Shown one piece after another: positions 1-64,000 of a stretch of 64,000 bases of DNA. Location of the stretch: NCBI RefSeq assembly GCF_000771405.1, contig NZ_JDUI01000001.1, positions 1-64,000 on the forward strand. The letters are read 5' to 3'. Origin of the DNA: Bifidobacterium pullorum DSM 20433 (GTDB lineage: Bacteria; Actinomycetota; Actinomycetes; Actinomycetales; Bifidobacteriaceae). How positions within the stretch are numbered: the stretch's first letter is position 1; every line of letters begins with the position of its first letter. The translations under genes and the position numbers were made by a program. Below the pieces are notes generated by a model that searched no databases, was not told the DNA's origin, and saw nothing but the letters and a program-made list of their open reading frames with translations.

Positions 1-30
1 TCGCTGGTTCAAGCCCAGCCGCAGGAGCCA
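1..30 (+). tRNA. 3' end of a tRNA gene (partial, isotype not certain)
   Basis: Only the T arm and the 3' acceptor strand lie inside the window. A 5-bp T stem (GCTGG/CCAGC) encloses the loop TTCAAGC, followed by the acceptor strand CGCAGGA, discriminator G and an encoded CCA ending at 30. The implied 5' acceptor TCCTGCG and a G discriminator would suit tRNA-Asn, but the anticodon is outside the window, so the isotype is a guess. A perfect hairpin terminator follows directly. Confidence 0.75.
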
Positions 31-34
31 CCAC

Positions 35-62
35 AAAGCCCATCTCCTAGGAGATGGGCTTT
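35..62 (+). terminator. Rho-independent terminator of the tRNA
   Basis: A perfect 13-bp inverted repeat (AAAGCCCATCTCC / GGAGATGGGCTTT) with a 2-nt loop starts 4 nt after the tRNA CCA end. It ends in TTT on the plus strand and begins with AAA, so it could also work in the opposite direction. Confidence 0.8.
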
Positions 63-72
63 CGCATATCCC

Positions 73-120
73 GGCGGCGTGCGTGACTGCGCCGGTACCG
101 GTGCAGTCACGCACGCCGCC
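73..120. terminator. 48-bp near-perfect palindrome downstream of tsaD
   Basis: Two 18-bp arms (73-90 and 103-120) are exact reverse complements, and the 12 bp between them contain a further palindrome (CCGGTACCGG). The whole 48 bp is palindromic apart from one central mismatch. It lies 5 bp from the tsaD stop, facing the tRNA terminator, so transcription termination for the minus-strand operon is the simplest reading. There is no T-tract. Confidence 0.6.
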
Positions 121-124
121 GTAC

Positions 125-1168
125 TCACATACAAATCTTGTCCAACGACATGGCCGAATCGATCGGGAAATCGGGGGCCGAGGGGGCCACACCCGCCTCC
201 ACCAGGTTCACCCCCAGCATCGCGACCATCGCACCGTTGTCGGTGCACAGCTTGAGCTCGGGCACACGCACCTCGACACCGTGCTCGGCGCCGGCCTCCA
301 GCAGCTTGGCGCGCAACTGGGAGTTGGCGGAGAACCCGCCGCCCACAACCAGCGTACGCGAACCGTACTGCTCGCAGCCGCGCATCGCCTTCCTCGCCAG
401 CACGGTGGCCACCGAATCCGCCAGGGACGCGCACACGTCATCCACCGGGATATCCATGCCCCGGTCCTGCCGTTCCTCGATCCACCTGGCCACGGCGGTT
501 TTGACGCCGGAGAAGCTGAAATCATACGGATGCTCACGGCCGGCCTTGCCCTGCGTCAGCCCCTGCGGCACCGCGATGGCGTGCGGGTCCCCGGACTGCG
601 CGTGCCGGTCGATATGCGGGCCTCCGGGATACGGGAAGCCCAGCAGGCGGGCCACCTTGTCGAAGCACTCCCCCGCCGCGTCATCCAGTGTGGTGCCGAC
701 CACGTCGATATGCCGGGCCACATCCCCCACATGCAGCAGCGAGGTGTGGCCGCCGGAGACGATCAGGGCGAGCGTGTCGGGCGGGAACGGCCCGAACTGC
801 AGCTGGGTGACGGCGATATGCCCGATGACGTGGTTGATGCCATAGATGGGCTTGTTCGCGGCCCACGCCAATGCCTTGGCACCCGAGACGCCCACGGCCA
901 GGCACCCGGCCAGTCCGGGACCCGCCGATACCGCGATGGCGTCCACATCGTCGACGGTCATGTTCGCATCGGCCAGCGCCTTGGATACCACCGGCACGAA
1001 CGCTTCGGCGTGGGCGCGCGAGGCGATTTCGGGGATGACGCCGCCATAGCGCGCATGCTCGTCCATCGACGAGGCCACCACGTTCGACAGGAGCCGCCTG
1101 CCGCGGACCACGGCCGCGGCCGTTTCATCGCAGGTCGACTCGATGCCGAGCACCACCGGTTCACTCAT
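125..1168 (-). CDS. tsaD: tRNA N6-adenosine threonylcarbamoyltransferase TsaD
   Basis: A 347-aa protein of the Kae1/TsaD family, the catalytic subunit that transfers the threonylcarbamoyl group to A37 of ANN-decoding tRNAs in the cytoplasm. The N-terminus (GIESTCDET, residues 8-16) is the ASKHA nucleotide-binding signature, and H113-x3-H117 is the metal-binding pair. The start at 1168 is chosen because a strong GGAGGAGAACGACC ribosome site precedes it; longer in-frame starts run into rimI. It overlaps the 3' end of rimI by 8 nt and is the last gene of the comEA-to-tsaD operon, ending at a large palindrome. Length and motifs are normal for the family. Confidence 0.96.
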   Translation of the reverse strand: MSEPVVLGIESTCDETAAAVVRGRRLLSNVVASSMDEHARYGGVIPEIASRAHAEAFVPVVSKALADANMTVDDVDAIAVSAGPGLAGCLAVGVSGAKALAWAANKPIYGINHVIGHIAVTQLQFGPFPPDTLALIVSGGHTSLLHVGDVARHIDVVGTTLDDAAGECFDKVARLLGFPYPGGPHIDRHAQSGDPHAIAVPQGLTQGKAGREHPYDFSFSGVKTAVARWIEERQDRGMDIPVDDVCASLADSVATVLARKAMRGCEQYGSRTLVVGGGFSANSQLRAKLLEAGAEHGVEVRVPELKLCTDNGAMVAMLGVNLVEAGVAPSAPDFPIDSAMSLDKICM

Positions 1169-1688
1169 GGTCGTTCTCCTCCCGCTCATGCTGCGGCGCG
1201 GCGGCCGCACTCTGGAATCCGATCGTTCGAGGGGCAAGGTCGAGCGCCATCGTATAGGCGTCGACGCCTTCCGGTTGATAGTAGCGTTTGCGCAGTCCCA
1301 TCCGCTGGAATCCGTGCCGCTGGTAGAGGTTCAGCGCCGGAGTATTGTCTACGCGGACCTCGAGCAGCATGCGCCGGGCCCCTTGTTCGCGGGCCTTGCC
1401 GATCAGCGCGTCCAGCAGCTGCGTGGCGACGCCTTGCCGCTGTCTGGAGGGGTCCACGCCGATGGTCATCAGTTCGGCGTCGTCACCGTCATACCAGAAT
1501 CCGGCGTACCCGATGATGGTGGTGTGGTCGGTGTCGTCCACCGCCAGCAGATAGGTGCGTGCCGGGGCAGCGAGCTCCTGACGGACCGCCTCCCGGCTCC
1601 AGGCTCCCGACGAAAACAGGTCGCGTTCGAGTTCGGCGATGCGCGCGACGACGGCGTCACCGTCCATTGCGGCGTATTCCACGATCAT
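1161..1688 (-). CDS. rimI: Ribosomal-protein-alanine N-acetyltransferase RimI-like (GNAT)
   Basis: A 175-aa GNAT acetyltransferase. The acetyl-CoA-binding motif A is seen as VDPSRQRQGVATQLL (about residues 76-90), followed by a conserved LEVRVDNTPALNLYQRHGF segment typical of RimI. RimI acetylates the N-terminal alanine of ribosomal protein S18, and genes of this family often lie between tsaB and tsaD, as here. The ATG at 1688 overlaps the tsaB stop by one base (TGATG), so translation is probably coupled. The C-terminal 20 residues are acidic and look unconserved, and they overlap the tsaD start. The exact substrate is inferred from family and neighbours. Confidence 0.88.
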   Translation of the reverse strand: MIVEYAAMDGDAVVARIAELERDLFSSGAWSREAVRQELAAPARTYLLAVDDTDHTTIIGYAGFWYDGDDAELMTIGVDPSRQRQGVATQLLDALIGKAREQGARRMLLEVRVDNTPALNLYQRHGFQRMGLRKRYYQPEGVDAYTMALDLAPRTIGFQSAAAAPQHEREENDHE

Positions 1689-2518
1689 CAGATGCCACGC
1701 TCCGCCCCGCCATGGTGCAGCACCTGCTTGAGCGGCTTGGGCACCGACACATCCGGGCGGCGCAGATACAGCGGTTCCACCGGACGCTCGGCACCGTCCG
1801 CATGCTCCGCCGCCGCATATCGTGCGAAGAGCGCCAGCCCGTCGGCCCCGAAATCGAACGGCGTCACGTCGCCGATCACGCCGACCGCGTCGATGCCGTC
1901 CCACGACGCCGCGTATTTGCCCGCGCCATGGCCAATGATGTCGACGACGATACGCCGGTCCGGCAGTGCGTCATGCAGGTCTGCGACGGCCGCGTTCACG
2001 CGTTCGGCGATATGGTCGGGGTAGTCGATATCCATGTCGATCACCGTACGCACGCCCTGCTCGCCGTCCGCGGCGTCGGCATACAGCGCGACATACAGCT
2101 GACGACGGCGTGCGTCGTTGACGGCGAGCGTCAGCCGTACGTCATCGCCCTGCGGCGGGGTGACGACGCGTAACCCTTCGGATGCGGCGATCGATCCATC
2201 CCGCAACAGTGCGGCCAGTGCATGCTGCGGGGCGAGGATATCCTGCCCGATCAGGGTGGCGCCGGTGGCGTAGGCGATGGTTTTGGCCGCCACGATGCCG
2301 GCGCGCAATCCGGTGAACGGCGCCGGGCCGATGCCGACGACCACCGTGTCTATGTCATGTGGCCGCAGTCCGGCCTCGGCGACGGCGCGGGCGACATTGC
2401 CCTGGAGACGCTCGACATGGGTGCGCGAATCGGTTTCGATGATCGGTTCATGCCCGACGATGCCGACCGCCGACCCATACGAGGTGTCAATCACCAGTGT
2501 GCGCGCCGAATCCGCCAT
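1688..2518 (-). CDS. tsaB: tRNA threonylcarbamoyladenosine biosynthesis protein TsaB
   Basis: A 276-aa TsaB, the inactive Kae1 paralogue that forms a dimer with TsaD and docks TsaE during t6A synthesis. The N-terminal LVIDTSYGSAVGIV strand-loop-strand and the VGIGPAPFTGLRAGI segment are diagnostic. The start at 2518 has an AGGAGG site 5-6 nt upstream; the reading frame continues 13 codons further but without a better ribosome site. Mid-protein insertions (about residues 120-200) make it longer than the roughly 230-aa E. coli protein. It sits between tsaE and rimI in a continuous operon, which supports the assignment strongly. Confidence 0.93.
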   Translation of the reverse strand: MADSARTLVIDTSYGSAVGIVGHEPIIETDSRTHVERLQGNVARAVAEAGLRPHDIDTVVVGIGPAPFTGLRAGIVAAKTIAYATGATLIGQDILAPQHALAALLRDGSIAASEGLRVVTPPQGDDVRLTLAVNDARRRQLYVALYADAADGEQGVRTVIDMDIDYPDHIAERVNAAVADLHDALPDRRIVVDIIGHGAGKYAASWDGIDAVGVIGDVTPFDFGADGLALFARYAAAEHADGAERPVEPLYLRRPDVSVPKPLKQVLHHGGAERGI

Positions 2519-2579
2519 GATGCCTCCTGCCGTTGCGTTGACCATCCCACTGTACAACCCCGTGGCAACGAGGCGAAGC

Positions 2580-3137
2580 TCAGCCGACGAGCGCGGCGAT
2601 GCGGTCCGCCCAGTCGCCGCCGTACGGCGTCAGGGTCACGGTTCGGGTCCCTTCGCTAGTCGGCTGATCCGCGATGCCGCCGTCCGCCGGTCTGTCGATA
2701 TGAATCTCCAAGCGTTCCGGGGCGAGCGCGGCGATCATCTGTTCCCCCCATTCCATGAGGATCACCGTGTCGGCGCCCGGCTGGTCGAGTTCCTCGTCCA
2801 GTCCCAATGATTCCAGTTCGTCCAGCAGGCGGCCGACGATGTCCTGTCCGGGGGCGTATGCGGTTCCGCCCAGCCGGTAGGCGTCCACATGGATCAAGTG
2901 CGCATGCGTGCCGTCGTGGAACCGGCCGCCCAGTTCGCGCGCGATGGTGAAGGTCGGCGAGACGATGGGTTCCGTGATGCCCAGTCCGCGTCCGAAGCCT
3001 TGCGCGAAGGTGGTTTTCCCGGCGCCCAGCGGACCGGAGAGCAGGATGACATCGCCTCCGCGGACGATGTGTGAGATAGCTTCGCCCAGTCGGCGCATGT
3101 CGTCGGCTTCAGGCGCGGCGATGCTGACGGTGGTCAT
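2580..3137 (-). CDS. tsaE: tRNA threonylcarbamoyladenosine biosynthesis ATPase TsaE
   Basis: A 185-aa P-loop ATPase that cycles the TsaB-TsaD complex in t6A synthesis. Walker A is GPLGAGKTT at residues 35-43, and the following VSPTFTIARE segment matches the family. The ILMEWGEQM stretch corresponds to the Walker B/EW region conserved in TsaE. The ATG at 3137 overlaps the holA stop by 4 nt (ATGA), which fixes the start. A 61-nt gap to tsaB is the largest inside this operon. A mid-length linker and an extended C-terminus make it slightly longer than the roughly 150-aa E. coli form. Confidence 0.93.
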   Translation of the reverse strand: MTTVSIAAPEADDMRRLGEAISHIVRGGDVILLSGPLGAGKTTFAQGFGRGLGITEPIVSPTFTIARELGGRFHDGTHAHLIHVDAYRLGGTAYAPGQDIVGRLLDELESLGLDEELDQPGADTVILMEWGEQMIAALAPERLEIHIDRPADGGIADQPTSEGTRTVTLTPYGGDWADRIAALVG

Positions 3138-4114
3138 TGTGCGTCCCTTCCTTTCCTGCCGATCAGGATGATGGCCTGTTCCAACGCGTACACCGGGTCG
3201 CCGCCGTTGGTTTTGCTCTGTTCGTCCGCCCAGGCGAGTGTCTGGATGCAGCGTGCGAGTCCGGGTGAGGACCATCCCGACAGCTGACGCGTCGCCAGTT
3301 TGAATACATAATCGCTCTTGATGTTGGCTTCCGACCGGGCGATGGCTCCGGAGCGCACGGCCGAGGCCTTGGCCAACGTGCGCAGCTTCGACGCCAGCGC
3401 GCCGATGAGCGCGATCGGGTCGGTGCCCTGTTCGATGGCCGAGCGCATGGCGACGATGGCGTCCGCGGTGCGTCCTTCCATGGCCCGGTCGGCCACGGCG
3501 AAGCCGGTGACCTGCGGGTCGGCGGTCAGATACTGGTTGACGCGGTCGATGCCGATCGGATCGTCGTCGAAGTCGAAGCACAGTTGCTCGCACATGGCGG
3601 CCAGTTCGCCGGTTCGTTCCCCCAGGACCGCCGCCAGCTGTTGCGCGGCCAGGGGGTCGACGCGGCGATGCAGGCGTTCGAAGCGCTGCACCACGAAGTT
3701 GACTTTGGCGTCCGCCGTTTTCAGTTCGGGGATCTTCTGCTCGACGGCACCCGCTTTGACGATCTGTTCGCGGATGCGCTTGCCTTTGACGCCGCCCTCA
3801 TGCTGGCAGATCACCACGCTCGCCGTGGGGTCACCGATGGTCTGACTGCAGTATTCGGCGATCGTCTCCCCCAGCCGTTCGTCGGCGTTCTGCAGGTTCC
3901 TGACCACCACCACGGAGCTGTCCGACAGCAGCGACGGGCTGACCGCCTCCTCGAACGCGTAGCGGTCGGCCTCGGCGGCGTCGAGTTCCGTGATCGTGGC
4001 GTCGGGCCGCTCCCGCAGCGCACGGTGGCTCAGCTCGCGGACCTTCTGGTCGTTGAGGTAGCCGTCTCCGCCGACGACGATGCTCACACGGGCTTGGGAT
4101 GAGGCTTTGGGCAT
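3134..4114 (-). CDS. holA: DNA polymerase III subunit delta
   Basis: A 326-aa delta subunit of the clamp-loader complex, which opens the beta sliding clamp at replication forks. Family features seen are the N-terminal IVVGGDGYLNDQKV strand/loop, the clamp-binding helix region SLLSDSSVVVVRNL, and a C-terminal helical collar domain (residues about 205-320). The start at 4114 is chosen because GGGGAGA lies 9 nt upstream; an in-frame start 10 codons earlier would overlap comEC. It follows comEC and precedes tsaE (ATGA overlap). A holA directly after comEC is a common arrangement in Gram-positive bacteria. Confidence 0.92.
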   Translation of the reverse strand: MPKASSQARVSIVVGGDGYLNDQKVRELSHRALRERPDATITELDAAEADRYAFEEAVSPSLLSDSSVVVVRNLQNADERLGETIAEYCSQTIGDPTASVVICQHEGGVKGKRIREQIVKAGAVEQKIPELKTADAKVNFVVQRFERLHRRVDPLAAQQLAAVLGERTGELAAMCEQLCFDFDDDPIGIDRVNQYLTADPQVTGFAVADRAMEGRTADAIVAMRSAIEQGTDPIALIGALASKLRTLAKASAVRSGAIARSEANIKSDYVFKLATRQLSGWSSPGLARCIQTLAWADEQSKTNGGDPVYALEQAIILIGRKGRDAQ

Positions 4115-4147
4115 ACTGTTCAATCTCCCCGTATCACTGGACAACCG

Positions 4148-5974
4148 TCACCGCCGATGTTCGCGCGGCAAGGCCCACGTATCGAAGACCTGCGGGGTCT
4201 GGGCGAGCCACAGGCCGACCGCCGTATGCCACAGCCGCCATGGTCGCAACGGCTCGCCGTTCGGTTCGCTTCGGCCGGCGCGCACCGATCCGCGGAGCAT
4301 GAGCCGTTCCATGCCGAGCATCATGGCCACGAGGGCGCATTCCACGGCCACGATCAGCGCCATGCCGCCGACACCGCCCGCCCAGGGCAAGGTCATGCGT
4401 TCGCTGCCGCCCAGCCAGTCGGCGCACACCTGCATCATCTTGGTGCCCAGGGAGGCGACGTGCGCCAGCAGCGCGCCGATGTCCGCGCAACACCATGAGA
4501 CCAGCAGGGCGCCCAATCCGGCCATCGTCGCCGCGTCGACCACCGGGGCCACCATCAGGTTGGCCGGTATCGACAGCAGCGGTACGACCGGTTCCATCAG
4601 CACCTGCACCGGCAGCGTGAACAGCGTGGCCGCCACCGTTATGGCCATGGCCGACGCCACGCCCCGTGGCAGCACACGCTCCAATCGCGCCGACACCGAT
4701 GCCGAGATCGTCGTGATGCCCAGCACCGCGGCGCAGGACAAGGCGAAACCGAAACTGACCGACATCGACGGGTCGATGACGATCACCGCCGACGCCGTCC
4801 AGCACAACGCGCTCAACGCCTGCGATCGCCGTCCCAGCGCGGTCGCGGCCGCGCCGAACAGGCCCATGACCAACGCCCGCAGCACCGAATCCGAGGGATA
4901 CATGAGCGCCGCCAACCCCACCGCGCAGGCCGCGCTGGCGGCCGCCACCACATACCGGTGGGCCAGGAACCGTGCGCACAGCCATCGCACCACGCCTGTC
5001 ACCAGCACGAAATGCCCGCCCGACACGGCCATCAGGTGCATGATGCCCGAGCGTTGGAACCGTTCCTCCAACTGCGCGGCGTATGTGGCGTCGACCTGTT
5101 CGGCCGCATCATCGCAACGGTCGTACCATTGCGAGCCGAGCACCCCCACCGTCAGTCCCGGCACCAGCAGCCGTCCCTGGTCGGACAGGCCGCCCGTCGC
5201 CGCGAACAGCGCCTCCTGCATCCGGTTGATGGCACGCCGCCACCAGGGCGGGGCGGATAGCGGATGTCCCCCATCGCCGTCGGCGACCGTGAACGCGATG
5301 CGACGCGGCCCGAAATCATTCGGCGCCAGGGTGCCGGAGAACCGCAGACGCGCGCCATGCGCCAGTCGTCCGCAACCGCTCCCCGTGGCGTACAGGCGCG
5401 CCGATGCCCGCGAGTCGACGGCCAGGCCGTCCGCGTTCACCGCATCGACGCGGATGTCCGCCTGGCAGTCGGCGCCGAACATCGCCGAAGCGAGCACCGG
5501 GGTCGTGACGGTCACGTCGGCGACGACGGTCCGCTCGCCCTGCCGGGCCAGCGCCGACACCGGATCATGCCAATCGGCGAGATCCGCGCACCATGCGGCG
5601 TTCGCCGACAGGAGGACTCCGCAACACAGCAGCGCCGCACCGCCCGACCATGCCCGCCATCGTCGCCGGTGCAGCATCGCGACGGCCAGCGCGGCCCCTA
5701 TCAGCACGCCCGCCCCCAGCACAGCCACGACCGGCAGCGTGGGGGCGGCCGCCCCGAAACCGGACCACCCGGTGCCAGCCGACCCGGCACCAGTCGACCC
5801 GATGCCAGCCGACCCGGAACCGGCCATCGCGCGATCGGTGCCGCCATCCGTGCCCATCAGCATGGCGAATAATCGATGCGTGCCCAGACTGGCCAACCAG
5901 ATGGCCACCGCCACCGGCAGCATCCGCCAGTCGCGACTCCCCTGCTCCCGGGCCGCGTTCGCCGTCCCCGTCAT
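4148..5974 (-). CDS. comEC: ComEC/Rec2-type membrane channel protein, without metallo-beta-lactamase domain
   Basis: A 608-aa polytopic membrane protein of the ComEC family, which forms the channel for single-stranded DNA entry during natural transformation. Two N-terminal membrane segments are followed by an OB-like extracytoplasmic region (about residues 95-210) and then the Competence domain, with the recognisable segment MYPSDSVLRALVMGLFG (about 355-371) and a run of hydrophobic helices. The C-terminal metallo-beta-lactamase-like nuclease domain of longer ComEC proteins (roughly 750-800 aa) is absent; the protein ends about 60 residues after its last membrane helix. Its ATG overlaps the comEA stop by 4 nt. 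The low-complexity N-terminal Gly/Ala/Ser stretch near residue 55 is unusual. Confidence 0.88.
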   Translation of the reverse strand: MTGTANAAREQGSRDWRMLPVAVAIWLASLGTHRLFAMLMGTDGGTDRAMAGSGSAGIGSTGAGSAGTGWSGFGAAAPTLPVVAVLGAGVLIGAALAVAMLHRRRWRAWSGGAALLCCGVLLSANAAWCADLADWHDPVSALARQGERTVVADVTVTTPVLASAMFGADCQADIRVDAVNADGLAVDSRASARLYATGSGCGRLAHGARLRFSGTLAPNDFGPRRIAFTVADGDGGHPLSAPPWWRRAINRMQEALFAATGGLSDQGRLLVPGLTVGVLGSQWYDRCDDAAEQVDATYAAQLEERFQRSGIMHLMAVSGGHFVLVTGVVRWLCARFLAHRYVVAAASAACAVGLAALMYPSDSVLRALVMGLFGAAATALGRRSQALSALCWTASAVIVIDPSMSVSFGFALSCAAVLGITTISASVSARLERVLPRGVASAMAITVAATLFTLPVQVLMEPVVPLLSIPANLMVAPVVDAATMAGLGALLVSWCCADIGALLAHVASLGTKMMQVCADWLGGSERMTLPWAGGVGGMALIVAVECALVAMMLGMERLMLRGSVRAGRSEPNGEPLRPWRLWHTAVGLWLAQTPQVFDTWALPREHRR

Positions 5975-6843
5975 GGCACCGCCACCTGGTCTCGCATCTT
6001 GGCCAGCGTTTTCGGACCGATGCCGGGCACGTCCAACAATTGGTCCACGTCGGTGAACCCGCCGATCGCGTTGCGGTGGTCGATGATCCGCTGGGCGATG
6101 GCAGGCCCCACGCCGGTGATGGTGTCCAGCTGCTCCAATGTGGCGGCATTCAGGTCGACGCGCCCCTGCGCGTCGAATCCCGGCACGGGGGCCGGCGCGG
6201 CCACCCCGGTGCCGGAGGATGTGCCTGCCGCGTCCGACGTGTCCGCGACGCTTGGATCCGAGGATGTCCCCACGTCGGAGGGCTCATCGGAGCGCTCGGC
6301 ATCCTCCTCGCGGGCTTCGGCGGAGGTGGCGACGTCATCGCCGTCGCCACCGATGTCGTCGCCACCGGCAGCCCGGCCGGTTGCCTGCAGGATGGACTCG
6401 CTCTGCCGGTAGGCCACGTAATGCAATGATTGCTGGATCAGCATCGTTATGCTGGCGCACAGCGCGCAGGTCAGCAACATGATCATGATCAGCGCGTGGA
6501 TGGGACGCACCGCCAGACGGGGCTTGTCCCGCCGATGGCGGATGACCGGATCGTCCTCGGCGTCGCCGTCCCGGTCGCGGACGCCGGACAGATCGGACAG
6601 GCCCCTACGTGGCTTCGTTGCCGGGGACCGTTCGTCGGTGCAAGGCATGGCCCGCTTCCCGGAACCGACGCGCGGGACCGGCGACGGGGAGGTTCGGACC
6701 CCCACGGGAGGTCTGGGGGGATCCAGCGGCGACGGGGACGTAGCCGTTCCGCCGGCATGTAAGGTATGCGAAAGCCGCGGCCGGGGCCGGATGATCGTTT
6801 CCAGCCGTGCCGCGGCAGCCGTGTCGTCCCGCAGTGTGTGCAT
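5971..6843 (-). CDS. comEA: ComEA family helix-hairpin-helix DNA-binding protein
   Basis: A protein of up to 290 aa with an N-terminal Arg/Pro-rich cytoplasmic part, one membrane helix (about residues 116-139, LIMIMLLTCALCASITMLI), a 75-residue Asp/Glu/Ser/Gly-rich linker and a C-terminal ComEA domain. That domain holds the signature VDLNAATLEQLDTITGVGP, two helix-hairpin-helix units (TGVGPAIAQRI, PGIGPKTLAKM) and nothing after them. ComEA binds incoming double-stranded DNA at the cell surface and delivers it to ComEC. The start is not certain: ATG at 6843 has only a weak GGGCG upstream, and an alternative ATG lies at 6648. It heads the operon, separated from leuS by a terminator hairpin. Confidence 0.85.
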   Translation of the reverse strand: MHTLRDDTAAAARLETIIRPRPRLSHTLHAGGTATSPSPLDPPRPPVGVRTSPSPVPRVGSGKRAMPCTDERSPATKPRRGLSDLSGVRDRDGDAEDDPVIRHRRDKPRLAVRPIHALIMIMLLTCALCASITMLIQQSLHYVAYRQSESILQATGRAAGGDDIGGDGDDVATSAEAREEDAERSDEPSDVGTSSDPSVADTSDAAGTSSGTGVAAPAPVPGFDAQGRVDLNAATLEQLDTITGVGPAIAQRIIDHRNAIGGFTDVDQLLDVPGIGPKTLAKMRDQVAVP

Positions 6844-6902
6844 ACGCCCATCATGGGATGGACGTCGTCGGGAAATCCAGCGCGGGACGGCTATGTGGTC
6901 GA

Positions 6903-6929
6903 ACGCCTCCGGTTATCCACCGGAGGCGT
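6903..6929 (-). terminator. Hairpin terminator after leuS
   Basis: A perfect 10-bp stem (ACGCCTCCGG / CCGGAGGCGT) with a 7-nt loop lies 23 nt downstream of the leuS stop. It separates leuS from the comEA operon, which would then need its own promoter in the 6844-6900 stretch. No clear T-tract. Confidence 0.6.
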
Positions 6930-6952
6930 GTCGCGATATGGTCGTCGGGTGA

Positions 6953-9919
6953 TTACTCGGCCGGGACGATCGATACGATCTTCGGGGCCTTGACGATCAC
7001 CTTGCGCGGTTCCTTGCCGCCGAGGCGGTCGGCCACGGCTTCGAGGGCCATGCGCTCGAGTTCCGCCGGATCGATGTCCGGGCTGACCTCGAGCTTGGCG
7101 CGCACCTTGCCCTTGATCTGCACGACCGCGGTGACGGTATCCTGGCCGACATACCGTTCGTCGGCCACCGGCCACGGCTCGTGGGCCAGCGACTCGGCGT
7201 GGCCGAGGCGGTTCCACAGCTCCTCGCAGATGTGCGGGGCGACCGGGGCGAGCATGAGGATCAGCGGCTCGACGGCGGCGCGGGGCACCGCATCCAACGA
7301 GGTCAGATGGTTGTTGAGCACGATGAGCTTGGCGATCGCGGTGTTGGGGCGCATGGCCTCCATCTCCACAGTCACGTCGGCGATCGTGTTGTTGAGCAGC
7401 TTGAGCGTCTTCAGGTCCGGTTCCGCATCCGTGACGCGCACCTCGCCGGTGGTCTCGTCCACGACGTTGCGCCACAGGCGCTGCAGGAAGCGCATGCCGC
7501 CGACCACGTTGCGCGTGTTCCACGGGCGGGATTCGGCCAGCGGGCCCATGCTCATCTCGTACAGGCGGAACGTGTCCGCGCCGTAGTTCTCGTACATGTC
7601 GTCCGGCGTGATGATGTTCTTCAGGCTCTTGCCCATCTTGCCGAACTCGCGGTTGACGTGCTGGCCGTTCCAGGTGAACGTCGGCTCGCCGTCGGCGCCG
7701 GCCGGGCCCTCCTCCACCTCGGCGGCCGGCACGTACTGGCCGCGGTCGTCGGTGTAAGCGTAGGCCTGGATCATGCCCTGGTTGAACAGCTTGTGGAACG
7801 GCTCGGCCGAATCCACATAGCCCAGGTCGAACAGCACCTTATGCCAGAAGCGGGCGTACAGCAGGTGGAGCACCGCGTGCTCGACACCACCGACGTACAG
7901 GTCCACGCCGCCGGAACGGCCGTTGCCGCGGTCCGGGCCCATCCAGTAGTCGTACTCGTCCTTGTCCACCATGTGCTCGGTGTCGGTCGGGTCGAGGTAA
8001 CGCATGTAGTACCAGCAGGAACCGGCCCAGTTCGGCATCGTGTTCGTGTCGCGGTAGTAGGTCTTCTCGCCGTCGCCCAGGTCCATCGTGACCTTGACCC
8101 AATCCTCGTTGCGGCTCAGCGGCGCCTCCGGGTTGGATTCGGCGTCCTCCGGGTCGAAGGTCTTCGGGCTGTAGTCGGGCACGTCCGGCAGGTTGATCGG
8201 CAGCTGCTCGTCCGGCAGCAGGTGGGCCACGCCGTCCTCGTCGTAGACGATCGGGAACGGCTCGCCCCAGTAACGTTGGCGGCTGAACAACCAGTCGCGC
8301 AGACGGTAGCTGACCGTGCCCTTGCCCACGCCGGCCTGTTCCAGCCAGGCGTTGACCTTGGCGATCGCGTCGTCGACGCGCAGGCCGTCGATGGACAACG
8401 GCTGGCCGTCGGCGCGGGTCGCCTCGACGCTGGAGTTGATGACGATGCCGTCGTGCGAGACGAACGGCGCCTTGCCCTCGTATTCGGACAGATCGTCGCC
8501 GGATTCCGGCAGCGGCTTGACCGTGTAGATGACCGGCAGCCCGTACTTGACGGCGAAGTCGTAGTCACGCTGGTCGCCGCCCGGCACGGCCATGATCGCG
8601 CCGGTGCCGTAGTCCATCAGCACGTAGTCGGCGGTAAACAGCGGCAGCTGGGCGCCGGTGATCGGGTTGACGGCGTACAAGCCGGTGAACAGACCCGTCT
8701 TCTCGCCGGCCTCGTCCACACGGTCCTTGGCGGTCTTGGCCTCGGCCGCACGGCGGTAGGCGGCCACGGCCTCCTTCGGCGTGGCATAGCCGCCGGTCCA
8801 GGATTCGGGGATGCCCTCCGGCCAGGCGTCCGGCACATAGGCCAACAGGTGATGCTCCGGGGAGACCACGGCGAACGTGGTGCCGAACAGCGTATCGGGA
8901 CGGGTGGTGTAGATCTCCATGTCCTGCTCGCCGGACGGGGTCTCGACCGTGAAGTGCACGGAGGCGCCGTGCGATTCGCCGATCCAGTTGCGCTGCATGA
9001 GCTTGACCTTCTCAGGCCAGTCGATGGTGTCCAGGTCGTCGATCAGGCGATGGCCGTAGGCGGTGATGCGCATCGACCACTGGCGCAGCTCGCGCTGGAA
9101 CACCGGGAAGTTGCCGCGCTCGGACTTGCCCTCGGCGGTGACCTCCTCGTTGGCGAGCACGGTGCCCAGGCCCGGGCACCAGTTGACCGGGGACTTGGAG
9201 ATGTAGGCCAGACGGAACTCGTTGAGCACGTCGGCCTGTTCGGCGGCGGTCAGATCCGCCCATGCCTTGCCCTCGAAGCCGGGGATCGGGCGGGCGCCGG
9301 ATTCGAAGTCGGCCACCAGGTCGGCGATCGGACGGGCGCAGCCCTTGGAACCGCTCGGGTTCGTGGCTTCCGGATCGTACCAGGCGTCATAGATGCGGGA
9401 GAAGATCCACTGGGTCCAACGCACGTATCCCGGGTCGATCGTCGCGAAGGAGCGGCGGTCGTCGAAGCTCAGGCCCATGCGGTGCAGCTGGCGGCGCATG
9501 TTGGCGATGTTCTGCTCGGTGGTCACGCGCGGATGCTGGCCGGTCTGCACGGCGTACTGCTCGGCGGGCAGACCGAAGGCGTCGTAGCCCATCGCGTGCA
9601 GCACGTTCTCGCCCTTCATGCGGTGGTAGCGGCTGACCACGTCGGTGGCCAGATAGCCGAGCGGGTGGCCGACATGCAGGCCCTTGCCCGACGGATACGG
9701 GAACATGTCCATCGCGAAATAGGACTTGCGGCCTTCGGCGTTGCGGCCCGCGCCGTCCTTCAGATCACCGTTGACGTTCGCCGCCCAGAAGGTGCCGTGC
9801 TCGTCCCAGTACTGCTGCCAACGCTCCTCGATGCCCTGGGCCATCGCGGCGTTATAGCGGAAGGCGGGCTCGCCGGAATCGACCGCCGGCGCCGCCGTGT
9901 TCTTCTCGTTGTCACTCAT
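6953..9919 (-). CDS. leuS: Leucyl-tRNA synthetase
   Basis: A 988-aa class I aminoacyl-tRNA synthetase charging tRNA-Leu. The HIGH-type motif appears as HVGHPLGY and the KMSKS-type loop as KMGKSLKN, with the editing CP1 domain between them (including the T-rich [11 protein letters not shown] signature). The protein is longer than E. coli LeuS (860 aa), mainly through an insertion near residues 180-215 and an acidic stretch near 590. ATG at 9919 is preferred over an in-frame TTG two codons upstream. No ribosome site precedes it; instead a GATAAT hexamer ends 8 nt before the ATG, which suggests a leaderless transcript. Confidence 0.97.
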
Positions 9920-9927
9920 GGTCAACG

Positions 9928-9933
9928 ATTATC
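9928..9933 (-). promoter_or_regulatory. Candidate -10 element for leaderless leuS transcript
   Basis: GATAAT on the minus strand lies 8 nt before the leuS ATG, so transcription would start at or next to the initiation codon. No Shine-Dalgarno sequence is present and no convincing -35 hexamer is seen 16-18 bp upstream, where the terminator-like hairpin at 9955-9984 begins. Confidence 0.45.
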
Positions 9934-9954
9934 GCCACGTAACTGGACACCATG

Positions 9955-9984
9955 CGGGGCATCGTCCGCTGTCCGGACGAGCCC
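9955..9984 (-). terminator. Interrupted hairpin after the CorA-type gene
   Basis: GGGGC-AT-CGTCCG and CGGACG-AG-CCCC pair around a 4-nt loop, with a 2-nt internal bulge on each side. It lies within 5 nt of the transporter stop codon and is the likely transcription end for that gene; it also overlaps the area where a -35 for leuS would fall. Confidence 0.5.
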
Positions 9985-9988
9985 CACG

Positions 9989-10939
9989 TCACTTGAACCA
10001 GCGGGAACGGGTCAGGAACCAGGTCACCGCGGCGGCCAGCGCCATCGAGACGACGACGATGAGCAGGAATCCCCACGGTTTGTCGGTGAACGGCATGCCC
10101 ATCATGCCGCCGTCGAAGTTCATGCCGTACATCGAGAAGATGAGCGTGGGAATCGACAGCGAGATGGAGATGATCGTGAAGATGCGCATCACGTTGTTCA
10201 GGTTGTTGGACACGATCGAGGCGAAGGCGTCGGTCATGTTCGCCAGAACGCCGCTGTAGATGTTCGCCATCTCGATGGCCTGCTTGTTCTCGGTGATCAC
10301 GTCCTCGAGCAGGTCCTCGTCCTCCGGGTACTGCTTGATGCGGGCGAGCGTGGTGAGCTTCTCCATCACGATCTCGTTCGATTTGAGCGACGTGGTGAAA
10401 TACACCAAGGTCTTGCTCAGTTCCAGGAGCATCAGGATCTCGCGGTTCTGCATCGAATGGCGCAGCTTGAGTTCGAGCTTGTCGCTCTCCCGGTCGATGA
10501 TGCGCAGGTACCGCAGGTACATGGTGGCGTTGCGGTACAGGATCTGCAGGATGAAGCGCGTCTTCATATACGTGTTGAACCCGCGGATCGTGCCCTCCAT
10601 GAACGGGTGGAGCACGGGGGTGTCCTGCATGCACACGGTGATGATCATGTTCTGGGTCACGATGATCGACAGAGGGATCGTCTCGTACCAGTCGCGCCCG
10701 CCGCGCTCCTCCACGGTCGGGATGTCGACGATGATCATCGTGTAATCGTCCTCGACGTCCACGCGCGAGCGTTCCTCGTCATCCAGCGGGGCGCGCAGGT
10801 CGGCCAGGTCGATGCCGGTCTCCTGGGCCACGGTGGCCAGCTCCACGTCGGTCGGGTCGGAGAGGCACAGCCATGAACCGTTCTCCGGTCTACTGATTTG
10901 TTCCACCTGGCCGTTGATGGTGTTGAACATACGCAACAT
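9989..10939 (-). CDS. CorA family divalent metal ion transporter
   Basis: A 316-aa membrane protein of the CorA family, which forms pentameric Mg2+ (or Co2+/Ni2+) channels. A large N-terminal cytoplasmic alpha/beta domain and a long helix (about residues 130-250) precede two C-terminal membrane helices. The first ends in the filter motif YGMNF (about residues 273-277), and the second is followed by a short basic tail (RSRWFK). The ATG at 10939 has GAGGG 4-5 nt upstream. The GMN filter supports metal transport, but the metal cannot be told from sequence. It is monocistronic, flanked by leuS and a divergent glycosylase gene. Confidence 0.88.
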   Translation of the reverse strand: MLRMFNTINGQVEQISRPENGSWLCLSDPTDVELATVAQETGIDLADLRAPLDDEERSRVDVEDDYTMIIVDIPTVEERGGRDWYETIPLSIIVTQNMIITVCMQDTPVLHPFMEGTIRGFNTYMKTRFILQILYRNATMYLRYLRIIDRESDKLELKLRHSMQNREILMLLELSKTLVYFTTSLKSNEIVMEKLTTLARIKQYPEDEDLLEDVITENKQAIEMANIYSGVLANMTDAFASIVSNNLNNVMRIFTIISISLSIPTLIFSMYGMNFDGGMMGMPFTDKPWGFLLIVVVSMALAAAVTWFLTRSRWFK

Positions 10940-11233
10940 GGGTCCCTCACCCGCCTTTCACAAAACCGTTGGATTGCCTGCGGCGGCTCATCCGAGCCGT
11001 ATAAAGCATAGCCCCTGTCCCCCGACTTTGCGCCCTATTCGGGCACAAGTTCAGCCGTTGTTCATGTCCGCCGTCGCGATCCGGCGGATTGCGGCGCGGG
11101 TCCGTACGCCGACCTGCGGCGGGACCGGCCTGCCCGACCCGGCGTCCCGCTTGTGGGATGTGCTCGGCGACAGCCATGGTCCCGAGTGCGGAAGACCGGC
11201 GGCTGCGCGCGGGATGCGATTACGATGGCGGTT

Positions 11234-11764
11234 ATGACGGAACATGTGGAGCATGGGTTCGGCCCGGTGTGGGATGCGGACTCACGCGTGCTGGTGCTGG
11301 GCTCGATGCCGAGTCCGAAATCGCGGGAGGCGTCGTTCTATTACATGCATCCGCGCAACCGGTTCTGGCCGGTGATGGCCGCGGTGTTCGCCGATCCGAC
11401 GGACCTGGAGGATGCGCCGGGCGATACGCCGGATTCCCGGCGCGCGTTCGCGCTGCGGCATGGCATCGCGTTATGGGATGTCATCGCCGAATGCGATATC
11501 GTCGGCGCATCCGACGCGTCGATCGCCAACGCGGTGCCGAACGACCCGACTCCGCTGATCCGGGGCTCGCGCATCGCACTGGTGGCCACAACCGGCGCCA
11601 AGGCGACGCAGCTGTATCGGCGGCTGTGCGCGCCGCTGCTGGAACTGGCCGGGATCACGGTGCCGCACGTGGGATTGCCGTCGACCAGTCCGGCGAACGC
11701 GGCGATGAGTCTGGACCGGCTCATCGCCGCGTACCGTGAGGCGTTGGCGCCTACGGGTCGATGA
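11234..11764 (+). CDS. Uracil-DNA-glycosylase-fold DNA repair enzyme, hypoxanthine-DNA glycosylase type
   Basis: A 176-aa protein with the UDG-superfamily motifs of the hypoxanthine-DNA glycosylase group: GSMPSPKSREASFYYMHPRNRFWP (about residues 19-42, seen in two parts around the P-loop-like strand) and a C-terminal LPSTSPANA segment equivalent to motif 2 (H/N-P-S-P). Such enzymes remove deaminated adenine or uracil from DNA. The start at 11234 is the closest ATG to the conserved domain; ATG at 11225 is an alternative. No ribosome site is seen, but TACGAT lies 7 nt upstream, so it may be leaderless. It runs convergently towards the ABC permease. Substrate preference is inferred from the family. 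Confidence 0.8.
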   Translation: MTEHVEHGFGPVWDADSRVLVLGSMPSPKSREASFYYMHPRNRFWPVMAAVFADPTDLEDAPGDTPDSRRAFALRHGIALWDVIAECDIVGASDASIANAVPNDPTPLIRGSRIALVATTGAKATQLYRRLCAPLLELAGITVPHVGLPSTSPANAAMSLDRLIAAYREALAPTGR

Positions 11765-11804
11765 CCGCGACGCCGCGGCGGACATATCCGCGACGGCGCA
11801 CCCG

Positions 11805-12521
11805 TCACAGTTCCGTCCGCGCGTAGATGCGCAGACTGATGGCCGCACTGGCCGCCATGATCGCCACGGTGAGCGCGGCGAATATCCCGCAGCACAGAGC
11901 GAGCCGTTCCGGGGACAGCAGCCAGAGCAGCCCGTCGGACCATGCGGCCACCGCGGATTCGTCCAGACTGCCCACGAACAGCGCCACCATCAGCACGGCG
12001 AACACGACGAGCAGCGGCAGTATACCGGTGGCCGTGGTGGCGCCGAACCGGTAGAACAGTATGGTCATCGCGCACACCATGACGGTGCAGACCATCAGGA
12101 ACGCCAATCCGACCAGAAGCGCCGCGCGCACGGCATCCGCGGAGAACATCGCCGCCATCATTCCGGTCGGACCGCCAAGCCCCGGCGCCACCGCCGCGAT
12201 GCCGATGTTCAGCCCCACCGCGACGGCCGCCGTCAGCAGGCTGGCGATCACCAGCGTCAACAGGGTCAGATACCGCCCCGCAACGACGTCCCGCCGGCTC
12301 AGCGGCAGCGTCATGCGATACGTCTTCCACCCCTTCAGCTCATCGTATTGGCCCAGCTGCATGCCGACCATCGGGTAGGTCATGAACAACGCCGCGGCCA
12401 CCACCGTGGCCAGGGATTGCGTCTGCAGCCCCAGCCACAGGCACAGCGCCAGCGATACGGGCAGGTTCAGCAGCATCCTCTGCCGGATCATCATCAGATC
12501 GAGATGCCATGCGCGGATCAT
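11805..12521 (-). CDS. ABC-2 type transporter permease of a GntR-linked ABC system
   Basis: A 238-aa integral membrane protein with six predicted hydrophobic segments (about residues 18-55, 85-110, 130-160, 168-190, 200-225). It has no signal peptide and looks like ABC-2/YhaI-type permeases. The segment YDELKGWKTYRMTLPLSRRDVVAGRYL resembles the first cytoplasmic loop of ABC-2 exporters. It overlaps the ATPase gene by 4 nt and is the third gene of a GntR-ATPase-permease operon. The substrate is unknown; related systems in Firmicutes respond to cell-wall stress or peptide antibiotics. A paralogous module lies at 34981-37680. Confidence 0.8.
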   Translation of the reverse strand: MIRAWHLDLMMIRQRMLLNLPVSLALCLWLGLQTQSLATVVAAALFMTYPMVGMQLGQYDELKGWKTYRMTLPLSRRDVVAGRYLTLLTLVIASLLTAAVAVGLNIGIAAVAPGLGGPTGMMAAMFSADAVRAALLVGLAFLMVCTVMVCAMTILFYRFGATTATGILPLLVVFAVLMVALFVGSLDESAVAAWSDGLLWLLSPERLALCCGIFAALTVAIMAASAAISLRIYARTEL

Positions 12522-13414
12522 CGTGAAACCCCCTTGATCATGAAATGCAGATAGTCGTCGATGGTCATGCGGTCGCAGGGGATGTCCGGAAACGCCTCGG
12601 CGAACGCGAACCGATCCGGCACCGCCAGATCGACGCCGTATTCGTGATGCAGGATCCTCGGCGTCGCGCCGCCGAACACATCCGACCCAAGGATCGCGTC
12701 GATGTCACGCGCCCGGCATCGGGCCACACCCATGGTGTCGATGATCTCGTCCTTCGGCTTGTCGAAGACGATGCGGCCGTCGTCGATGCACACCACGCGG
12801 TCCGCGATCCGTTCCAGGTCGGAGGTGATGTGACTGGACATGAGGACACCGTGCTCGTCATCCGCCACGAATTCACGCAACAGGTCCAGCACCTCGTCGC
12901 GGGCCATCGGGTCGAGTCCGGCGGTGGCCTCGTCCAGGATGAGCAGCCGCGCCCCATGGCTGAGCGCGCAGGCGAGCGACAGCTTCATGCCCATACCCCG
13001 GGAGAGCTCCTTGACCTTCCTGGTATCCGGCAAACCGAATCGCTTCAGATATGCGGCGAACCGGCGCTCGTCCCACTGCCGGTAGCAACGCCGGAGCAGC
13101 CCGTTGACGTCCCGGATGCGCAGCGTATCGGGGAACGCCACCGTGTCGAAGACGACGCCCACCTGCTCCTTGGCCGCCACGCCATCCGCCCCGCCCATCC
13201 CACGGATCGGCGTGCCCAGCACCGTTCCTTCGCCGCCATCGGGGGCGACCAGCCCCAACAGCGCTTTAATCGTGGTGGTCTTGCCCGCCCCGTTGCGTCC
13301 GACGTAGCCGACGATTTCACCGGGTCGGACGGTCAGGTCCACATTCCGCAGGGCGAAGTCGCCGTACCGTTTGCATAACCGATGCGCCTCGAGCAGAGGC
13401 CGAGGGTCGCTCAT
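12518..13414 (-). CDS. ABC transporter ATP-binding protein
   Basis: A 298-aa ABC ATPase. Walker A is GRNGAGKTTT (about residues 38-47), the signature is LSRGMGMK (about 139-146), Walker B is LLILDEATAGLD (about 158-169) and the switch His lies in SSHITSDLERIADRV. The C-terminal about 80 residues form an extension typical of exporters of the CcmA/YtrB kind. It overlaps the downstream permease by 4 nt and the upstream GntR gene by 4 nt, so the three genes are one transcription unit. The substrate is not evident. Confidence 0.92.
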   Translation of the reverse strand: MSDPRPLLEAHRLCKRYGDFALRNVDLTVRPGEIVGYVGRNGAGKTTTIKALLGLVAPDGGEGTVLGTPIRGMGGADGVAAKEQVGVVFDTVAFPDTLRIRDVNGLLRRCYRQWDERRFAAYLKRFGLPDTRKVKELSRGMGMKLSLACALSHGARLLILDEATAGLDPMARDEVLDLLREFVADDEHGVLMSSHITSDLERIADRVVCIDDGRIVFDKPKDEIIDTMGVARCRARDIDAILGSDVFGGATPRILHHEYGVDLAVPDRFAFAEAFPDIPCDRMTIDDYLHFMIKGVSR

Positions 13415-13791
13415 GATGCGTCACCTTCCATGATGAGGTCCATCATCTCCCGCAGCTCGTCGTCGCCGATATCGGCGGACCGCGCATCATCGACGAGCCG
13501 CATGAGCCGCTGCTCGATCTGGCGGCGGCGTTCCTCACGCAGCAGTTCGACGTTGCCACCGGTGACGAAGCTGCCCTTGCCCTGCACGGTTTCGATGAAC
13601 CCCTGGGCCTCCAGATCCGTGTACGCCCGCTTGGTGGTGATGACGCTGATGCGCAACCCGTTGGCGAGCGCGCGGATCGAGGGCAGTTTCTGCCCCGGCT
13701 GGAGTTCGCCGGTTAGGATGAGCTCCTTGATCTGCGTGGTGATCTGCTCGTAGATCGGCTTGTCCGATGAGTTGGAGATGATCAGATCCAC
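13411..13791 (-). CDS. GntR family transcriptional regulator, YtrA subfamily
   Basis: A 126-aa repressor-type protein made of an N-terminal winged helix (PIYEQITTQIKELILTGEL ... LPSIRALANGLRISVITTKRAY, residues 12-60) and a short helical C-terminus, the size and layout of YtrA-type GntR regulators. Translation probably starts at GTG (13791), which has AAAGGAAA 7 nt upstream. YtrA proteins usually repress their own ABC operon; the dyad-rich AT stretch at 13884-13916 is a good candidate operator. A hairpin-forming leader lies just before the ribosome site. Confidence 0.88.
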   Translation of the reverse strand: MDLIISNSSDKPIYEQITTQIKELILTGELQPGQKLPSIRALANGLRISVITTKRAYTDLEAQGFIETVQGKGSFVTGGNVELLREERRRQIEQRLMRLVDDARSADIGDDELREMMDLIMEGDAS

Positions 13792-13814
13792 TATGTGTTT
13801 CCTTTGCTAAGTCC

Positions 13815-13847
13815 GGTTCGGGCATGCATGGCGTGCATGTCCGAACC
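13815..13847 (-). other. Stem-loop in the 5' leader of the GntR/ABC operon
   Basis: A 14-bp stem (13815-13828 with 13834-13847, one G-U pair) and a 5-nt loop sit about 24 nt upstream of the GTG start of the GntR gene and downstream of the presumed promoter, so they would be in the mRNA leader. It could be an attenuator or an mRNA-stabilising hairpin; there is no T-tract. Confidence 0.5.
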
Positions 13848-13883
13848 GTGCCCTTGACGAAAGCGTCCTCCCGGAAGAGCGCG

Positions 13884-13916
13884 AGTGTATATACCCTCTA
13901 TACACACTATATACAC
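13884..13916 (-). promoter_or_regulatory. Candidate operator/promoter of the GntR/ABC operon
   Basis: An AT-rich stretch holds overlapping dyads: GTGTATA (13885-13891) with TATACAC (13899-13905), and GTGTATATA (13885-13893) with TATATACAC (13908-13916). The form AGTGTA ... TACAC(T) is like the operators known for YtrA-type regulators. TATAGA/TATAGT hexamers on the minus strand inside the dyads could serve as -10 boxes, so a bound repressor would block the promoter. Confidence 0.6.
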
Positions 13917-13930
13917 GCGATGGCGCGCCG

Positions 13931-15850
13931 TCAAGCAACGTCGCCGAAAACGATACGGTAGGTTCCTTCCCGCAGGTCCACGCTCACGCTGGTGCCGTCG
14001 GCGAAGACGGTGCGCTGCCGGAACACGTCGCCGTCCACGACATCGAATCCGGTCATCTCCAGCAGGCCCACCCGGCGGTGCAGGTCGGCGACCACACGGC
14101 ATCGCGCGATGTCGTCCTCCAGCGTGCCGGCGACCCCGGCCCCGCCCACATCGCCGTCGATGCCCGCGTAGGCGGCGTCACGAATCAGGTAGGGTGCTCC
14201 CCCGTTGAGCAGCGCATACAGCATGTAGTCGTCCCCGCCCTCCACACGGTCCATCATCCACGGTTCGATGACGCAGTCGTGGTAGACGAGGTTCTGCAGC
14301 GGCACGGGCACGCCCCCGCGCGGCGCGTCCGGCGCGGCGAGCTGGAAATCGTAAGGCGCGTAATGGCAGAACACGAGCACGGGCATGGCCCAGTCCGCCA
14401 CCTCCTCGGAGCTGGTGAGGATGCCGCGCGACAGCAGCCAGCGGAGGCAGCGGGCGCGTTCCCGGTAGCAGTCGGCCCGGCTCATGCGGTGCTCGGGGTT
14501 CGCGCATTCGTCGCCCTCGTTGCAGGTGAACACGTCCAGATAGGTGCCGTCGAGCTCGACGCCGTGCGCGGCGATCTCCCGGTAGTTGCGCTTGACGTAG
14601 TCGGGGGCGAGCCGCCCGCACAGGTATTGCTGGCGGCCTCCGGCCCAGCGCGCGTGTTCGGGGATCGAACCGTCGGCCAGACGCACGGCGTTGCGGTCGT
14701 CGTGCGTGGCGGCGTTGCAATGGTAGTCGCGGTACTGGTCGTGCAGGCCGAACAGGTACCCGCACTCGTGCGCGGTGTCGGCGAGCGCGCGCAGCCCCTC
14801 CCATCCACCGGCTTCGGCGCAGGCCGGCAGGTAGTCGGGGTGCTGGTTGTCGTATCCGGGCTGCCCCCAGCCGTCGAGGTGCATGTACAGCCGGTCGACG
14901 CCGGCCTTGCGCAACGCGCGCAGCTGGTCGGCGCGCCGGCCGAAGGTGACGAGCGCGTCGTTGCGTTCCGGATGCTCCGCATCGTACATGGACGAATCGG
15001 GTTGGACGTGCGTTTTGGCGCCGACGTGCATCCACATACAGCCGGGCAGCTGCCGTATGGAGGGGTTGCGCACGGCTTTTTCGGCGAGCGTGCGCAGCAG
15101 GCCGTGTTCGTCGGCCCAAGCGCGATAGGTTTTGGCCACGCCGGTGATGGTGGCGTGTTCGCCGGCGAGCAGCCGGTAGCGGACCGTGCGGCGATAATCC
15201 ATGCGTCCCAGGCTGGGTTCGAACCAGGTGCCGATATGCGTGTGGGGGCCGTGCGCCGGATGGTCGATGACGTATCCGGCGTTGGCGGGCGTCTCGCAGA
15301 TGGCCACGTATCCCGCCGCGTCGGGGTGCCCGAGGTCGCGGATCTGGGCGTGGAACGGCATGTAGCCGCCTTCGGTCCAGTAGCGCCCGTCGAACGGGAT
15401 GGCGGACGTGGGCGTGGGCCAGTCGTTGGGGATCATGGTGCCTTGGCCGTGGGTGATGAGCGTGACCCAGTCGCCGTTCGGCTCGTCGAATGCGAACGGC
15501 GCGGGCCAGGTGACGCGGGTCACGTCCAGTGCGGCGTCGTTCAGCGGCACCCATTCGGCGATGATATCGCCGGTGGTCGATTCGATCCATACGTGGGTTT
15601 CGAAGGCGTAGTCGGTGCCGGCGAATCCCTCGTAGCGGACCGTCACCGCCTCTCCCGTGCCGGTGGTGCGGCGCTCGGCGGTGATGTGTTCGGCTTGGCA
15701 GAAGGGGATGGCGACCACCTGGCCCGCGATCCGCAATGCCGGTTGCGTCGCCTCGGATGTCCGCCAACGGTGTCCGTCGCGGACGATGGTCATCCGTGCG
15801 GTCGTCTCGTCGAGTTCGACGAGAGTGCCGGCGCAGTCGCATGCGATCAT
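13931..15850 (-). CDS. GH129-type alpha-N-acetylgalactosaminidase
   Basis: A 639-aa protein without signal peptide, resembling the intracellular alpha-N-acetylgalactosaminidases of glycoside hydrolase family 129 (NagBb type), which release GalNAc from Tn antigen and related mucin fragments. It has an N-terminal beta-rich domain (about residues 1-250) and a barrel-like domain with Asp motifs HLDGWGQPGYDNQHPDYLP (Asp about 326) and DGTYLDVF (Asp about 434 and 439). Those positions and the total length match the nucleophile/acid-base region I recall for NagBb (D330, D435). The start at 15850 is preferred over one 11 codons earlier because AAAGGAA lies upstream. It is monocistronic. GH101-like or DUF5696-type enzymes are the alternatives. 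Confidence 0.72.
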   Translation of the reverse strand: MIACDCAGTLVELDETTARMTIVRDGHRWRTSEATQPALRIAGQVVAIPFCQAEHITAERRTTGTGEAVTVRYEGFAGTDYAFETHVWIESTTGDIIAEWVPLNDAALDVTRVTWPAPFAFDEPNGDWVTLITHGQGTMIPNDWPTPTSAIPFDGRYWTEGGYMPFHAQIRDLGHPDAAGYVAICETPANAGYVIDHPAHGPHTHIGTWFEPSLGRMDYRRTVRYRLLAGEHATITGVAKTYRAWADEHGLLRTLAEKAVRNPSIRQLPGCMWMHVGAKTHVQPDSSMYDAEHPERNDALVTFGRRADQLRALRKAGVDRLYMHLDGWGQPGYDNQHPDYLPACAEAGGWEGLRALADTAHECGYLFGLHDQYRDYHCNAATHDDRNAVRLADGSIPEHARWAGGRQQYLCGRLAPDYVKRNYREIAAHGVELDGTYLDVFTCNEGDECANPEHRMSRADCYRERARCLRWLLSRGILTSSEEVADWAMPVLVFCHYAPYDFQLAAPDAPRGGVPVPLQNLVYHDCVIEPWMMDRVEGGDDYMLYALLNGGAPYLIRDAAYAGIDGDVGGAGVAGTLEDDIARCRVVADLHRRVGLLEMTGFDVVDGDVFRQRTVFADGTSVSVDLREGTYRIVFGDVA

Positions 15851-15965
15851 ACCGGTTCCTTTCCTTGAAGTCCCGCGGGACACGATGCCGACGATGACGG
15901 GACCGCGGAGGGCCCGTCCGTCACGTCATGCGGCGGGACGTCCGCACCGCCGGATCCCGGAACGG

Positions 15966-16181
15966 TCAGTCGGTGAAGCCGGCGTCCCGGCGGATCTGTT
16001 CGCGCCGCCGCTTCTGCCGGACACCGATCCGGTAGGAGGCCACGGCGAAGGCGATGCCGACGATGACGAACAGCACGGCGGCCGGCCAGGCGCCGGCGAC
16101 CGCCAGCCAGATACCGCCGAGGATGAAGAACACCGCGCAGAAGATATAGAATCCGCGGTGCGTCTTGCGTCCGTTGTTCAT
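15966..16181 (-). CDS. Small two-helix membrane protein of unknown function
   Basis: A 71-aa protein with two hydrophobic helices (FYIFCAVFFILGGIWLAVAG and AAVLFVIVGIAFAVASYRI) separated by a short turn, and a basic cytoplasmic C-terminus (RQKRRREQIRRDAG). The start at 16181 is taken from a GGGAGG site 5 nt upstream; the preceding codon is also ATG. I do not recognise the family. It stands alone between the GH129 gene and a hypothetical gene, on the same strand, with about 115 bp on each side. Confidence 0.6.
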   Translation of the reverse strand: MNNGRKTHRGFYIFCAVFFILGGIWLAVAGAWPAAVLFVIVGIAFAVASYRIGVRQKRRREQIRRDAGFTD

Positions 16182-16297
16182 CATCGCCTCCCGATTGGAT
16201 TGTCGCCCATCCAGTATATCGAGGGGCGGCGTTCGGCATCGCACGGTCCGGCCATCGGCGCACGCCGTGCGGCGACCCGCCGCCATCGCGACGCCTG

Positions 16298-17284
16298 TCA
16301 GTAGCCCGGTTGCCAGCAGTCCGCCGGCCCCGACCCGTACTGGCCCGCATAGCAGGACGACGACCCGTATCCGCCGTCATACCCGTCGGATCGCCCCGGA
16401 CCCATCTGTTCCGGACGGCGGGCGCGCTCGTGCACCGTCCACGCCGGCACACGATACGGTCCTTCCGCGCTCCAGCCTTCCATATATGGTTCGAGCTGCT
16501 CGTCGGTCGGGTCGGGCACGGTGACGTCGAGCAGTTCGGGGTGCAGGCCCGGATCCTCCGCTTCGATGCGCCTGCGCAGCAGCGCGATCCGCTGCCCCAC
16601 CTCGTCACGGTCGGCACCCGTGTAGCGATCCATCGCCCGTTCCAGCGCGGACAGGAATTCCCGGCGTTTCGCCATCGCCTGGTACTGTTCCGCCTGATGG
16701 TCGATAAGGGCTATCATCCGGTCGAAATCGTACCGCTGACGCGCACGCTCCTTGACGCCCTCCCATTCCTCACGTTGCTTGCGCTGCTTGCGCCGTCGGT
16801 CGAGCGCGGCGACGAATTCGTTGAGGACGGATGGGATCTTCTCTTCCAATGATGAAGTGGTCGTGTCCTTGGCCGTCCTGCGGCAGGAATCATCCCCGTC
16901 GGAGCGTATCGCCACCTGCAGCAGCCCGGTGCCCACGAATTCACGCGCCCGTTCCGCCAGCCACCGTGGACCGCGGGCGGCCTTGCCCACCATGGCGGGG
17001 TCCCGACGCGGCGCGTTCGGCGCGCATAGTTCCTGCACGCGCAGGAAATAGATCACGTCCTCCACCTTGAACACGATATGGGCCCACCGCACATCGTCGC
17101 CGTACTGCTCCGCCAGGTCGGCGTCGTGCGACGACGGGATTTCGAACCCGCGCTCCGCCGCCCCGCTTCCGATGAGCCTCAGCACCCCGGCCGCCCGTGG
17201 AACATGCGGTTCGGTCACGTACTGGTTGTCGGTGTCGGCCTTGAACCGCTCCACCCATGCCTCGATTGTTTCGTTCTGCGCCAT
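16298..17284 (-). CDS. Hypothetical protein with charged helical middle and Gly/Tyr/Ser-rich tail
   Basis: A 328-aa soluble protein I do not recognise. Residues 1-120 are mixed alpha/beta with a conserved-looking segment DVRWAHIVFKVEDVIYFLRVQEL. Residues 145-250 are strongly charged and probably helical (RRRKQRKQREEWEGVKERARQRY and onwards). The last 40 residues are low-complexity, rich in Gly, Tyr and Ser with two Cys (DGYDGGYGSSSCYAGQYGSG). No membrane segment or signal peptide. GAAAGGGG lies upstream of the ATG. It is monocistronic, between a small membrane protein and an S10 peptidase. Confidence 0.7.
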   Translation of the reverse strand: MAQNETIEAWVERFKADTDNQYVTEPHVPRAAGVLRLIGSGAAERGFEIPSSHDADLAEQYGDDVRWAHIVFKVEDVIYFLRVQELCAPNAPRRDPAMVGKAARGPRWLAERAREFVGTGLLQVAIRSDGDDSCRRTAKDTTTSSLEEKIPSVLNEFVAALDRRRKQRKQREEWEGVKERARQRYDFDRMIALIDHQAEQYQAMAKRREFLSALERAMDRYTGADRDEVGQRIALLRRRIEAEDPGLHPELLDVTVPDPTDEQLEPYMEGWSAEGPYRVPAWTVHERARRPEQMGPGRSDGYDGGYGSSSCYAGQYGSGPADCWQPGY

Positions 17285-17460
17285 GGCGCACCCCTTTCAT
17301 GAACCGGTCGTTGCGCCGCACCCCCCAAGCGGCGTTGCCAGATAGCATGCCACAGTTCGCGGCAGCGCGCCACCGCATCATGGAAAAATGTGGACAAGTG
17401 GATGAATCGGCGGTTATGCACCGTGCACCGCCGGACGGTTCAACGCCTCACCCGCGCAAT

Positions 17461-17490
17461 CGCCGGCACGGCCTTGCGGCCATGCCGGCG
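17461..17490 (-). terminator. Hairpin terminator after the S10 carboxypeptidase gene
   Basis: CGCCGGCA-C-GGCC and GGCC-A-TGCCGGCG pair around a TTGC loop (one mismatch), 11 nt downstream of the peptidase stop on the minus strand. No T-tract. Confidence 0.55.
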
Positions 17491-17500
17491 GCATCCGGGG

Positions 17501-19066
17501 TCACACGTCCAGACTCGGCGCAGGCAGTGCGGGACGTTCGTCGATGGACGGCAGATCGGCCGCGTTGGCCGCGTAGAACCGCTTGAGGTCGGCGGAGAAC
17601 TTCCGCAGGCTCTCCTTGGCCGAATACAGCATGTGGCCGGCCGGATAGTAGGTGAACGCCACGTTGCCCCGCAGCGGCTTGGGCAGGCCCAGGTGGTCGA
17701 TGTCGCACTCGGTCTGGAAAAATGGCGTGCACAGGTCGTACCAGCCGCTGCCGATCAGCACCTTCAACGTGGGCTGGTGCACGATCGCCGCCGCCAGGTC
17801 CGCCGTGACCGACGGGAACGGGATGATCTCGCCCTCGACGGACTTGGTGTGCGACGGCAGCCGGTGCCACCACATCCACCCCTTGCCCGGCTCGGTGGAC
17901 TCCCAGTCGAAATCGGCGAACCCCCGGCGTTCGGGGACGCGGTCCCACCCCAGCTCGTCACGCAGATAGGCGTTGACCAGGCTGGAATACGCGGGATCGA
18001 GGTAGGCGTCGTCGACCACGAAGGTCTCGTCGTCGCTGACCGGATCGAGATCGTAGCCGGCGGCGCGGCCGTCGTACCGTCCCACGATCCGGCTCTGCTC
18101 GAGCAGCAGACGCTTGCGGAACCGGGTGTCGAGCACCCGCAGATCGGAGGCGAATACGTAGTCGACGTCCAGGCCGGTCAGTTCGGCGTACCGTTCCGCC
18201 ACCCGGCGCTTCGATGCATCGTCCAGACGGGCGCCGGCGGCGAGCGCCAGGCGCAGCGGACCGTCGGCAAAGGCACGCGCCTGTGCCAGATGCTCCTCGA
18301 GCGTGAGATCCCGGCCGGCCTTGCCGTGGTAGTGCGCCACCGAGGCGTAGGTCGGGAAGTAGCCGACGTAGCATTGGTCGCTGGTGTCGAACACATGCGC
18401 ATAGTCGAGGATGTTCGAGATGAGCACCAGACCGTTCAGGGACACGCCGTCCTGCTGGAGGCGGTACGAGAGCGCGGCGCCACGGGTGGTGCCATAGGAT
18501 TCGCCGAGCACGTACTTGGGCGAGTTCCAACGGCGGTATTTGCTCAGGTAGGCTCGGATGAACGCGCTGAAGCCCTTGACGTCGCCGTCCACGCTCCACA
18601 GTTCGGGCTTGGCCTTGTCCAGGATGGTCGAGAAGCCGGCGCCGGCGGCGTCGATGAACACCAGGTCGCTGACCGGCAGCAGGGTCTCCGGGTTGTCGGC
18701 GAGCGTGTAGGGGGCGGCGGGCACGGGGTCCGTGTCGGTCACGTCGATGCGCTTGGGCGCGATGGACCCCAACAGCAGGAACGTGGAGCTGGAGCCCGGG
18801 CCGCCGTTGAAGATGAACGTCACGGGGCGGCTCGGGTCCACGGCACCCTGATCGTCCACGGCGTTGAACGCGGCGAAGAAGATGCTGGCGGCCGGTTTGG
18901 CCTTGGCGGTGTCGATGTCGATGGTGCCCAGCGTGGCGTCATAGCGCCACTCCCGCCCGTCCAGCGTGATGCTGTGGCGGGTGGTCTTCTCGTAAGGCTC
19001 GGGCAGATGCTCCTTGTCGGCGTTTGCGGCCTGTGTCTGCGTCGTGGTGGCGTCCTGATCGGTCAT
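17501..19066 (-). CDS. Serine carboxypeptidase, peptidase family S10
   Basis: A 521-aa alpha/beta-hydrolase of peptidase family S10. The oxyanion-hole motif FNGGPGSSS (residues 86-94), the nucleophile motif GESYGTTRG (Ser190), Asp444 in GWYDLCTPF and His478 in YPAGHMLYSAKES complete the Ser-Asp-His triad. There is no signal peptide: the N-terminus is polar (DATTTQTQAANADKEH), so the enzyme is probably cytoplasmic, unlike most vacuolar or secreted S10 enzymes. Such proteins occur in bifidobacteria and other bacteria and probably trim peptides. It is monocistronic, with a hairpin downstream and a long inverted repeat upstream shared with the divergent LURP-one gene. Confidence 0.9.
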   Translation of the reverse strand: MTDQDATTTQTQAANADKEHLPEPYEKTTRHSITLDGREWRYDATLGTIDIDTAKAKPAASIFFAAFNAVDDQGAVDPSRPVTFIFNGGPGSSSTFLLLGSIAPKRIDVTDTDPVPAAPYTLADNPETLLPVSDLVFIDAAGAGFSTILDKAKPELWSVDGDVKGFSAFIRAYLSKYRRWNSPKYVLGESYGTTRGAALSYRLQQDGVSLNGLVLISNILDYAHVFDTSDQCYVGYFPTYASVAHYHGKAGRDLTLEEHLAQARAFADGPLRLALAAGARLDDASKRRVAERYAELTGLDVDYVFASDLRVLDTRFRKRLLLEQSRIVGRYDGRAAGYDLDPVSDDETFVVDDAYLDPAYSSLVNAYLRDELGWDRVPERRGFADFDWESTEPGKGWMWWHRLPSHTKSVEGEIIPFPSVTADLAAAIVHQPTLKVLIGSGWYDLCTPFFQTECDIDHLGLPKPLRGNVAFTYYPAGHMLYSAKESLRKFSADLKRFYAANAADLPSIDERPALPAPSLDV

Positions 19067-19111
19067 TGATCATCCTTTGCTCGGTGATGGACAGGATGTA
19101 TCCCATGATAC

Positions 19112-19193
19112 GGTTCGCACTACTTCGGGATTACCTCTTCCAAGTCCCGGCTTTCCGCCCCTGTCGGATTTGCATCCCGAAGTAGTGCGAACC
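19112..19193. repeat. 20-bp perfect inverted repeat in the S10/LURP-one divergent region
   Basis: Arms 19112-19131 and 19174-19193 are exact reverse complements (GGTTCGCACTACTTCGGGAT), separated by 42 bp. The right arm fills the spacer just before the TACAAT -10 element of the LURP-one gene; the left arm is about 45 bp from the start of the S10 peptidase. A shared operator bound by a DNA-looping regulator is the simplest idea. Confidence 0.75.
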
Positions 19194-19199
19194 TACAAT
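19170..19199 (+). promoter_or_regulatory. Promoter of the LURP-one gene, probably leaderless
   Basis: TACAAT (19194-19199) ends 9 nt before the ATG at 19209, so transcription would start within 1-3 nt of the start codon. TTGCAT at 19170-19175 could be the -35 with an 18-bp spacer. No ribosome site precedes the ATG. The right arm of the 20-bp inverted repeat covers the spacer. Confidence 0.55.
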
Positions 19200-19208
19200 G
19201 CTGATTCC

Positions 19209-19721
19209 ATGAAGCAGCTGTACATCAAGCAGAAGATGTTCACGTTCGGCGGCGAGCAGTTCACCGTCACCGATGGGGCGCAGCGGCCCGTATACACGGT
19301 GGAGGGCAGTTTCCTGCAGATCCCCAAGTCGTTCTCGATCAGGGACGTGAACGGGTTCGAGGTGGCCCGCGTAGAGAAGAAGACGTTCAGCTGGCTGCCG
19401 CATTTCAGCGTGTTCATGGGTGACGCCGAAGTGGCCGCCATCGACCAGGAGTTCTCCTTCTTCCGACCCCGGTACCGCATCGACGCGCAGGGGCTGGCGA
19501 TCGAGGGCGACTGGTGGGATATGAACTTCACCGTGTCCCGCAACGGCGTGCAGGTGGCGGCGATCACGCAACGCTGGCTGAGCTGGGGAGACTCCTACGA
19601 GGTCACGATTGTCGAGGATGCGTTGGAAACGCTGATCGTCGCCCTGGTGGTGGCCATCGACAAGGTCAAGGCCGATCGGGATTCCTCGTCCGCCTCGTCC
19701 GCGGCTTCATCCGTGGCCTGA
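19209..19721 (+). CDS. LURP-one-related family protein
   Basis: A 170-aa protein of the LURP-one-related family (tubby-like beta-barrel fold). The start MKQLYIKQKMFTFGGEQFTV and the repeated strand pairs (FSIRDVNGFEVARVEKK, FSFFRPRYRIDAQGLAIEGDWWDMNF) fit the fold, and the Ser-rich C-terminal tail ([13 protein letters not shown]) is variable. The role of bacterial members is not well known; they may bind phospholipids or nucleic acid. There is no signal peptide. It is the only gene on its transcript and appears leaderless, under the inverted-repeat control region shared with the S10 peptidase. Confidence 0.8.
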   Translation: MKQLYIKQKMFTFGGEQFTVTDGAQRPVYTVEGSFLQIPKSFSIRDVNGFEVARVEKKTFSWLPHFSVFMGDAEVAAIDQEFSFFRPRYRIDAQGLAIEGDWWDMNFTVSRNGVQVAAITQRWLSWGDSYEVTIVEDALETLIVALVVAIDKVKADRDSSSASSAASSVA

Positions 19722-19776
19722 ATGGCTCGGAGGCATGCATCTCCTCCACGGGGGGGGCGGAACAAGCCCGATACGT

Positions 19777-19815
19777 ATCATGCCCATCCGGAGCGTGTTC
19801 CCGGATGGGCATGAT
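19777..19815. terminator. Bidirectional terminator between convergent genes
   Basis: A perfect 15-bp stem (ATCATGCCCATCCGG / CCGGATGGGCATGAT) with a 9-nt loop lies between the LURP-one gene (plus) and the FMN-binding gene (minus), ending 20 nt before the latter's stop. Confidence 0.7.
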
Positions 19816-19834
19816 GCATATCGGAGCGGTCAGA

Positions 19835-20239
19835 TCAGTCCTTGACGATGGTCTTGCCGGCGGTGGGTCCCGGGGTCAGGTCCTGGATTTCGGTGACCTC
19901 CAGCACCGGCACGCAGGTCGGGATCTTGGTGCCCCGTTCCTGGGCGACCTTGACCTGGGCGTCGTAGATCTCGCCCTCGGTGTGCAGGGTCACGGTGCCG
20001 CGGAACCGGTAGCCCTTCTTCTCGGCCAGATTGGCGACGGCGATGACCAGCGGGCTGCCGTCCAGCAGGTTGCGGTACATCTGTCCGGCGGTGCGCTCGT
20101 GGTAGGCGATGTGATTGTCGTCGATCACGTACGTCGACATCTTGGGACCCAGATCGGGTTCGCCGTCCTTGCTAACGGTGGCGACCCAGGCGAGGTTGTT
20201 CTCGATGAAGGTCTTCATCTCTTCGGTGAGCATGGCCAT
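19835..20239 (-). CDS. Pyridoxamine 5'-phosphate oxidase-like FMN-binding protein
   Basis: A 134-aa split-barrel flavoprotein of the PNPOx-like superfamily. The N-terminal MLTEEMKTFIENNLAWVATVSKDGEPDLGPK segment and the central strand KGYRFRGTVTLHTEGEIYD are typical of the general-stress/flavin-nucleotide group that binds FMN as a dimer. Catalytic role unknown: the family includes pyridoxine phosphate oxidases, F420- or FMN-dependent reductases and heme-degrading enzymes. AAAGGA is 9 nt upstream of the ATG at 20239. The gene is monocistronic. Confidence 0.82.
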   Translation of the reverse strand: MAMLTEEMKTFIENNLAWVATVSKDGEPDLGPKMSTYVIDDNHIAYHERTAGQMYRNLLDGSPLVIAVANLAEKKGYRFRGTVTLHTEGEIYDAQVKVAQERGTKIPTCVPVLEVTEIQDLTPGPTAGKTIVKD

Positions 20240-20342
20240 GGCATCCGTCCTTTCGAAAAACGCGGTGCTTCCAGAGTACTTCACCCCGGTCGTGTTCGCC
20301 ATGCGAACAGCCGGCGGTGTGGCCAAGCTCACGTTCGTCCGA

Positions 20343-21350
20343 TCAGATGAAGTCGTAGGGCATGCGGTGCGCGGCGATCCAGAACACGATGAGCGCGAGC
20401 GTGAACCATCCCATCCAAGCCTGTCCGGCGCCGGCGAACCAGTGGGCCACAACGGCGAGCACGCCGAAGCGGACCAGAAAGAACGCGGCGCGGCGGAACC
20501 CGGTTCTGGGTTTCGTCTCCACGCTCATGCGCACGAATCCGGAGCCCAGCGTGCGCCCGTGCCGTGCGGCGGGAATGAGCAGTTCCATCACCGCATAGCA
20601 GCCGAGGAACATCACGCCGCCCATCGTGAACGTCAGCGGACGGGATCCGGTGACGTTCACTTCGATGAGGTAGATGAGCGAGGTCAACGGCACGTAGAGC
20701 ACCAGCGTCCACGCGTAGTCGATGCAGAACGCCACCGACCGGCGCAGGAATCCGGGTTGCGTGGTGATGACGTCGTCGTCCACCGCGCGCGTGGGGATCA
20801 GATGGTTGGCGATGATGGCGACGACAAGGCCGAGCAGGCCGCCCGACGTGTTCCAGATCAGGTCGTCCACGTCGAACAGACGGTAGGCACAGGGGTATAG
20901 GCCGAAGATTCCGGTCAGCTGGGAGGTTTCGATCAGCAGGGAGGTCAGGAAGCACAGCGGCAGGGCGAACCGCAGCCGCATGCGCACGAACCGTCCGAGG
21001 ATGAATCCCAACGGCATGAAGAAGACCACGTTGAACAGGATCTGCAGCAAGGCGTCCAGTCCGCCGTACTGCAGGTCGCCGACGAACCGCCACACGTCCA
21101 GCTGAGGCGTCACATGATGGGCGGCGCAGTAGCGTTCCGGATCCTCGGGCAGCGGATACAGGGTGAAGCAGGCCAGCGACAACAGATACAGCACCGACCC
21201 GTAGGAGGCGAGCACCGAGGTGAACCTGATGCGGTTCTCGCGATGGTACAGATACGCCAGCACGGGCAGCGTCAGCAGCGCCGACATGAACGGCCACAGG
21301 ATCACCGCGAGGATGAACGGCTGGCTGAACCCGCCGATGAACGCCATCAT
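20343..21350 (-). CDS. VanZ-RDD fusion membrane protein
   Basis: A 335-aa integral membrane protein made of two known domains. The N-terminal half (about residues 10-190) is VanZ-like, with LFNVVFFMPLGFILGR and ETSQLTGIFG ... RLFDVDDLIWNTSGGLLG; the C-terminal half (about 205-320) is an RDD domain, with RRSVAFCIDYAWTL and the matching RTLGSGFVRMSV. VanZ is linked to low-level teicoplanin resistance and RDD proteins to ion exchange, but the function of the fusion is unknown. Eight or nine membrane helices are predicted. GGGAGACG precedes the ATG at 13 nt. A cluster of GTACGCCG motifs lies upstream. Confidence 0.85.
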   Translation of the reverse strand: MMAFIGGFSQPFILAVILWPFMSALLTLPVLAYLYHRENRIRFTSVLASYGSVLYLLSLACFTLYPLPEDPERYCAAHHVTPQLDVWRFVGDLQYGGLDALLQILFNVVFFMPLGFILGRFVRMRLRFALPLCFLTSLLIETSQLTGIFGLYPCAYRLFDVDDLIWNTSGGLLGLVVAIIANHLIPTRAVDDDVITTQPGFLRRSVAFCIDYAWTLVLYVPLTSLIYLIEVNVTGSRPLTFTMGGVMFLGCYAVMELLIPAARHGRTLGSGFVRMSVETKPRTGFRRAAFFLVRFGVLAVVAHWFAGAGQAWMGWFTLALIVFWIAAHRMPYDFI

Positions 21351-21377
21351 GATAGATTCGTCTCCCTGTCTTCGGTC

Positions 21378-21436
21378 CGGCGTACACCTTCCGACACGCG
21401 TACGCCGTCGTTGATTCTACGGTACGCCGCGCCGTA
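21378..21436 (-). promoter_or_regulatory. Cluster of GTACGCCG motifs upstream of the VanZ-RDD gene
   Basis: CGGCGTAC (21378-21385), GTACGCCG (21400-21407) and GTACGCCG (21422-21429) are followed by a CCGTACG variant (21432-21438). The first two form an inverted repeat with a 14-bp loop; the two direct copies are 22 bp apart (about two helical turns). The location 28-90 bp before the start suggests binding sites of a regulator, but no such protein is known here. Confidence 0.4.
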
Positions 21437-21524
21437 CGAGCGCGCAGTCGGCCCTGGGGCGTATTCGAAAGCGCCGCGAACGGGGATATCGGCCGACGGG
21501 ATGAGACTCCCCCGTCTATGGCGA

Positions 21525-22208
21525 TCAGGGCAGCGTCATACGGTATTCCGCCACAATGGTGCGGTTCCAGTCCTCCGGTGTACGGCAGGTCTTGCCGAGC
21601 TCGTCGATCAGGCCGTGGAACTCCTGGAATTCGGGGATGCTCCAGGAGTCCACATCGATATGCGGCATGACACGGCGACGGAACCCCTCGTAGGATTGCG
21701 GCAAGTCGGTCACGCCCAGCGTTTCGAACATGCGCCGGGCGTAGCGGTCGGCGATGAACGCCGGACGATCGAACACGTACAGCAGCAGATCATCGGCGGT
21801 CTCGCCGCCCACACCACGGATGGCCAGCAGCTCCCGGCGCAGCGCGTCGTCGTCGAGTTCCCGCACAAGGGAGGGGATGTCGCCGTCGCCTTTCCACTCC
21901 CCCAGGTCCAGGAACCACTGGCAGAACGCACGCAGATACGTGGCCTTCAGCCGGTAGTATCCAGTCGGGCGAATCATCGCCCACAGCGTTTCGTCCGGCA
22001 TGTCGACGATCGAGCGGGCGTCCAGCACGTCGGCCGCCTTCATCCGGCCGAGCGCCATCTCCACATTGTCCCAGGCGGTGTTCTGGGTCAGGATCGCGCC
22101 GATGGCGATCTCGAACCGTGAATCGGCCGGCCACCAGTGTGTGGGGCCCATGCGGTCCAGCAGCAGTTCGTACAGGCCGCGCACATCAATCCGCCGGCGA
22201 TCATCCAC
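21525..22208 (-). CDS. MagIII-like HhH-GPD DNA glycosylase
   Basis: A 227-aa helix-hairpin-helix DNA glycosylase. Blocks WWPADSRFEIAIGAILTQNT (25-44), IRPTGYYRLKA (79-89), the hairpin RGVGGETAD (131-139), catalytic Asp154 in FIADRYARR and the EFHGLIDELGK tail all match the Helicobacter 3-methyladenine glycosylase MagIII more closely than classical endonuclease III. The catalytic lysine of endonuclease III is replaced by Glu136, and the C-terminal iron-sulfur cysteines are absent, so a monofunctional base-removal activity is expected. GTG at 22208 is the chosen start because GGAGGTGG lies 5 nt upstream. It diverges from the GNAT gene across a palindrome array. Confidence 0.83.
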   Translation of the reverse strand: MDDRRRIDVRGLYELLLDRMGPTHWWPADSRFEIAIGAILTQNTAWDNVEMALGRMKAADVLDARSIVDMPDETLWAMIRPTGYYRLKATYLRAFCQWFLDLGEWKGDGDIPSLVRELDDDALRRELLAIRGVGGETADDLLLYVFDRPAFIADRYARRMFETLGVTDLPQSYEGFRRRVMPHIDVDSWSIPEFQEFHGLIDELGKTCRTPEDWNRTIVAEYRMTLP

Positions 22209-22306
22209 GATTCCACCTCCAGCCTTCACATGCCCACTGAAGCAATGCGCGACATACTACCATGCTGCATTCCATACGCATCTGTGCCGGCCCTGCAACC
22301 CGCTCA

Positions 22307-22421
22307 TGCGACAACACGCGCACTAGCCAACCACGTAATCGCCGTGTTGTCGCACGCTTGCGACAACACGCACGCCAGACAACCACTCAAACGCCGTGTT
22401 GTCGCACCCTTGCGACAACAC
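22307..22421. repeat. Tandem palindrome array with 52-bp period
   Basis: Three copies of TGCGACAACAC (22307, 22359, 22411) alternate with two of the reverse complement GTGTTGTCGCA (22344, 22396). The copies are exactly 52 bp apart, with loops of 26 and 4 nt in turn. The segments between are only partly conserved (about 18 bp differ). It fills the region between the MagIII-like gene (divergent, start 22208) and the GNAT gene (start 22491). No Cas genes, and the variable parts are far too short for CRISPR spacers. Confidence 0.85.
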
Positions 22422-22490
22422 GCACACGTGATTATGGTGATAAGCCAATGGATTGTAACGGTAGTAATCCGATAACAAGAGGGAATCTTC

Positions 22491-23072
22491 ATGACCGTGT
22501 TGGAAACGGAACGACTGATATTGAGGCCTTGGAGGGTGGGCGACACCGCGGACGCGCAGGCGCTGTTCACCTATGCCAGCAACCCGAATGTAGGGCCCGC
22601 CGCGAGCTGGCGGCCGCACACGAGCGTTGAAGAGAGCGCCGAGATTATCCGCACGGTGCTGAATGCGCCGGAGACCTACGCCGTCGTACTCAAGCGGACC
22701 GACGAACCCATCGGCAGCATCGGATTGCATCAGCAGCCGTCCGAGTCCGTCATCAACACACCGGGATACCAGCCCTCGGACATGGAAATCGGATACTGGA
22801 TCGGCGAACCGTATTGGGGACAGGGTCTCATTCCGGAGGCGGCGCGTGCGCTGCTGCGCCACGGGTTCGAGGACCTGGGCCTACAGGCGATCTGGGGCAC
22901 GCACAATGTGGAGAACACGAAATCCTCCCGCGTGATGGACAAACTCGGCCTGCGGCTCATCCGCATCGAACCGCATGTGCGAAGGGAACTGCTGGGCGAC
23001 GTCTGGCGCGACCAAGCCATCCGCCGCATCACCCGCGAGGAGTGGGAAGCCAAGGTCGCAAACGCGCAATAA
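22491..23072 (+). CDS. GNAT family N-acetyltransferase (RimJ/RimL-like)
   Basis: A 193-aa acetyltransferase. LETERLILRPWRVGD (residues 4-18) is the start of RimJ/RimL-type enzymes, and MEIGYWIGEPYWGQGLIPEAARALLRHGF (97-125, read in parts) contains the acetyl-CoA-binding Q/R-x-x-G-x-G/A pattern. NTKSSRVMDKLGLRLIR is the conserved motif B region. The substrate may be a ribosomal protein N-terminus or a small amine. GAGGGAA lies 6-7 nt before the ATG. The upstream intergenic region is the palindrome array. The last 12 residues are charged and non-conserved. Confidence 0.85.
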   Translation: MTVLETERLILRPWRVGDTADAQALFTYASNPNVGPAASWRPHTSVEESAEIIRTVLNAPETYAVVLKRTDEPIGSIGLHQQPSESVINTPGYQPSDMEIGYWIGEPYWGQGLIPEAARALLRHGFEDLGLQAIWGTHNVENTKSSRVMDKLGLRLIRIEPHVRRELLGDVWRDQAIRRITREEWEAKVANAQ

Positions 23073-23160
23073 TCCAACGGCGCAACCGGCCATGGATGTT
23101 CAGTTCGCTCCCGGATCGCATCCGAATCCGCCATCCACGACCGAGCAAGCTTTACCGACC

Positions 23161-23200
23161 GTTGACAACGTCAACAATTTTGATATTATTGACATTGTCA
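23161..23200 (+). promoter_or_regulatory. Promoter with two operator-like dyads of the HicA-like cassette
   Basis: TTGACA (23162-23167) and TATTAT (23184-23189) form a strong promoter with a 16-bp spacer. The -35 lies inside the palindrome GTTGAC-AAC-GTCAAC (23161-23175), and a second, imperfect dyad TGACA-T-TGTCA (23190-23200) starts right after the -10. The stretch is strikingly AT-rich for this chromosome. The layout is that of an autoregulated toxin-antitoxin promoter. Confidence 0.65.
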
Positions 23201-23221
23201 GCAATTTCGCTGGCAACGACG

Positions 23222-23434
23222 ATGGAAGGTTGTCCCATACAGGATAAACGCATCGCACCGCTCCTCGAACAGCTCGAGGAACAGGGATGGCGCATCAAAC
23301 CCATGAAAAAGGGATGGATGTGTTACCCGCCCGACACAACGAAACAGGCAGTAGCCATACACAAGACACCTTCGGATGCCAGATGGTACGACAACTGCAT
23401 GAAGTACCTGCGTCGCGGAGGTTTTCTCGGGTGA
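23222..23434 (+). CDS. HicA-like small protein (candidate toxin)
   Basis: A 70-aa basic protein with the alpha-beta-beta-beta-alpha layout of HicA-like mRNA interferases: helix LLEQLEEQGWRIKPMKKG, strands around WMCYPPD and AVAIHKTPSD, and helix RWYDNCMKYLRRGGF. The TPSD-x-R ... LRRGGF ending is shared with actinobacterial and phage HicA-like proteins. The position of the usual catalytic His (G-x-H) is taken by Trp32 (KKGWMCY); His47 is the only histidine. No clear ribosome site precedes the ATG at 23222. It is the first gene of a two-gene unit with the HTH protein downstream. Toxin function is inferred from size, fold and context. Confidence 0.6.
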   Translation: MEGCPIQDKRIAPLLEQLEEQGWRIKPMKKGWMCYPPDTTKQAVAIHKTPSDARWYDNCMKYLRRGGFLG

Positions 23435-23440
23435 GCGGTG

Positions 23441-23473
23441 GGCCCGCGAAGTCGACCTCGATCGTCGCGGGCC
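23441..23473 (+). other. Hairpin between the HicA-like gene and its partner
   Basis: A perfect 9-bp stem (GGCCCGCGA / TCGCGGGCC) with a 15-nt loop lies in the 72-bp gap. Without a T-tract it is more likely to set relative expression (attenuation or processing) than to end transcription fully. Confidence 0.5.
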
Positions 23474-23506
23474 ATTCCATCGTCTACGGTTTGCAGGAGG
23501 TGGCGC

Positions 23507-24022
23507 ATGACTGGGAGAGACTGGCAGGTGACGGTCGATTTCACAACAAGCATCCCCATTGAAGAGGAAACCTTATTTGACCTCATCGAAGAATTCGCGG
23601 AACATGGCGCATCAGCCGCATTGAACCCGGATGGCATGGGGGGCAGCCTGACCATAAGCGTCACAGCAGCCTCCGCCATGGAAGCGATATCCGTAGCACT
23701 CGTCATGTTCTCCGACGCGTCAACATTGAACAGTGCAGACATATCCGGCATCAATGTAATCGAGCAGGACAAGGCTCGCCTGCTCAACCGCGAACCCCTG
23801 TTCCCCAAGGTTGTCGGATATGCCGAAATTGCACGCATGACCGGAGTGTCGCGACAGCGTGCGGCGATGTTTCCCAAGATCGCAACATTCCCCAAGCCCG
23901 TTATTGAGACCTCCCAGGGGCCGCTATATTCGGAGCACGCAGTCGCCGCATGGGCCGCCAAGCGCGGGGCGAAAGCGGGAAGACCCAAAACGGCCGAAGT
24001 CCCCCCGACCCGTGGAGCGTAA
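23507..24022 (+). CDS. HTH-domain partner of the HicA-like protein (candidate antitoxin)
   Basis: A 171-aa protein in two parts. Residues 5-95 look like a ferredoxin-like alpha/beta unit (WQVTVDFTTSIPIEEETLFD, SLTISVTAASAMEAISVAL). Residues 103-160 are an AlpA/MerR-like helix-turn-helix (VGYAEIARMTGVSRQRAAM) followed by a FPKPV wing, AVAAWAAKRG and a GRP tail, a pattern common in actinobacterial DNA-binding proteins. The start has a strong AGGAGG 6 nt upstream. It follows the HicA-like gene after a hairpin. By position it could be the antitoxin and autorepressor, but it is not a classical HicB. Confidence 0.6.
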   Translation: MTGRDWQVTVDFTTSIPIEEETLFDLIEEFAEHGASAALNPDGMGGSLTISVTAASAMEAISVALVMFSDASTLNSADISGINVIEQDKARLLNREPLFPKVVGYAEIARMTGVSRQRAAMFPKIATFPKPVIETSQGPLYSEHAVAAWAAKRGAKAGRPKTAEVPPTRGA

Positions 24023-24190
24023 AGCCAAACGGCATGATCCACACGCCCACTCCGAACAAGCATGGCAACTCGTGACCGACGGCTGCATTTTGGTCGTCGA
24101 GCACCGAATAACCCACCACCGGACACGCAATCTGGCCCATACCCTGGGAAACGCTCGGAAACGTTGGAATACCGGGGTTTTCAGGCAACG

Positions 24191-24220
24191 AAAAAGGGTC
24201 CCGGGCGATGCCCGGAACCC
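24191..24220 (-). terminator. Rho-independent terminator of the tRNA-Ala pair
   Basis: On the minus strand GGGTTCCGGGC and GCCCGGGACCC form an 11-bp stem (one mismatch) with a 3-nt loop, followed by TTTTT. It lies 9 nt past the 3' end of the second tRNA-Ala. Confidence 0.85.
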
Positions 24221-24228
24221 TTAAGATG

Positions 24229-24301
24229 TGGAGCTAAGGGGATTCGAACCCCTGACCCTCTCCATGCCATGGAGATGCGCTACCAGCTGCGCCATAGCCC
24301 C
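24229..24301 (-). tRNA. tRNA-Ala (anticodon GGC), second copy
   Basis: A 73-nt cloverleaf: acceptor GGGGCTA/TAGCTCC, D arm GCGC-AGCTGGTA-GCGC, anticodon stem TCTCC/GGAGA with loop ATGGCAT (anticodon GGC), T arm with TTCGAAT, discriminator A and no encoded CCA. It is identical to the copy at 24334-24406 and followed by a strong terminator. Confidence 0.95.
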
Positions 24302-24333
24302 GTATTCAATTGTGAGAAGCCTTGCGGCTTTCG

Positions 24334-24406
24334 TGGAGCTAAGGGGATTCGAACCCCTGACCCTCTCCATGCCATGGAGATGCGCTACCAGCTGCGCCAT
24401 AGCCCC
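24334..24406 (-). tRNA. tRNA-Ala (anticodon GGC), first copy
   Basis: Identical in all 73 nt to the copy 32 bp downstream. The bases just 5' of both copies are also related (GTATTCAATT versus GTGTTCAGTT on the plus strand), which points to a recent tandem duplication of about 105 bp. Upstream on the minus strand, TTGCTG and TAATGT 17 bp apart (around 24444-24472) could be the promoter. Confidence 0.95.
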
Positions 24407-24547
24407 GTGTTCAGTTCTTGCGCTCTCGAAGAGCCTTAGATACATTACAACACCGTCGCGGATTCAGCAAACCGGCGTGTCGAACCCGTGAACCGCGCAC
24501 GACCTGCAGGTTACGCGGTGCGCCCCTGACCGTCTGGTCTACGAGGT

Positions 24548-25612
24548 TCACGGCTGCGCATCGCCCGTCTGTGCGCCCGTCGTTGCCCCGGTCGTTCCCG
24601 AATCGGCCGCGTGCGAACCGTCCTCCGTCGCACCCGTTCCGTTTGTACCCGTTCCGTTCGCTCCGCCCAAGTCGGTCGACGCGTCCGAAGACGGGTCGCC
24701 ACCGTCATCGGTGCCGCCGCCGGCGTTGTCGCCGGATGCCGCGCCGTCGCTTCCGCCGGTCGCATCCGACGTGTCGGCCTTGTCGCCTACTCCCCCGTTT
24801 GATGTGCCGCCCTGCGTCTCGCCGGCCACGCCGGATTGCTCATCGTCCTGCACGTCGGGCGAGGACACGCTCCCATCCGAACCAGCATCATCGGTCGTGT
24901 CGCCTTCCACGGCGGCGCCATCGGAGGGATCCTTGCCGTCCGTGCCGTCATGCCCGGGCGCCGGCCGTTGCTCCACATGCGACGAGTCGACCCAGTCGCG
25001 CACCACGCTGTCCGTCCCCTGCCCCTGGGTCACCGCCAGGATGATGCCCGCAGTCACACCGACCGCAGCCAGGGCGCTGAGCACGGCGACGGCGATCGCC
25101 GCACGTCCGCCGCCGGTTTGCCGTCCGGACGACCGAGCCCCACCGGCATGGGCCGCAGTGACGCGCCCCGATTCGCCCGACCGCACGCCCGATCGCACGC
25201 CCGTCCGGATGTTCGCCGAGCTTGTGCCGCGCACCGTCCGCCCCACGGTTCCCTGGTCCGCCGACGACACCGGCAGCACGCGCGTGGCTTCGCGCGATTC
25301 GCCGCATGCGGGCATCACGGCCGTCATCGACACGGTTTGCGCACCCGTACCGGTCGCATCCCCCTCGGTGGCCTCGTCTCCGCCGACACCGCCGGGATTG
25401 CGGAACGGCGCGACGTTCTGCAGTTTCTCGGACGAGGCCTTGACCACGTTCTGATAGATCTGCGATACCACCGCGGAGACCACCGAACCGACGGCGACGC
25501 CGATGACCGATCCCGCGATGCCGATCTTCGCGGATAACAGGAACGAGGCGACGGCGGCCAGCGCCCCCGCGCTGAGCTGTGTGACGGACAATCCCTTGAA
25601 GAAGTTTCTCAC
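24548..25612 (-). CDS. Membrane protein with long disordered acidic C-terminal tail
   Basis: A 354-aa protein (GTG start at 25612) of unknown function. Residues 7-60 form a hydrophobic/amphipathic hairpin (LSAGALAAVASFLLSAKIGI, SVIGVAVGSVVSAVVSQIY), residues 60-170 are a polar linker rich in Ser, Arg and Gly, and residues 171-198 are a second membrane segment (AAIAVAVLSALAAVGVTAGI). The last about 155 residues are Gly/Asp/Ser/Thr low-complexity and probably exposed outside. The start is uncertain: the frame is open for 78 codons further, but the upstream part is unlike a protein and GGAAG precedes this GTG. It diverges from the DUF1287 gene. Confidence 0.65.
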   Translation of the reverse strand: MRNFFKGLSVTQLSAGALAAVASFLLSAKIGIAGSVIGVAVGSVVSAVVSQIYQNVVKASSEKLQNVAPFRNPGGVGGDEATEGDATGTGAQTVSMTAVMPACGESREATRVLPVSSADQGTVGRTVRGTSSANIRTGVRSGVRSGESGRVTAAHAGGARSSGRQTGGGRAAIAVAVLSALAAVGVTAGIILAVTQGQGTDSVVRDWVDSSHVEQRPAPGHDGTDGKDPSDGAAVEGDTTDDAGSDGSVSSPDVQDDEQSGVAGETQGGTSNGGVGDKADTSDATGGSDGAASGDNAGGGTDDGGDPSSDASTDLGGANGTGTNGTGATEDGSHAADSGTTGATTGAQTGDAQP

Positions 25613-25837
25613 GGCTTCCGACCGTAGCCACGTTCCTTGCCGATACGCTGGACTTACGCTGAAAGCATCCGAATTTTCACCATACCGTCGCAACGCCCAT
25701 ACCCATACCGAGGTCCGGCCGCCCGCGGCGCCGCCGGTTGTGTCGGAGACGTGACGGATGCCGAAGCCCCACGGAGCCACACCATGGCGCGGTGTAGATT
25801 CGAGGCAGGAACTGCACGTGGAATAGGGGGATATACG

Positions 25838-26605
25838 ATGCACCATGGTTCATTCACGCCGCCGCGCCGCCGTACCGGACGCCGGATCGCGCTGCTGGTC
25901 ACCGCGATCGCCGCGGCTGCGGCGATTATCGCCGGAACCGTCGGGTATCTGGCATCATCCGGCGTCATCACGCCACCGTCCGGCACCGTGGACGCCGCGG
26001 AAGAGTCGATGCGGGAACGTTACCCGATGACGCCGAGCCCCGTGGATTTCGACGGCGACGGCGTGGACGACTACACGGATATCCTCAACGGTGCCCGCAA
26101 GGACGCCGAGGCCGCCCCGACCTACGATGACGGGTATTACCAGGGCGGCTACCCGCCTGCGGACCGGGGCGCCTGCACCGATGTGGTCTGGCGCGCGTTC
26201 GCCGAGGCCGGATACGATCTCAAGGCGATGGTGGACGCCGACATCGCCGCCCATCCCGCCGACTATGCGGACGTCTCGCCCTCACCCGATCCGAACATCG
26301 ACTTCCGCCGCACCGGCGTGCTCGACGTGTTCTTCTCGAAATACGGGCAATCGCTGACCACCGAAACCGCCGACGTGGCCGCCTGGCAGGGCGGGGACAT
26401 CGTGGTGTTCGAGTACACCCGTCATATCGGCGTGGTCTCGGACCTACGGGACAAGGACGGACTGCCGTTCATCATCCACAACATGGGCCAGCGGCAACGC
26501 GAGAACGACTACCTGACGTTCCGCAAGCACATGAGCGTGACCGGCCACTACCGTTTCGACGCCTCGCAGGTCCCGCAGGACGTATTGCGGCCGTGGAACG
26601 GCTAG
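25838..26605 (+). CDS. Membrane-anchored DUF1287 protein
   Basis: A 255-aa protein with a basic N-terminus (PPRRRTGRR), a signal-anchor helix (about residues 17-40) and a DUF1287 domain outside the cell (about 55-255). Within it GACTDVVWRAFAEAGYDLK holds the conserved Cys-Thr-Asp and TRHIGVVSDLR the conserved His, the pair expected of an NlpC/P60-like papain fold. A role in cell-wall hydrolysis or modification is therefore likely but unproven. The start at 25838 follows an AGGGGG site. Convergent with the histidine phosphatase gene across a terminator. Confidence 0.8.
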   Translation: MHHGSFTPPRRRTGRRIALLVTAIAAAAAIIAGTVGYLASSGVITPPSGTVDAAEESMRERYPMTPSPVDFDGDGVDDYTDILNGARKDAEAAPTYDDGYYQGGYPPADRGACTDVVWRAFAEAGYDLKAMVDADIAAHPADYADVSPSPDPNIDFRRTGVLDVFFSKYGQSLTTETADVAAWQGGDIVVFEYTRHIGVVSDLRDKDGLPFIIHNMGQRQRENDYLTFRKHMSVTGHYRFDASQVPQDVLRPWNG

Positions 26606-26649
26606 GCGCACCCCACGCGCCTTCCCCGTCGGTTCACGTACCTGCAGAA

Positions 26650-26693
26650 CGTCGGATGCCCTGGAATCACCTGTGATTCCGGGGCATCCGACG
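26650..26693. terminator. Strong bidirectional terminator
   Basis: A 21-bp stem (26650-26670 with 26673-26693, one T-G pair) and a 2-nt loop lie between the DUF1287 gene (plus) and the histidine phosphatase gene (minus). Confidence 0.75.
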
Positions 26694-26707
26694 ATTCCGT
26701 GCGTCGC

Positions 26708-27409
26708 TCAGCCGAGCGGCGGGTTCTCCCACAGCGGCGTATCGGCGATGGAGGGCCCATGGTTGTATTCCATCAGACGCCACCGCATGCCGCCGTCGCT
26801 CAGATCCAACGGCAGCAGCCGCACCCAATGCGCGTTGCGCATCGACAACACGCTGGCGAAATCGGGGTACGCCTCGCTGATGCCGAGCAGCGTCTGCAGC
26901 GTCTGCGAGATCCACGCCCCGTGCGAGAACACGAACAGGTCGGTGTGTTCGTCGCCCTGTGCGGCCCACTCGGTAATCGCCTCGACGCCGCGACGGCCCA
27001 CGGCCTCCTTCGGTTCGGCGCCGTATTTCATCTCGCCGCCGCGGAATTCGGCCCACGACCGGTAATCCTCCGGATAGCGTTCGGCGAGCTCGTCCACGGC
27101 CACGCCGTCCCATTCGCCGAAGCTGCGCTCGCGCACGCGCGGATCCAACCGCACGTCCAATCCCAGCGGATCGGCGAAGGCGTGCGCGGTGGCGGCGGCA
27201 CGGCCCAGATCGGAGGCGACGACGATGCGGTTCGTTACATCGGGACGACGCTCCACGTACAGTTCACGCAGCGTCTCGCCGGTGCGTTCGACCTGCCAGC
27301 GGCCGACCTCGTCGAGCGGGATGTCGACCTGCCCCTGCAGACGGTGCGCCGCGTTGTACGAGGTGCGGCCGTGACGGACGAGGAAGACGGAACGGACGTG
27401 CTGGCTCAT
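26708..27409 (-). CDS. Histidine phosphatase family protein (phosphoglycerate mutase-like)
   Basis: A 233-aa enzyme of the branch-1 histidine phosphatases. The phospho-accepting His is in FLVRHGRTSYN (residues 9-19), Glu in RERSFGEWDGV, and the second His in FVFSHGAWISQTL. The family covers cofactor-dependent mutases and many phosphatases; the substrate cannot be named. Its ATG overlaps the stop of rsfS by 4 nt, so it is expressed with glmU-rsfS. In actinobacteria a phosphatase next to rsfS is frequently annotated as a glucosyl-3-phosphoglycerate or broad phosphatase. Confidence 0.88.
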   Translation of the reverse strand: MSQHVRSVFLVRHGRTSYNAAHRLQGQVDIPLDEVGRWQVERTGETLRELYVERRPDVTNRIVVASDLGRAAATAHAFADPLGLDVRLDPRVRERSFGEWDGVAVDELAERYPEDYRSWAEFRGGEMKYGAEPKEAVGRRGVEAITEWAAQGDEHTDLFVFSHGAWISQTLQTLLGISEAYPDFASVLSMRNAHWVRLLPLDLSDGGMRWRLMEYNHGPSIADTPLWENPPLG

Positions 27410-27783
27410 GACTCCTCCGGATGTTCAAGCTGCAGGTCGACGGTCGGCTGATCGCGCCACAGGCGTTCGAGCCCGTAGTAGTCGCGCGACTCCTGATGCA
27501 TGATGTGGATGACGAAGTCGCCGTAGTCGAGCAGAATCCACTGCCCCTCGGTCAGGCCTTCGCGCGAACGCGCCGAACGCTTGGTCTTGAGGTACAGGTC
27601 CTTCTCCACTTCCTCGGCGATGGCGAGCACCTGGCGTTCGTTCGAGGCTGAGGCGATCATCATCACCTCGGTGAAGGCGAGCAGGTCGGTCACGTCGAAG
27701 GCCACGATGTCCGAGGCCTTGAGCCGGTCGGCGGCCGTGGCGGCGATGCGGATCGCGTCGATGGTGGTGTGCGCTGCGGTCAT
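27406..27783 (-). CDS. rsfS: Ribosome silencing factor RsfS
   Basis: A 125-aa RsfS/RsfA (Iojap) protein, which binds L14 of the 50S subunit and blocks 70S assembly when nutrients are short. The family core DIVAFDVTDLLAFTEVMMIA ... NERQVLAIAEEVE and GQWILLDYGDFVIHIMHQESRDYYGLERLW is complete. The start at 27783 lies 4 nt after the glmU stop, with GGGAG upstream. Gene order glmU-rsfS-phosphatase gives one operon. Confidence 0.94.
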   Translation of the reverse strand: MTAAHTTIDAIRIAATAADRLKASDIVAFDVTDLLAFTEVMMIASASNERQVLAIAEEVEKDLYLKTKRSARSREGLTEGQWILLDYGDFVIHIMHQESRDYYGLERLWRDQPTVDLQLEHPEES

Positions 27784-27787
27784 CGGC

Positions 27788-29170
27788 TCAGCGCTCCCAA
27801 GCGGGCTTCCAGCCCTCGACCACATGCTGCGTGTTCTCGGAGTAGACCATCGCGTCGTCCGGCACGGTGTGGCGGATGACGGAACCGGCGCCGGAGGTCA
27901 CGTTGTCGCCGACCTCGACGGGGGCCACGAACAGATTGCCCGCGCCGATGTGCACGTTGGAGCCGACCTTGGTGCGGTGCTTGTGCACGCCGTCGTAGTT
28001 GGCGGTGATCGTGCCGCCGCCGATGTTCGTGTGCTCGCCGAGTTCGGCGTCGCCCACGTAGCTCAGGTGCGGCACCTTGGTGCCGTCGCCGATGTGCGCG
28101 TTCTTCATCTCCACGAACGCGCCGGCCTTGGACCCCACACCCAGGTCGTTGCCGGGGCGCAGATAGGTCCACGGCCCGATAGTGGCCTCCGCGCCGATAT
28201 GCGTGCCCTGGATGCGGGAGCGTTCGACGGTGGCGCCCTCGTCGACGACCGCGTCGATCAGCGTGGTGTACGGGCCGACGACCGCGCCCTCGCCGATGAC
28301 CGTATGCCCCTGCAGGAATGAGCCGGGCAGGATGGTGGCGTCGCGGGCGATTTCGACATCGTCCTCGATCCACGTGGTCTCCGGGTCGAGGATGGTCACG
28401 CCCTCGCGCATCCAGCGTTCGCAGACGCGACGGTTGTACGCCTTGGACAGCGCGGCGAGCTGCACGCGGTCGTTGACGCCTTCCACGCTCAGCGGGTCGG
28501 GCGCGGCGAACGCGCCGACCTTGCCGTCGGCCTTGGCCATCTCCAACGCGTCGGTCAGGTAGAACTCGCCCTGCGCGTTATCCGACTTGAGTCCGGCGAT
28601 GGACTTGGCCAGCACGGCGGCGTCGAACACGTAGACGGAGGTGTTGACCTCCTTGACGGCGAGTTCGCTGCTGTTGGCGTCCTTCTGTTCCACGATGCGC
28701 AGCACGTTGCCGTCGCTGTCGCGGATGATGCGCCCGTATCCGGTCGGGTCGTCGAGGATGGTGGTCAGCACGGTGGCGCCATTGCCGCTGGTTTCGTGGA
28801 AGGCGAGCAGGTCGCGCAGGGTGCCCGCGTCGAGCAGCGGCATATCGGAGGCCGCGATGAGCACGGGGCCGTCGAGCTCGCCGCGTTCGGCCAGCTGGGT
28901 CATCGCGCATTGCACGGCGCGGCCGGTGCCGGGGATGTCGTCCTGGTTGACGATTTCGACATGCTCGTCGTACGAGCGCGCCGCCGCGGCCACACGCTCG
29001 GCCTGATAGTGCACGACGACGGCGAGTGTGGACGGCGACTGTGCGGCCACGGAAGCCATGACACGCTCGAGGAAGGTCTTGCCGGCAAAGGTGTGCAGCA
29101 CCTTCGGGGTGTTCGAACGCATGCGGGTGCCCTCGCCGGCGGCGAGGATGATGGCGGCGGATAATGCCAT
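27788..29170 (-). CDS. glmU: Bifunctional UDP-GlcNAc pyrophosphorylase / GlcN-1-P acetyltransferase
   Basis: A 460-aa GlmU that makes UDP-N-acetylglucosamine for peptidoglycan. The N-terminal uridyltransferase has IILAAGEGTRMRSNTPKVLH (residues 6-25), and the C-terminal left-handed beta-helix (about 245-450) shows hexapeptide repeats, with GGGTITANYDGVHKHRT carrying the conserved Lys/His/Tyr active-site region. ATG at 29170 is preferred (GGAGC upstream); another ATG lies 4 codons earlier. It is the first gene after tRNA-Gln and is followed by rsfS. Confidence 0.96.
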   Translation of the reverse strand: MALSAAIILAAGEGTRMRSNTPKVLHTFAGKTFLERVMASVAAQSPSTLAVVVHYQAERVAAAARSYDEHVEIVNQDDIPGTGRAVQCAMTQLAERGELDGPVLIAASDMPLLDAGTLRDLLAFHETSGNGATVLTTILDDPTGYGRIIRDSDGNVLRIVEQKDANSSELAVKEVNTSVYVFDAAVLAKSIAGLKSDNAQGEFYLTDALEMAKADGKVGAFAAPDPLSVEGVNDRVQLAALSKAYNRRVCERWMREGVTILDPETTWIEDDVEIARDATILPGSFLQGHTVIGEGAVVGPYTTLIDAVVDEGATVERSRIQGTHIGAEATIGPWTYLRPGNDLGVGSKAGAFVEMKNAHIGDGTKVPHLSYVGDAELGEHTNIGGGTITANYDGVHKHRTKVGSNVHIGAGNLFVAPVEVGDNVTSGAGSVIRHTVPDDAMVYSENTQHVVEGWKPAWER

Positions 29171-29238
29171 GGTATGCTCCATTCCCTCGTGGATTCGCCT
29201 GAGGCGACGGCCGCGAGGGCCACCGCCCCGGCAACAAG

Positions 29239-29309
29239 CTCCCCCACCTGGACTCGAACCAAGACAAAGGGTTCCAAAGACCCGTGTGCTGCCATTACAC
29301 CATGGGGGA
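29239..29309 (-). tRNA. tRNA-Gln (anticodon TTG)
   Basis: A 71-nt cloverleaf: acceptor TCCCCCA/TGGGGGA, discriminator G and no encoded CCA; anticodon loop CTTTGGA gives TTG (Gln); T arm CTTGG-TTCGAGT-CCAGG. The U1 start and G73 fit bacterial tRNA-Gln. Same strand as glmU, 69 bp upstream of it. Confidence 0.93.
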
Positions 29310-29337
29310 ACGGCGGAACGAATCCCGCCAAGTGTTC

Positions 29338-29365
29338 ATTATGCCATACGGCTGGACCACGTCAA
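29338..29365 (-). promoter_or_regulatory. Promoter of tRNA-Gln
   Basis: On the minus strand TTGACG (29360-29365) and CATAAT (29338-29343) are 16 bp apart, which puts the transcription start near 29331, about 22 nt before the tRNA. It may also serve glmU, as no terminator separates the two. Confidence 0.65.
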
Positions 29366-29425
29366 CCGATTCCGCGGGTTGCCCCGTGGTTCCGGGGGCC
29401 ACGCGGCACGGTCCGGCGCATGCCG

Positions 29426-30448
29426 TCAGGCGAACAGGAAGCCCTGCCCGTGATGCTCGGGATACGTGTCGAACAGTTCGGCGACCGAGCCGTCCTCGAA
29501 CACGGCGCGGATGGCGCTGGCCAGCAGCGGCGCGATCGACAGCACGGTCAGGCCGTCCCAACGCTTCTCCTCCGGGATCGGCACCGTGTCGGTCAGCACG
29601 ACCTCGCGCGCGCCGCAGTCCCGGAGCCGTTCCACGGCCGGGCCGGACAGCACGCCGTGCGTGGCGACGACGGTCACGGACTTGGCGCCCGACTCGCGCA
29701 GCACCTTGCAGGCGCCCGCGATGGTGCCGGCGGTGTCGATCAGGTCGTCGACGAGCACGCAATCCTTGCCTTCGACGTCACCGACCACGCGGTTGGCGAC
29801 GGCGCGGTTCGGACGGGTGATGTCGCGCGTCTTGTGCACGAAGGCCAGCGGACCGCCGCCCAGGCGCTGCGCCCACTGCTCGGCCACGCGGATGCGGCCG
29901 GCGTCCGGGGAGACGACAGTGACGTTGTCCAGCTGGTTGAGGAAACGGTCACGGATGTAGTCGACCAGCACCGGCATCGCGATCAGATGGTCGACCGGAC
30001 CGTCGAAGAAGCCCTGCGACTGCGCGGCGTGCAGGTCGACCGACATGATGCGGTCGGCGCCGGCGGTCTTCAGCAGGTCGAACATCAGACGGCAGGAGAT
30101 CGGCTCGCGCCCGCGGTGCTTCTTGTCCTGACGCGAATAGCCGAGCAGCGGGCAGACCGCCGTGATGGAACGCGCGGAGGCGCGCTTCAGCGCGTCGATC
30201 ATGATGAGCTGCTCCATGATCGACTTGTTGATCGGATTGGCATGGCTCTGCAGGACGAAGACGTCCGCGCCGCGCACTGATTCGGTGTAGCGCACGTACA
30301 TCTCGCCGTTGGCGAAGTCGTAGGCGGTGGTCTCCAGGACATCGATGCCGAGCTGCTCGGCCACGTCGACGGCCAGCTTGGGGTGGGTACGCCCCGTGAC
30401 GAGAATGAGGTTCTTATCGGGCTTGCCTGCAAGGATTGCGCTCACCAT
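29426..30448 (-). CDS. prs: Ribose-phosphate pyrophosphokinase
   Basis: A 340-aa PRPP synthase that makes 5-phosphoribosyl diphosphate from ribose 5-phosphate and ATP for nucleotide, His and Trp synthesis. It has the class I features: RPPK signature DLHAAQSQGFF (about residues 137-147), catalytic-loop KHRGREPIS and PRPP-binding loop CVLVDDLIDTAGTI (about 221-234). The ATG at 30448 has GGAGA only 3 nt away; the GTG directly after it would be better spaced, so the start may be one codon later. It is monocistronic; TAGACT near 30493 is a possible -10. Confidence 0.96.
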   Translation of the reverse strand: MVSAILAGKPDKNLILVTGRTHPKLAVDVAEQLGIDVLETTAYDFANGEMYVRYTESVRGADVFVLQSHANPINKSIMEQLIMIDALKRASARSITAVCPLLGYSRQDKKHRGREPISCRLMFDLLKTAGADRIMSVDLHAAQSQGFFDGPVDHLIAMPVLVDYIRDRFLNQLDNVTVVSPDAGRIRVAEQWAQRLGGGPLAFVHKTRDITRPNRAVANRVVGDVEGKDCVLVDDLIDTAGTIAGACKVLRESGAKSVTVVATHGVLSGPAVERLRDCGAREVVLTDTVPIPEEKRWDGLTVLSIAPLLASAIRAVFEDGSVAELFDTYPEHHGQGFLFA

Positions 30449-30576
30449 GTCTCCAAACGTGCGTTTCGCTGAAGTGGACTGAACCTTAGTCTAACCATGT
30501 GCGCCGACGTGCGACACGGCCGGACGACGCCGACCGCACTTCGATTGGTATCGTTCACATCGGCGGAATCCCGCCC

Positions 30577-31308
30577 TTAGTGTTCCGACCTCCGCCGGTA
30601 CAGGCCGTGCTTGCCGATGTACTGGACCACGCCGTCGGGCACCAGGTACCAGACCGGTTCGTCGTGCGCGGCGCGGCGGCGCACGTCCGTGGACGAGATC
30701 GACAGCGCGGGAATCTCCAACGTGTCGACCTTGCCTTCGGGCAGATGCGCGCCCTCGGCGCCGGAGTATCCGGGCCGGGTCACCGCCACGAAGTGCGCGA
30801 GGTCCCACATCAGTTCGGCGTCCTTCCATTGCATGATCTCGGCCACGGCGTCCGCGCCGGTGATGAAGAACAGCTCCGCATCGGGATGCTGGGCGCGGAT
30901 GTCACGCAACGTGTCGATGGTGTAGGTGATGCCGGGGCGGTCGATGTCCACGCGGGAGACCGTGAACTTCGGGTTCGACGCCGTGGCGATCACCGTCATC
31001 AGGTACCGGTCCTCGGCGTTGGTCACGCGTTTGTCGAGCTTGAACACCGGACGGCCGGTCGGCACGAAGATCACCTCGTCCAGGTCGTAGACCCAGGACA
31101 CCTCCGAGGCCGCCACCAGATGCCCGTTGTGAATCGGGTCGAAGGTGCCGCCCATGATGCCGATGCGCGGTCGGCTGTGCCAGTTGCCGCGGGCCGACAG
31201 CTTGCCCTTGCCGGGCGCGTGCACGCTCTGTGCCGTGTCCGCGGGCAGCAGGTCGGACATCCGACGTTCCGACTCCCCCATCGCCTCTGCATCCGCTACC
31301 AGCGTCAT
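30577..31308 (-). CDS. nadD: Nicotinate-nucleotide adenylyltransferase
   Basis: A 243-aa NadD, which adenylates nicotinate mononucleotide in NAD synthesis. The nucleotidyl-transferase motif [15 protein letters not shown] (residues 49-63) and the ISSTDVRRR motif (about 203-211) are intact. The first 45 residues are an extra, poorly conserved extension; a start at ATG 17 or later cannot be excluded, but the ATG at 31308 overlaps the upstream stop by 4 nt. It ends the operon proA - unknown - nadD. Confidence 0.93.
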
Positions 31309-31874
31309 ACGACGTCGCCCCCCTCGGCATCGGCCTGCCGGCCGTCGGCCTCGCGCGTCTCGCGTTCGACCCCGTCGACGGTGGCGATGCCGCTGTTCGC
31401 GTCGATGCGGTCCATATCCTCATCCCACTCGTCCTGCACGACCTGCCGGATCTCCGCGAACGTCGGCAACGGGAAGTCGGGCTGGTATAGTCCGCGGATC
31501 ACGGCGACGCATGCGGTGACCTTGACCAGCGTATCGGTCATGCCGTCGATGTCGCCGTCGCGCTCCTGCCTGCGGAACGCCAGGATATGCCGCTCCATCA
31601 GCGACATCTGGGTCTTGACCTCCGCCAGCTGGCGTTCGTCGAGGTCGACGACCTCCCGCGAGTCGTTTTCGGGCCATCCGATCAGCACCGCATCCGCGTA
31701 TTCGAGCGAGGCGCGCTGCCCCGCCGTGGCGATGCCGTCCTCGATCTGCACGAGGAACACATACCGCACCAGGCTCAGTCGTTCCGAGGCGATGCGCAGA
31801 TCGAGGCGTGGGTCGCCCAGATCGGCGTCCCAGGGGTTCATCGTCTCGTTGTTGTCCGGCCGTTCGTCGCTCAT
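31305..31874 (-). CDS. Conserved hypothetical protein between proA and nadD
   Basis: A 189-aa acidic, soluble protein without recognised domain. The centre (about residues 25-150) is helical: [61 protein letters not shown]. The last 30 residues are charged and probably disordered. It overlaps both proA and nadD by 4 nt, so its stoichiometry is tied to those two enzymes. There is no Cys and no signal peptide. Confidence 0.75.
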
Positions 31875-33157
31875 GCCCGCACCTGTCCCGTTCCGTATCC
31901 GATCCATTTGGTCGTGGTCATCTCCCGCAGACCCATCGGGCCGCGGGCGTGCATCTTCTGCGTGGAGATGCCCAGTTCGGCGCCGAAGCCGAACACGCCG
32001 CCGTCGGTGAAGCGCGTGGAGGCGTTGACCATCACCACTGCCGAGTCTATACGCTGGGTGAACGTTTCCGCCACCGTGTAGTCCTCGGTGATGATCGATT
32101 CGGTGTGTCCGGTGGAGTGCGCGTTGATGTGCGCGATCGCCTCGTCGCACGAGTCGACCACCTTGACGCCGATCTTCAACGCCAGGTATTCGGTGTCCCA
32201 ATCCTCCGCATCGGCATGGGACAGATCCAGGTTGCCGATATGCGCCTGGTCGATGATCCGGTAGGCGGTCTCGTCGGCGCGGATCGCCACCTGCGCGTTG
32301 GCGAGCGCCTGCGCCGCCACAGGCAGGAATCCCTCCGCCACGTCGCGGTGGACGAGCAGCTTCTCCGCGGCGTTGCACACGCCCACGCGCTGCGTCTTGG
32401 CGTTGAGCAGGATCGGGATGGCCTTCTCCAGGTCGGCGCTGCGGTCGACGTAGATGTGCACGTTGCCGGCGCCGGTTTCGATGACCGGCACCTTGGAGTT
32501 GCGTACGACGGTCTGGATGAGTCCTGCACCGCCGCGCGGCACCAGCACGTCGATGTGGCCGCGGGCCTCCATCATGGCCGCCGCCCCCTCGCGTCCGTGG
32601 TCGTCGACGGTGGCGACCAGGGCAGGGTCGAAGCCGTGGGCCTCCAGCGTGGCGCGGATGACGCGCAGCGTGGCCGCGTTGGTGCGCTCCGCGGCGTGGC
32701 CGCCGCGCAGGATGGCGGCGTTGCCGGATTTCAGGCACAGGCTGGCCACGTCCACGGTCACGTTCGGCCGCGCCTCGTAGATCATGCCGATGACGCCCAA
32801 CGGCACGCGGACCTGGTTGAGGCGCAGGCCGTTCGGCAGGGTGCTGCCGCGCACGATCTCGCCGATGGGGTCGGGCAGCCCGGCCACGTGGCGCACGCCT
32901 TGGGCGGATTGGCGGACACGTTCGGCGTCGAAGAGCAGGCGGTCGAGCTTGCCGTCGTCCATGCCGTCGGCGCGGGCGCGATCCATGTCCTCGGCGTTGG
33001 CCTCGGCTATGGCGTCCGCTTGGGCGTCCAGGGCGTCGGCGATGGCCAGTAGCAGCATGTTCCTGGTGTCGCCGGTGGCGCGGGCGAGGGCCTGCTGCGC
33101 GGCGGCGGCCGCATCGGCCCGGGCGCAGACGGATTCGAAGACTGCGGGGTTCGTCAT
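31871..33157 (-). CDS. proA: Gamma-glutamyl phosphate reductase
   Basis: A 428-aa ProA of the aldehyde dehydrogenase fold, making glutamate-5-semialdehyde for proline. The nucleotide-binding segment [20 protein letters not shown] and the catalytic Cys in [19 protein letters not shown] are present, as is the C-terminal [24 protein letters not shown] at 33157 (AAGGTG upstream) is used rather than an in-frame start 38 codons earlier that lies inside the thrC promoter region. It diverges from thrC. Confidence 0.96.
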
Positions 33158-33291
33158 ACACCTTAGGGTATCGCACGCCTGGGGGTTCGGATTCGTTGTT
33201 CCGGGATATGGGCGGCGTGGTGCGCCGCTGCCCATGCTCGAGGATAGACTGGGGAGCGTTTGGTCCATCACCGATTCGCGGAGGAGACAAC

Positions 33292-34779
33292 GTGACCACG
33301 TTCCACAGCACGCGCAGCACCACCGATTCGCTCACCGCCAAGCAGGCGATCCGTCAGGGCATCGCCGACGACGGCGGCCTGTTCGTCACCGATTCGCTGG
33401 GTGAGACCCAGGTCGACGTGGCCGCGCTGGTCGGCAAGTCGTATCAGGACATCGCCGTGACGGTGCTGGGGGCGCTGCTGCCCGATTTCACCGAGGCGGA
33501 GCTGCGCGAATGCGTCGAGGCCGCGTACGGCCCGCAGTGGTCCGATGCGGCGATCACCCCGTTGAAGCCGCTGGGTGAGGATTGGATCCTGGAACTGTTC
33601 AACGGGCCGACCTCCGCGTTCAAGGATGTGGCGCTGCAGATCCTGCCGCGGTTCATGGCGCGCACCACGCCGGCCGATGGGGACGCCGACGAGAAGATCA
33701 TGATCGTGACCGCCACCTCCGGGGATACCGGCAAGGCCGCGCTGGCCGGGTTCGCCGACGCCCCGGGCACCGGGATCACCGTGTTCTACCCGCAGGGCAA
33801 GGTCAGCCAGGTGCAGGAGTTGCAGATGACCACGCAGGCCGGTTCGAACGTGACCGTGTGCGCGGTGGAGGGCAATTTCGACGACGCACAATCCGCGGTC
33901 AAGCGGATCTTCGGCGACCGCGACCTGGCCGCCCGTCTGGCGGCGGACGCGCATGTGCGCCTGTCGTCGGCGAACTCGATCAACGTGGGCCGTCTGGTGC
34001 CGCAGGTCGTGTACTACTTCTCCGCCTACGTGCAGCTGGTGGAACGCGAGGCGATCACGCTGGGCGACGAGGTGGAGTTCTGCGTGCCGACCGGCAACTT
34101 CGGCGACATTCTGGCCGGCTACTATGCCAAGCTGCTGGGCCTGCCGGTCAAGCACCTGATCGTGGCCTCGGACAGGAACAACGTGCTCTTCGAGTTCCTG
34201 ACCACCGGCACCTACAACCGTCAGCGCCCGTTCTTCCAGACCATCTCCCCCTCGATGGACATCCTGATCTCCTCGAACCTGGAGCGCATGCTGTACTACA
34301 TGTCCGACAAGGACACGCGTCTGATCGCCATGCTGATGAACGATCTGAACCAGTGGGGCGCCTATGAGATCCCGGACGAGATGCTGGCGCGCATCCGCCA
34401 TATCTTCGGCTGCGGCTGGGCGGACGAGAATCAGGTGCGCGAATCCATCCGCGACTGCTGGGAGAGGAACCGCTACGTAATCGACCCGCATACGGCGTGC
34501 GGCTACTTCGTGCTGCGGCAGATGCCGCGCGACCCGTCCGTGCCGCGCGTGCTGCTGAGCACCGCCAGCCCGTACAAGTTCCCGCGCGTGGTCAACGAGT
34601 CGCTCGGGTTCGACGCGACCGGCACCGATTTCGAGTGCATGGACGTGCTCGCCCATGAGACCGGGACGACGGCCCCCGCCGCGCTGCGCGGTCTGGAGAC
34701 CGCCGGGGTGCGCTTCGACGAGGTCACCGCGATCGACGGCATGGCCGGCGTGGTCGAGCGCGCCGCGCGCACGCTCTGA
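33292..34779 (+). CDS. thrC: Threonine synthase
   Basis: A 495-aa PLP enzyme converting O-phosphohomoserine to threonine. The PLP lysine is in [14 protein letters not shown] (about residue 110), and the phosphate-binding SGDTGKAAL and the long C-terminal part indicate the larger (E. coli/yeast-like, class II) form. Translation starts at GTG 33292, with GGAGGAGA 4 nt upstream. Monocistronic, ended by the long palindrome at 34812-34941. Confidence 0.96.
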
Positions 34780-34811
34780 CCGCTTAGTCCCTGCACCAAT
34801 ACCACCCACAA

Positions 34812-34941
34812 CACGCCCGGCCTCTCCGGACCCTGACACTTTTCGGCCACATCCTCAATCAACAAAACGTTGAAATTCCAACGATTCTGTTGATTGGATC
34901 ACGGTCACAAAGTGTCAGGGTCCGGAGAGGCCGGGCGTGTA
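34812..34941. repeat. 130-bp nested inverted repeat with 32-bp perfect arms
   Basis: Arms 34812-34843 and 34910-34941 are exact 32-bp reverse complements. Inside them CAATCAACA (34857-34865) pairs with TGTTGATTG (34889-34897), and CGTTG (34869-34873) with CAACG (34880-34884). It lies between convergent thrC and an ABC permease gene, so it can act as a two-way terminator. No target-site duplication is seen at its ends. Long terminal arms also fit a small non-autonomous mobile element. Confidence 0.8.
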
Positions 34942-34980
34942 TCGGCGTGTGGCTGCCGCCGCATCAGCGCGGTTCGGGGT

Positions 34981-35706
34981 TTACAGTTCCTTGCGCAGCC
35001 AGATATGGCGGGAGACGGCGTAGGAGACGGCGATCGCCGCAGCGCAGCCGATGACGCCGATCAGGCCCCACAGCCATCCGGGCATGGCGAGCGCGGTGGT
35101 GAGCGCGGCGTGCAGCGCCTCGTCCGGCATCAGCATGATCGCCACCGCCACGCAACCGGAGACCATGAACACGGCCGACCAGAACCAGTTGGACGCCTTG
35201 GTGAACTCCAACGCGTAGTAGAACGGCATCTCGAGCGCGACGATCACGACGAACGCCGCCGCCGAGCAGCCGATCACCGGTATCAACGGCACGGCCGACA
35301 TCGGCACGGCGTCGGGATTCCAAGAGACCTGTCCACGGATCGCCTCGATCAGCATCAGCGTGCCGGCCTGCACGATCAGTTCGACGACGCAGGCCAAGCC
35401 GAGCACGCCGGCCATCAGATATCGGGCGGCGACTTGACGCGGCCGGACGACCGGCAGTAGCGCGCTCAGCCGACCGGACTGCGCTCCGTTGGTGTTGACG
35501 AACAGCCCCGCCACGCACAGCGCCCAGAATCCGGTCGTCATCACCGTGCCCAGGGCCAGCGCGCCGACCGGGCCGATCAGCAGACCGAACAGCGGGAACA
35601 ACAACGGAATCAGGTACGCGATCAGACTCAGGTCGGGACCGGAGTCGGAGAGTGTCTCCAGATCGAGCCGCATCGCCCGCAGCGTCGGGGATGTCGCACG
35701 CATCAT
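34981..35706 (-). CDS. ABC-2 type permease, second module (permease B)
   Basis: A 241-aa membrane protein with about six hydrophobic segments (LIAYLIPLLFPLFGLLIGPV, VMTTGFWALCVAGLFV, LGLACVVELIVQAGTLMLI and others). It is the last gene of the module GntR - ATPase - permease A - permease B and starts 2 nt after the stop of permease A. Loop SALLPVVRPRQVAARYL resembles the loop of the 11805-12521 permease, so the modules are related. Substrate unknown. Confidence 0.8.
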   Translation of the reverse strand: MMRATSPTLRAMRLDLETLSDSGPDLSLIAYLIPLLFPLFGLLIGPVGALALGTVMTTGFWALCVAGLFVNTNGAQSGRLSALLPVVRPRQVAARYLMAGVLGLACVVELIVQAGTLMLIEAIRGQVSWNPDAVPMSAVPLIPVIGCSAAAFVVIVALEMPFYYALEFTKASNWFWSAVFMVSGCVAVAIMLMPDEALHAALTTALAMPGWLWGLIGVIGCAAAIAVSYAVSRHIWLRKEL

Positions 35707-35708
35707 GA

Positions 35709-36413
35709 TCAGAGCTCCTTCCCACGATAGGTCCGGATGGCCACCGGCAACGAGATCGCGACGACGAGCGCCAGCGACCCGAGGCCAAGACCGACGCCGA
35801 CCGCCGGGGTAGCCAGTGCGTCGACGCACCACTGCGCCATCATGTCGAGGGTCGGTTCCGGAACCAGCGTCAGCACGGCCATCAGGACCGCGAACACCAC
35901 GAGGAACAGTCCGCAGAACGCCATCGTCGCCTTCCTGACGTTGGTCCATCGGTACAGCATGGGGAACATCACGAGCTGGAGGGCCAGATACCCCCAGACG
36001 CAGCCCGGCAGCGCCGCGGACAGCATGGCGGGCATCCGGGACAGGTCCCCGTACGAGATCAGGACGTTCAGTCCCAGCGCGACGGCGATTTCGGCCGACA
36101 TCAGCGCCGCGAAGACCGGCAGGGTCAGATACCGTCCGACGACCTGGTGGGCTCGGCCCACGGGGATCATGCCGTTCATGCGACGGTGCCCCTCCTGCCA
36201 TTCGTAGGTGAAGGCGGTCATCGGCAGGATCGAGCAGACGCCGAAGGTGCTGCCGACCACGCCGCCGGTGCCGAAGTCGGCGCTTGAGCCTTTGGACGCC
36301 AGGCTGAAGATGACGGCGAACAGGATGGGGATGAGCAACGGTACGAGGTTGCCGCCCGACAGGACGCCGATGCGCGCCATGTCGAGCCGGAAGGATGACA
36401 GGACCGCACGCAT
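35709..36413 (-). CDS. ABC-2 type permease, second module (permease A)
   Basis: A 234-aa integral membrane protein with about six helices. EWQEGHRRMNGMIPVGRAHQVVGRYLTL is the typical first loop of this exporter type. The chosen ATG (36413) has GGAGG 10 nt upstream; a GTG three codons earlier would overlap the ribosome site. It begins 6 nt after the ATPase stop. The two unlike permeases probably form a heterodimeric pore with the ATPase. Confidence 0.82.
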   Translation of the reverse strand: MRAVLSSFRLDMARIGVLSGGNLVPLLIPILFAVIFSLASKGSSADFGTGGVVGSTFGVCSILPMTAFTYEWQEGHRRMNGMIPVGRAHQVVGRYLTLPVFAALMSAEIAVALGLNVLISYGDLSRMPAMLSAALPGCVWGYLALQLVMFPMLYRWTNVRKATMAFCGLFLVVFAVLMAVLTLVPEPTLDMMAQWCVDALATPAVGVGLGLGSLALVVAISLPVAIRTYRGKEL

Positions 36414-36418
36414 GACGA

Positions 36419-37306
36419 TCACACCTCCTCCGGCGAGGGCCGTCCGACGTTGGTCAAGCGGATGATGTCATCGATCGACGCGGGTTCGACGACGATCTGG
36501 TCCGCGGGCCAGAGCGGCAGGTTTTCGGTGCGCACCAGCGCGTCGAATCCGGTGGAGTACCGGTGCATGCCGACGCACGCCTTGGCGGGCAGCCTGTCGA
36601 GCAGGTCGAGGCCGGCCTTGACGATGCGGAACGAGTCCTCGAACTCGTCCTTGGGACCGGTGAAATACAGTTCGCCCCGGGTGATGTAGGTGATGAAGTC
36701 GGCGGCGCGCTCCAGGTCGGCGGTGATGTGCGTGGAGAACAGCACGCTGCGCTCGCCGTCCTCGATATAAGCGGCGAGGATGTCCATCAGCTCGTCGCGG
36801 GCGAGCACGTCCAGGCCGCTGGTCGGCTCGTCCAGGATCAGCAGTCGGGCGTCGTGGCTCAGCGCCACGGCCAGCATGAGTTTCATCTGCATGCCGCGGG
36901 AGAGTTCCTTGACCTTCTTGCCGCGGTCGAGTCCGAAGCGCCTGAGGTAGCCGTCAAAGAGGTCGGCGTGCCAGGTGCGGTACATGCCGCGCATGACGCG
37001 TTCGACCTTGTTGACGCTCCAGGTGTCCACGAAGTAGCTGGTGTCGAAGACCACGCCCAGCTGCTCCTTGACGGCCTCCTCGTAGCCGACCGCGTCCAGG
37101 CCCAGGACCTGGATCCGGCCGGCGTCGCGGCGGATCATGTTGAGGATCAGCTTGATGAGCGTGGATTTGCCGGCGCCGTTCGGGCCGATCAGGCCCATGA
37201 TGTACCCGGCCGGCAGGTCGAAGGTGATGTCGTCCAGCGTGAAGCCGGAATTGTAGTGTTTGGTCGTGCCCGTGACGGACAGCGCCATCGGGAGTGTGGT
37301 GGTCAT
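36419..37306 (-). CDS. ABC transporter ATP-binding protein, second module
   Basis: A 295-aa ABC ATPase with Walker A GPNGAGKST (about residues 40-48), signature LSRGMQMK and Walker B LLILDEPTSGLD. It resembles the ATPase of the first module along its length, including LGVVFDTSYF and the about 80-residue C-terminal extension. The ATG at 37306 overlaps the GntR stop by 4 nt. Substrate unknown; YtrA-regulated exporters often defend against envelope-active compounds. Confidence 0.93.
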   Translation of the reverse strand: MTTTLPMALSVTGTTKHYNSGFTLDDITFDLPAGYIMGLIGPNGAGKSTLIKLILNMIRRDAGRIQVLGLDAVGYEEAVKEQLGVVFDTSYFVDTWSVNKVERVMRGMYRTWHADLFDGYLRRFGLDRGKKVKELSRGMQMKLMLAVALSHDARLLILDEPTSGLDVLARDELMDILAAYIEDGERSVLFSTHITADLERAADFITYITRGELYFTGPKDEFEDSFRIVKAGLDLLDRLPAKACVGMHRYSTGFDALVRTENLPLWPADQIVVEPASIDDIIRLTNVGRPSPEEV

Positions 37307-37680
37307 GACTGGTCCTTGTAGCTTTCCTCGAGCATCGTCATCAGGTCGAGCAACGGGATGTCCGCGGCCTTGGCGGCCGTGCAGGTCTCGTCGAAGATCC
37401 GCTTGATGCGCGTGCGGGCCCGACGCTTCATCAGCTCGGTCCCCTGGCTCATCACGAACGTGCCCTTGCCTTGGATGTTCTCCACGATGCCCTCGTCGGC
37501 CAGTTCGTTGTACGCCCTGGTGACGGTGAGCACCGAGATCCGCAGCTCCTTGGCGAGCTTCCTGAGGGAGGGCAGCGCCTCCCCTGCGGCCAGTTCGCCC
37601 GAAAGCACCGCAGCTCGTATCTGATCCTTGATCTGCTCGTAGATCGGTTCTCCGGACACGGATGAGATGATCAGCTTCAC
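37303..37680 (-). CDS. GntR family regulator, YtrA subfamily, second module
   Basis: A 125-aa winged-helix repressor (PIYEQIKDQIRAAVLSGELAAGEALPSLRKLAKELRISVLTVTRAY region, residues 12-59) with a short helical C-terminus. Translation begins at GTG (37680), GAAAGGGG lying 6 nt upstream. It is paralogous to the regulator at 13411-13791 but has a different predicted operator (AACAGT dyads instead of GTGTATA), so the two modules probably respond separately. Confidence 0.88.
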   Translation of the reverse strand: MKLIISSVSGEPIYEQIKDQIRAAVLSGELAAGEALPSLRKLAKELRISVLTVTRAYNELADEGIVENIQGKGTFVMSQGTELMKRRARTRIKRIFDETCTAAKAADIPLLDLMTMLEESYKDQS

Positions 37681-37708
37681 CGCGTATCCCCTTTCTGATT
37701 GTGCTAGC

Positions 37709-37780
37709 AGAACAGTGATTAACTGTTCTGTATAACACTATAACAGTCTGACCCTAACTGTTCAAGTCCAACCATAACAG
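37709..37780 (-). promoter_or_regulatory. Operator array of the second GntR/ABC module
   Basis: AGAACAGT (37709-37716) and ACTGTTCT (37722-37729) form a perfect dyad with a 5-bp gap. AACAGT (37742-37747) and ACTGTT (37757-37762) form a second, and a fifth half-site AACAGT follows at 37775-37780. TATACA/TATAGT between the dyads on the minus strand could be the -10. The five half-sites in 72 bp suggest cooperative repressor binding. Confidence 0.65.
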
Positions 37781-37796
37781 TTGGCAAAGGTGCGGC

Positions 37797-38456
37797 CTAG
37801 AGCGCCACAGGGGCGTCGGCGAAGTCGAAGAGGACGCCGTCGGCCACATCGCAGATCTCGGCCCAGTCGCCGGCGGAGGAATCATCGTTCATGGCCCAGA
37901 CCGTCATACCCACCGACTTGGCGGCCTTGATGCCCGCCAGCAGATCCTCGAAGACGGTGCAGTCGGTCGGCGCGACGCCGAGCCGTTCGGCGGCCAGCAG
38001 ATAGACGTCCGGATTCTCCTTGCTCACATCGCCCACGTCATCCACGCTGACCACCTCGTCAAAGAACCCGTCGATGCCGACATGCGCCATGGCCGGTTCC
38101 CGCAATGTGGGAGGCAGCGAAGTGGCCACGGCCAGTTTGGCACCGGAGGCCTTGAGTCCACGCAGGTACTCGATGGCGTGCGGTTTGGCCTCGACCACGG
38201 TGGAGTAGGCGACGCGGGCCATCTCATCCCACTCCGCCATCAGCTGTTCGGGGGTGTCCGCCAGATCGAAGCGCGCGATCGTGTACTCGGCGATCTGCCG
38301 GAACTGCATCGCGGAGACCTTGGTCATGTAGTCGTCCGGCACCTCGATGCCGCGACGTCCCAGAAAATCGATGTCGACCTGGTCCCACACGCCCATGGAG
38401 TCCAGCAACGTGCCATCCAGATCGAAGATGGCGCCCTTACCCGTATTGATGCCCAT
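37797..38456 (-). CDS. HAD family hydrolase (beta-phosphoglucomutase-like)
   Basis: A 219-aa haloacid-dehalogenase superfamily phosphatase. Motif I is FDLDGTLLDS (residues 11-20), a helical cap domain follows, and motif III/IV is ENPDVYLLAAERLG ... TVFEDLLAGIKAAKSVGM. The class (cap type C1) covers beta-phosphoglucomutase, sugar phosphatases and phosphoglycolate phosphatase; the substrate is open. ATG at 38456 is taken as start (TATGCT lies 6 nt upstream, so it may be leaderless). Monocistronic. Confidence 0.88.
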   Translation of the reverse strand: MGINTGKGAIFDLDGTLLDSMGVWDQVDIDFLGRRGIEVPDDYMTKVSAMQFRQIAEYTIARFDLADTPEQLMAEWDEMARVAYSTVVEAKPHAIEYLRGLKASGAKLAVATSLPPTLREPAMAHVGIDGFFDEVVSVDDVGDVSKENPDVYLLAAERLGVAPTDCTVFEDLLAGIKAAKSVGMTVWAMNDDSSAGDWAEICDVADGVLFDFADAPVAL

Positions 38457-38551
38457 ACGCCCAGCATAGTCCATCCCACACGCCCGAATCCCCCGATTCG
38501 GACATCCCGCGGGACGGCGGACCGGGACGGTATGACGGGCGGGCCGATGGC

Positions 38552-40285
38552 TCAGTCCAGACGGCTTTCGGCCAGCAGTTCGCGCGCGTGGTCCAGCGAG
38601 GTCTCCGACTCGCTGCCGGAAAGCATGCGGGCGATCTCGCGTTCGCGGTCCGCACCGCGCACCTCATGCACGGTGGTGGCCACGCCGTCGTCCGACGACC
38701 GTTCGCCCTTGCTAACCACGAACTGGGCGTCCGCCCAGGAGGCGACCTGCGCCAGGTGCGTGACGACGATGACCTGCGCACCGCGGGCCAGACGGGCCAA
38801 CCGCCGCCCGAGTTCCACGGCGGATTTACCACCGACGCCGGCATCGACCTCATCGAAGATGAACGTCATGGCGGGAGAATCCGGCCCATACCCCATGCGA
38901 CGTTCCGCGGCCACCAGTTCCAATGCCAGCATCAGGCGGCTCAGCTCGCCGCCCGAGGCGCTTTTGCCCATCGGCAGCTGCGGGGAACCGGGGAACGGGG
39001 TGAACAGGAACGCGATGTCGTCGCGGCCGTTAGCGTCCAACGGCCAGGTGCCGCCACGATTCCGGTCCATGTCCCGCGGCGTGACGCGAATCTCCAATCC
39101 GGCGCCGGCCATCGCCAGCGAGGACAGCTCCTCCCCCACACGCGCGGACAGCTCGGATGCCGCACGTCGGCGCACCTCCGAAAGCCGATCCGCGGCCTGC
39201 AACGCGGATTCGAACAGCCGCCGCCGTTCGTCCTCGAGTTCGGCCACCTTCTCCGGAGAGGCGTCCAGATCCTCCACATCCAACACGGCCTTGTCGCGCC
39301 AGGCGATCACGTCGGCCAACGTCGGCCCCCAGCGGCGCGTCAGCTCGTCGAGTTCATGGATGCGGCCGTTGATCGCGTCCAAGTCATCGACGCCCTCATC
39401 CATGTCGATTTGTCGGGACAGGCCGAACACCACATCCGACAGGTCCGTGCCGATCGATTCCAACCGGTCGGCCAGATCGGCGAACGGACCGTCCACGCGG
39501 ATGGAACGCAGATGCTGGGCGGCACGCGTGACCAACTCCACCGCACCCGGCGCATCCGGTTCACCGACCGCCGAGGCGTCCAGCGCGGCCAACGCGCCGC
39601 CCACCCCCTGGGCGATCTCCGCGGCGTTCTCGATGCGGCTGCGGCGGGCCTTCAGCTCCTCGTCCTCGCCCGGATGCGGATCGACGCGATCGATCCGTTC
39701 GATCGACTCACGCAGATAGTCGGCTTGCTGACGCATCGAAGCCTGCTGGCTCGTCAGCCGTTCCAGCCGTTCGTCCATGGCCATCAGCGCCTCCCAGGCG
39801 CCGTGGTATGCGTCCAGCTCCGCCTGGTCCCCGGCCACGGCATCCAGGAATTCACGCTGCCGGGTTCCGGAGGCGATGCGCAGCTGGTCGGCCTGGCCGT
39901 GGATTGTGACCAGTTCCTCGGCGATCTTCCCGAGTACGGAGCGGGGTACGCTGCGACCGTTCAGCGTGGCACGGGAGCGTCCGGACACCGGCACGCTGCG
40001 CGACAGGAACAGTTCGCCATCCTCCGGCTCGGCCCCGGCCTCGGCGGCGATCACGGCGGCCTGATCCATGGAACCGACCGCGAACACCCCCTGGGCCCAG
40101 GCGGCGTCCGCTCCGGCCGAGACACGGCCCACGTCGGCCGTATCCCCGGAGATCAGGCGGATGGCGTTCAGCAACATCGATTTGCCCGCACCGGTTTCGC
40201 CGGTGATGGCGGTCATGCCCGCGGCGGGCGTCAGCACGGCGGATCTGATGGGGCCCAGATCGCGGATTTCCAGCTCCTCCAGCAT
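38552..40285 (-). CDS. recN: DNA repair protein RecN
   Basis: A 577-aa SMC-like ATPase that helps double-strand-break repair. Walker A is GETGAGKSMLLNAI (about residues 30-43), coiled-coil arms span about 150-360, the ABC signature is SASGGELSRLMLA and Walker B FIFDEVDAGVGG. ATG at 40285 overlaps nothing: nadK ends 4 nt upstream and GGGAGCGAGG precedes it. The nadK-recN pair is conserved in actinobacteria. Confidence 0.95.
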   Translation of the reverse strand: MLEELEIRDLGPIRSAVLTPAAGMTAITGETGAGKSMLLNAIRLISGDTADVGRVSAGADAAWAQGVFAVGSMDQAAVIAAEAGAEPEDGELFLSRSVPVSGRSRATLNGRSVPRSVLGKIAEELVTIHGQADQLRIASGTRQREFLDAVAGDQAELDAYHGAWEALMAMDERLERLTSQQASMRQQADYLRESIERIDRVDPHPGEDEELKARRSRIENAAEIAQGVGGALAALDASAVGEPDAPGAVELVTRAAQHLRSIRVDGPFADLADRLESIGTDLSDVVFGLSRQIDMDEGVDDLDAINGRIHELDELTRRWGPTLADVIAWRDKAVLDVEDLDASPEKVAELEDERRRLFESALQAADRLSEVRRRAASELSARVGEELSSLAMAGAGLEIRVTPRDMDRNRGGTWPLDANGRDDIAFLFTPFPGSPQLPMGKSASGGELSRLMLALELVAAERRMGYGPDSPAMTFIFDEVDAGVGGKSAVELGRRLARLARGAQVIVVTHLAQVASWADAQFVVSKGERSSDDGVATTVHEVRGADREREIARMLSGSESETSLDHARELLAESRLD

Positions 40286-40289
40286 CGGC

Positions 40290-41300
40290 TCAGACCTCGC
40301 TCCCGCCGGTGTCACCGGTCACACACGCGCCCCCGCAATGGTCGAAGTCGTCGCTGTGCACGACCTTGGCCGCGGCCGGCCACGAGACCGCGACCTGTCC
40401 ATGATGGACGTCGCCGGTCTTGCGGGCCTGTTCGCGCCATCCCACCACCGGCAGGTCGAACTTGCTGACCAGCCGGCTGGTGAACGGCGCGCCGGACAGG
40501 CGTGCCAGACGCAGCATGTTGCGTGATTCGCGCACCTCTACGCGCGAGCCCTTCGGCAGTTCGCGCTGCCGGCGGCCGTCGCAGCAGATCCAGCCGTTCG
40601 TGGAGGATTCTTCCAGGATGTCCAACGTGAACTTCGACTGCGACCCGATGATCAGCGGACGTGCGAACAGCGCGTGCGCGGCGTTCGGCACCAGTTGCAG
40701 CGCCTTGACGTTCGGCCAGATGATCGGGCCGCCCGCGGAGAACGCGTAGGCGGTGGATCCGGTCGGCGTGGAGACGATCACCCCGTCGCAGCCGAACGAG
40801 CTCATCTCCACGTCATCCACGCGGATGGACAGCTCCACCATCCGGCCGCGGTCCACGCGCTCCAGCGTGATGTCGTTCAACGCCCAATCCTCCAACGGCT
40901 CCTGCGCGCCCGGCATCCACACGTCGGTGTGCGCGATCATGCGCTCCTCGATCGAATAGTCGCGGTCGGCGATGCGCCGGATCGCCTCGCTCATCTGGAA
41001 GCTCTCGAATTCGGCCAGGAACCCGACATGCCCCAGGTTCACGCCCAGGATCGGCACGTCGGTGCAGTGCACCAGTTCGGCGGCACGCAGAATCGTGCCG
41101 TCGCCGCCCAACACCACCACGATCTCGGTGTCCGGGTCCACGCGCGGGGAATCGCAACCGAACCGCGGCGCGGCGACGTTGTCGACGATCTTGACGGAGA
41201 ACCCGGCATGGCGCAGCTGCTCGACCGCCTCGGGCACCACCGTCCCGCTCTCCCGCAGACGACTGTGCGTCACCACCACGGCCCGGCGTTCGCTGCCCAT
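40290..41300 (-). CDS. nadK: NAD kinase
   Basis: A 336-aa NAD kinase producing NADP+. GGDGTILRAAE (about residues 67-77) is the diagnostic ATP/NAD site, NDITLERVDRG and TPTGSTAYAFSAGGPI the second and third conserved blocks. ATG at 41300 has GGAAGGGACGGG upstream; the open frame extends much further but into the divergent trkH promoter. A C-terminal 40-residue extension (after FDLPVVGW) is not part of the core. In most actinobacteria tlyA is directly upstream; here trkH-trkA-bactofilin intervene. Confidence 0.95.
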   Translation of the reverse strand: MGSERRAVVVTHSRLRESGTVVPEAVEQLRHAGFSVKIVDNVAAPRFGCDSPRVDPDTEIVVVLGGDGTILRAAELVHCTDVPILGVNLGHVGFLAEFESFQMSEAIRRIADRDYSIEERMIAHTDVWMPGAQEPLEDWALNDITLERVDRGRMVELSIRVDDVEMSSFGCDGVIVSTPTGSTAYAFSAGGPIIWPNVKALQLVPNAAHALFARPLIIGSQSKFTLDILEESSTNGWICCDGRRQRELPKGSRVEVRESRNMLRLARLSGAPFTSRLVSKFDLPVVGWREQARKTGDVHHGQVAVSWPAAAKVVHSDDFDHCGGACVTGDTGGSEV

Positions 41301-41443
41301 ACCCGTCCCTTCCATTCGAGGTTCCTGCGGAGGTCTTCCGACCACCACACCCATCCTAATCGAAACCGCCCACCCCGCCGTACAATGGTGCCGATGGCCG
41401 AACGGCGGGTCACGGTTCCGTCCGGTCCGGTAAGGAGCAATGC

Positions 41444-42895
41444 ATGGAACAGCGCAACGGCCGAGAACCGGCGACGCGTTGGCGCGCACGCCGCAACGCC
41501 GACCTGTGGCGCATGCTGGTGGACCCCGATCAGGACCTGCCGGCCCGCAAACGGGTGCTCAGCGATCTGCTGCTCGCCTATCCGGGGCGGCTGACCATCA
41601 TCTACTTCATCGCGTTGGTCGTCATCGCCACCATCCTGCTGATGCTGCCGGTCTCCTCGCGGTCCCCCAACTCCACGGATCCGCTGACCGCGTTCTATAC
41701 GGCGGTCTCGGCGCTGTCGACCTGCGGCATCCCCATCGTCAACAGCACGGAGCATTGGAGCCAGTTCGGCCAGAGTGTCATCCTGCTGTCGGTGCAGTTG
41801 GGCGGTCTCGGCGTGATGACGTTCGCCTCGCTGGTCATGCTGGCCACGGCACGGCATCTGCGCGCCTCGCAGCGGCTGCGCACGGCGAACGAACTGGGCG
41901 CCGCCACGCTCGGCGAGACCAAGGACGTGCTCGCCGTGGTGTTCGCCACCACGTTCATCATCGAGGGCATCACGTTCGCGGCGTTGTTCCCCGGACTGTT
42001 CGCCATCAATAAGGGCGATGTGGGCCAGACCGCCTGGGAGTCGCTGTTCTATGCGGTGTCGGCCTACAACAACACCGGCTTCACGCCGGATGCGGCCGGC
42101 CTGCACGTCAACAACCCGGCGGTCGGCCTGCCCATCCTGATCAGCGCGTTCTGCGGCACGCTCGGCTTCCCGGTGCTGCTCAACCTGGCGCGCGCCTGCA
42201 GGCATCGCATCCCGCCGCGGCGCTGGCAGCTGCACACCAAGCTCACGCTGGTCACCACATTCGTATTGGTGCTCTGCTCGCTGCTGTGGTATATGGCGGT
42301 CGAATGGAACAATCCGCGGCTGTACGCCGACGCCGATCTGAGCGTCAAGATCCAGGCCGCGCTCTCCGCCGCGGTCATGCCCCGATCGGCCGGGTTCGAC
42401 CTGTCCTGGGTGCCCGAGCTGAGCGATCCGACCCGCGTGTTCATGAGCATGCTCATGTTCATCGGCGGCGGCAGCTCGTCCACGGCCGGCGGCATCCGCG
42501 TCACCACGTTCGCCGTGCTGTTCCTGACCTGCAGGGCCGCGTTGACCGGGCACACCGACGTTGTGGCGTACCGCCGCCGCCTGCCCGCCCGCGTGATCAT
42601 GATGGCGGTGAGCGTGACCCTCATCTTCACCGTGCTCACGTTCGCGGCGTCGCTCGCGCTGATGTCCGTGACCGGCAGGCCGCTGAGCGACGTGCTGTTC
42701 GAGGCCTGTTCGGCATTGAGCCTCGGCGGGTATTCGGTCGGCGTGGCGAATGCGGAGGAACCGGCCACGCTGCTGATCCTCGCGCTGCTGATGATCGCGG
42801 GCAGGATCGGGCCCACGTCCGTCATGTATGCGATCAGCCGTCCGCGAGCCACCGAGGCGATGCGGTATCCGGAGGAAAGTATCATCGTTGGTTGA
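41444..42895 (+). CDS. TrkH/KtrB-type K+ uptake membrane subunit
   Basis: A 483-aa membrane protein of the SKT superfamily. Four filter loops each bring a Gly: STCGIP (residues about 90-95), YNNTGFT, MPRSAGFD and SLGGYSVG, consistent with a K+ (or Na+-coupled K+) pore. The size and the missing extra N-terminal helices make it closer to KtrB than to TrkH. AAGGAG lies 7 nt before the ATG. It is followed 52 bp later by its TrkA/KtrA partner and stands divergent to nadK. Confidence 0.92.
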   Translation: MEQRNGREPATRWRARRNADLWRMLVDPDQDLPARKRVLSDLLLAYPGRLTIIYFIALVVIATILLMLPVSSRSPNSTDPLTAFYTAVSALSTCGIPIVNSTEHWSQFGQSVILLSVQLGGLGVMTFASLVMLATARHLRASQRLRTANELGAATLGETKDVLAVVFATTFIIEGITFAALFPGLFAINKGDVGQTAWESLFYAVSAYNNTGFTPDAAGLHVNNPAVGLPILISAFCGTLGFPVLLNLARACRHRIPPRRWQLHTKLTLVTTFVLVLCSLLWYMAVEWNNPRLYADADLSVKIQAALSAAVMPRSAGFDLSWVPELSDPTRVFMSMLMFIGGGSSSTAGGIRVTTFAVLFLTCRAALTGHTDVVAYRRRLPARVIMMAVSVTLIFTVLTFAASLALMSVTGRPLSDVLFEACSALSLGGYSVGVANAEEPATLLILALLMIAGRIGPTSVMYAISRPRATEAMRYPEESIIVG

Positions 42896-42947
42896 CGCGT
42901 CGCCGCACGGCATGGATGCGGCGGGCAACCAGGAAAGGATCGGAACG

Positions 42948-43601
42948 ATGGCGAACGGCAATCGCAGTGTGCTGGTGGTCGGCCTGGGGCGGTTCGGCAG
43001 CGCCGTGGCCACCACGCTCGACCATATGGGGCAGGATGTGCTCGCGGTCGACAGGAACGCCGAACTGGTCAGCCGCTGGTCGTCGATCCTGCCCACGGTG
43101 CAGGCGGATCTGACCGATGTGATGGCCGTCGAACAGATCGGCGTAGCCGACTTCGACACCGCCGTCGTGGCGATCGGCGACAGCGTGGAGGCGTCGGTAC
43201 TGGTGACCGGCAACCTGCTGGATGCGGGCATCAGCGATATCTGGGCCAAATCCGTTTCCCTGCAGCATGCGCGCATCCTCGAACGCATCGGCGCCACGCA
43301 TGTCATCAACGCCGAGACCGATGCCGGCAAACGCGTGGGACACCTCGTGTCCGGCAACTATCTGGACTATATCGAGATCGACGGCCCGCACACGGTCGTC
43401 AAGATCCACACGCCGAGCCACCTGGTCGGCTACAGCATCGCCGAAGCCAAGGTGCACGAACGCTACGGCGTCACGGTCGTCGCCATCAAATCCCCGAATC
43501 GCGACCTGGAATACGGGTCCAAGGATCTGGTCATGCACCGTAACGACGAACTGATCCTCATGGGCACCCAGGACCAGATCGAGCGCCTGATCCGCGGCTG
43601 A
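42948..43601 (+). CDS. TrkA/KtrA-type K+ uptake regulatory subunit
   Basis: A 217-aa RCK protein that gates the TrkH/KtrB pore. The Rossmann motif VVGLGRFGSAVA (residues 10-21), acidic end of strand 2 (AVDRN), and a C-terminal TrkA_C domain (about 135-217) are all present. AGGAAAGG precedes the ATG. The two genes form the operon, and the bactofilin-like gene may be a third member 149 bp downstream. Confidence 0.92.
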   Translation: MANGNRSVLVVGLGRFGSAVATTLDHMGQDVLAVDRNAELVSRWSSILPTVQADLTDVMAVEQIGVADFDTAVVAIGDSVEASVLVTGNLLDAGISDIWAKSVSLQHARILERIGATHVINAETDAGKRVGHLVSGNYLDYIEIDGPHTVVKIHTPSHLVGYSIAEAKVHERYGVTVVAIKSPNRDLEYGSKDLVMHRNDELILMGTQDQIERLIRG

Positions 43602-43689
43602 CACGTCACGTCGAATGCCCACTTCGCACACCCCCGCACGAGCCGGCAGGCGCGGATTGTCCAAAAAGCAGTACTCGTCTTGACCACCC

Positions 43690-43743
43690 CCTTCCCCGCG
43701 ACCCACAATCGCAATCAACCGCGTTGGACTCGCGGGGAAGGGA
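43690..43743 (+). repeat. Inverted repeat upstream of the bactofilin-like gene
   Basis: CCCTTCCCCGCGA (43690-43702) and TCGCGGGGAAGGG (43731-43743) are exact 13-bp complements separated by 28 bp, ending 7 bp before the ATG. It can fold over the ribosome-binding area (GATGAGGGG), or act as the trkA terminator. Confidence 0.6.
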
Positions 43744-43750
43744 TGAGGGG

Positions 43751-44425
43751 ATGGATCTGCGTCAATCCGGCGGCAGCATACGCGCCGGCCGATATCACAC
43801 CATCACGGCCGGAGGCGGCACCGCCGTCGAATCCGGAGTGTATTTCGGCACCCTGATCGTCACCGGTCCGGTGAACGCGGCGTCATGTTCGGGAGGCGCC
43901 ATCGACTGCCGATCGGGGATGCTGCGCTGTTCCGGCGACATGCAGGTCCACGCCCTCCGCGGGCATGGCACCATCGTCGTCGACGGCGACCTGATCTGTG
44001 ACGTCGTACGGTTCGTGGGCGTCATCGACGTAAGGGGCGGCATACGGTGCCATACGCAGCTGGAGGTCCACGGCAGGCTATCGGGATGCGGTCTGGTCGA
44101 GGCGGACGGCATCGAGGTCGAGGGGACGCTCCACGCGGACGAACTGCATGCCACGCGTCTGCGCATCTGGCCGCTGCGCGCCCTCATGTTCGCGCGGCCC
44201 GCCATGCCCGACTTCGCGACGCCGAGCCGCGTGCGCACCGTGGACGGAGACACCGTGACCGCCCACCAGCTGCATTGTTCCACGATGCACGCACAAACCG
44301 TGGAATTATCGGAGCAGTGCCGCATCGAACGGCTGTACGGAGGCAGCCGGTTCACCGACGACGGCACCTCGACCGTCATGCTGCGTTCGCCGGGCCGTCC
44401 GTGCCGATGCCGTCATGCGGCCTGA
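43751..44425 (+). CDS. Bactofilin-like (polymer-forming) protein
   Basis: A 224-aa protein dominated by short beta-strand repeats with Gly/Val/Asp turns (GTLIVTGPVNAASCSGGAID, MQVHALRGHGTIVVDGDLIC, VVRFVGVIDVRGGIR, QLEVHGRLSGCGLVEADGIE, VEGTLHADELHATRLRIWP), the pattern of a right-handed beta-helix as in bactofilins. Unusual for bactofilins, it holds 7 Cys and His-rich strands near the end. There is no signal peptide, so it is expected in the cytoplasm or at the inner membrane face. GATGAGGGG is close to the start codon. Its last 13 nt overlap the convergent tlyA end. Confidence 0.62.
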   Translation: MDLRQSGGSIRAGRYHTITAGGGTAVESGVYFGTLIVTGPVNAASCSGGAIDCRSGMLRCSGDMQVHALRGHGTIVVDGDLICDVVRFVGVIDVRGGIRCHTQLEVHGRLSGCGLVEADGIEVEGTLHADELHATRLRIWPLRALMFARPAMPDFATPSRVRTVDGDTVTAHQLHCSTMHAQTVELSEQCRIERLYGGSRFTDDGTSTVMLRSPGRPCRCRHAA

Positions 44426-45192
44426 ACGCCGATCCGCGCGTAGAGCAGGTATTCCAGGTTGCCGTGGGTGCCTTCGATCGGCGAGGGGGCGGTCGCCACA
44501 ACGTCCAGGCCGTGGTCGGCGGCGCACCGGATGACGGCGTCCAACGCCTCCCGGCGCAGCAGCGGATCGTCCACGATGCCGCCCTTGCCCAGCCGTCCTT
44601 TGCCGACCTCGAACTGGGGCTTGACCAGCAGCACGATATGCGCGCCGGGAGCGCCGATGCGTGCGATGACCGGGATGACGTAGGTCAGCGAGATGAAGGA
44701 GACGTCGGAGACGATCAGCTGCGGTCTATACGGCAGGTCGCCGTCGTGGACGTCACGGATGTTGACGCCGCTCATCTCGACGATGCGCGGATCGTCCGCG
44801 ATGCGCGGGTCGAGCTGGCCGTGGCCGACGTCGAGCGCGATGACGCGTCCGGCGCCACGGCGCAGCAACACGTCGCAGAACCCTCCGGTGGAGGCGCCGA
44901 TATCCAAGCAGGACAGGCCCGACGGGTCGGGCAGTCCCTCGCTTCGAAACGCCTCGAAGGCGCCGATCAGCTTGTAGGCGCCACGGGAGACGTAGTCGTC
45001 GCCCTTGTCGATGGCGATGTCCGCGGCGGATGCGATCGACTGCGAGGATTTGGTGATGACCGTACCGTCGACCATGACCTTGCCGGCTTTGATCAGCCGT
45101 TGCGCTTTCGACCGGGACTCGACCAGTCCCAACGCCACCAACGCGGCGTCGAGACGGTCGGGAATCGTGATGCCGTCGGGTTCGCGGCTCAT
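44413..45192 (-). CDS. tlyA: TlyA family rRNA (cytidine-2'-O)-methyltransferase
   Basis: A 259-aa enzyme with an N-terminal S4 RNA-binding domain (about residues 11-70, LDAALVALGLVESRSKAQRLIKAG) and an FtsJ-like methyltransferase domain (motif I CLDIGASTGGFCDVLL). TlyA methylates 16S and 23S rRNA; in mycobacteria this makes ribosomes sensitive to capreomycin. The start at 45192 overlaps the stop of the 57-aa gene by 4 nt. Gene order with the small gene and HAD phosphatase equals that in mycobacteria. Confidence 0.93.
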   Translation of the reverse strand: MSREPDGITIPDRLDAALVALGLVESRSKAQRLIKAGKVMVDGTVITKSSQSIASAADIAIDKGDDYVSRGAYKLIGAFEAFRSEGLPDPSGLSCLDIGASTGGFCDVLLRRGAGRVIALDVGHGQLDPRIADDPRIVEMSGVNIRDVHDGDLPYRPQLIVSDVSFISLTYVIPVIARIGAPGAHIVLLVKPQFEVGKGRLGKGGIVDDPLLRREALDAVIRCAADHGLDVVATAPSPIEGTHGNLEYLLYARIGVQAA

Positions 45193-45362
45193 CGGACGTC
45201 CCGGCTTTCGTCGAGTTCCCGTTGCAGTTCCTTCAGGACATGCCGGAAGGTTTCGACGCGTTGCTCGTCATCCTGTCCGTCGAGATCCGCAAGGCCCGGA
45301 AAACGCGCGGTCAGCGCGGATGCGGGCTGGTTCCGCCGCGTCCCGCTACCCATGTCCGACAT
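45189..45362 (-). CDS. Conserved 57-aa protein between the HAD phosphatase and tlyA
   Basis: A 57-aa polar protein with helical C-terminus (DEQRVETFRHVLKELQRELDES). In mycobacteria a protein of nearly the same size lies at the same place (Rv1692-Rv1693-tlyA order), so it is a positional counterpart. GGGAG lies upstream of the ATG at 45362, and the stop overlaps tlyA. No function known. Confidence 0.7.
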   Translation of the reverse strand: MSDMGSGTRRNQPASALTARFPGLADLDGQDDEQRVETFRHVLKELQRELDESRDVR

Positions 45363-45381
45363 GATGGCTCCCACTCCCGGT

Positions 45382-46422
45382 TCAGATGATGTCGAAAACC
45401 GGCAGATCGCCGGCATCCAGCGCGACTCCCCCGTCCGTCGCCTCCCAGACGGCGCAGCAGGCGGCCCGCAGCGCATCCATGGAGTCTGTGTCGCTCACGC
45501 TCACCCGTCCGTCGGCGTCGAGTGCGGCGACGGATCGACCGCATGCCCACCGACCATCCGGTTCACGGCGCGGCGCGGGCATCGGTTCGTTCAGCGCACG
45601 CAGGTCGCGGGCGATGAACGTCGGCCGCAGATGACGCGGGGCAAGCATCAGTTCAAGGGGATTCGTGACCCCGGTCAACACGGCCAGCGAATCATAGCCG
45701 CCGCGGTTGCCTGCCTCGATATCGGTGTCGAGACGATCGCCGATGGCCAGGCACCGTTCCTTGGCGACGGGCCGGCGGTCGGCGCCGGCGGCCAGCAGAC
45801 GCGCCTCGTCGTACATGGCGGATTCGGGCTTGCCGGCGGAGGCGATGGGCTCGACGCCGGTGGCGTTGACCACGGCCTGGATCATCGACCCGCAACCCGG
45901 GGCGATGCCCAGTTCACGCGGAATGGTCAGGTCGCGGTTGGTCACATAGTAGGCGGCACCATGCTCCACGGCGAACGACGCCTGGGCCATCTGGTTCCAG
46001 GTCATGTCGGGATACCATCCCTGCACCACGGCGACGGGGGCGTCCTCGGCCCGCTCCACGATGGCAAGGCCCTGTCCCAGGATCTCCTCACGCAGATGCT
46101 CCGCACCCACCACCAACACCTTCGCGCCGTGCGGCACCGCCCGGGCGACCATGCGGGCCGCCACCACCGAGGAGGTGATGACCTGCCACGGTTCGACATC
46201 CAGGCCGAACCCGACCAACTGGTCGGCCACCACGGCTTGGAAGCGCGACGAGTTGTTCGTGGTGTATTCGATGGTCATACCCCTGCGCTCAGCCTGCCGG
46301 ATGGCGTCGGCCGCGTGGTCCACCGGATTCTTGCCCCGGTAGACCACGCCGTCAAGGTCCAGCAGCGCCAATGCGTAGGTCTCGGCCAGCGGGCGGTCGG
46401 AACCGCGGAGGTATCCCGGCAT
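45382..46422 (-). CDS. HAD-IIA family phosphatase (glycerol-3-phosphate phosphatase-like)
   Basis: A 346-aa HAD-IIA hydrolase. Motif I LLDLDGVVYRG (about residues 20-30), motif II YTTNNSSR, Lys in SAGKPESAMYDEA and motif IV GDRLDTDIEAGNRGG are intact. The mycobacterial protein at this place (Rv1692) is a glycerol-3-phosphate phosphatase for lipid recycling, which makes that activity plausible here. The extra C-terminal 80 residues have unknown role. It starts 6 nt after the TPR gene's stop. Confidence 0.9.
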   Translation of the reverse strand: MPGYLRGSDRPLAETYALALLDLDGVVYRGKNPVDHAADAIRQAERRGMTIEYTTNNSSRFQAVVADQLVGFGLDVEPWQVITSSVVAARMVARAVPHGAKVLVVGAEHLREEILGQGLAIVERAEDAPVAVVQGWYPDMTWNQMAQASFAVEHGAAYYVTNRDLTIPRELGIAPGCGSMIQAVVNATGVEPIASAGKPESAMYDEARLLAAGADRRPVAKERCLAIGDRLDTDIEAGNRGGYDSLAVLTGVTNPLELMLAPRHLRPTFIARDLRALNEPMPAPRREPDGRWACGRSVAALDADGRVSVSDTDSMDALRAACCAVWEATDGGVALDAGDLPVFDII

Positions 46423-46428
46423 ATGCGG

Positions 46429-48099
46429 TCAGTCCTCGTTGGCGTCCGATTCGGCGGACTCGTCCGCTTCGCCGGATTCTTCGGACTCGTCCTGCGACTC
46501 GTCGGCGTCCGATTCGCCGGTCGCGGGTTCGACGGTGGACGAGGCGCCATCCTCGGCCTCCTGCGCAGGCAGCGTGCTCTCGTCATCGGACTGGTCGTCG
46601 TCCTCGTCGATGCCGGCGTCGGCCAGGATCTGACGCACCTCGTCGTCCACGGTGAAGCCGTCGTCCTCGGCGTCGACATCATCGGATTCATCGGACTCAT
46701 CGCCGGCATCGGCGCCGTCGTCCGCAGACCTCGCCTCATCCGACTCGTCATCCGGCGCGAAGCGTGCATCGTCGGCGGTGATGCCGAGATCCTCCATCAG
46801 ATCCTCCGACATGCCCTGCAGATCGTAGTCAATGAGCACGTCCTCGTCGGTCTCGTCCTCGTCCACGTCGGCGTACTGCATCTCCAGCTTGTCCAGGATC
46901 ACGTCGAGCGCGACCGCTTCCTCCGAACGGCCGGCCTCCTCCAGGAAATACTGCTCCGCCTGGATGGCGCGCATGCGGTAGGCGCCGGCCAGCCCCTTGG
47001 AACGGCCGAGCGTATGCACGATCTCGATGGCCTTGTCCCACAGCTCCAGATCGCCGAGCGCACCGGCGTACACCAGGAACATCTCGGCCTTCGCCTCGCC
47101 GCGCAGATACTTGGCGTCATCGGACATGGCCAGCTCGACAGCCTTCTTCGGATTGCCCACGCCGCGCTCGCAGTCGGCGATGAACGGCAGGTAATCCAGA
47201 TAGCCGTTCATGCGGTAGGCGGTGCGGAACTCGCGCATCGCCAGCTTGTAGTCGCCCTGACGGTAGGCGATGAACGCCAGCGTCTCACGGGCGAAATCGA
47301 TGCGGGACGCCTGCTTGGCCACCCACTTGGCATGGGCGAGCGCGTTCTGCGGATCGCTCTCCTCCTGCGCATACGCGGCGAGGATATGCAGGCCGATGTT
47401 CTCGGCGTGCTCCTTCGACAGGCCGCGCAGACGCTCGCGCTCATCCTTGGAGAGCATCGACCATTCGAGGCCCTTGGGCATCTTCGGCTCGCCGGGACGG
47501 CGGTCGGTGTACGGGTTCTGCGAGGGGAAGCTCATCGTGCCGTCGGAGTTGCGGCGGGGCTTGGACATGTACTCGCCGCGCTTGGCCTCGCGGTATTGGC
47601 GCTTCTCCTCGGCGGTGAACTCGCGACGCTCGCCGCGCGCCGCCTCGTCATGATGGCGGTTCTGGTGATCCTGACGGTCCTGGCGGTTCTGATTGCGGAA
47701 CCCGTCGCGGTTGCCGTCGCGGTACCGGGGGTTGTCGCCACCGTGCTGACCGTTGCGGCGGAAACCGGAACGATTGCCCTGCCCGTTGCCGTGATGGAAG
47801 GAACGGTTGCCGCCGCCCTGGCCGTTGCGACGGCCGCCATCGCCGTAGCGGCGCTCACCGTCGCGGGCGTAGCGGCGCTCGCCGTCACCGGAACCGTGCT
47901 GGACGTCGTCATGACGACGATACCCTCCGTTGTCGTCGTGACGATGCGGCCTGTAGCCCTTGTTGCCGTAGCTCTTGCCGCCGTTGCCGCGCGGCTTGAA
48001 GCCCTTGCCGCCGCGATTGCCGGGGCGGCCGGCGCCGGGCTTGCGGCCACCGTACGAGCGGCCGCCGTGCGAAGCGTGATTGTTGTTGCCTTCTGCCAT
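46429..48099 (-). CDS. TPR-like protein with RGG-rich N-terminus and acidic C-terminus
   Basis: A 556-aa protein in three parts. Residues 1-170 are extremely rich in Gly, Arg, Asn and His (RGG-like repeats, GGRNGQGGG), residues about 200-420 are helical repeat-like (AKWVAKQASRIDFARETLAF, YRQGDYKLAMREFRTAYRM, AEMFLVYAGALGDLELWDKA) and the last 130 are almost all Asp/Glu/Ser. Mycobacterial Rv1691 at the same position is a TPR protein, without the RGG arm. The arm suggests RNA or ribosome binding. AAAGGAACG precedes the start. Confidence 0.75.
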   Translation of the reverse strand: MAEGNNNHASHGGRSYGGRKPGAGRPGNRGGKGFKPRGNGGKSYGNKGYRPHRHDDNGGYRRHDDVQHGSGDGERRYARDGERRYGDGGRRNGQGGGNRSFHHGNGQGNRSGFRRNGQHGGDNPRYRDGNRDGFRNQNRQDRQDHQNRHHDEAARGERREFTAEEKRQYREAKRGEYMSKPRRNSDGTMSFPSQNPYTDRRPGEPKMPKGLEWSMLSKDERERLRGLSKEHAENIGLHILAAYAQEESDPQNALAHAKWVAKQASRIDFARETLAFIAYRQGDYKLAMREFRTAYRMNGYLDYLPFIADCERGVGNPKKAVELAMSDDAKYLRGEAKAEMFLVYAGALGDLELWDKAIEIVHTLGRSKGLAGAYRMRAIQAEQYFLEEAGRSEEAVALDVILDKLEMQYADVDEDETDEDVLIDYDLQGMSEDLMEDLGITADDARFAPDDESDEARSADDGADAGDESDESDDVDAEDDGFTVDDEVRQILADAGIDEDDDQSDDESTLPAQEAEDGASSTVEPATGESDADESQDESEESGEADESAESDANED

Positions 48100-48248
48100 G
48101 TCGTTCCTTTTCATCCGCCGCTGCTGCCAACGGCCGTTCATCGTTACCGATAGCCTACATCGTCGCCCGAACCGCACGGTGTCCCGTCGCGTCGGTCCTC
48201 GCTGGACCCCGACGACGGGACACCGTCACGATTCGGAAGTATGAATCG

Positions 48249-49571
48249 TCAGCGGGACGCCACCACGCCCAGCGCCTTCTTGCCGCGCCGGATCAGCGCG
48301 AAGCGGCCATGCAGGAAATCATCCTCGCCGAGCGGCTGGTCCTCGTCATCCACGCGGGCGTTGTTCAGATACACGCCGCCGGACTTAATGGTCTTGCGCG
48401 CCTCGGAGATCGACTTGAACAGGCCGGCCTTCACCCCGGCCTCGGCCACACGATCGCCCACGGCCACGCGGGCGAAATCCTTGGTCCCGTCCCCGTTCTC
48501 GACCTTCAACCCGTCGAGCGCCGCCTCGAGCGTGGCCTCATCGATCGTGCCGAGGTCGCCGCCACGGCCGAACAGTGCGGCCGACGCGTCGATCGCCGCC
48601 TGCGTGGCGGCCTCGCCGTGCACGAAGCTGGTGACCTCCCAGGCCAGCGTGCGCTGCGCCTCGCGGGCGCCCGGATTGGTCTTCGACTCCTCGACCAGAC
48701 GCTCGATCTCGGCCTTGGGCAGGAACGTGAACGCCTTGAGCAGGCTTTCCATCTCCACGTCCGGGCGGTTGAACCAGAACTGGTAGAAGCGGTACGGGCT
48801 GAGCATCGTGCCGTCGATCCACACGGCGTTGCCTTCGGACTTGCCGAACTTCTTGCCCTGCGCATCCGTGATGATCGGGCTGGTGAACACGTTGACGTCC
48901 ACGCCGCGCACCTTGTGGATCAGGTCCAGGCCGGAGGTCAGGTTGCCCCACTGGTCGTTGCCGCCCAGCTGCAGCGTGCAATGGTATTCGTCGAACAGGT
49001 GCAGGTAGTCGTTGCCCTGCAGCACCTGATAGCTGAATTCGGTGAAGCTGATGCCGTCCTCGGAGTTCAGGCGCCGGGCCACGGTGTCCTTGGCCAGCAT
49101 GGTGCCCAGGCGGAAGTTCTTGCCGACGTCGCGCAGGAAGTCGATGACGGTCATGTTCGCGGTCCACTCGTAGTTGCTGACGAAGCGCACCGGGTTGGCC
49201 CCCTCGGTTTCGAGGATGCCGCCGATCTGGGACTTGAGGCGTTCGGCCCATTGGGCCACCACGTCCTTGGGGTTGAGCGTGCGTTCGCCGGACTGGCGCG
49301 GGTCGCCGATCAGACCGGTGGCGCCGCCAACCAGCGCGATCGGGTGATGGCCGGCCGCCTGCAGGTGGCGCATGTTGATCAGCTGCACGAGATTGCCGAT
49401 ATGTAGGGAGGGCGCGGTCGGATCGAACCCGCAATAATACGTGATCGGCTCACCGTTCAGCGCGTCGGCGAGTCGTTCCCGGTCCGTGGACTGGGAAATC
49501 AACCCGCGCCATTCCAATTCATCGAGGAGGGTGTCGAACCCCGCCTCCTTGAAGTCGATGACGTGAGCCAT
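48249..49571 (-). CDS. tyrS: Tyrosyl-tRNA synthetase
   Basis: A 440-aa class I enzyme with [12 protein letters not shown] (HIGH-like, residues 49-60), KFGKSEGNA (KMSKS-like) and a C-terminal S4 RNA-binding domain (about 375-435, [17 protein letters not shown]). It belongs to the bacterial TyrRS group of normal length. Divergent from the DUF975/CmpB gene; no T-box-like leader is seen in the 109 bp upstream. Confidence 0.96.
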
Positions 49572-49680
49572 TGCTATTCCATCTCCCTATCGAGTTGTGT
49601 CGGATATGCCCGATGATTCGGGCCTTCCCAGTCTGACAGCAGAGGCCGACACTGCCGCCGTTCCTGATAGGGTGGGAATC

Positions 49681-51546
49681 ATGACCGAGATGGAGAAGAT
49701 AACCGTTATGGATCGCAAGGCCATGAAGGCCCGCGCCAAGGGCGTGTTCAAGCGCCACTACTGGCTAATCGTCGTCATGTGCCTGATCGCCGCGCTCATC
49801 GGGGCGGAGTACACGTCGTCACTGTGGGCGGAAACCTATGAGGACCCGACCATGGCGCAGTCGACCGTCGCCGACACGTCCTCCAATCAGCTCGAGACGA
49901 TGCTCGGGCAGATGGCCTCCGGCAATGAGGACGAGGTCCGCAGCGAGGTGTCGCGCAACGAGCAGGACATCCGGGAATCCGACACCATCGCCATGCTGGG
50001 CCGCTCCCGCGGCGTCTTCGCCTCGCTGGTGAACTCCTTCTCCTCCGGCAGCATCCTGCTGACCATCTCCGACACGGCCCGTTCGATTCTGCAATCCCCC
50101 GACGCGGGCGTCATCGTGCTGATCGTCATCAGCTTCATCGTGTACGTCTTCGGTTGGCTGTTCATTCAGGAGACCTACACCATCGTCATCCGACGCATCA
50201 TGCTGGAGGCCCGGACCTACGAGCAGGTGCCGGTACGCCGGTTCCTCTACCCGATCCAAACCGGCCGCTGGCCGCGCATGGCCTGGACGATGTTCGTCAC
50301 CACGGTCTACCTGTTCCTGTGGTCGTTCACCATCGTCGGCGTGTTCATCAAATCCTATTCCTATTTCCTGGTGCCGTACATCATGGCCGAGAACCCGACG
50401 ATGGGCGCCAATGAGGCGATCACATTGTCGCGCCGCATGATGAAGGGGCACAAGTGGGAATGCTTCGTCATGCAGCTCTCATTCATCGGATGGCACATCC
50501 TGAGCGCGCTGACCTTCGGTCTGGTCGGCGTCTTCTGGCTCAACGGCTATCAGGCCGCGTTCTTCGCCGAATACTATGCCCGGCTGCGTGAGATCGCCAA
50601 GCGCGCCGGCGTGGAAGGCAGCGAGGCCCTGTGCGACGAGGCGTTGTACGTCCGCCCCGACCAAACCGTCGTCGAAGCCGCCTACGGTGACGCCGCGGCG
50701 GCGATCGCCTCCGCATCGCACGAACACGTGCAGCGCCCGACCGGATTCACCGGATTCCTGGCCGACTGGTTCGGCATCACGCTGCGACGCAACGGCAGGG
50801 TGGACGCCTGGCAGCGCCACGAGGCGCAGGTGGACGCGCTCGACCATGCCCAGGACATCCTGGACGGCCGCTGCTACCCCGGCCGTCTGGCCCCGGCCCC
50901 GATTCGTACCAAGGTGGAGACGATCTCCGGCCCGGACGCCACGCGCAGCTACACGGTGCTCAACCTGATCATGATGTTCTTCATCTTCTGCTTCGTCGGC
51001 TGGGTCTGGGAGGTCACGCTGGCGTTCATCACCGAGGGCATGTTCGTCAACCGCGGCACCCTGCATGGCCCCTGGCTGCCGATCTACGGCACCGGCGGCA
51101 TTGCCATCCTCGTGCTGCTCAAGAAGCTGCGTAGCAAGCCGGCCCTGGAGTTCGTGGCCGCGATGGTGCTGTGTGGCGCGATCGAATACTTCTCCTCCTG
51201 GTATCTGGAGATCACGCACGACGGGCAGCGCTGGTGGGATTACACCGGGTACTTCCTGAACCTGAACGGCCGCATCTGCGCCGAGGGCCTGCTCACGTTC
51301 GGATTGGGCGGCCTGGCGATCGTCTACCTGCTCGCCCCGGCGCTTGACGACTTGCTGCGTCGGGCGAACGTGCGCGTACTGGCCGTCATCGCGGCGGTGT
51401 TGCTGGTCGCCTATTGCGGCGATCAGATCTATTCGTCGCAGCATCCCAACACCGGCGCCGGCATCACCGATTACAAGGGCTCGGACACCGTGTCCGCGCC
51501 CGCCATCGATTCCGCCATTCCGACGATCCCGGTATTGCAAAGCTGA
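49681..51546 (+). CDS. Membrane protein: DUF975-like N-terminus fused to CmpB-type C-terminus
   Basis: A 621-aa protein. The first about 320 residues have five or six membrane helices and resemble DUF975 (KHRYWLIVVMCLIAALIG-like start, later ENPTMGANEAITLSRRMMKGHKWE). Residues about 430-590 match the CmpB/putative ABC permease family (CFVGWVWEVTLAF, MFVNRGTLHGPWLPIYGTGG, RWWDYTGYFLNLNGRICAEG). The two parts are often separate proteins, so this is a fusion. A paralogue of the CmpB part lies convergent at 51565. The start is the ATG after GGTGGG. Confidence 0.78.
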   Translation: MTEMEKITVMDRKAMKARAKGVFKRHYWLIVVMCLIAALIGAEYTSSLWAETYEDPTMAQSTVADTSSNQLETMLGQMASGNEDEVRSEVSRNEQDIRESDTIAMLGRSRGVFASLVNSFSSGSILLTISDTARSILQSPDAGVIVLIVISFIVYVFGWLFIQETYTIVIRRIMLEARTYEQVPVRRFLYPIQTGRWPRMAWTMFVTTVYLFLWSFTIVGVFIKSYSYFLVPYIMAENPTMGANEAITLSRRMMKGHKWECFVMQLSFIGWHILSALTFGLVGVFWLNGYQAAFFAEYYARLREIAKRAGVEGSEALCDEALYVRPDQTVVEAAYGDAAAAIASASHEHVQRPTGFTGFLADWFGITLRRNGRVDAWQRHEAQVDALDHAQDILDGRCYPGRLAPAPIRTKVETISGPDATRSYTVLNLIMMFFIFCFVGWVWEVTLAFITEGMFVNRGTLHGPWLPIYGTGGIAILVLLKKLRSKPALEFVAAMVLCGAIEYFSSWYLEITHDGQRWWDYTGYFLNLNGRICAEGLLTFGLGGLAIVYLLAPALDDLLRRANVRVLAVIAAVLLVAYCGDQIYSSQHPNTGAGITDYKGSDTVSAPAIDSAIPTIPVLQS

Positions 51547-51564
51547 GCGAGCTGCCGCGTCATA

Positions 51565-52338
51565 TCAGTTGCGGCGCAGCAGTTCGCGGATGGTTTCGAG
51601 GACACGCTCGTAGTTCACCGATGTCAGGTGAGGGAACGCCTCGATCATGCGGCGTTGCTGCTCGTTGAGCATCAGCGTGGCCACGTCTCGCAGGCCGGAC
51701 AGGATCTCCTGCGAGGATTCGGCCCAGTCATGGACCTTGCCGCGCAGGGCGTCGCGTCCCCACTGCCAGTGGTCTCCGGCCTTGGCCGCGTACCCCTGCA
51801 CGATATCGGTGAACGCGGCCAGGCTTTCGTCGAAATGCGCGACGCCCGCCACCGTGACGGTCAGGTCGATGACCAGCAGCAGCGAGCATACGATCGACAG
51901 CCAATGCACCGCCGGCAGGGGCATCAATCCCGTCCAATACTCGACCTGCGGCTGGATGACCCGCACGATCACCACGCCGCCCAGACCGAACACCACGGCC
52001 CCCAGCAGGCAGATGCGCCCGTTGAGATTGAAGCGGAAATCCGTGTAATCCCACCATCGCGCGTGGAACAGCCGTTCCATCGCCCACGAGGTGGCGTATT
52101 CCAGCACGCTCGCACCCACGGCGGAGATGAGGAACACCAGCAACGGATGGCCGGCGATGCCGCCCAGCAGCAGGTCGGCCAGCACGGCCCCGACGCCGTA
52201 GATCGGGCACAGCGGACCGTTGAGGAACCCGCGGTTCACGAATCGGCGTTCCTGCACGGATACCAGAATCGACTCGTAGACCCACCCCAGGAACGAGTAG
52301 AACAGGAACCACAGGAACAGATGTTCGACGGCGAGCAT
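51565..52338 (-). CDS. CmpB-type membrane protein (putative ABC permease family)
   Basis: A 257-aa membrane protein with the same blocks as the C-terminal half of the neighbouring gene: FLGWVYESILVSV, RFVNRGFLNGPLCPIYGVG, RWWDYTDFRFNLNGRICLLG. Five hydrophobic segments, then an 80-residue amphipathic cytoplasmic tail. Facing its paralogue tail-to-tail, 18 bp apart. Function unknown; the family is annotated as transporter-related without experimental proof. Confidence 0.8.
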   Translation of the reverse strand: MLAVEHLFLWFLFYSFLGWVYESILVSVQERRFVNRGFLNGPLCPIYGVGAVLADLLLGGIAGHPLLVFLISAVGASVLEYATSWAMERLFHARWWDYTDFRFNLNGRICLLGAVVFGLGGVVIVRVIQPQVEYWTGLMPLPAVHWLSIVCSLLLVIDLTVTVAGVAHFDESLAAFTDIVQGYAAKAGDHWQWGRDALRGKVHDWAESSQEILSGLRDVATLMLNEQQRRMIEAFPHLTSVNYERVLETIRELLRRN

Positions 52339-52351
52339 GGGCGAGTTCCCC

Positions 52352-52906
52352 TCAGCCGCGACGGTTCCGAACCGTCACGGACGGCGCCGTCGAGCGGGAG
52401 GCCATGCCACCGCGCTCCAGCGCTTTCGGCTTGTTGAACCGGTCCAGGGACAGGGTCTCGCGGGTGGCGCTCACCTTGTCGGCCATCGTGACCAGATACC
52501 CTTCGATGTACCGCGGCGGCAGCGGGGTCAGCGGGAACATGTGCCGTGCGATGCTGTCACGCTCCACATGGTTGAGGTCGCCGAAGTCGCGCATCGCGTT
52601 CTCCAATGCGGCACGTCCATGGGTGAACCCGTGCAGCCGGTGTTCGCCGTTGTCCCAGTCATGCCAGTCGTACAGGAAGTAGTCGTGCAGGAGCGCGGCA
52701 CGGATCAGCGAGCGCGGATCGACGCGCCGCCACAGACGCAGCCGGTCGGCCATCCACACCGCCAGACAGGCCACGCGGATCGAGTGCGCGAAGGTGGTCA
52801 CGGCCCCATGCTGGTAGCAACGACGTTCGATCATCATGTTCTCGTGTGCGATGATCTCCCGGCCATGCCGATGCACCAGCATGCGGATCTGTCGTCGTGT
52901 CAGCAT
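52352..52906 (-). CDS. HD domain phosphohydrolase-like protein
   Basis: A 184-aa HD protein. H54 (AHSIRVA), the HD pair in LIRAALLHDYFLYDW and a downstream Asp (MADKVSA) give the metal-binding pattern. These enzymes hydrolyse nucleotides or phosphate esters. ATG at 52906 follows GGGGGAG. It ends 13 nt before the CmpB-type gene and is probably co-transcribed with it. The C-terminal 30 residues are basic and without order. Confidence 0.85.
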   Translation of the reverse strand: MLTRRQIRMLVHRHGREIIAHENMMIERRCYQHGAVTTFAHSIRVACLAVWMADRLRLWRRVDPRSLIRAALLHDYFLYDWHDWDNGEHRLHGFTHGRAALENAMRDFGDLNHVERDSIARHMFPLTPLPPRYIEGYLVTMADKVSATRETLSLDRFNKPKALERGGMASRSTAPSVTVRNRRG

Positions 52907-53383
52907 GACTGCTCCCCCAACTATGTCGGCGCAGGCGCGCGGTATCGTCAATCGTCGCTCCCGATTGTAGGAGATGCCGCGGTCACCGGCAGTCGTTCGT
53001 TCGGATGAGAATCACGACTCGAGACCCCGCCATCATTGGCAGTGGCCCTACTGCGGTGGTACGGAACCGTTACGCAGAGGTTCTTGATGGTTCCGTACCA
53101 GGTATACGTGGTACGGAACCATCAACAGCCCATTCTGAGAGTTCCGTACCGTACCACGGACCACAACCCCGATCCACAAGGTTGATATTTCAAGGGTGGA
53201 TGTCTTGCCGAACCGTCGTGGTACGGTACGGAATCCTTGAAGCGGGCGTAATGCCATTCTGTACCACGTCCTTGTGGTACGGAACTTTCGAACTCGGGAA
53301 TCATCCCTTCCGTACCACGGCATCACTCGATTTGCCCCATGGATAACGAATATTGCGTCCTCGAGCCAAGGGCAGCCAACAGG
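52907..53383. other. 477-bp non-coding region with palindrome array
   Basis: No credible gene on either strand. The first 130 bp hold the HD-gene promoter area; 53056-53319 is the palindrome array (listed apart); the last about 60 bp lead to the stop of the Nim-like gene. Confidence 0.7.
53056..53319. repeat. Array of GGTACGGAA dyads with 51-52 bp period
   Basis: GTGGTACGGAACC occurs at 53056-53068 and 53108-53120 (52 bp apart), its complement GTTCCGTACC at 53090-53099 and 53141-53150 (51 bp apart), then GGTACGGAA at 53225-53233 and 53276-53284 (51 bp apart), and TTCCGTACCAC at 53308-53318. TTCCGTACCGTACCACG (53142-53158) has an exact 17-bp complement at 53217-53233. All pairs can form hairpins. 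It is not coding, and its sequence is unrelated to the array at 22307, but the period is the same. Confidence 0.85.
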
Positions 53384-53866
53384 TCATTCATGAACCTTGC
53401 CGGTGACATGGTCGAGGTCGATCCTCCAGACGGTCACGCTGTTCACCTGTTGGTCGGTGAACGTCACGTCCGGCATGTCCGCCTGATGGGCCATCAGCAG
53501 CCGCAATCCCTCGCGGCGTTCCTCCATCGCCTCCACAATCGACGCGGTGCCGGTCGCCACCACGGAACGGAATGCTTCGCCCCAACCGCAAGGTGTGCGC
53601 CCCTCAATTGGCCTGCAATCCGTACGCATCGATACCGCCACAGGCAATGCGTTGCCGGCGGTCCGGATCGCATCGATCTTGCGCCCGTGCGACGCCGAGT
53701 GGAAATACAACGTCGGCAGACCATCGGGTCGTATCGCGTAACCGAAGTTCATCGGTATGATGGTCATCCCCTCCGCGTCCGCATATGCGACGTCCACGAT
53801 GCGGCAATCCCGGATGATGCGTTCGACCATCCCCGGATCGACGACCTCCCGGTCGGTGCGCCTCAT
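53384..53866 (-). CDS. Nim-like/pyridoxamine 5'-phosphate oxidase family flavoprotein
   Basis: A 160-aa split-barrel protein. MRRTDREVVDPGMVERIIRD is the usual N-terminus of NimA-like proteins, and TIIPMNFGYAI, LYFHSASHGRKIDAI and GEAFRSVVATGTASIVE are the core strands. Members bind FMN or heme; some inactivate 5-nitroimidazoles. ATG 53866 is chosen for that family N-terminus although only a weak GGCGG lies upstream; ATGs at 53920 and 53929 are possible. Monocistronic. Confidence 0.8.
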   Translation of the reverse strand: MRRTDREVVDPGMVERIIRDCRIVDVAYADAEGMTIIPMNFGYAIRPDGLPTLYFHSASHGRKIDAIRTAGNALPVAVSMRTDCRPIEGRTPCGWGEAFRSVVATGTASIVEAMEERREGLRLLMAHQADMPDVTFTDQQVNSVTVWRIDLDHVTGKVHE

Positions 53867-53971
53867 CCGCCGATGGCAGCCGGCAACGGTGCGTTCATCA
53901 TTGCGTCGTGTCGATCCCATATGAACCATCGTATATGCGCGCCGCGGGGATGCCTGCGAAAAGACCGCCCG

Positions 53972-54544
53972 TCAGGCAAAGAAGTTGCGCAGCATGGTCA
54001 TGCCGTCGGGCGTCATGATCGATTCGGGATGGAATTGCACGCCGTAGACCGGCGCCCGTCCGGGTCGGACGTCGGCCACGGCCATCACCTCGCCATCGTC
54101 GGCGGTGGCCGTCACCCTGAGCTCCGGCGGCAACGTGGCCGGGTCCACAGCCAGGGAATGATACCGCGCGACCGGCACGTTGGGCGCGCATCCGGCGAAC
54201 AGCGGGCAGTGCGGATCGAGTTCGGTCGGCGACTGCTTGCCGTGCATGAGCCGGCGCGCGTAGGTGATGGTGGCCCCGTACGCCTGGCAGATGGCCTGGT
54301 GGCCGAGGCAGACGCCCAGCATTGGCACCGTACCGTTCATTTCGCGCGCCACGTCCACGATCACGCCCGCGTCCTCGGGCCGTCCCGGCCCCGGGGACAG
54401 GACGATCCGGTCGGGGTGCAGCGCGCGGATCTCGTCCAACGTCAGTTCGTCGTTGCGGACCACGCGGATGTCGGCGTCGATCGACCCGATCGCCTGCACC
54501 AGGTTGTATGAGAAGCTGTCGTAGCTGTCGATGAGCAGGATCAT
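53972..54544 (-). CDS. trpG: Anthranilate synthase component II (glutamine amidotransferase)
   Basis: A 190-aa class I glutamine amidotransferase giving ammonia to TrpE. Catalytic Cys in GVCLGHQAI (about residue 78), His/Glu in VQFHPESI (about 168-170). ATG overlaps the trpE stop by 4 nt. It might be shared with PabB in folate synthesis; no other pab gene is here. Confidence 0.94.
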   Translation of the reverse strand: MILLIDSYDSFSYNLVQAIGSIDADIRVVRNDELTLDEIRALHPDRIVLSPGPGRPEDAGVIVDVAREMNGTVPMLGVCLGHQAICQAYGATITYARRLMHGKQSPTELDPHCPLFAGCAPNVPVARYHSLAVDPATLPPELRVTATADDGEVMAVADVRPGRAPVYGVQFHPESIMTPDGMTMLRNFFA

Positions 54545-56010
54545 CGCATTCCCTCCCCCGCGATCCGCAGCGCGTCCAAGGTGGCGCCGGCCTTGTTCAG
54601 ACACTCCTGATACTCGTTGTCGGCCACCGAATCGGCCACGACGCCCGCACCGGCCCGCACGAACACCATGCCGTCCTGCGCGAAGGCGATGCGGATGCCG
54701 ATGCACACATCCATGTTGCCGGTGAAGTCGAGGTATCCGATCGCCCCGCCGTACACGCCGCGCTTGGTGCCTTCCATCTCGCCGATCAGCTGGCAGGCGC
54801 GGATCTTCGGGGCGCCCGAGAGCGTGCCGGCGGGCAGTACCGCGGCGATCGCGTCAAGCGCGTCGCAGTCGTCGCGCAGTTCGCCGCGCACGCTGGAAGC
54901 GATGTGCATGACGTGCGAGTACCGTTCGATGGTGCGCAGCCGTTCGACCTGCACGGTTCCGAACCGGCTGACGCGGCCCAGGTCGTTGCGGCCCAGATCG
55001 ACGAGCATGTTGTGTTCGGCCAGTTCCTTGGGGTCGGCGAGCAGTTCCCGTTCCAGTCGGGCGTCCTCCTCGTCGGTCGCGCCGCGCGGCCGCGTGCCCG
55101 CCAGCGGGAACGTGCGCAGCGTGCCGTCCTCCAAACGGACCAGCGTCTCCGGGGATGCGCCGGCGATCTCGATGTCGGTGCCGGACAGATAGAACATGTA
55201 CGGCGAGGGGTTGGTGACGCGCAGCACACGGTAGGTGTCCAGCAGGCTGCCTTCGAACGGGGCGCTCAACTGGTTGGACGGCACGATCTGGAAGATGTCG
55301 CCCTCGCGGATGTGCGTCTTGGCACGTTCGACCATGTCCCGGAACTGGTCGCGGCTGAACAGTGCGACGCTCTGCCCCGTCATGCGTCCCGCGCCGTCGC
55401 GATACCGTTCGCCGTCATGCAGCAGTCGTTCGAGCCGTTCGAGTTCGTCCACGGCCTGCCGGTAATCGGCCTCAAGGTCGCCGTCCAGCGGCATGTTGAC
55501 GATCAGGGTCACGCTCTGGCGCACGTTGTCGAAGGCCACGACCTTGTCGAACAGCATGAGTTCCAGATCCCGCAGATGATGCGGGTTGGACACGTCGCGT
55601 CGAACCGTCGGCTCGGAGTACTTCAGGTATTCGAACGCGAAATACCCGACCAGACCGCCGGTGAACGGCGGCATGCCTTCGATGCGCGGGCTGCGGTACC
55701 GTTCCAGGACGCGTCGGATTTCGGCAGAGGGATCGTCGGTGTGCAGCGTCCGCCCGCCGATGGTCATCTCGCCGTCGGTGCAGGTGATGGTCAGGGACGG
55801 TTCGAACCCGAGGAACGTATATCGGCCGCGTTTTTCGCGCCCTACGACGGATTCAAGCAGATAGCAGCGGTCCGAGGCGGCCTTCAACGCCCGCAACGCC
55901 TCGATGGGGGTGATGTCGTCGGCCATGATCTCACGGCAGACGGGTGCAATGGTGAAAGATCCGGATGAGGTCGCCCGACGAACCTCATCCACACTGGTGG
56001 TGTTGAACAT
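54541..56010 (-). CDS. trpE: Anthranilate synthase component I
   Basis: A 489-aa chorismate-using enzyme, the first of tryptophan synthesis. The chorismate-binding domain shows IFQIVPSNQLSAPF, GTRPRGATDEED, LVDLGRNDLGRVSRFG and AAVLPAGTLSGAPKIRA. The N-terminal feedback site LLESVVG (LLES motif) is present, so Trp inhibition is expected. GATAGGAA lies upstream of ATG 56010. No Trp-rich leader peptide is recognised upstream. Confidence 0.95.
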   Translation of the reverse strand: MFNTTSVDEVRRATSSGSFTIAPVCREIMADDITPIEALRALKAASDRCYLLESVVGREKRGRYTFLGFEPSLTITCTDGEMTIGGRTLHTDDPSAEIRRVLERYRSPRIEGMPPFTGGLVGYFAFEYLKYSEPTVRRDVSNPHHLRDLELMLFDKVVAFDNVRQSVTLIVNMPLDGDLEADYRQAVDELERLERLLHDGERYRDGAGRMTGQSVALFSRDQFRDMVERAKTHIREGDIFQIVPSNQLSAPFEGSLLDTYRVLRVTNPSPYMFYLSGTDIEIAGASPETLVRLEDGTLRTFPLAGTRPRGATDEEDARLERELLADPKELAEHNMLVDLGRNDLGRVSRFGTVQVERLRTIERYSHVMHIASSVRGELRDDCDALDAIAAVLPAGTLSGAPKIRACQLIGEMEGTKRGVYGGAIGYLDFTGNMDVCIGIRIAFAQDGMVFVRAGAGVVADSVADNEYQECLNKAGATLDALRIAGEGMR

Positions 56011-56359
56011 GACGGATGGTTCCTATCGATGGATTGCCGGATGAGGCGATGCGCCCCGGCCACGTTGTTATATTGCGGAATAGGTGAGATGCCCCGCCCG
56101 AAAACGGCGGGAAACGGATACTGTCAACGACGCCATCGCGCGGTCACGCCGCCCAGCGGCGAGGCCCCCATCCCGTTGACGCGCACGCCGGCACCCTCCA
56201 CCGCCGATATGGTGTGCTGCATCATCATGGCATGTCTCGTTTCTTCCGATATGGGGCGGATTGCCGCCGTGTTGCATCAGACCATACCCGACCATGCGTC
56301 ACGAACGTGTTTCCGTTCCACAATGTAGACCGTCGGCCGTGGCGTCGAGCCCTGGCCGG
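56011..56359. other. 349-bp non-coding stretch upstream of trpE
   Basis: No recognised gene. Contents: a hairpin CCCGCC-loop-GGCGGG at 56093-56111, a TATAAC hexamer on the minus strand near 56069-56074 (possible -10 without clear -35), TTGACA on the minus strand near 56122-56127, and a 34-codon frame of unknown value about 56129-56233 that begins with three ATG codons. No run of Trp codons. Confidence 0.5.
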
Positions 56360-59154
56360 TCAGTCGACCGATTTGAGGCTTTCGACCATATCCACCCGAT
56401 CGAGCCGGCCGCGCATGGCCATCACGACCACGCCGCTGAACACCAGGGTGAGCAGGAACGCGTACAGGTAGCTCTGCGGGTGGATGATGCGTCCGAACAT
56501 CACCACGTCCACCTCCACGGTGGTGATGACGAACCCCTCCAGCCAGGTGCCGAGCACCAGGCCGATCAGGTCGCCGACCAGCGCCAGGATCGCGATCTCC
56601 CGGAAGATGTAGGAGTGGACCTCGCGACGGGTGAACCCGAGCACCTTGAGCGTGGCGATCTCCCGCACACGCTCGCCGATGTTGATGTTGGTCAGGTTGT
56701 AGAGCACGATGAACGCGAGCGCCGCCGCCGACACGATCAGCACCACCACGATCAGGTTGATCGAGCTGAGCATCGTGGAGTAGGTGTCGATGGAAATCGC
56801 CGAGAAGCCCACCGTGGAGACATGCGGCACGTCGCGCAGGTCGGCCGACAGCTCGTCCCGCACGCGTTGGCTGTCCGGCGCCACCGCGTACGTGGTCAGG
56901 TATGCGGGTTCGGCGTCCAGCCCGTCGTCCTGATCGGCGGCCCGTTCCCACGCTTCGGGCCCCAGATAGACCATGTTGCCGACGTAGTTCTCTACGATGC
57001 CGGTGATCGTGACCTGCGCCCCGTCGCCGACGGCGTTGCCCATGCCGTCCTGCCGGTGCAGCGTCAGTCCGTCGCCGACCTGGAGTCCGAGCTTCGTCGC
57101 GGCCTTCTCGGTGACGAGCACCGCGTTCTCGTCGAAGGTCACCGCGGCATGGTCCGCACGCTCGCGGAAGGTGATCACGTCGGCCAGCGCGTCCGCGTCC
57201 TGCGGCGTGATGACCTGTACGGCCAGCGGGTCGTCGTCGGCGTCATCGGCGCCCGTGATCTGAATGTTCTCGATGTCGACGCGCGTCAGGTCGGTGGCGT
57301 CGTGTTCCTCGAGCTTGGCTTGCACCGCCGCGATGTCCTCGTCGGTGGCGTCGTCGTTCAGGCTGACGATGGTGTTGTACCGCTGGATCGATCCGAACTG
57401 GTTGTCGATGATGTCCCAGATCGCGTCGTGCAGGCCGAAGCCGACGAGCATCAGCGCCGTGCAGCCGCTGATGCCGATGATGGTCATGAAGAACCGTCGT
57501 TTGTAGCGGAAGAGGTTGCGGCAGGTGACCTTCCAGGAGAACGAGAGGCTGCGCCACAGCGGTCCGATATGTTCGAGCAGGATGCGTTTGCCGGCCTTCG
57601 GCGGACGCGGCAGCATGAGCCCGGATGGTGTTTCTCGCAGGCTGGAGACCACGGCGAACCAGGTGCATAGCAGGGTCACGCCCACGCCGGTGCCGCCGGC
57701 GAGCAGCGCGGCTGACGGTTGGATGGGCAGCGGCAGGGCTTGCGCGGGCACCGCGTAGATGATCGCGTACGCCTGCATGACGATGTACGGCAGGATCTGG
57801 CTGAGCGCCGCGATGCCGATGAGTGCTCCGGTGACGCTGGCGGCGGCCGCGTAGGCCAGGTATTTGCAGGCGATGGTCGCCGTACCGTAGCCGAGCGCCT
57901 TGTAGGTGCCGATTTCGATGCGTTCGTTCTCCACCATGCGTGTCATGGTGGTCAGCGCCACCAGCGCCGCCACGAGGAAGAACATGAACGGGAACACGTC
58001 GGCGATGCTGTCCATGCGTTCGCTGTCGCCCTGGTAGCTGGCCGCGCCCTCGCTGTGCGTGCGGTCGAGGATGTAGAGTTCCGGGGCTGCCATCGCATCC
58101 AGTTCGGATTGCGCGTCCGCCAGCTGCGCTTCGGCTTCGGCGAATCCCCGCTCGGCTTGGGCCCGCTGTTGTTCGAGCTGTGCGCGGGATGCGGCGATCC
58201 GGCTGTCACCTGGACTGAGCTGTGAGGCGATGTCGAGTTGGCGTTCCGTGTCGTCGAGCTGGGCGATCGCCTCGTCGCGCTCGGATTCGTATGTGCTGCG
58301 ACGTTCGTTCAAATCCCGCTGCAACGGGCTCTTGATGTCATCCAGCCGGGCTTCGGCCAGATCGTCGCTTTCCCGTTCGATCCTGTCGGTGACGTCGGCG
58401 ACGGCCCGCTCGTAGTCGTCGGCGCCGCTCTCATGGGAGGCGGCCCCGTCCACGGTGGCGTAGATGTCGGTATAGGCGGCGTCCTCGGCGAAGGCGTCGC
58501 GCGGTGCATACAGGTATTGCTCGATCATGCCGGAACCGAGCGTGGTGGATCCGAAGCTGACCGTGTACGGATAGTTCGATGAGCTGACCGTGCCGACGAC
58601 GGTGAACTCCCTGCCGGTGAGCGTGTCGTCCAACGCCTCGGTGCCGTACTGCACGTGGATGGTGTCGCCGATGGAGGGCTTCCCCTGCGCGGTGTCGGCG
58701 GAGACCACGCATTCGTCGGCGGCTGTGGGCCAGCGACCGTCGCGCAGCAGCAGACGGTTGAGATACCCGTCGTCGTCGGATGTGACGGTCACGTCATCGG
58801 TTTGTTCGCCTTCCGGTGCGCCGTCCGGGAGCAGCGCGACCCGGACGGCGGTCTGCTCGTCGCACATCTCCATCATCACGTCGGTCGAGATCGACGGCAT
58901 CACCTCCTCGATGCCGTCAATCTCGCGGACCCGGTCCACGTCGTCGTCGGAGAAGCCGAGCGTGGAAATCAGGCGGATGTCCCACAGGTTCGTGCCGTCG
59001 TAGTAGCGGTCTGCTGCCACGCGCATGTCGGCGCCGCTCATCTGCAGTCCGGCGAAGAACCCGCAGCCGAGCGCCACGATGCCGATGATGGCCAGGAACC
59101 GGCCGAGCGACCCGCGGATGGAGCGCCGGATGACCGTGGCGAACGCGCCGGACA

Positions 59155-59155
<1 letters not shown>
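56360..59155 (-). CDS. FtsX family ABC permease with coiled-coil ectodomain
   Basis: A 931-aa membrane protein of the MacB/FtsX type: N-terminal helix (FLAIIGIVALGCGFFAGLQ), large periplasmic-like domain with a coiled coil (about residues 235-360, rich in Glu/Gln/Arg: ESERDEAIAQLDDTERQLDI), a first three-helix FtsX block (about 385-520), second extracellular domain (about 570-800) and second FtsX block (about 805-925). Its start codon overlaps the argH stop (TGATG). Such proteins always work with an ABC ATPase, but none is next to it. Role possibly lipoprotein export, cell-wall hydrolase control or drug export. Confidence 0.85.
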
Positions 59156-60747
<1,592 letters not shown>

Positions 60748-60749
60748 TT

Positions 60750-60778
60750 ATGCCGGAGCGGTCGAATCCGCTCGGCAT
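60750..60778 (-). terminator. Weak hairpin after argG
   Basis: ATGCCG-(G)-AGCGG and CCGCTCGGCAT pair with one bulged base and a 6-nt loop, 22 nt downstream of the argG stop. No T-tract, so read-through to argH is possible. Confidence 0.45.
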
Positions 60779-60800
60779 CCGCTTGTTGATTCCTTGACGA

Positions 60801-62039
60801 TTATTCGACGGTGTTGTCCGGCACCTCGATGCCGTTGCCGAACTTCACGTCGCGGGCGGCGGCCACGCGGGTGGGCAGGCCGTAGATCTCGATGAAGCCG
60901 TTGGAGGCGTTCTGATCGAAGCTGTCGCCGGAATCATAGGTGGCCAGGTTGTAGTCGTACAGCGAGGTCTCGGAACGGCGTCCGGTGACCACGGCGCGGC
61001 CGCCGTGCAGGATCATGCGAATCTCGCCGGAGACGTACTGCTGGGTGTCCTCGATGAACGCGTTGAGCGACTTGACCGCCGGCGAGAACCACTGCGCATC
61101 GTAGACCAGCTCGCCCCAACGCTTGTCGATGTCGCGCTTGATGCGGTGCTGCTCGCGCTCCAGGCAGCAGTTCTCCAGCTCCTGGTGGGCGGTGATCAGC
61201 GCCACCGCGCCCGGGCATTCGTACAGCTCGCGGGACTTGATGCCGACCAGACGATCCTCAATCAGGTCGATGCGGCCGATGCCCTGGGCGCCGGCGCGGC
61301 GGTTCATCTCCTCGATGGCCTGCAGCGGGGTCACGTCGCGGCCGTCGATCTTGACCGGGATGCCCTGCTTGAATTCGATGATGACCTCGTCCTCGACCGG
61401 CGGGAAGGCCGGATCGTCGGTGTAGGCGTAGCAGTCCTTGGTCGGGCCGTTCCACGGATCCTCCAGGAAGCCGGTTTCGATGGCGCGGCCCCACACGTTC
61501 TGGTCGATGGAGTACGGGCTCTTCTCGGTCTGCACGATCGGCAGCCGGTGCTCCTTGGCGTAGGCGATCTCCACGTCACGGGTCAGCGACAGGTCGCGGA
61601 TCGGGCTGATGGCCTTGAGCGTGGGGTCGATGGACTGGATCGACACCTCGAAACGCACCTGGTCGTTGCCCTTGCCGGTGCAGCCGTGGGCGATGGTGTC
61701 GGCGCCGAACTGGTGGGCGGCACGGACCAGATGCTTGGTGATCAGCGGACGGGAGATGGCGGAGACCAGCGGGTACACGCCCTCGTACATGGCGTTGGCC
61801 TTGAGCGCGAGCATGCAGTACTCGTCGGCGAACTCGTTGCGGGCGTCGACGATGTAGGATTCCACGGCGCCGCACGCCAGCGCGCGCTCCTTGATGGTCT
61901 CCAGGCTTTCGCCGCCCTGGCCGACGTCGAGCGAGACGGCGACGACGTCCTTGCCGGTGCGGTCCTTCAGGTACGGGATGGCCACGGAGGTGTCAAGACC
62001 TCCCGAATAGGCCAGTACGATACGGTTCTTGTCACTCAT
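60801..62039 (-). CDS. argG: Argininosuccinate synthase
   Basis: A 412-aa ArgG joining citrulline and aspartate with ATP. The ATP pyrophosphatase P-loop [14 protein letters not shown] (residues 8-21) and the [13 protein letters not shown] block are complete. AAAGGGCTG lies before the ATG. Directly upstream are two ARG boxes, so this gene is under ArgR repression although it follows argR in the same direction. Confidence 0.97.
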
Positions 62040-62062
62040 GTTCAGCCCTTTCTATCGAACGC

Positions 62063-62100
62063 TGAATGCAAGTATATGCATAGGCTTGTATAAATATTCA
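62063..62100 (-). promoter_or_regulatory. Paired ARG boxes and promoter of argG
   Basis: TGAATGCAAGTATATGCA (62063-62080) and TGTATAAATATTCA (62087-62100) are two 18-bp-type ARG boxes (consensus TGAAT-N-ATTCA) separated by a few bases, in an AT-rich stretch 24-61 bp upstream of argG. TATACT and TATACA on the minus strand inside the boxes are possible -10 sites, so ArgR would cover the promoter. Confidence 0.8.
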
Positions 62101-62125
62101 CCCGGTGCGTCGCGGGAATCCGAGC

Positions 62126-62653
62126 TCACTCCCCCGACACGGTTTTCGAGGCGATGTCAAGCAGCCACCGCGACCGGTCCGAGGCCGTCCGCTCGTCCGA
62201 GCAGACGATCATCACCGTGTCATCCCCGGCGATCGTGCCGAGCACGCCGTCGAGCGGCTGCCGGTCGATCACGCTGGCCACGTACTGCGCGGCACCGGAC
62301 GGCGTGTGCACGACGATGAGGTTGTTGGCCGACGCCACCGACGTCACCAACCCCGACAGGATCCGCGACATCTGCTGTTCGGCCTTGGCGCCGGCATGGG
62401 ACGCGGGCTCCTGCTGGCGCCGGTCGATGGTGTACGCCACGGTGCCGTCCGCCAGACGCGTCTTGACCGCACCCAGCTCGTCCAGATCGCGGCTCAGCGT
62501 GGCCTGGGTCACGTCGATGTCCTCGTCGGCCAGGATCTGCGAGAGCTGCGACTGCGAGGTGATGACGTATTTGAGCAGCGCCTCCTCGACCGCGCTCAGG
62601 CGGGCGGCCCGGGTCGCGGGCCGCTGCAACGGGTTAGTCTCCGACATGCCCAT
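62126..62653 (-). CDS. argR: Arginine repressor ArgR
   Basis: A 175-aa repressor. N-terminal winged helix ([28 protein letters not shown], about residues 34-61) with the SRDL DNA-contact motif, and a C-terminal hexamerisation/arginine-binding domain ([12 protein letters not shown] with the GDDT Asp pair). ATG at 62653 or 62647. It stands between argF and argG and most likely represses the ARG boxes beside argG. Confidence 0.95.
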
Positions 62654-62663
62654 CCGCCCACAC

Positions 62664-63629
62664 TCAGGACAGCAGGCCGTCGTCGCCGCGCTGCTGGCCG
62701 ATCAGCCAGGTGAGCAGCGCCTTCTGCGCGTGCAGACGGTTCTCGGCCTCGTCCCAGACCACGGACTGCGGACCGTCGATCACCGATTCGGTGACCTCCT
62801 TGCCGCGGTACGCGGGCAGGCAGTGCTGGAAAAGCGCGTCCGGCTTGGCCAGGGCCATGAGCTCATCGTTGACCTGATACTCCCAGAACGGCTTGGATCG
62901 CACCGCATACTCCGCCTCCTCGCCCATCGAGACCCAGGTGTCGGTGAAGATGCAGTCGGCGTCCTTTGCGGCCTCACGCGGGTCGGTGGTCACCAGGATC
63001 GAACCGCCGGTCTGTGCGGCGATGCGCTCGGCGTCGGCCACGATCCGCGGGTCGGGCAGGTAGCCGTACGGGCCGGCGACGCGCACGTGCATGCCGGCCA
63101 CGGCGCCGCCGAGCAGGTAGGAGTTGGCCATGTTGTTGGCGCAGTCGCCAAAGTAGGCGATCGTCTTGCCGGGCAGGGCGTCCACGCCGCCGCGGAACTG
63201 GGCGATGGTCAGCAGATCGGCCAGGATCTGGCAGGGGTGGAATTCGTCGGTCAACGCATTGACGACCGGCACGGTGGCGTAGCGGGCCATCTGCTCGACG
63301 CGGTCCTGTCCGAAGGTGCGCCAGACGATGGCCGAGGTCATGCGGGTGAGCACGCGCGAGGTGTCGGCCACCGGTTCGCCGCGGCCCAGCTGGGAGCCGG
63401 ACTTGTCGATGACCAGCGGATAGCCGCCCAGTTCGGCCACGCCGGTGGCGAAGCTGGATCGGGTGCGCGTGCTGGGCTTGTCGAACAGGACGGCCACGGC
63501 CTGCGGGCCTTCGAACGGCCGGTGGTAATACCGGTTCTCACGGAACTTCATGCCCAGTTCGAGGATCTGCTTCTGCTCCTCGTGGGTCACGTCATCGTCG
63601 CGCAGCATGTGGCGCAGCTGTCCGGTCAT
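62664..63629 (-). CDS. argF: Ornithine carbamoyltransferase
   Basis: A 321-aa OTCase producing citrulline. Carbamoyl phosphate motif STRTRSSF (about residues 53-60), ornithine/cat. motif [10 protein letters not shown] (about 272-281) and [14 protein letters not shown]. Spaced 22 nt from argD and 10 nt from argR, in the arg operon argD-argF-argR. Confidence 0.96.
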
Positions 63630-63651
63630 GTCGGTCTCCTTCTCGATGGGG

Positions 63652-64000
63652 TCAGTCGTTGGGCAGGTCGTTGGGGATGGCGGCGAGGATGGCGACCGCG
63701 TCGTTCACATCCTGTTCGCCGACGATCAGCGGCGGGGCCAGTCGCAGGGCGTCCGGCGCCACGGCGTTGACGATCAGGCCGTGCTCGAGCGCCCATTCCA
63801 TGGCGGCGTGCGCGCACGGATGGGTCAGCTGGATGGCGTTGAGCAGGCCACGGCCGCGCACGTATTCGAACAGCGGGTTGCCGGCCTCCATGATGCCGTT
63901 GCGCAGTTGTTCGCCCCTGGCCTCGGCGTTGGCGATCAGGTTGTCGTGCTCGATGACGTCGAGCGTGGCCAGCGCGGCGGACGCGGCCAGCGGGTTGCCG
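63652..64000 (-). CDS. argD: Acetylornithine aminotransferase, C-terminal part
   Basis: The last 115 or so codons of a class III PLP aminotransferase; the rest lies beyond the window edge. GNPLAASAALATLDVIEHDN, VRGRGLLNAIQL and ALRLAPPLIVGEQDVNDAVAIL are the family's C-terminal blocks. Its position directly before argF makes argD the best call. Confidence 0.88.
   Translation of the reverse strand, partial: GNPLAASAALATLDVIEHDNLIANAEARGEQLRNGIMEAGNPLFEYVRGRGLLNAIQLTHPCAHAAMEWALEHGLIVNAVAPDALRLAPPLIVGEQDVNDAVAILAAIPNDLPND

Follow-up and report, generated by a model that had tools for sequence, protein, structure and literature searches.

The array of inverted repeats at 53056-53319 of the window, a term that here denotes the whole 64-kb stretch of DNA analysed, is a dispersed intergenic element of Bifidobacterium, and on balance we think it a non-autonomous one that serves as a protein-binding platform on duplex DNA. 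It belongs to a large, scattered family of short intergenic elements in bifidobacteria, many of which share a central site between mirror-image repeats whose spacing is kept though their sequence varies, as would suit a scaffold for proteins seated on one face of the DNA.

The array occupies the gap between two ORFs on the minus strand, an HD-domain ORF (52352-52951) and a Pyridox_ox_2 ORF (53384-53929), and is composed of eight half-sites resembling GGTACGGAAC, five of them exact, whose orientations alternate strictly (+ - + -, then again + - + -; Table 1). An earlier note on this DNA had reported an array at this place with a period of 51-52 bp, both of which hold, but had counted seven copies rather than eight and made no mention of a longer step of 115 bp between the halves, which interrupts the period in mid-array. 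Half-sites of the same orientation are 52 bp (53058/53110) and 51 bp (53090/53141) apart in the left half, and 51 bp apart in both cases (53225/53276 and 53256/53307) in the right. The array is hardly a product of chance, because the window yields 27 exact inverted repeats when arms of 10 nt or longer are counted, whereas ten Markov shuffles yield 5-12, and because exact GGTACGGAAC half-sites number 40 in the window's own genome (G000) against seven for the reversed pattern.

Table 1. Positions of arrays, half-sites, units and cores in the window
Feature	Position	Strand	Description
Family A element, whole	53056-53319	.	Eight alternating half-sites flanking central core; similarly built relatives exist
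Half-site 1	53058-53067	+	
Half-site 2	53090-53099	-	
Half-site 3	53110-53119	+	
Half-site 4	53141-53150	-	
Half-site 5	53225-53234	+	GGTACGGAAT
Half-site 6	53256-53265	-	ATTCTGTACC
Half-site 7	53276-53285	+	
Half-site 8	53307-53316	-	CTTCCGTACC
Unit 1	53058-53099	.	GGTACGGAAC (53058-53067) + inverted GTTCCGTACC (53090-53099)
Unit 2	53110-53157	.	GGTACGGAAC (53110-53119) + inverted extended half-site GTTCCGTACCGTACCAC (53141-53157)
Central gap, fixed length	53158-53217	.	Between two extended motifs; start-to-start 76
Window core, degenerate copy	53178-53197	.	AAGGTTGATATTTCAAGGGT; minus strand ACCCTTGAAATATCAACCTT, 3 mismatches to AACGTTGRAATWYCAACGWT; inside the central gap
Unit 3	53217-53265	.	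Extended half-site CGTGGTACGGTACGGAA (53217-53233) + inverted ATTCTGTACC (53256-53265)
Unit 4	53276-53316	.	GGTACGGAAC (53276-53285) + inverted CTTCCGTACC (53307-53316)
Family C element	34811-34940	.	32-nt perfect arms 34811-34842 and 34909-34940; core 34866-34885 (AACGTTGAAATTCCAACGAT), near-perfect symmetric
Family B array	22307-22422	.	TGCGACAACACG-N24-CGTGTTGTCGCA, period 52; only weak core-like match adjoining (PWM rank 13)
Family D dyad	19112-19193	.	GGTTCGCACTACTTCGGGAT-N42-inverse; poor core match within (PWM rank 43)
Lone core	24160-24179	.	Two tRNA genes and a terminator-like hairpin lie upstream; exact arms of 8 nt or longer absent

Copies of GGTACGGAAC, whose family we call A, mostly adjoin other half-sites in their own genome and are seldom solitary. 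In family A units, as selected under a limit on mismatches, the inner GGTAC hardly varies; the halves are separated by a gap of 21 in 49 of 56 units, and mostly by about 19-25 in other families. The extended motif TTCCGTACCGTACCAC is found in three of 112 genomes of the genus, and facing pairs of it stand 75-76 bp apart, start to start, at seven loci of the own genome (the window included) and at one locus of G064, with 127 bp (76 + 51) at one own locus. The genome G057 carries the motif elsewhere, and its gap orthologous to that of the window, of about 136 rather than 435 bp, is without the array. Among named records, B. pullorum subsp. gallinarum alone has an exact match to the central signature.

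The conserved feature in the middle of these elements came to light on inspection of the fixed gap of family A loci, where a conserved string gave the first sight of a core, a 20-bp quasi-palindrome of the form AACGTTGRAATTYCAACGTT or AAYGGCGGAATTCCAAGGATT. The pattern AAYGGCGGAATWYCAAG, with one mismatch allowed, matches 96 of 112 genus genomes against four control matches in total, individual places being drawn from among the matches listed. The own genome has 34 copies of the core 16-mer at two mismatches (control 0) and, at three mismatches, 61 strand-matches to the symmetric form AACGTTGRAATWYCAACGWT (control 0), near-palindromic sites here scoring on both strands and one of the matches being the degenerate copy in the array; 13 complete genus genomes have 7-32 strand-matches each to the core at two mismatches (control 0-1). 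A position weight matrix (PWM) built from 155 core copies puts the copy in the array, which has the expected offset, sixth among 127,942 window positions, and fifth under another background. Of nine further family A loci, five score 13.8-29.2 with this matrix, L030 5.2, L016 -1.9, L018 -4.6 and L019 -9.4, as compared with 40 random 600-bp pieces of the window whose best scores have a median of -7.1 and a maximum of 23.1; a clear core is thus absent by PWM from L018 and L019, two of the nine. At one mismatch the core 16-mer occurs in 32 of 61 genomes sampled from the family, among them the own and six other genus genomes. Matches outside the family are near background, the 20-mer being found in 18 of 91 genomes from other families of the order, mostly once or twice (at most seven times), with five control matches.

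The relation of core and arms was examined in 156 core copies, which are not a random sample: they draw on a single locus from each genome in part of the genus and family, on the own genome, and on ten genomes selected mostly because they had many matches. The core is flanked by exact inverted arms of 10 nt or more in 70 of these copies, compared with two of 156 once right flanks are swapped; the remaining 86 have no such arm pair, so that core and arms are separable. When arms of at least 9 nt are taken, the right gap exceeds the left by 4 in 29 of 79 cases and by 3-5 in 37, and the difference is -6 in ten. A difference of +4 places the dyad of the arms on the centre of the core, between GRAA and TTYC; arm pairs are most often centred in this way, and off-centre ones are shifted in 10.0-bp steps. 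Off-axis differences form 39 distinct pairs of genome and value, with a Rayleigh Z of 9.6 at 9.95 bp, and 31 pairs without the own genome, with Z 14.2 at 10.0 bp and a phase of 4.1 equal to the main mode; these Z values are somewhat generous, as the period was scanned and some values come from one family. In the own genome, where some of the stretches surveyed were chosen near known arrays and the sample is biased accordingly, cores sit in at least four arm families of unlike sequence (A, C, D and E), and a further family, B, is mostly coreless, its core score by PWM being at background in five of seven loci.

The array at 22.3 kb that the earlier note had compared with this one is real, with 16 copies of TGCGACAACACG against one in the control, and it belongs to family B. 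A family B array at another locus (L040) lies between two tandem DAHP synthase genes, both PF00793. The family D dyad recurs at L141, L142, L143 and L150 as well as in other own stretches, and a further dyad family of the own genome, with arms like TTTGTCCGAATCGGGGGATTCTT and a loop of about 33 nt, occurs at L378:7458, L379:8858 and L380:11374. Two strong inverted repeats of the window, at 72-121 (19-nt arms) and 48176-48226 (14-nt arms), have no evident relation to the arm families. An operator-like 16-bp dyad, TCACCTTTTGCTTGAC, with inner repeats of ACGATTGTCAAG, is found at L383:17330, and the perfect palindrome AGCGTTGGAATTCCAACGCT is repeated, perhaps within a mobile element, at G006:C1:856480, 857419 and 1638272 and at G001:C1:1218100.

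What recurs among the families is a distance. At loci picked for their arm family, as also for the dyad spans given below, the commonest distance between half-sites of the same orientation is 51 bp in the own genome (GGTAC; 35 of 80 distances, 11 loci), in G064 (9 of 16, three loci), in G021 and G032 (GCAAC; 4 of 4, six of ten loci), in G017 (GACTCA; 8 of 8, six of 20 loci) and in G040 (GTCACG; 6 of 7, seven of ten loci), and 50 bp in G037 (GTCTCC; 2 of 2, five of eight loci). A period of 50-51 bp thus occurs with five half-site strings. A second peak at 56 in G000 and G064 comes from the extended motif, and 66 of 97 short dyads in element regions have a span of 41, 43 or 45, shuffles giving 12 dyads of any span in range. 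GGTACGGAAC, GGGACGCAAC and GGGACTCAAC are alike and could belong to a single lineage in drift, a likeness that does not extend to the half-sites of G040, G037 and the own family B. The period is not universal: by eye, own families D, E and G are single dyads and family C repeats at about 16-17 bp. The suggestion of the earlier note that a common architecture lies behind the two unlike dyads of the window is nevertheless borne out by the return of a distance of about 51 bp with differing half-sites in several species. The match of periods was to be put down to chance if dyads in general had no preference for 51-52 bp, and such a preference is found, with its peak at 51 in most families, 50 in G037 and 52 in family B. 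That the arms are read by related proteins, all from a single regulator or nucleoid-protein family, as was also proposed there, would fit them best.

The core also stands alone, at what appear to be sites of the host. A tRNA gene lies within 250 bp of it in 18 of 124 loci, raw counts that have no computed background and include some orthologues or duplicates; in eight of the 18 the core is 5' of the tRNA at 78-105 bp, with tRNA-Tyr at 105 bp in four loci, and arms of at least 10 nt occur in none of the 18 as opposed to 50 of the 124 overall. In several species, and in another genus, the core is directly upstream of an ABC-F gene that, by its look, we take to be ettA. The window has a lone core of this kind at 24160-24406, where it lies just beyond the terminator-like hairpin and next to two tandem tRNA genes of near-identical sequence. 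We take the core for a host site of greater age, which the elements carry in their middle; it probably marks a global DNA-binding protein whose sites include those by tRNA genes and ettA.

The platform that we prefer might work as follows. A conserved host dimer would bind the 20-bp core, both in elements and at the lone sites by tRNA genes and upstream of ettA. Inverted half-sites flank the core in helical register, several families repeating every 51 bp or about five turns, which would set bound dimers on one face of the DNA and could join core and arms in one complex, possibly by looping or bridging, with a conceivable effect on the nucleoid or on transcription. The families, which differ chiefly in half-site sequence, would presumably be read by diverged proteins of one kind, and whole elements would be copied into new intergenic places, gaining or losing units.

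Some copies suggest duplication of this sort. In G017 five of seven aligned copies are similar by eye over several hundred bases, and in G040 two copies are similar by eye between their arms, which points to duplication of entire elements at these loci, themselves picked for their arm family. In four pairs of orthologous elements from G021 and G032, identity is 69/72 in the core, 257/309 in the half-sites and 452/737 elsewhere, and blocks of tens of bases have been gained or lost. The strongest rival is a MITE-like element, moved by a DNA transposase that would recognise the arms as its ends and doing nothing for the host, which we hold to be possible though the less likely account. The likeness of the G017 and G040 copies beyond the arms and the shorter orthologous gap of G057 are in its favour, but conservation is at the centre rather than the ends, the core is also solitary at host sites by tRNAs and ettA, and a target-site duplication was not demonstrated, the empty site of G057 being too diverged to show one.

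Neither a mobiliser nor a binding protein was found. Of 61 proteins predicted as neighbours, 40 were scanned in Pfam; no transposase or recombinase was among these 40, which are mostly metabolic, transport and information-processing proteins and include one LacI regulator (at L039), NusG, RbpA, NucS and a Y-family polymerase, with one protein lacking a match. Most of the recurrent ORFs beside arrays were rejected as candidates, since they came from a single locus represented by overlapping copies, extended through the repeats or belonged to an ABC-F neighbour; three small clusters of recurrent ORFs were also seen (L001/L133/L156, L011/L126/L155 and L019/L066/L126). Inspection of the ORFs predicted between closely spaced core pairs, with a gene caller crude enough to miss the Pyridox_ox_2 ORF of the window, found no common gene. 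A phage origin was likewise set aside: a viral collection matches the core 16-mer in 92 stretches and TTCCGTACCGTACCAC in six, numbers read as background without a formal control, and in the same collection an arm 20-mer has no match and a neighbour protein no relative. In seven complete genomes the core has a weak excess towards the contig start (KS p 4e-4, n=94), a bias discounted as lengths are mostly rounded, the origin is presumed to lie at the contig start and orthologues do not count as independent observations.

A wider version of the preferred platform is rather speculative, and we would not expect it to prove correct: a genus-wide chromosome-organising system, in which a conserved dimer at the core would be joined by fast-diverging arm-binding proteins whose specificity switches between species and families under a constant geometry (51-bp period, 10-bp register, fixed centre), the arrays serving as self-spreading loading sites or boundaries.

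A classical REP or BIME origin, in which short palindromes act as single-stranded hairpins spread by a Y1 (RAYT) transposase, is improbable. Dispersed intergenic palindromes in alternating orientation, families confined to few species and units gained or lost are what it would lead one to expect, but the Y1_Tnp domain was found in none of three carrier genomes (G000, G057 and G064) by a search whose control was positive in five of 14 genomes, the half-sites of a unit do not covary, and a hairpin would not predict phasing at 10 bp. In family A the halves of a unit pair at 488 of 672 positions against 512 expected from shuffled units, at 226 of 455 against 246 when anchored on GGTAC, at 489 of 684 against 513 with another filter, and at 690 of 1068 against 688 with the loosest, where there is no association either way. 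Selection for hairpins in this family was accordingly rejected, the halves pairing no better than shuffled ones.

It is more improbable still that the element is a structured RNA or a transcription terminator. Pairing of the palindromic arms within a transcript is conceivable, one unit orthologous between G021 and G032 has a compensatory double change, and mismatches within units are more often G.T (34) than A.C (18), although these come from overlapping, non-independent seeds. Mismatches between central arms, however, are A.C in 57 cases and G.T in 56, with no strand-specific wobble, family A units have no overall compensatory change, and Rfam matches at gathering score, in the window and 18 element loci, are to tRNAs only. 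Nor was a strand or orientation bias seen among 29 own cores, of which the crude gene caller places eight in tandem forward, eight in tandem reverse, six in convergent and three in divergent contexts and four in sequence called coding. That the arrays are operators through which ordinary local regulators control the adjoining genes seems equally improbable, for although the half-sites resemble dimer operators and the neighbour of the array at L039 is the LacI regulator, neighbour functions vary within one family, all gene orientations occur and a single core is common to several families. Because half-site changes are not compensatory, no strand bias was seen and a Y1 transposase was found in none of the three carriers, a double-stranded protein-binding platform, like REP elements with an IHF site, is favoured over an RNA or a single-stranded hairpin.

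Set against known systems, the array is by its repeats no CRISPR, its half-sites alternating and degenerate where CRISPRs have near-identical direct repeats and unique spacers. The sites of Noc/ParB-type or other architectural proteins are likewise tens of short palindromes around the chromosome, but arms and phased arrays are not known to be features of those systems. The RIB/RIP elements of E. coli consist of REP sequences with an IHF site in between. The present elements differ in that a 20-bp quasi-palindrome, not known to resemble the IHF site, forms their centre, the arms vary from family to family, there is 10-bp phasing of arms with core, and no Y1 transposase was found in the three carriers. 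They share with RIB/RIP an intergenic place and a layout in which inverted repeats enclose a site for an architectural protein of the host; here that site, though conserved, is putative. Because the Y1 transposase was not found, we do not file the element as a RAYT-mobilised REP. REP/BIME sequences and REPINs with their RAYT (PMC2817692, PMC3116915) are also species-specific palindromic families, alternating, regularly spaced and intergenic, and the present elements too are dispersed intergenic palindromes often in alternating clusters; they differ by the missing Y1_Tnp domain, by unit loops of about 19-25 nt and, in many, by a conserved central core. GTAG and CGTC REPs form palindromic families as well, the CGTC type likewise without a dedicated transposase, and CGTC REPs have stems of 8-9 bp and loops of 4-5 nt (PMC3733652), compared with the gap of 21 that prevails in family A; no unpaired GTAG or CGTC tag is apparent by eye at the ends of family A and B units, and 'Bifidobacterium' or 'Actinobacteria' has no match in the main text of PMC3733652.

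In the open-access literature searched, which includes PMC3733652, PMC6006769, PMC5746004 and PMC2788695, no account of such elements in Bifidobacterium was found. Bifidobacteria gain a class of dispersed palindromic elements of their own, not found in that literature, whose geometry stays constant as the recognised sequence changes, which raises the question of how the specificity of a DNA-binding protein evolves in step with the numerous sites that it recognises across a genome. By analogy, the element may work in the manner of the RIB/RIP type, with repeats arranged about a site for a protein of the host.
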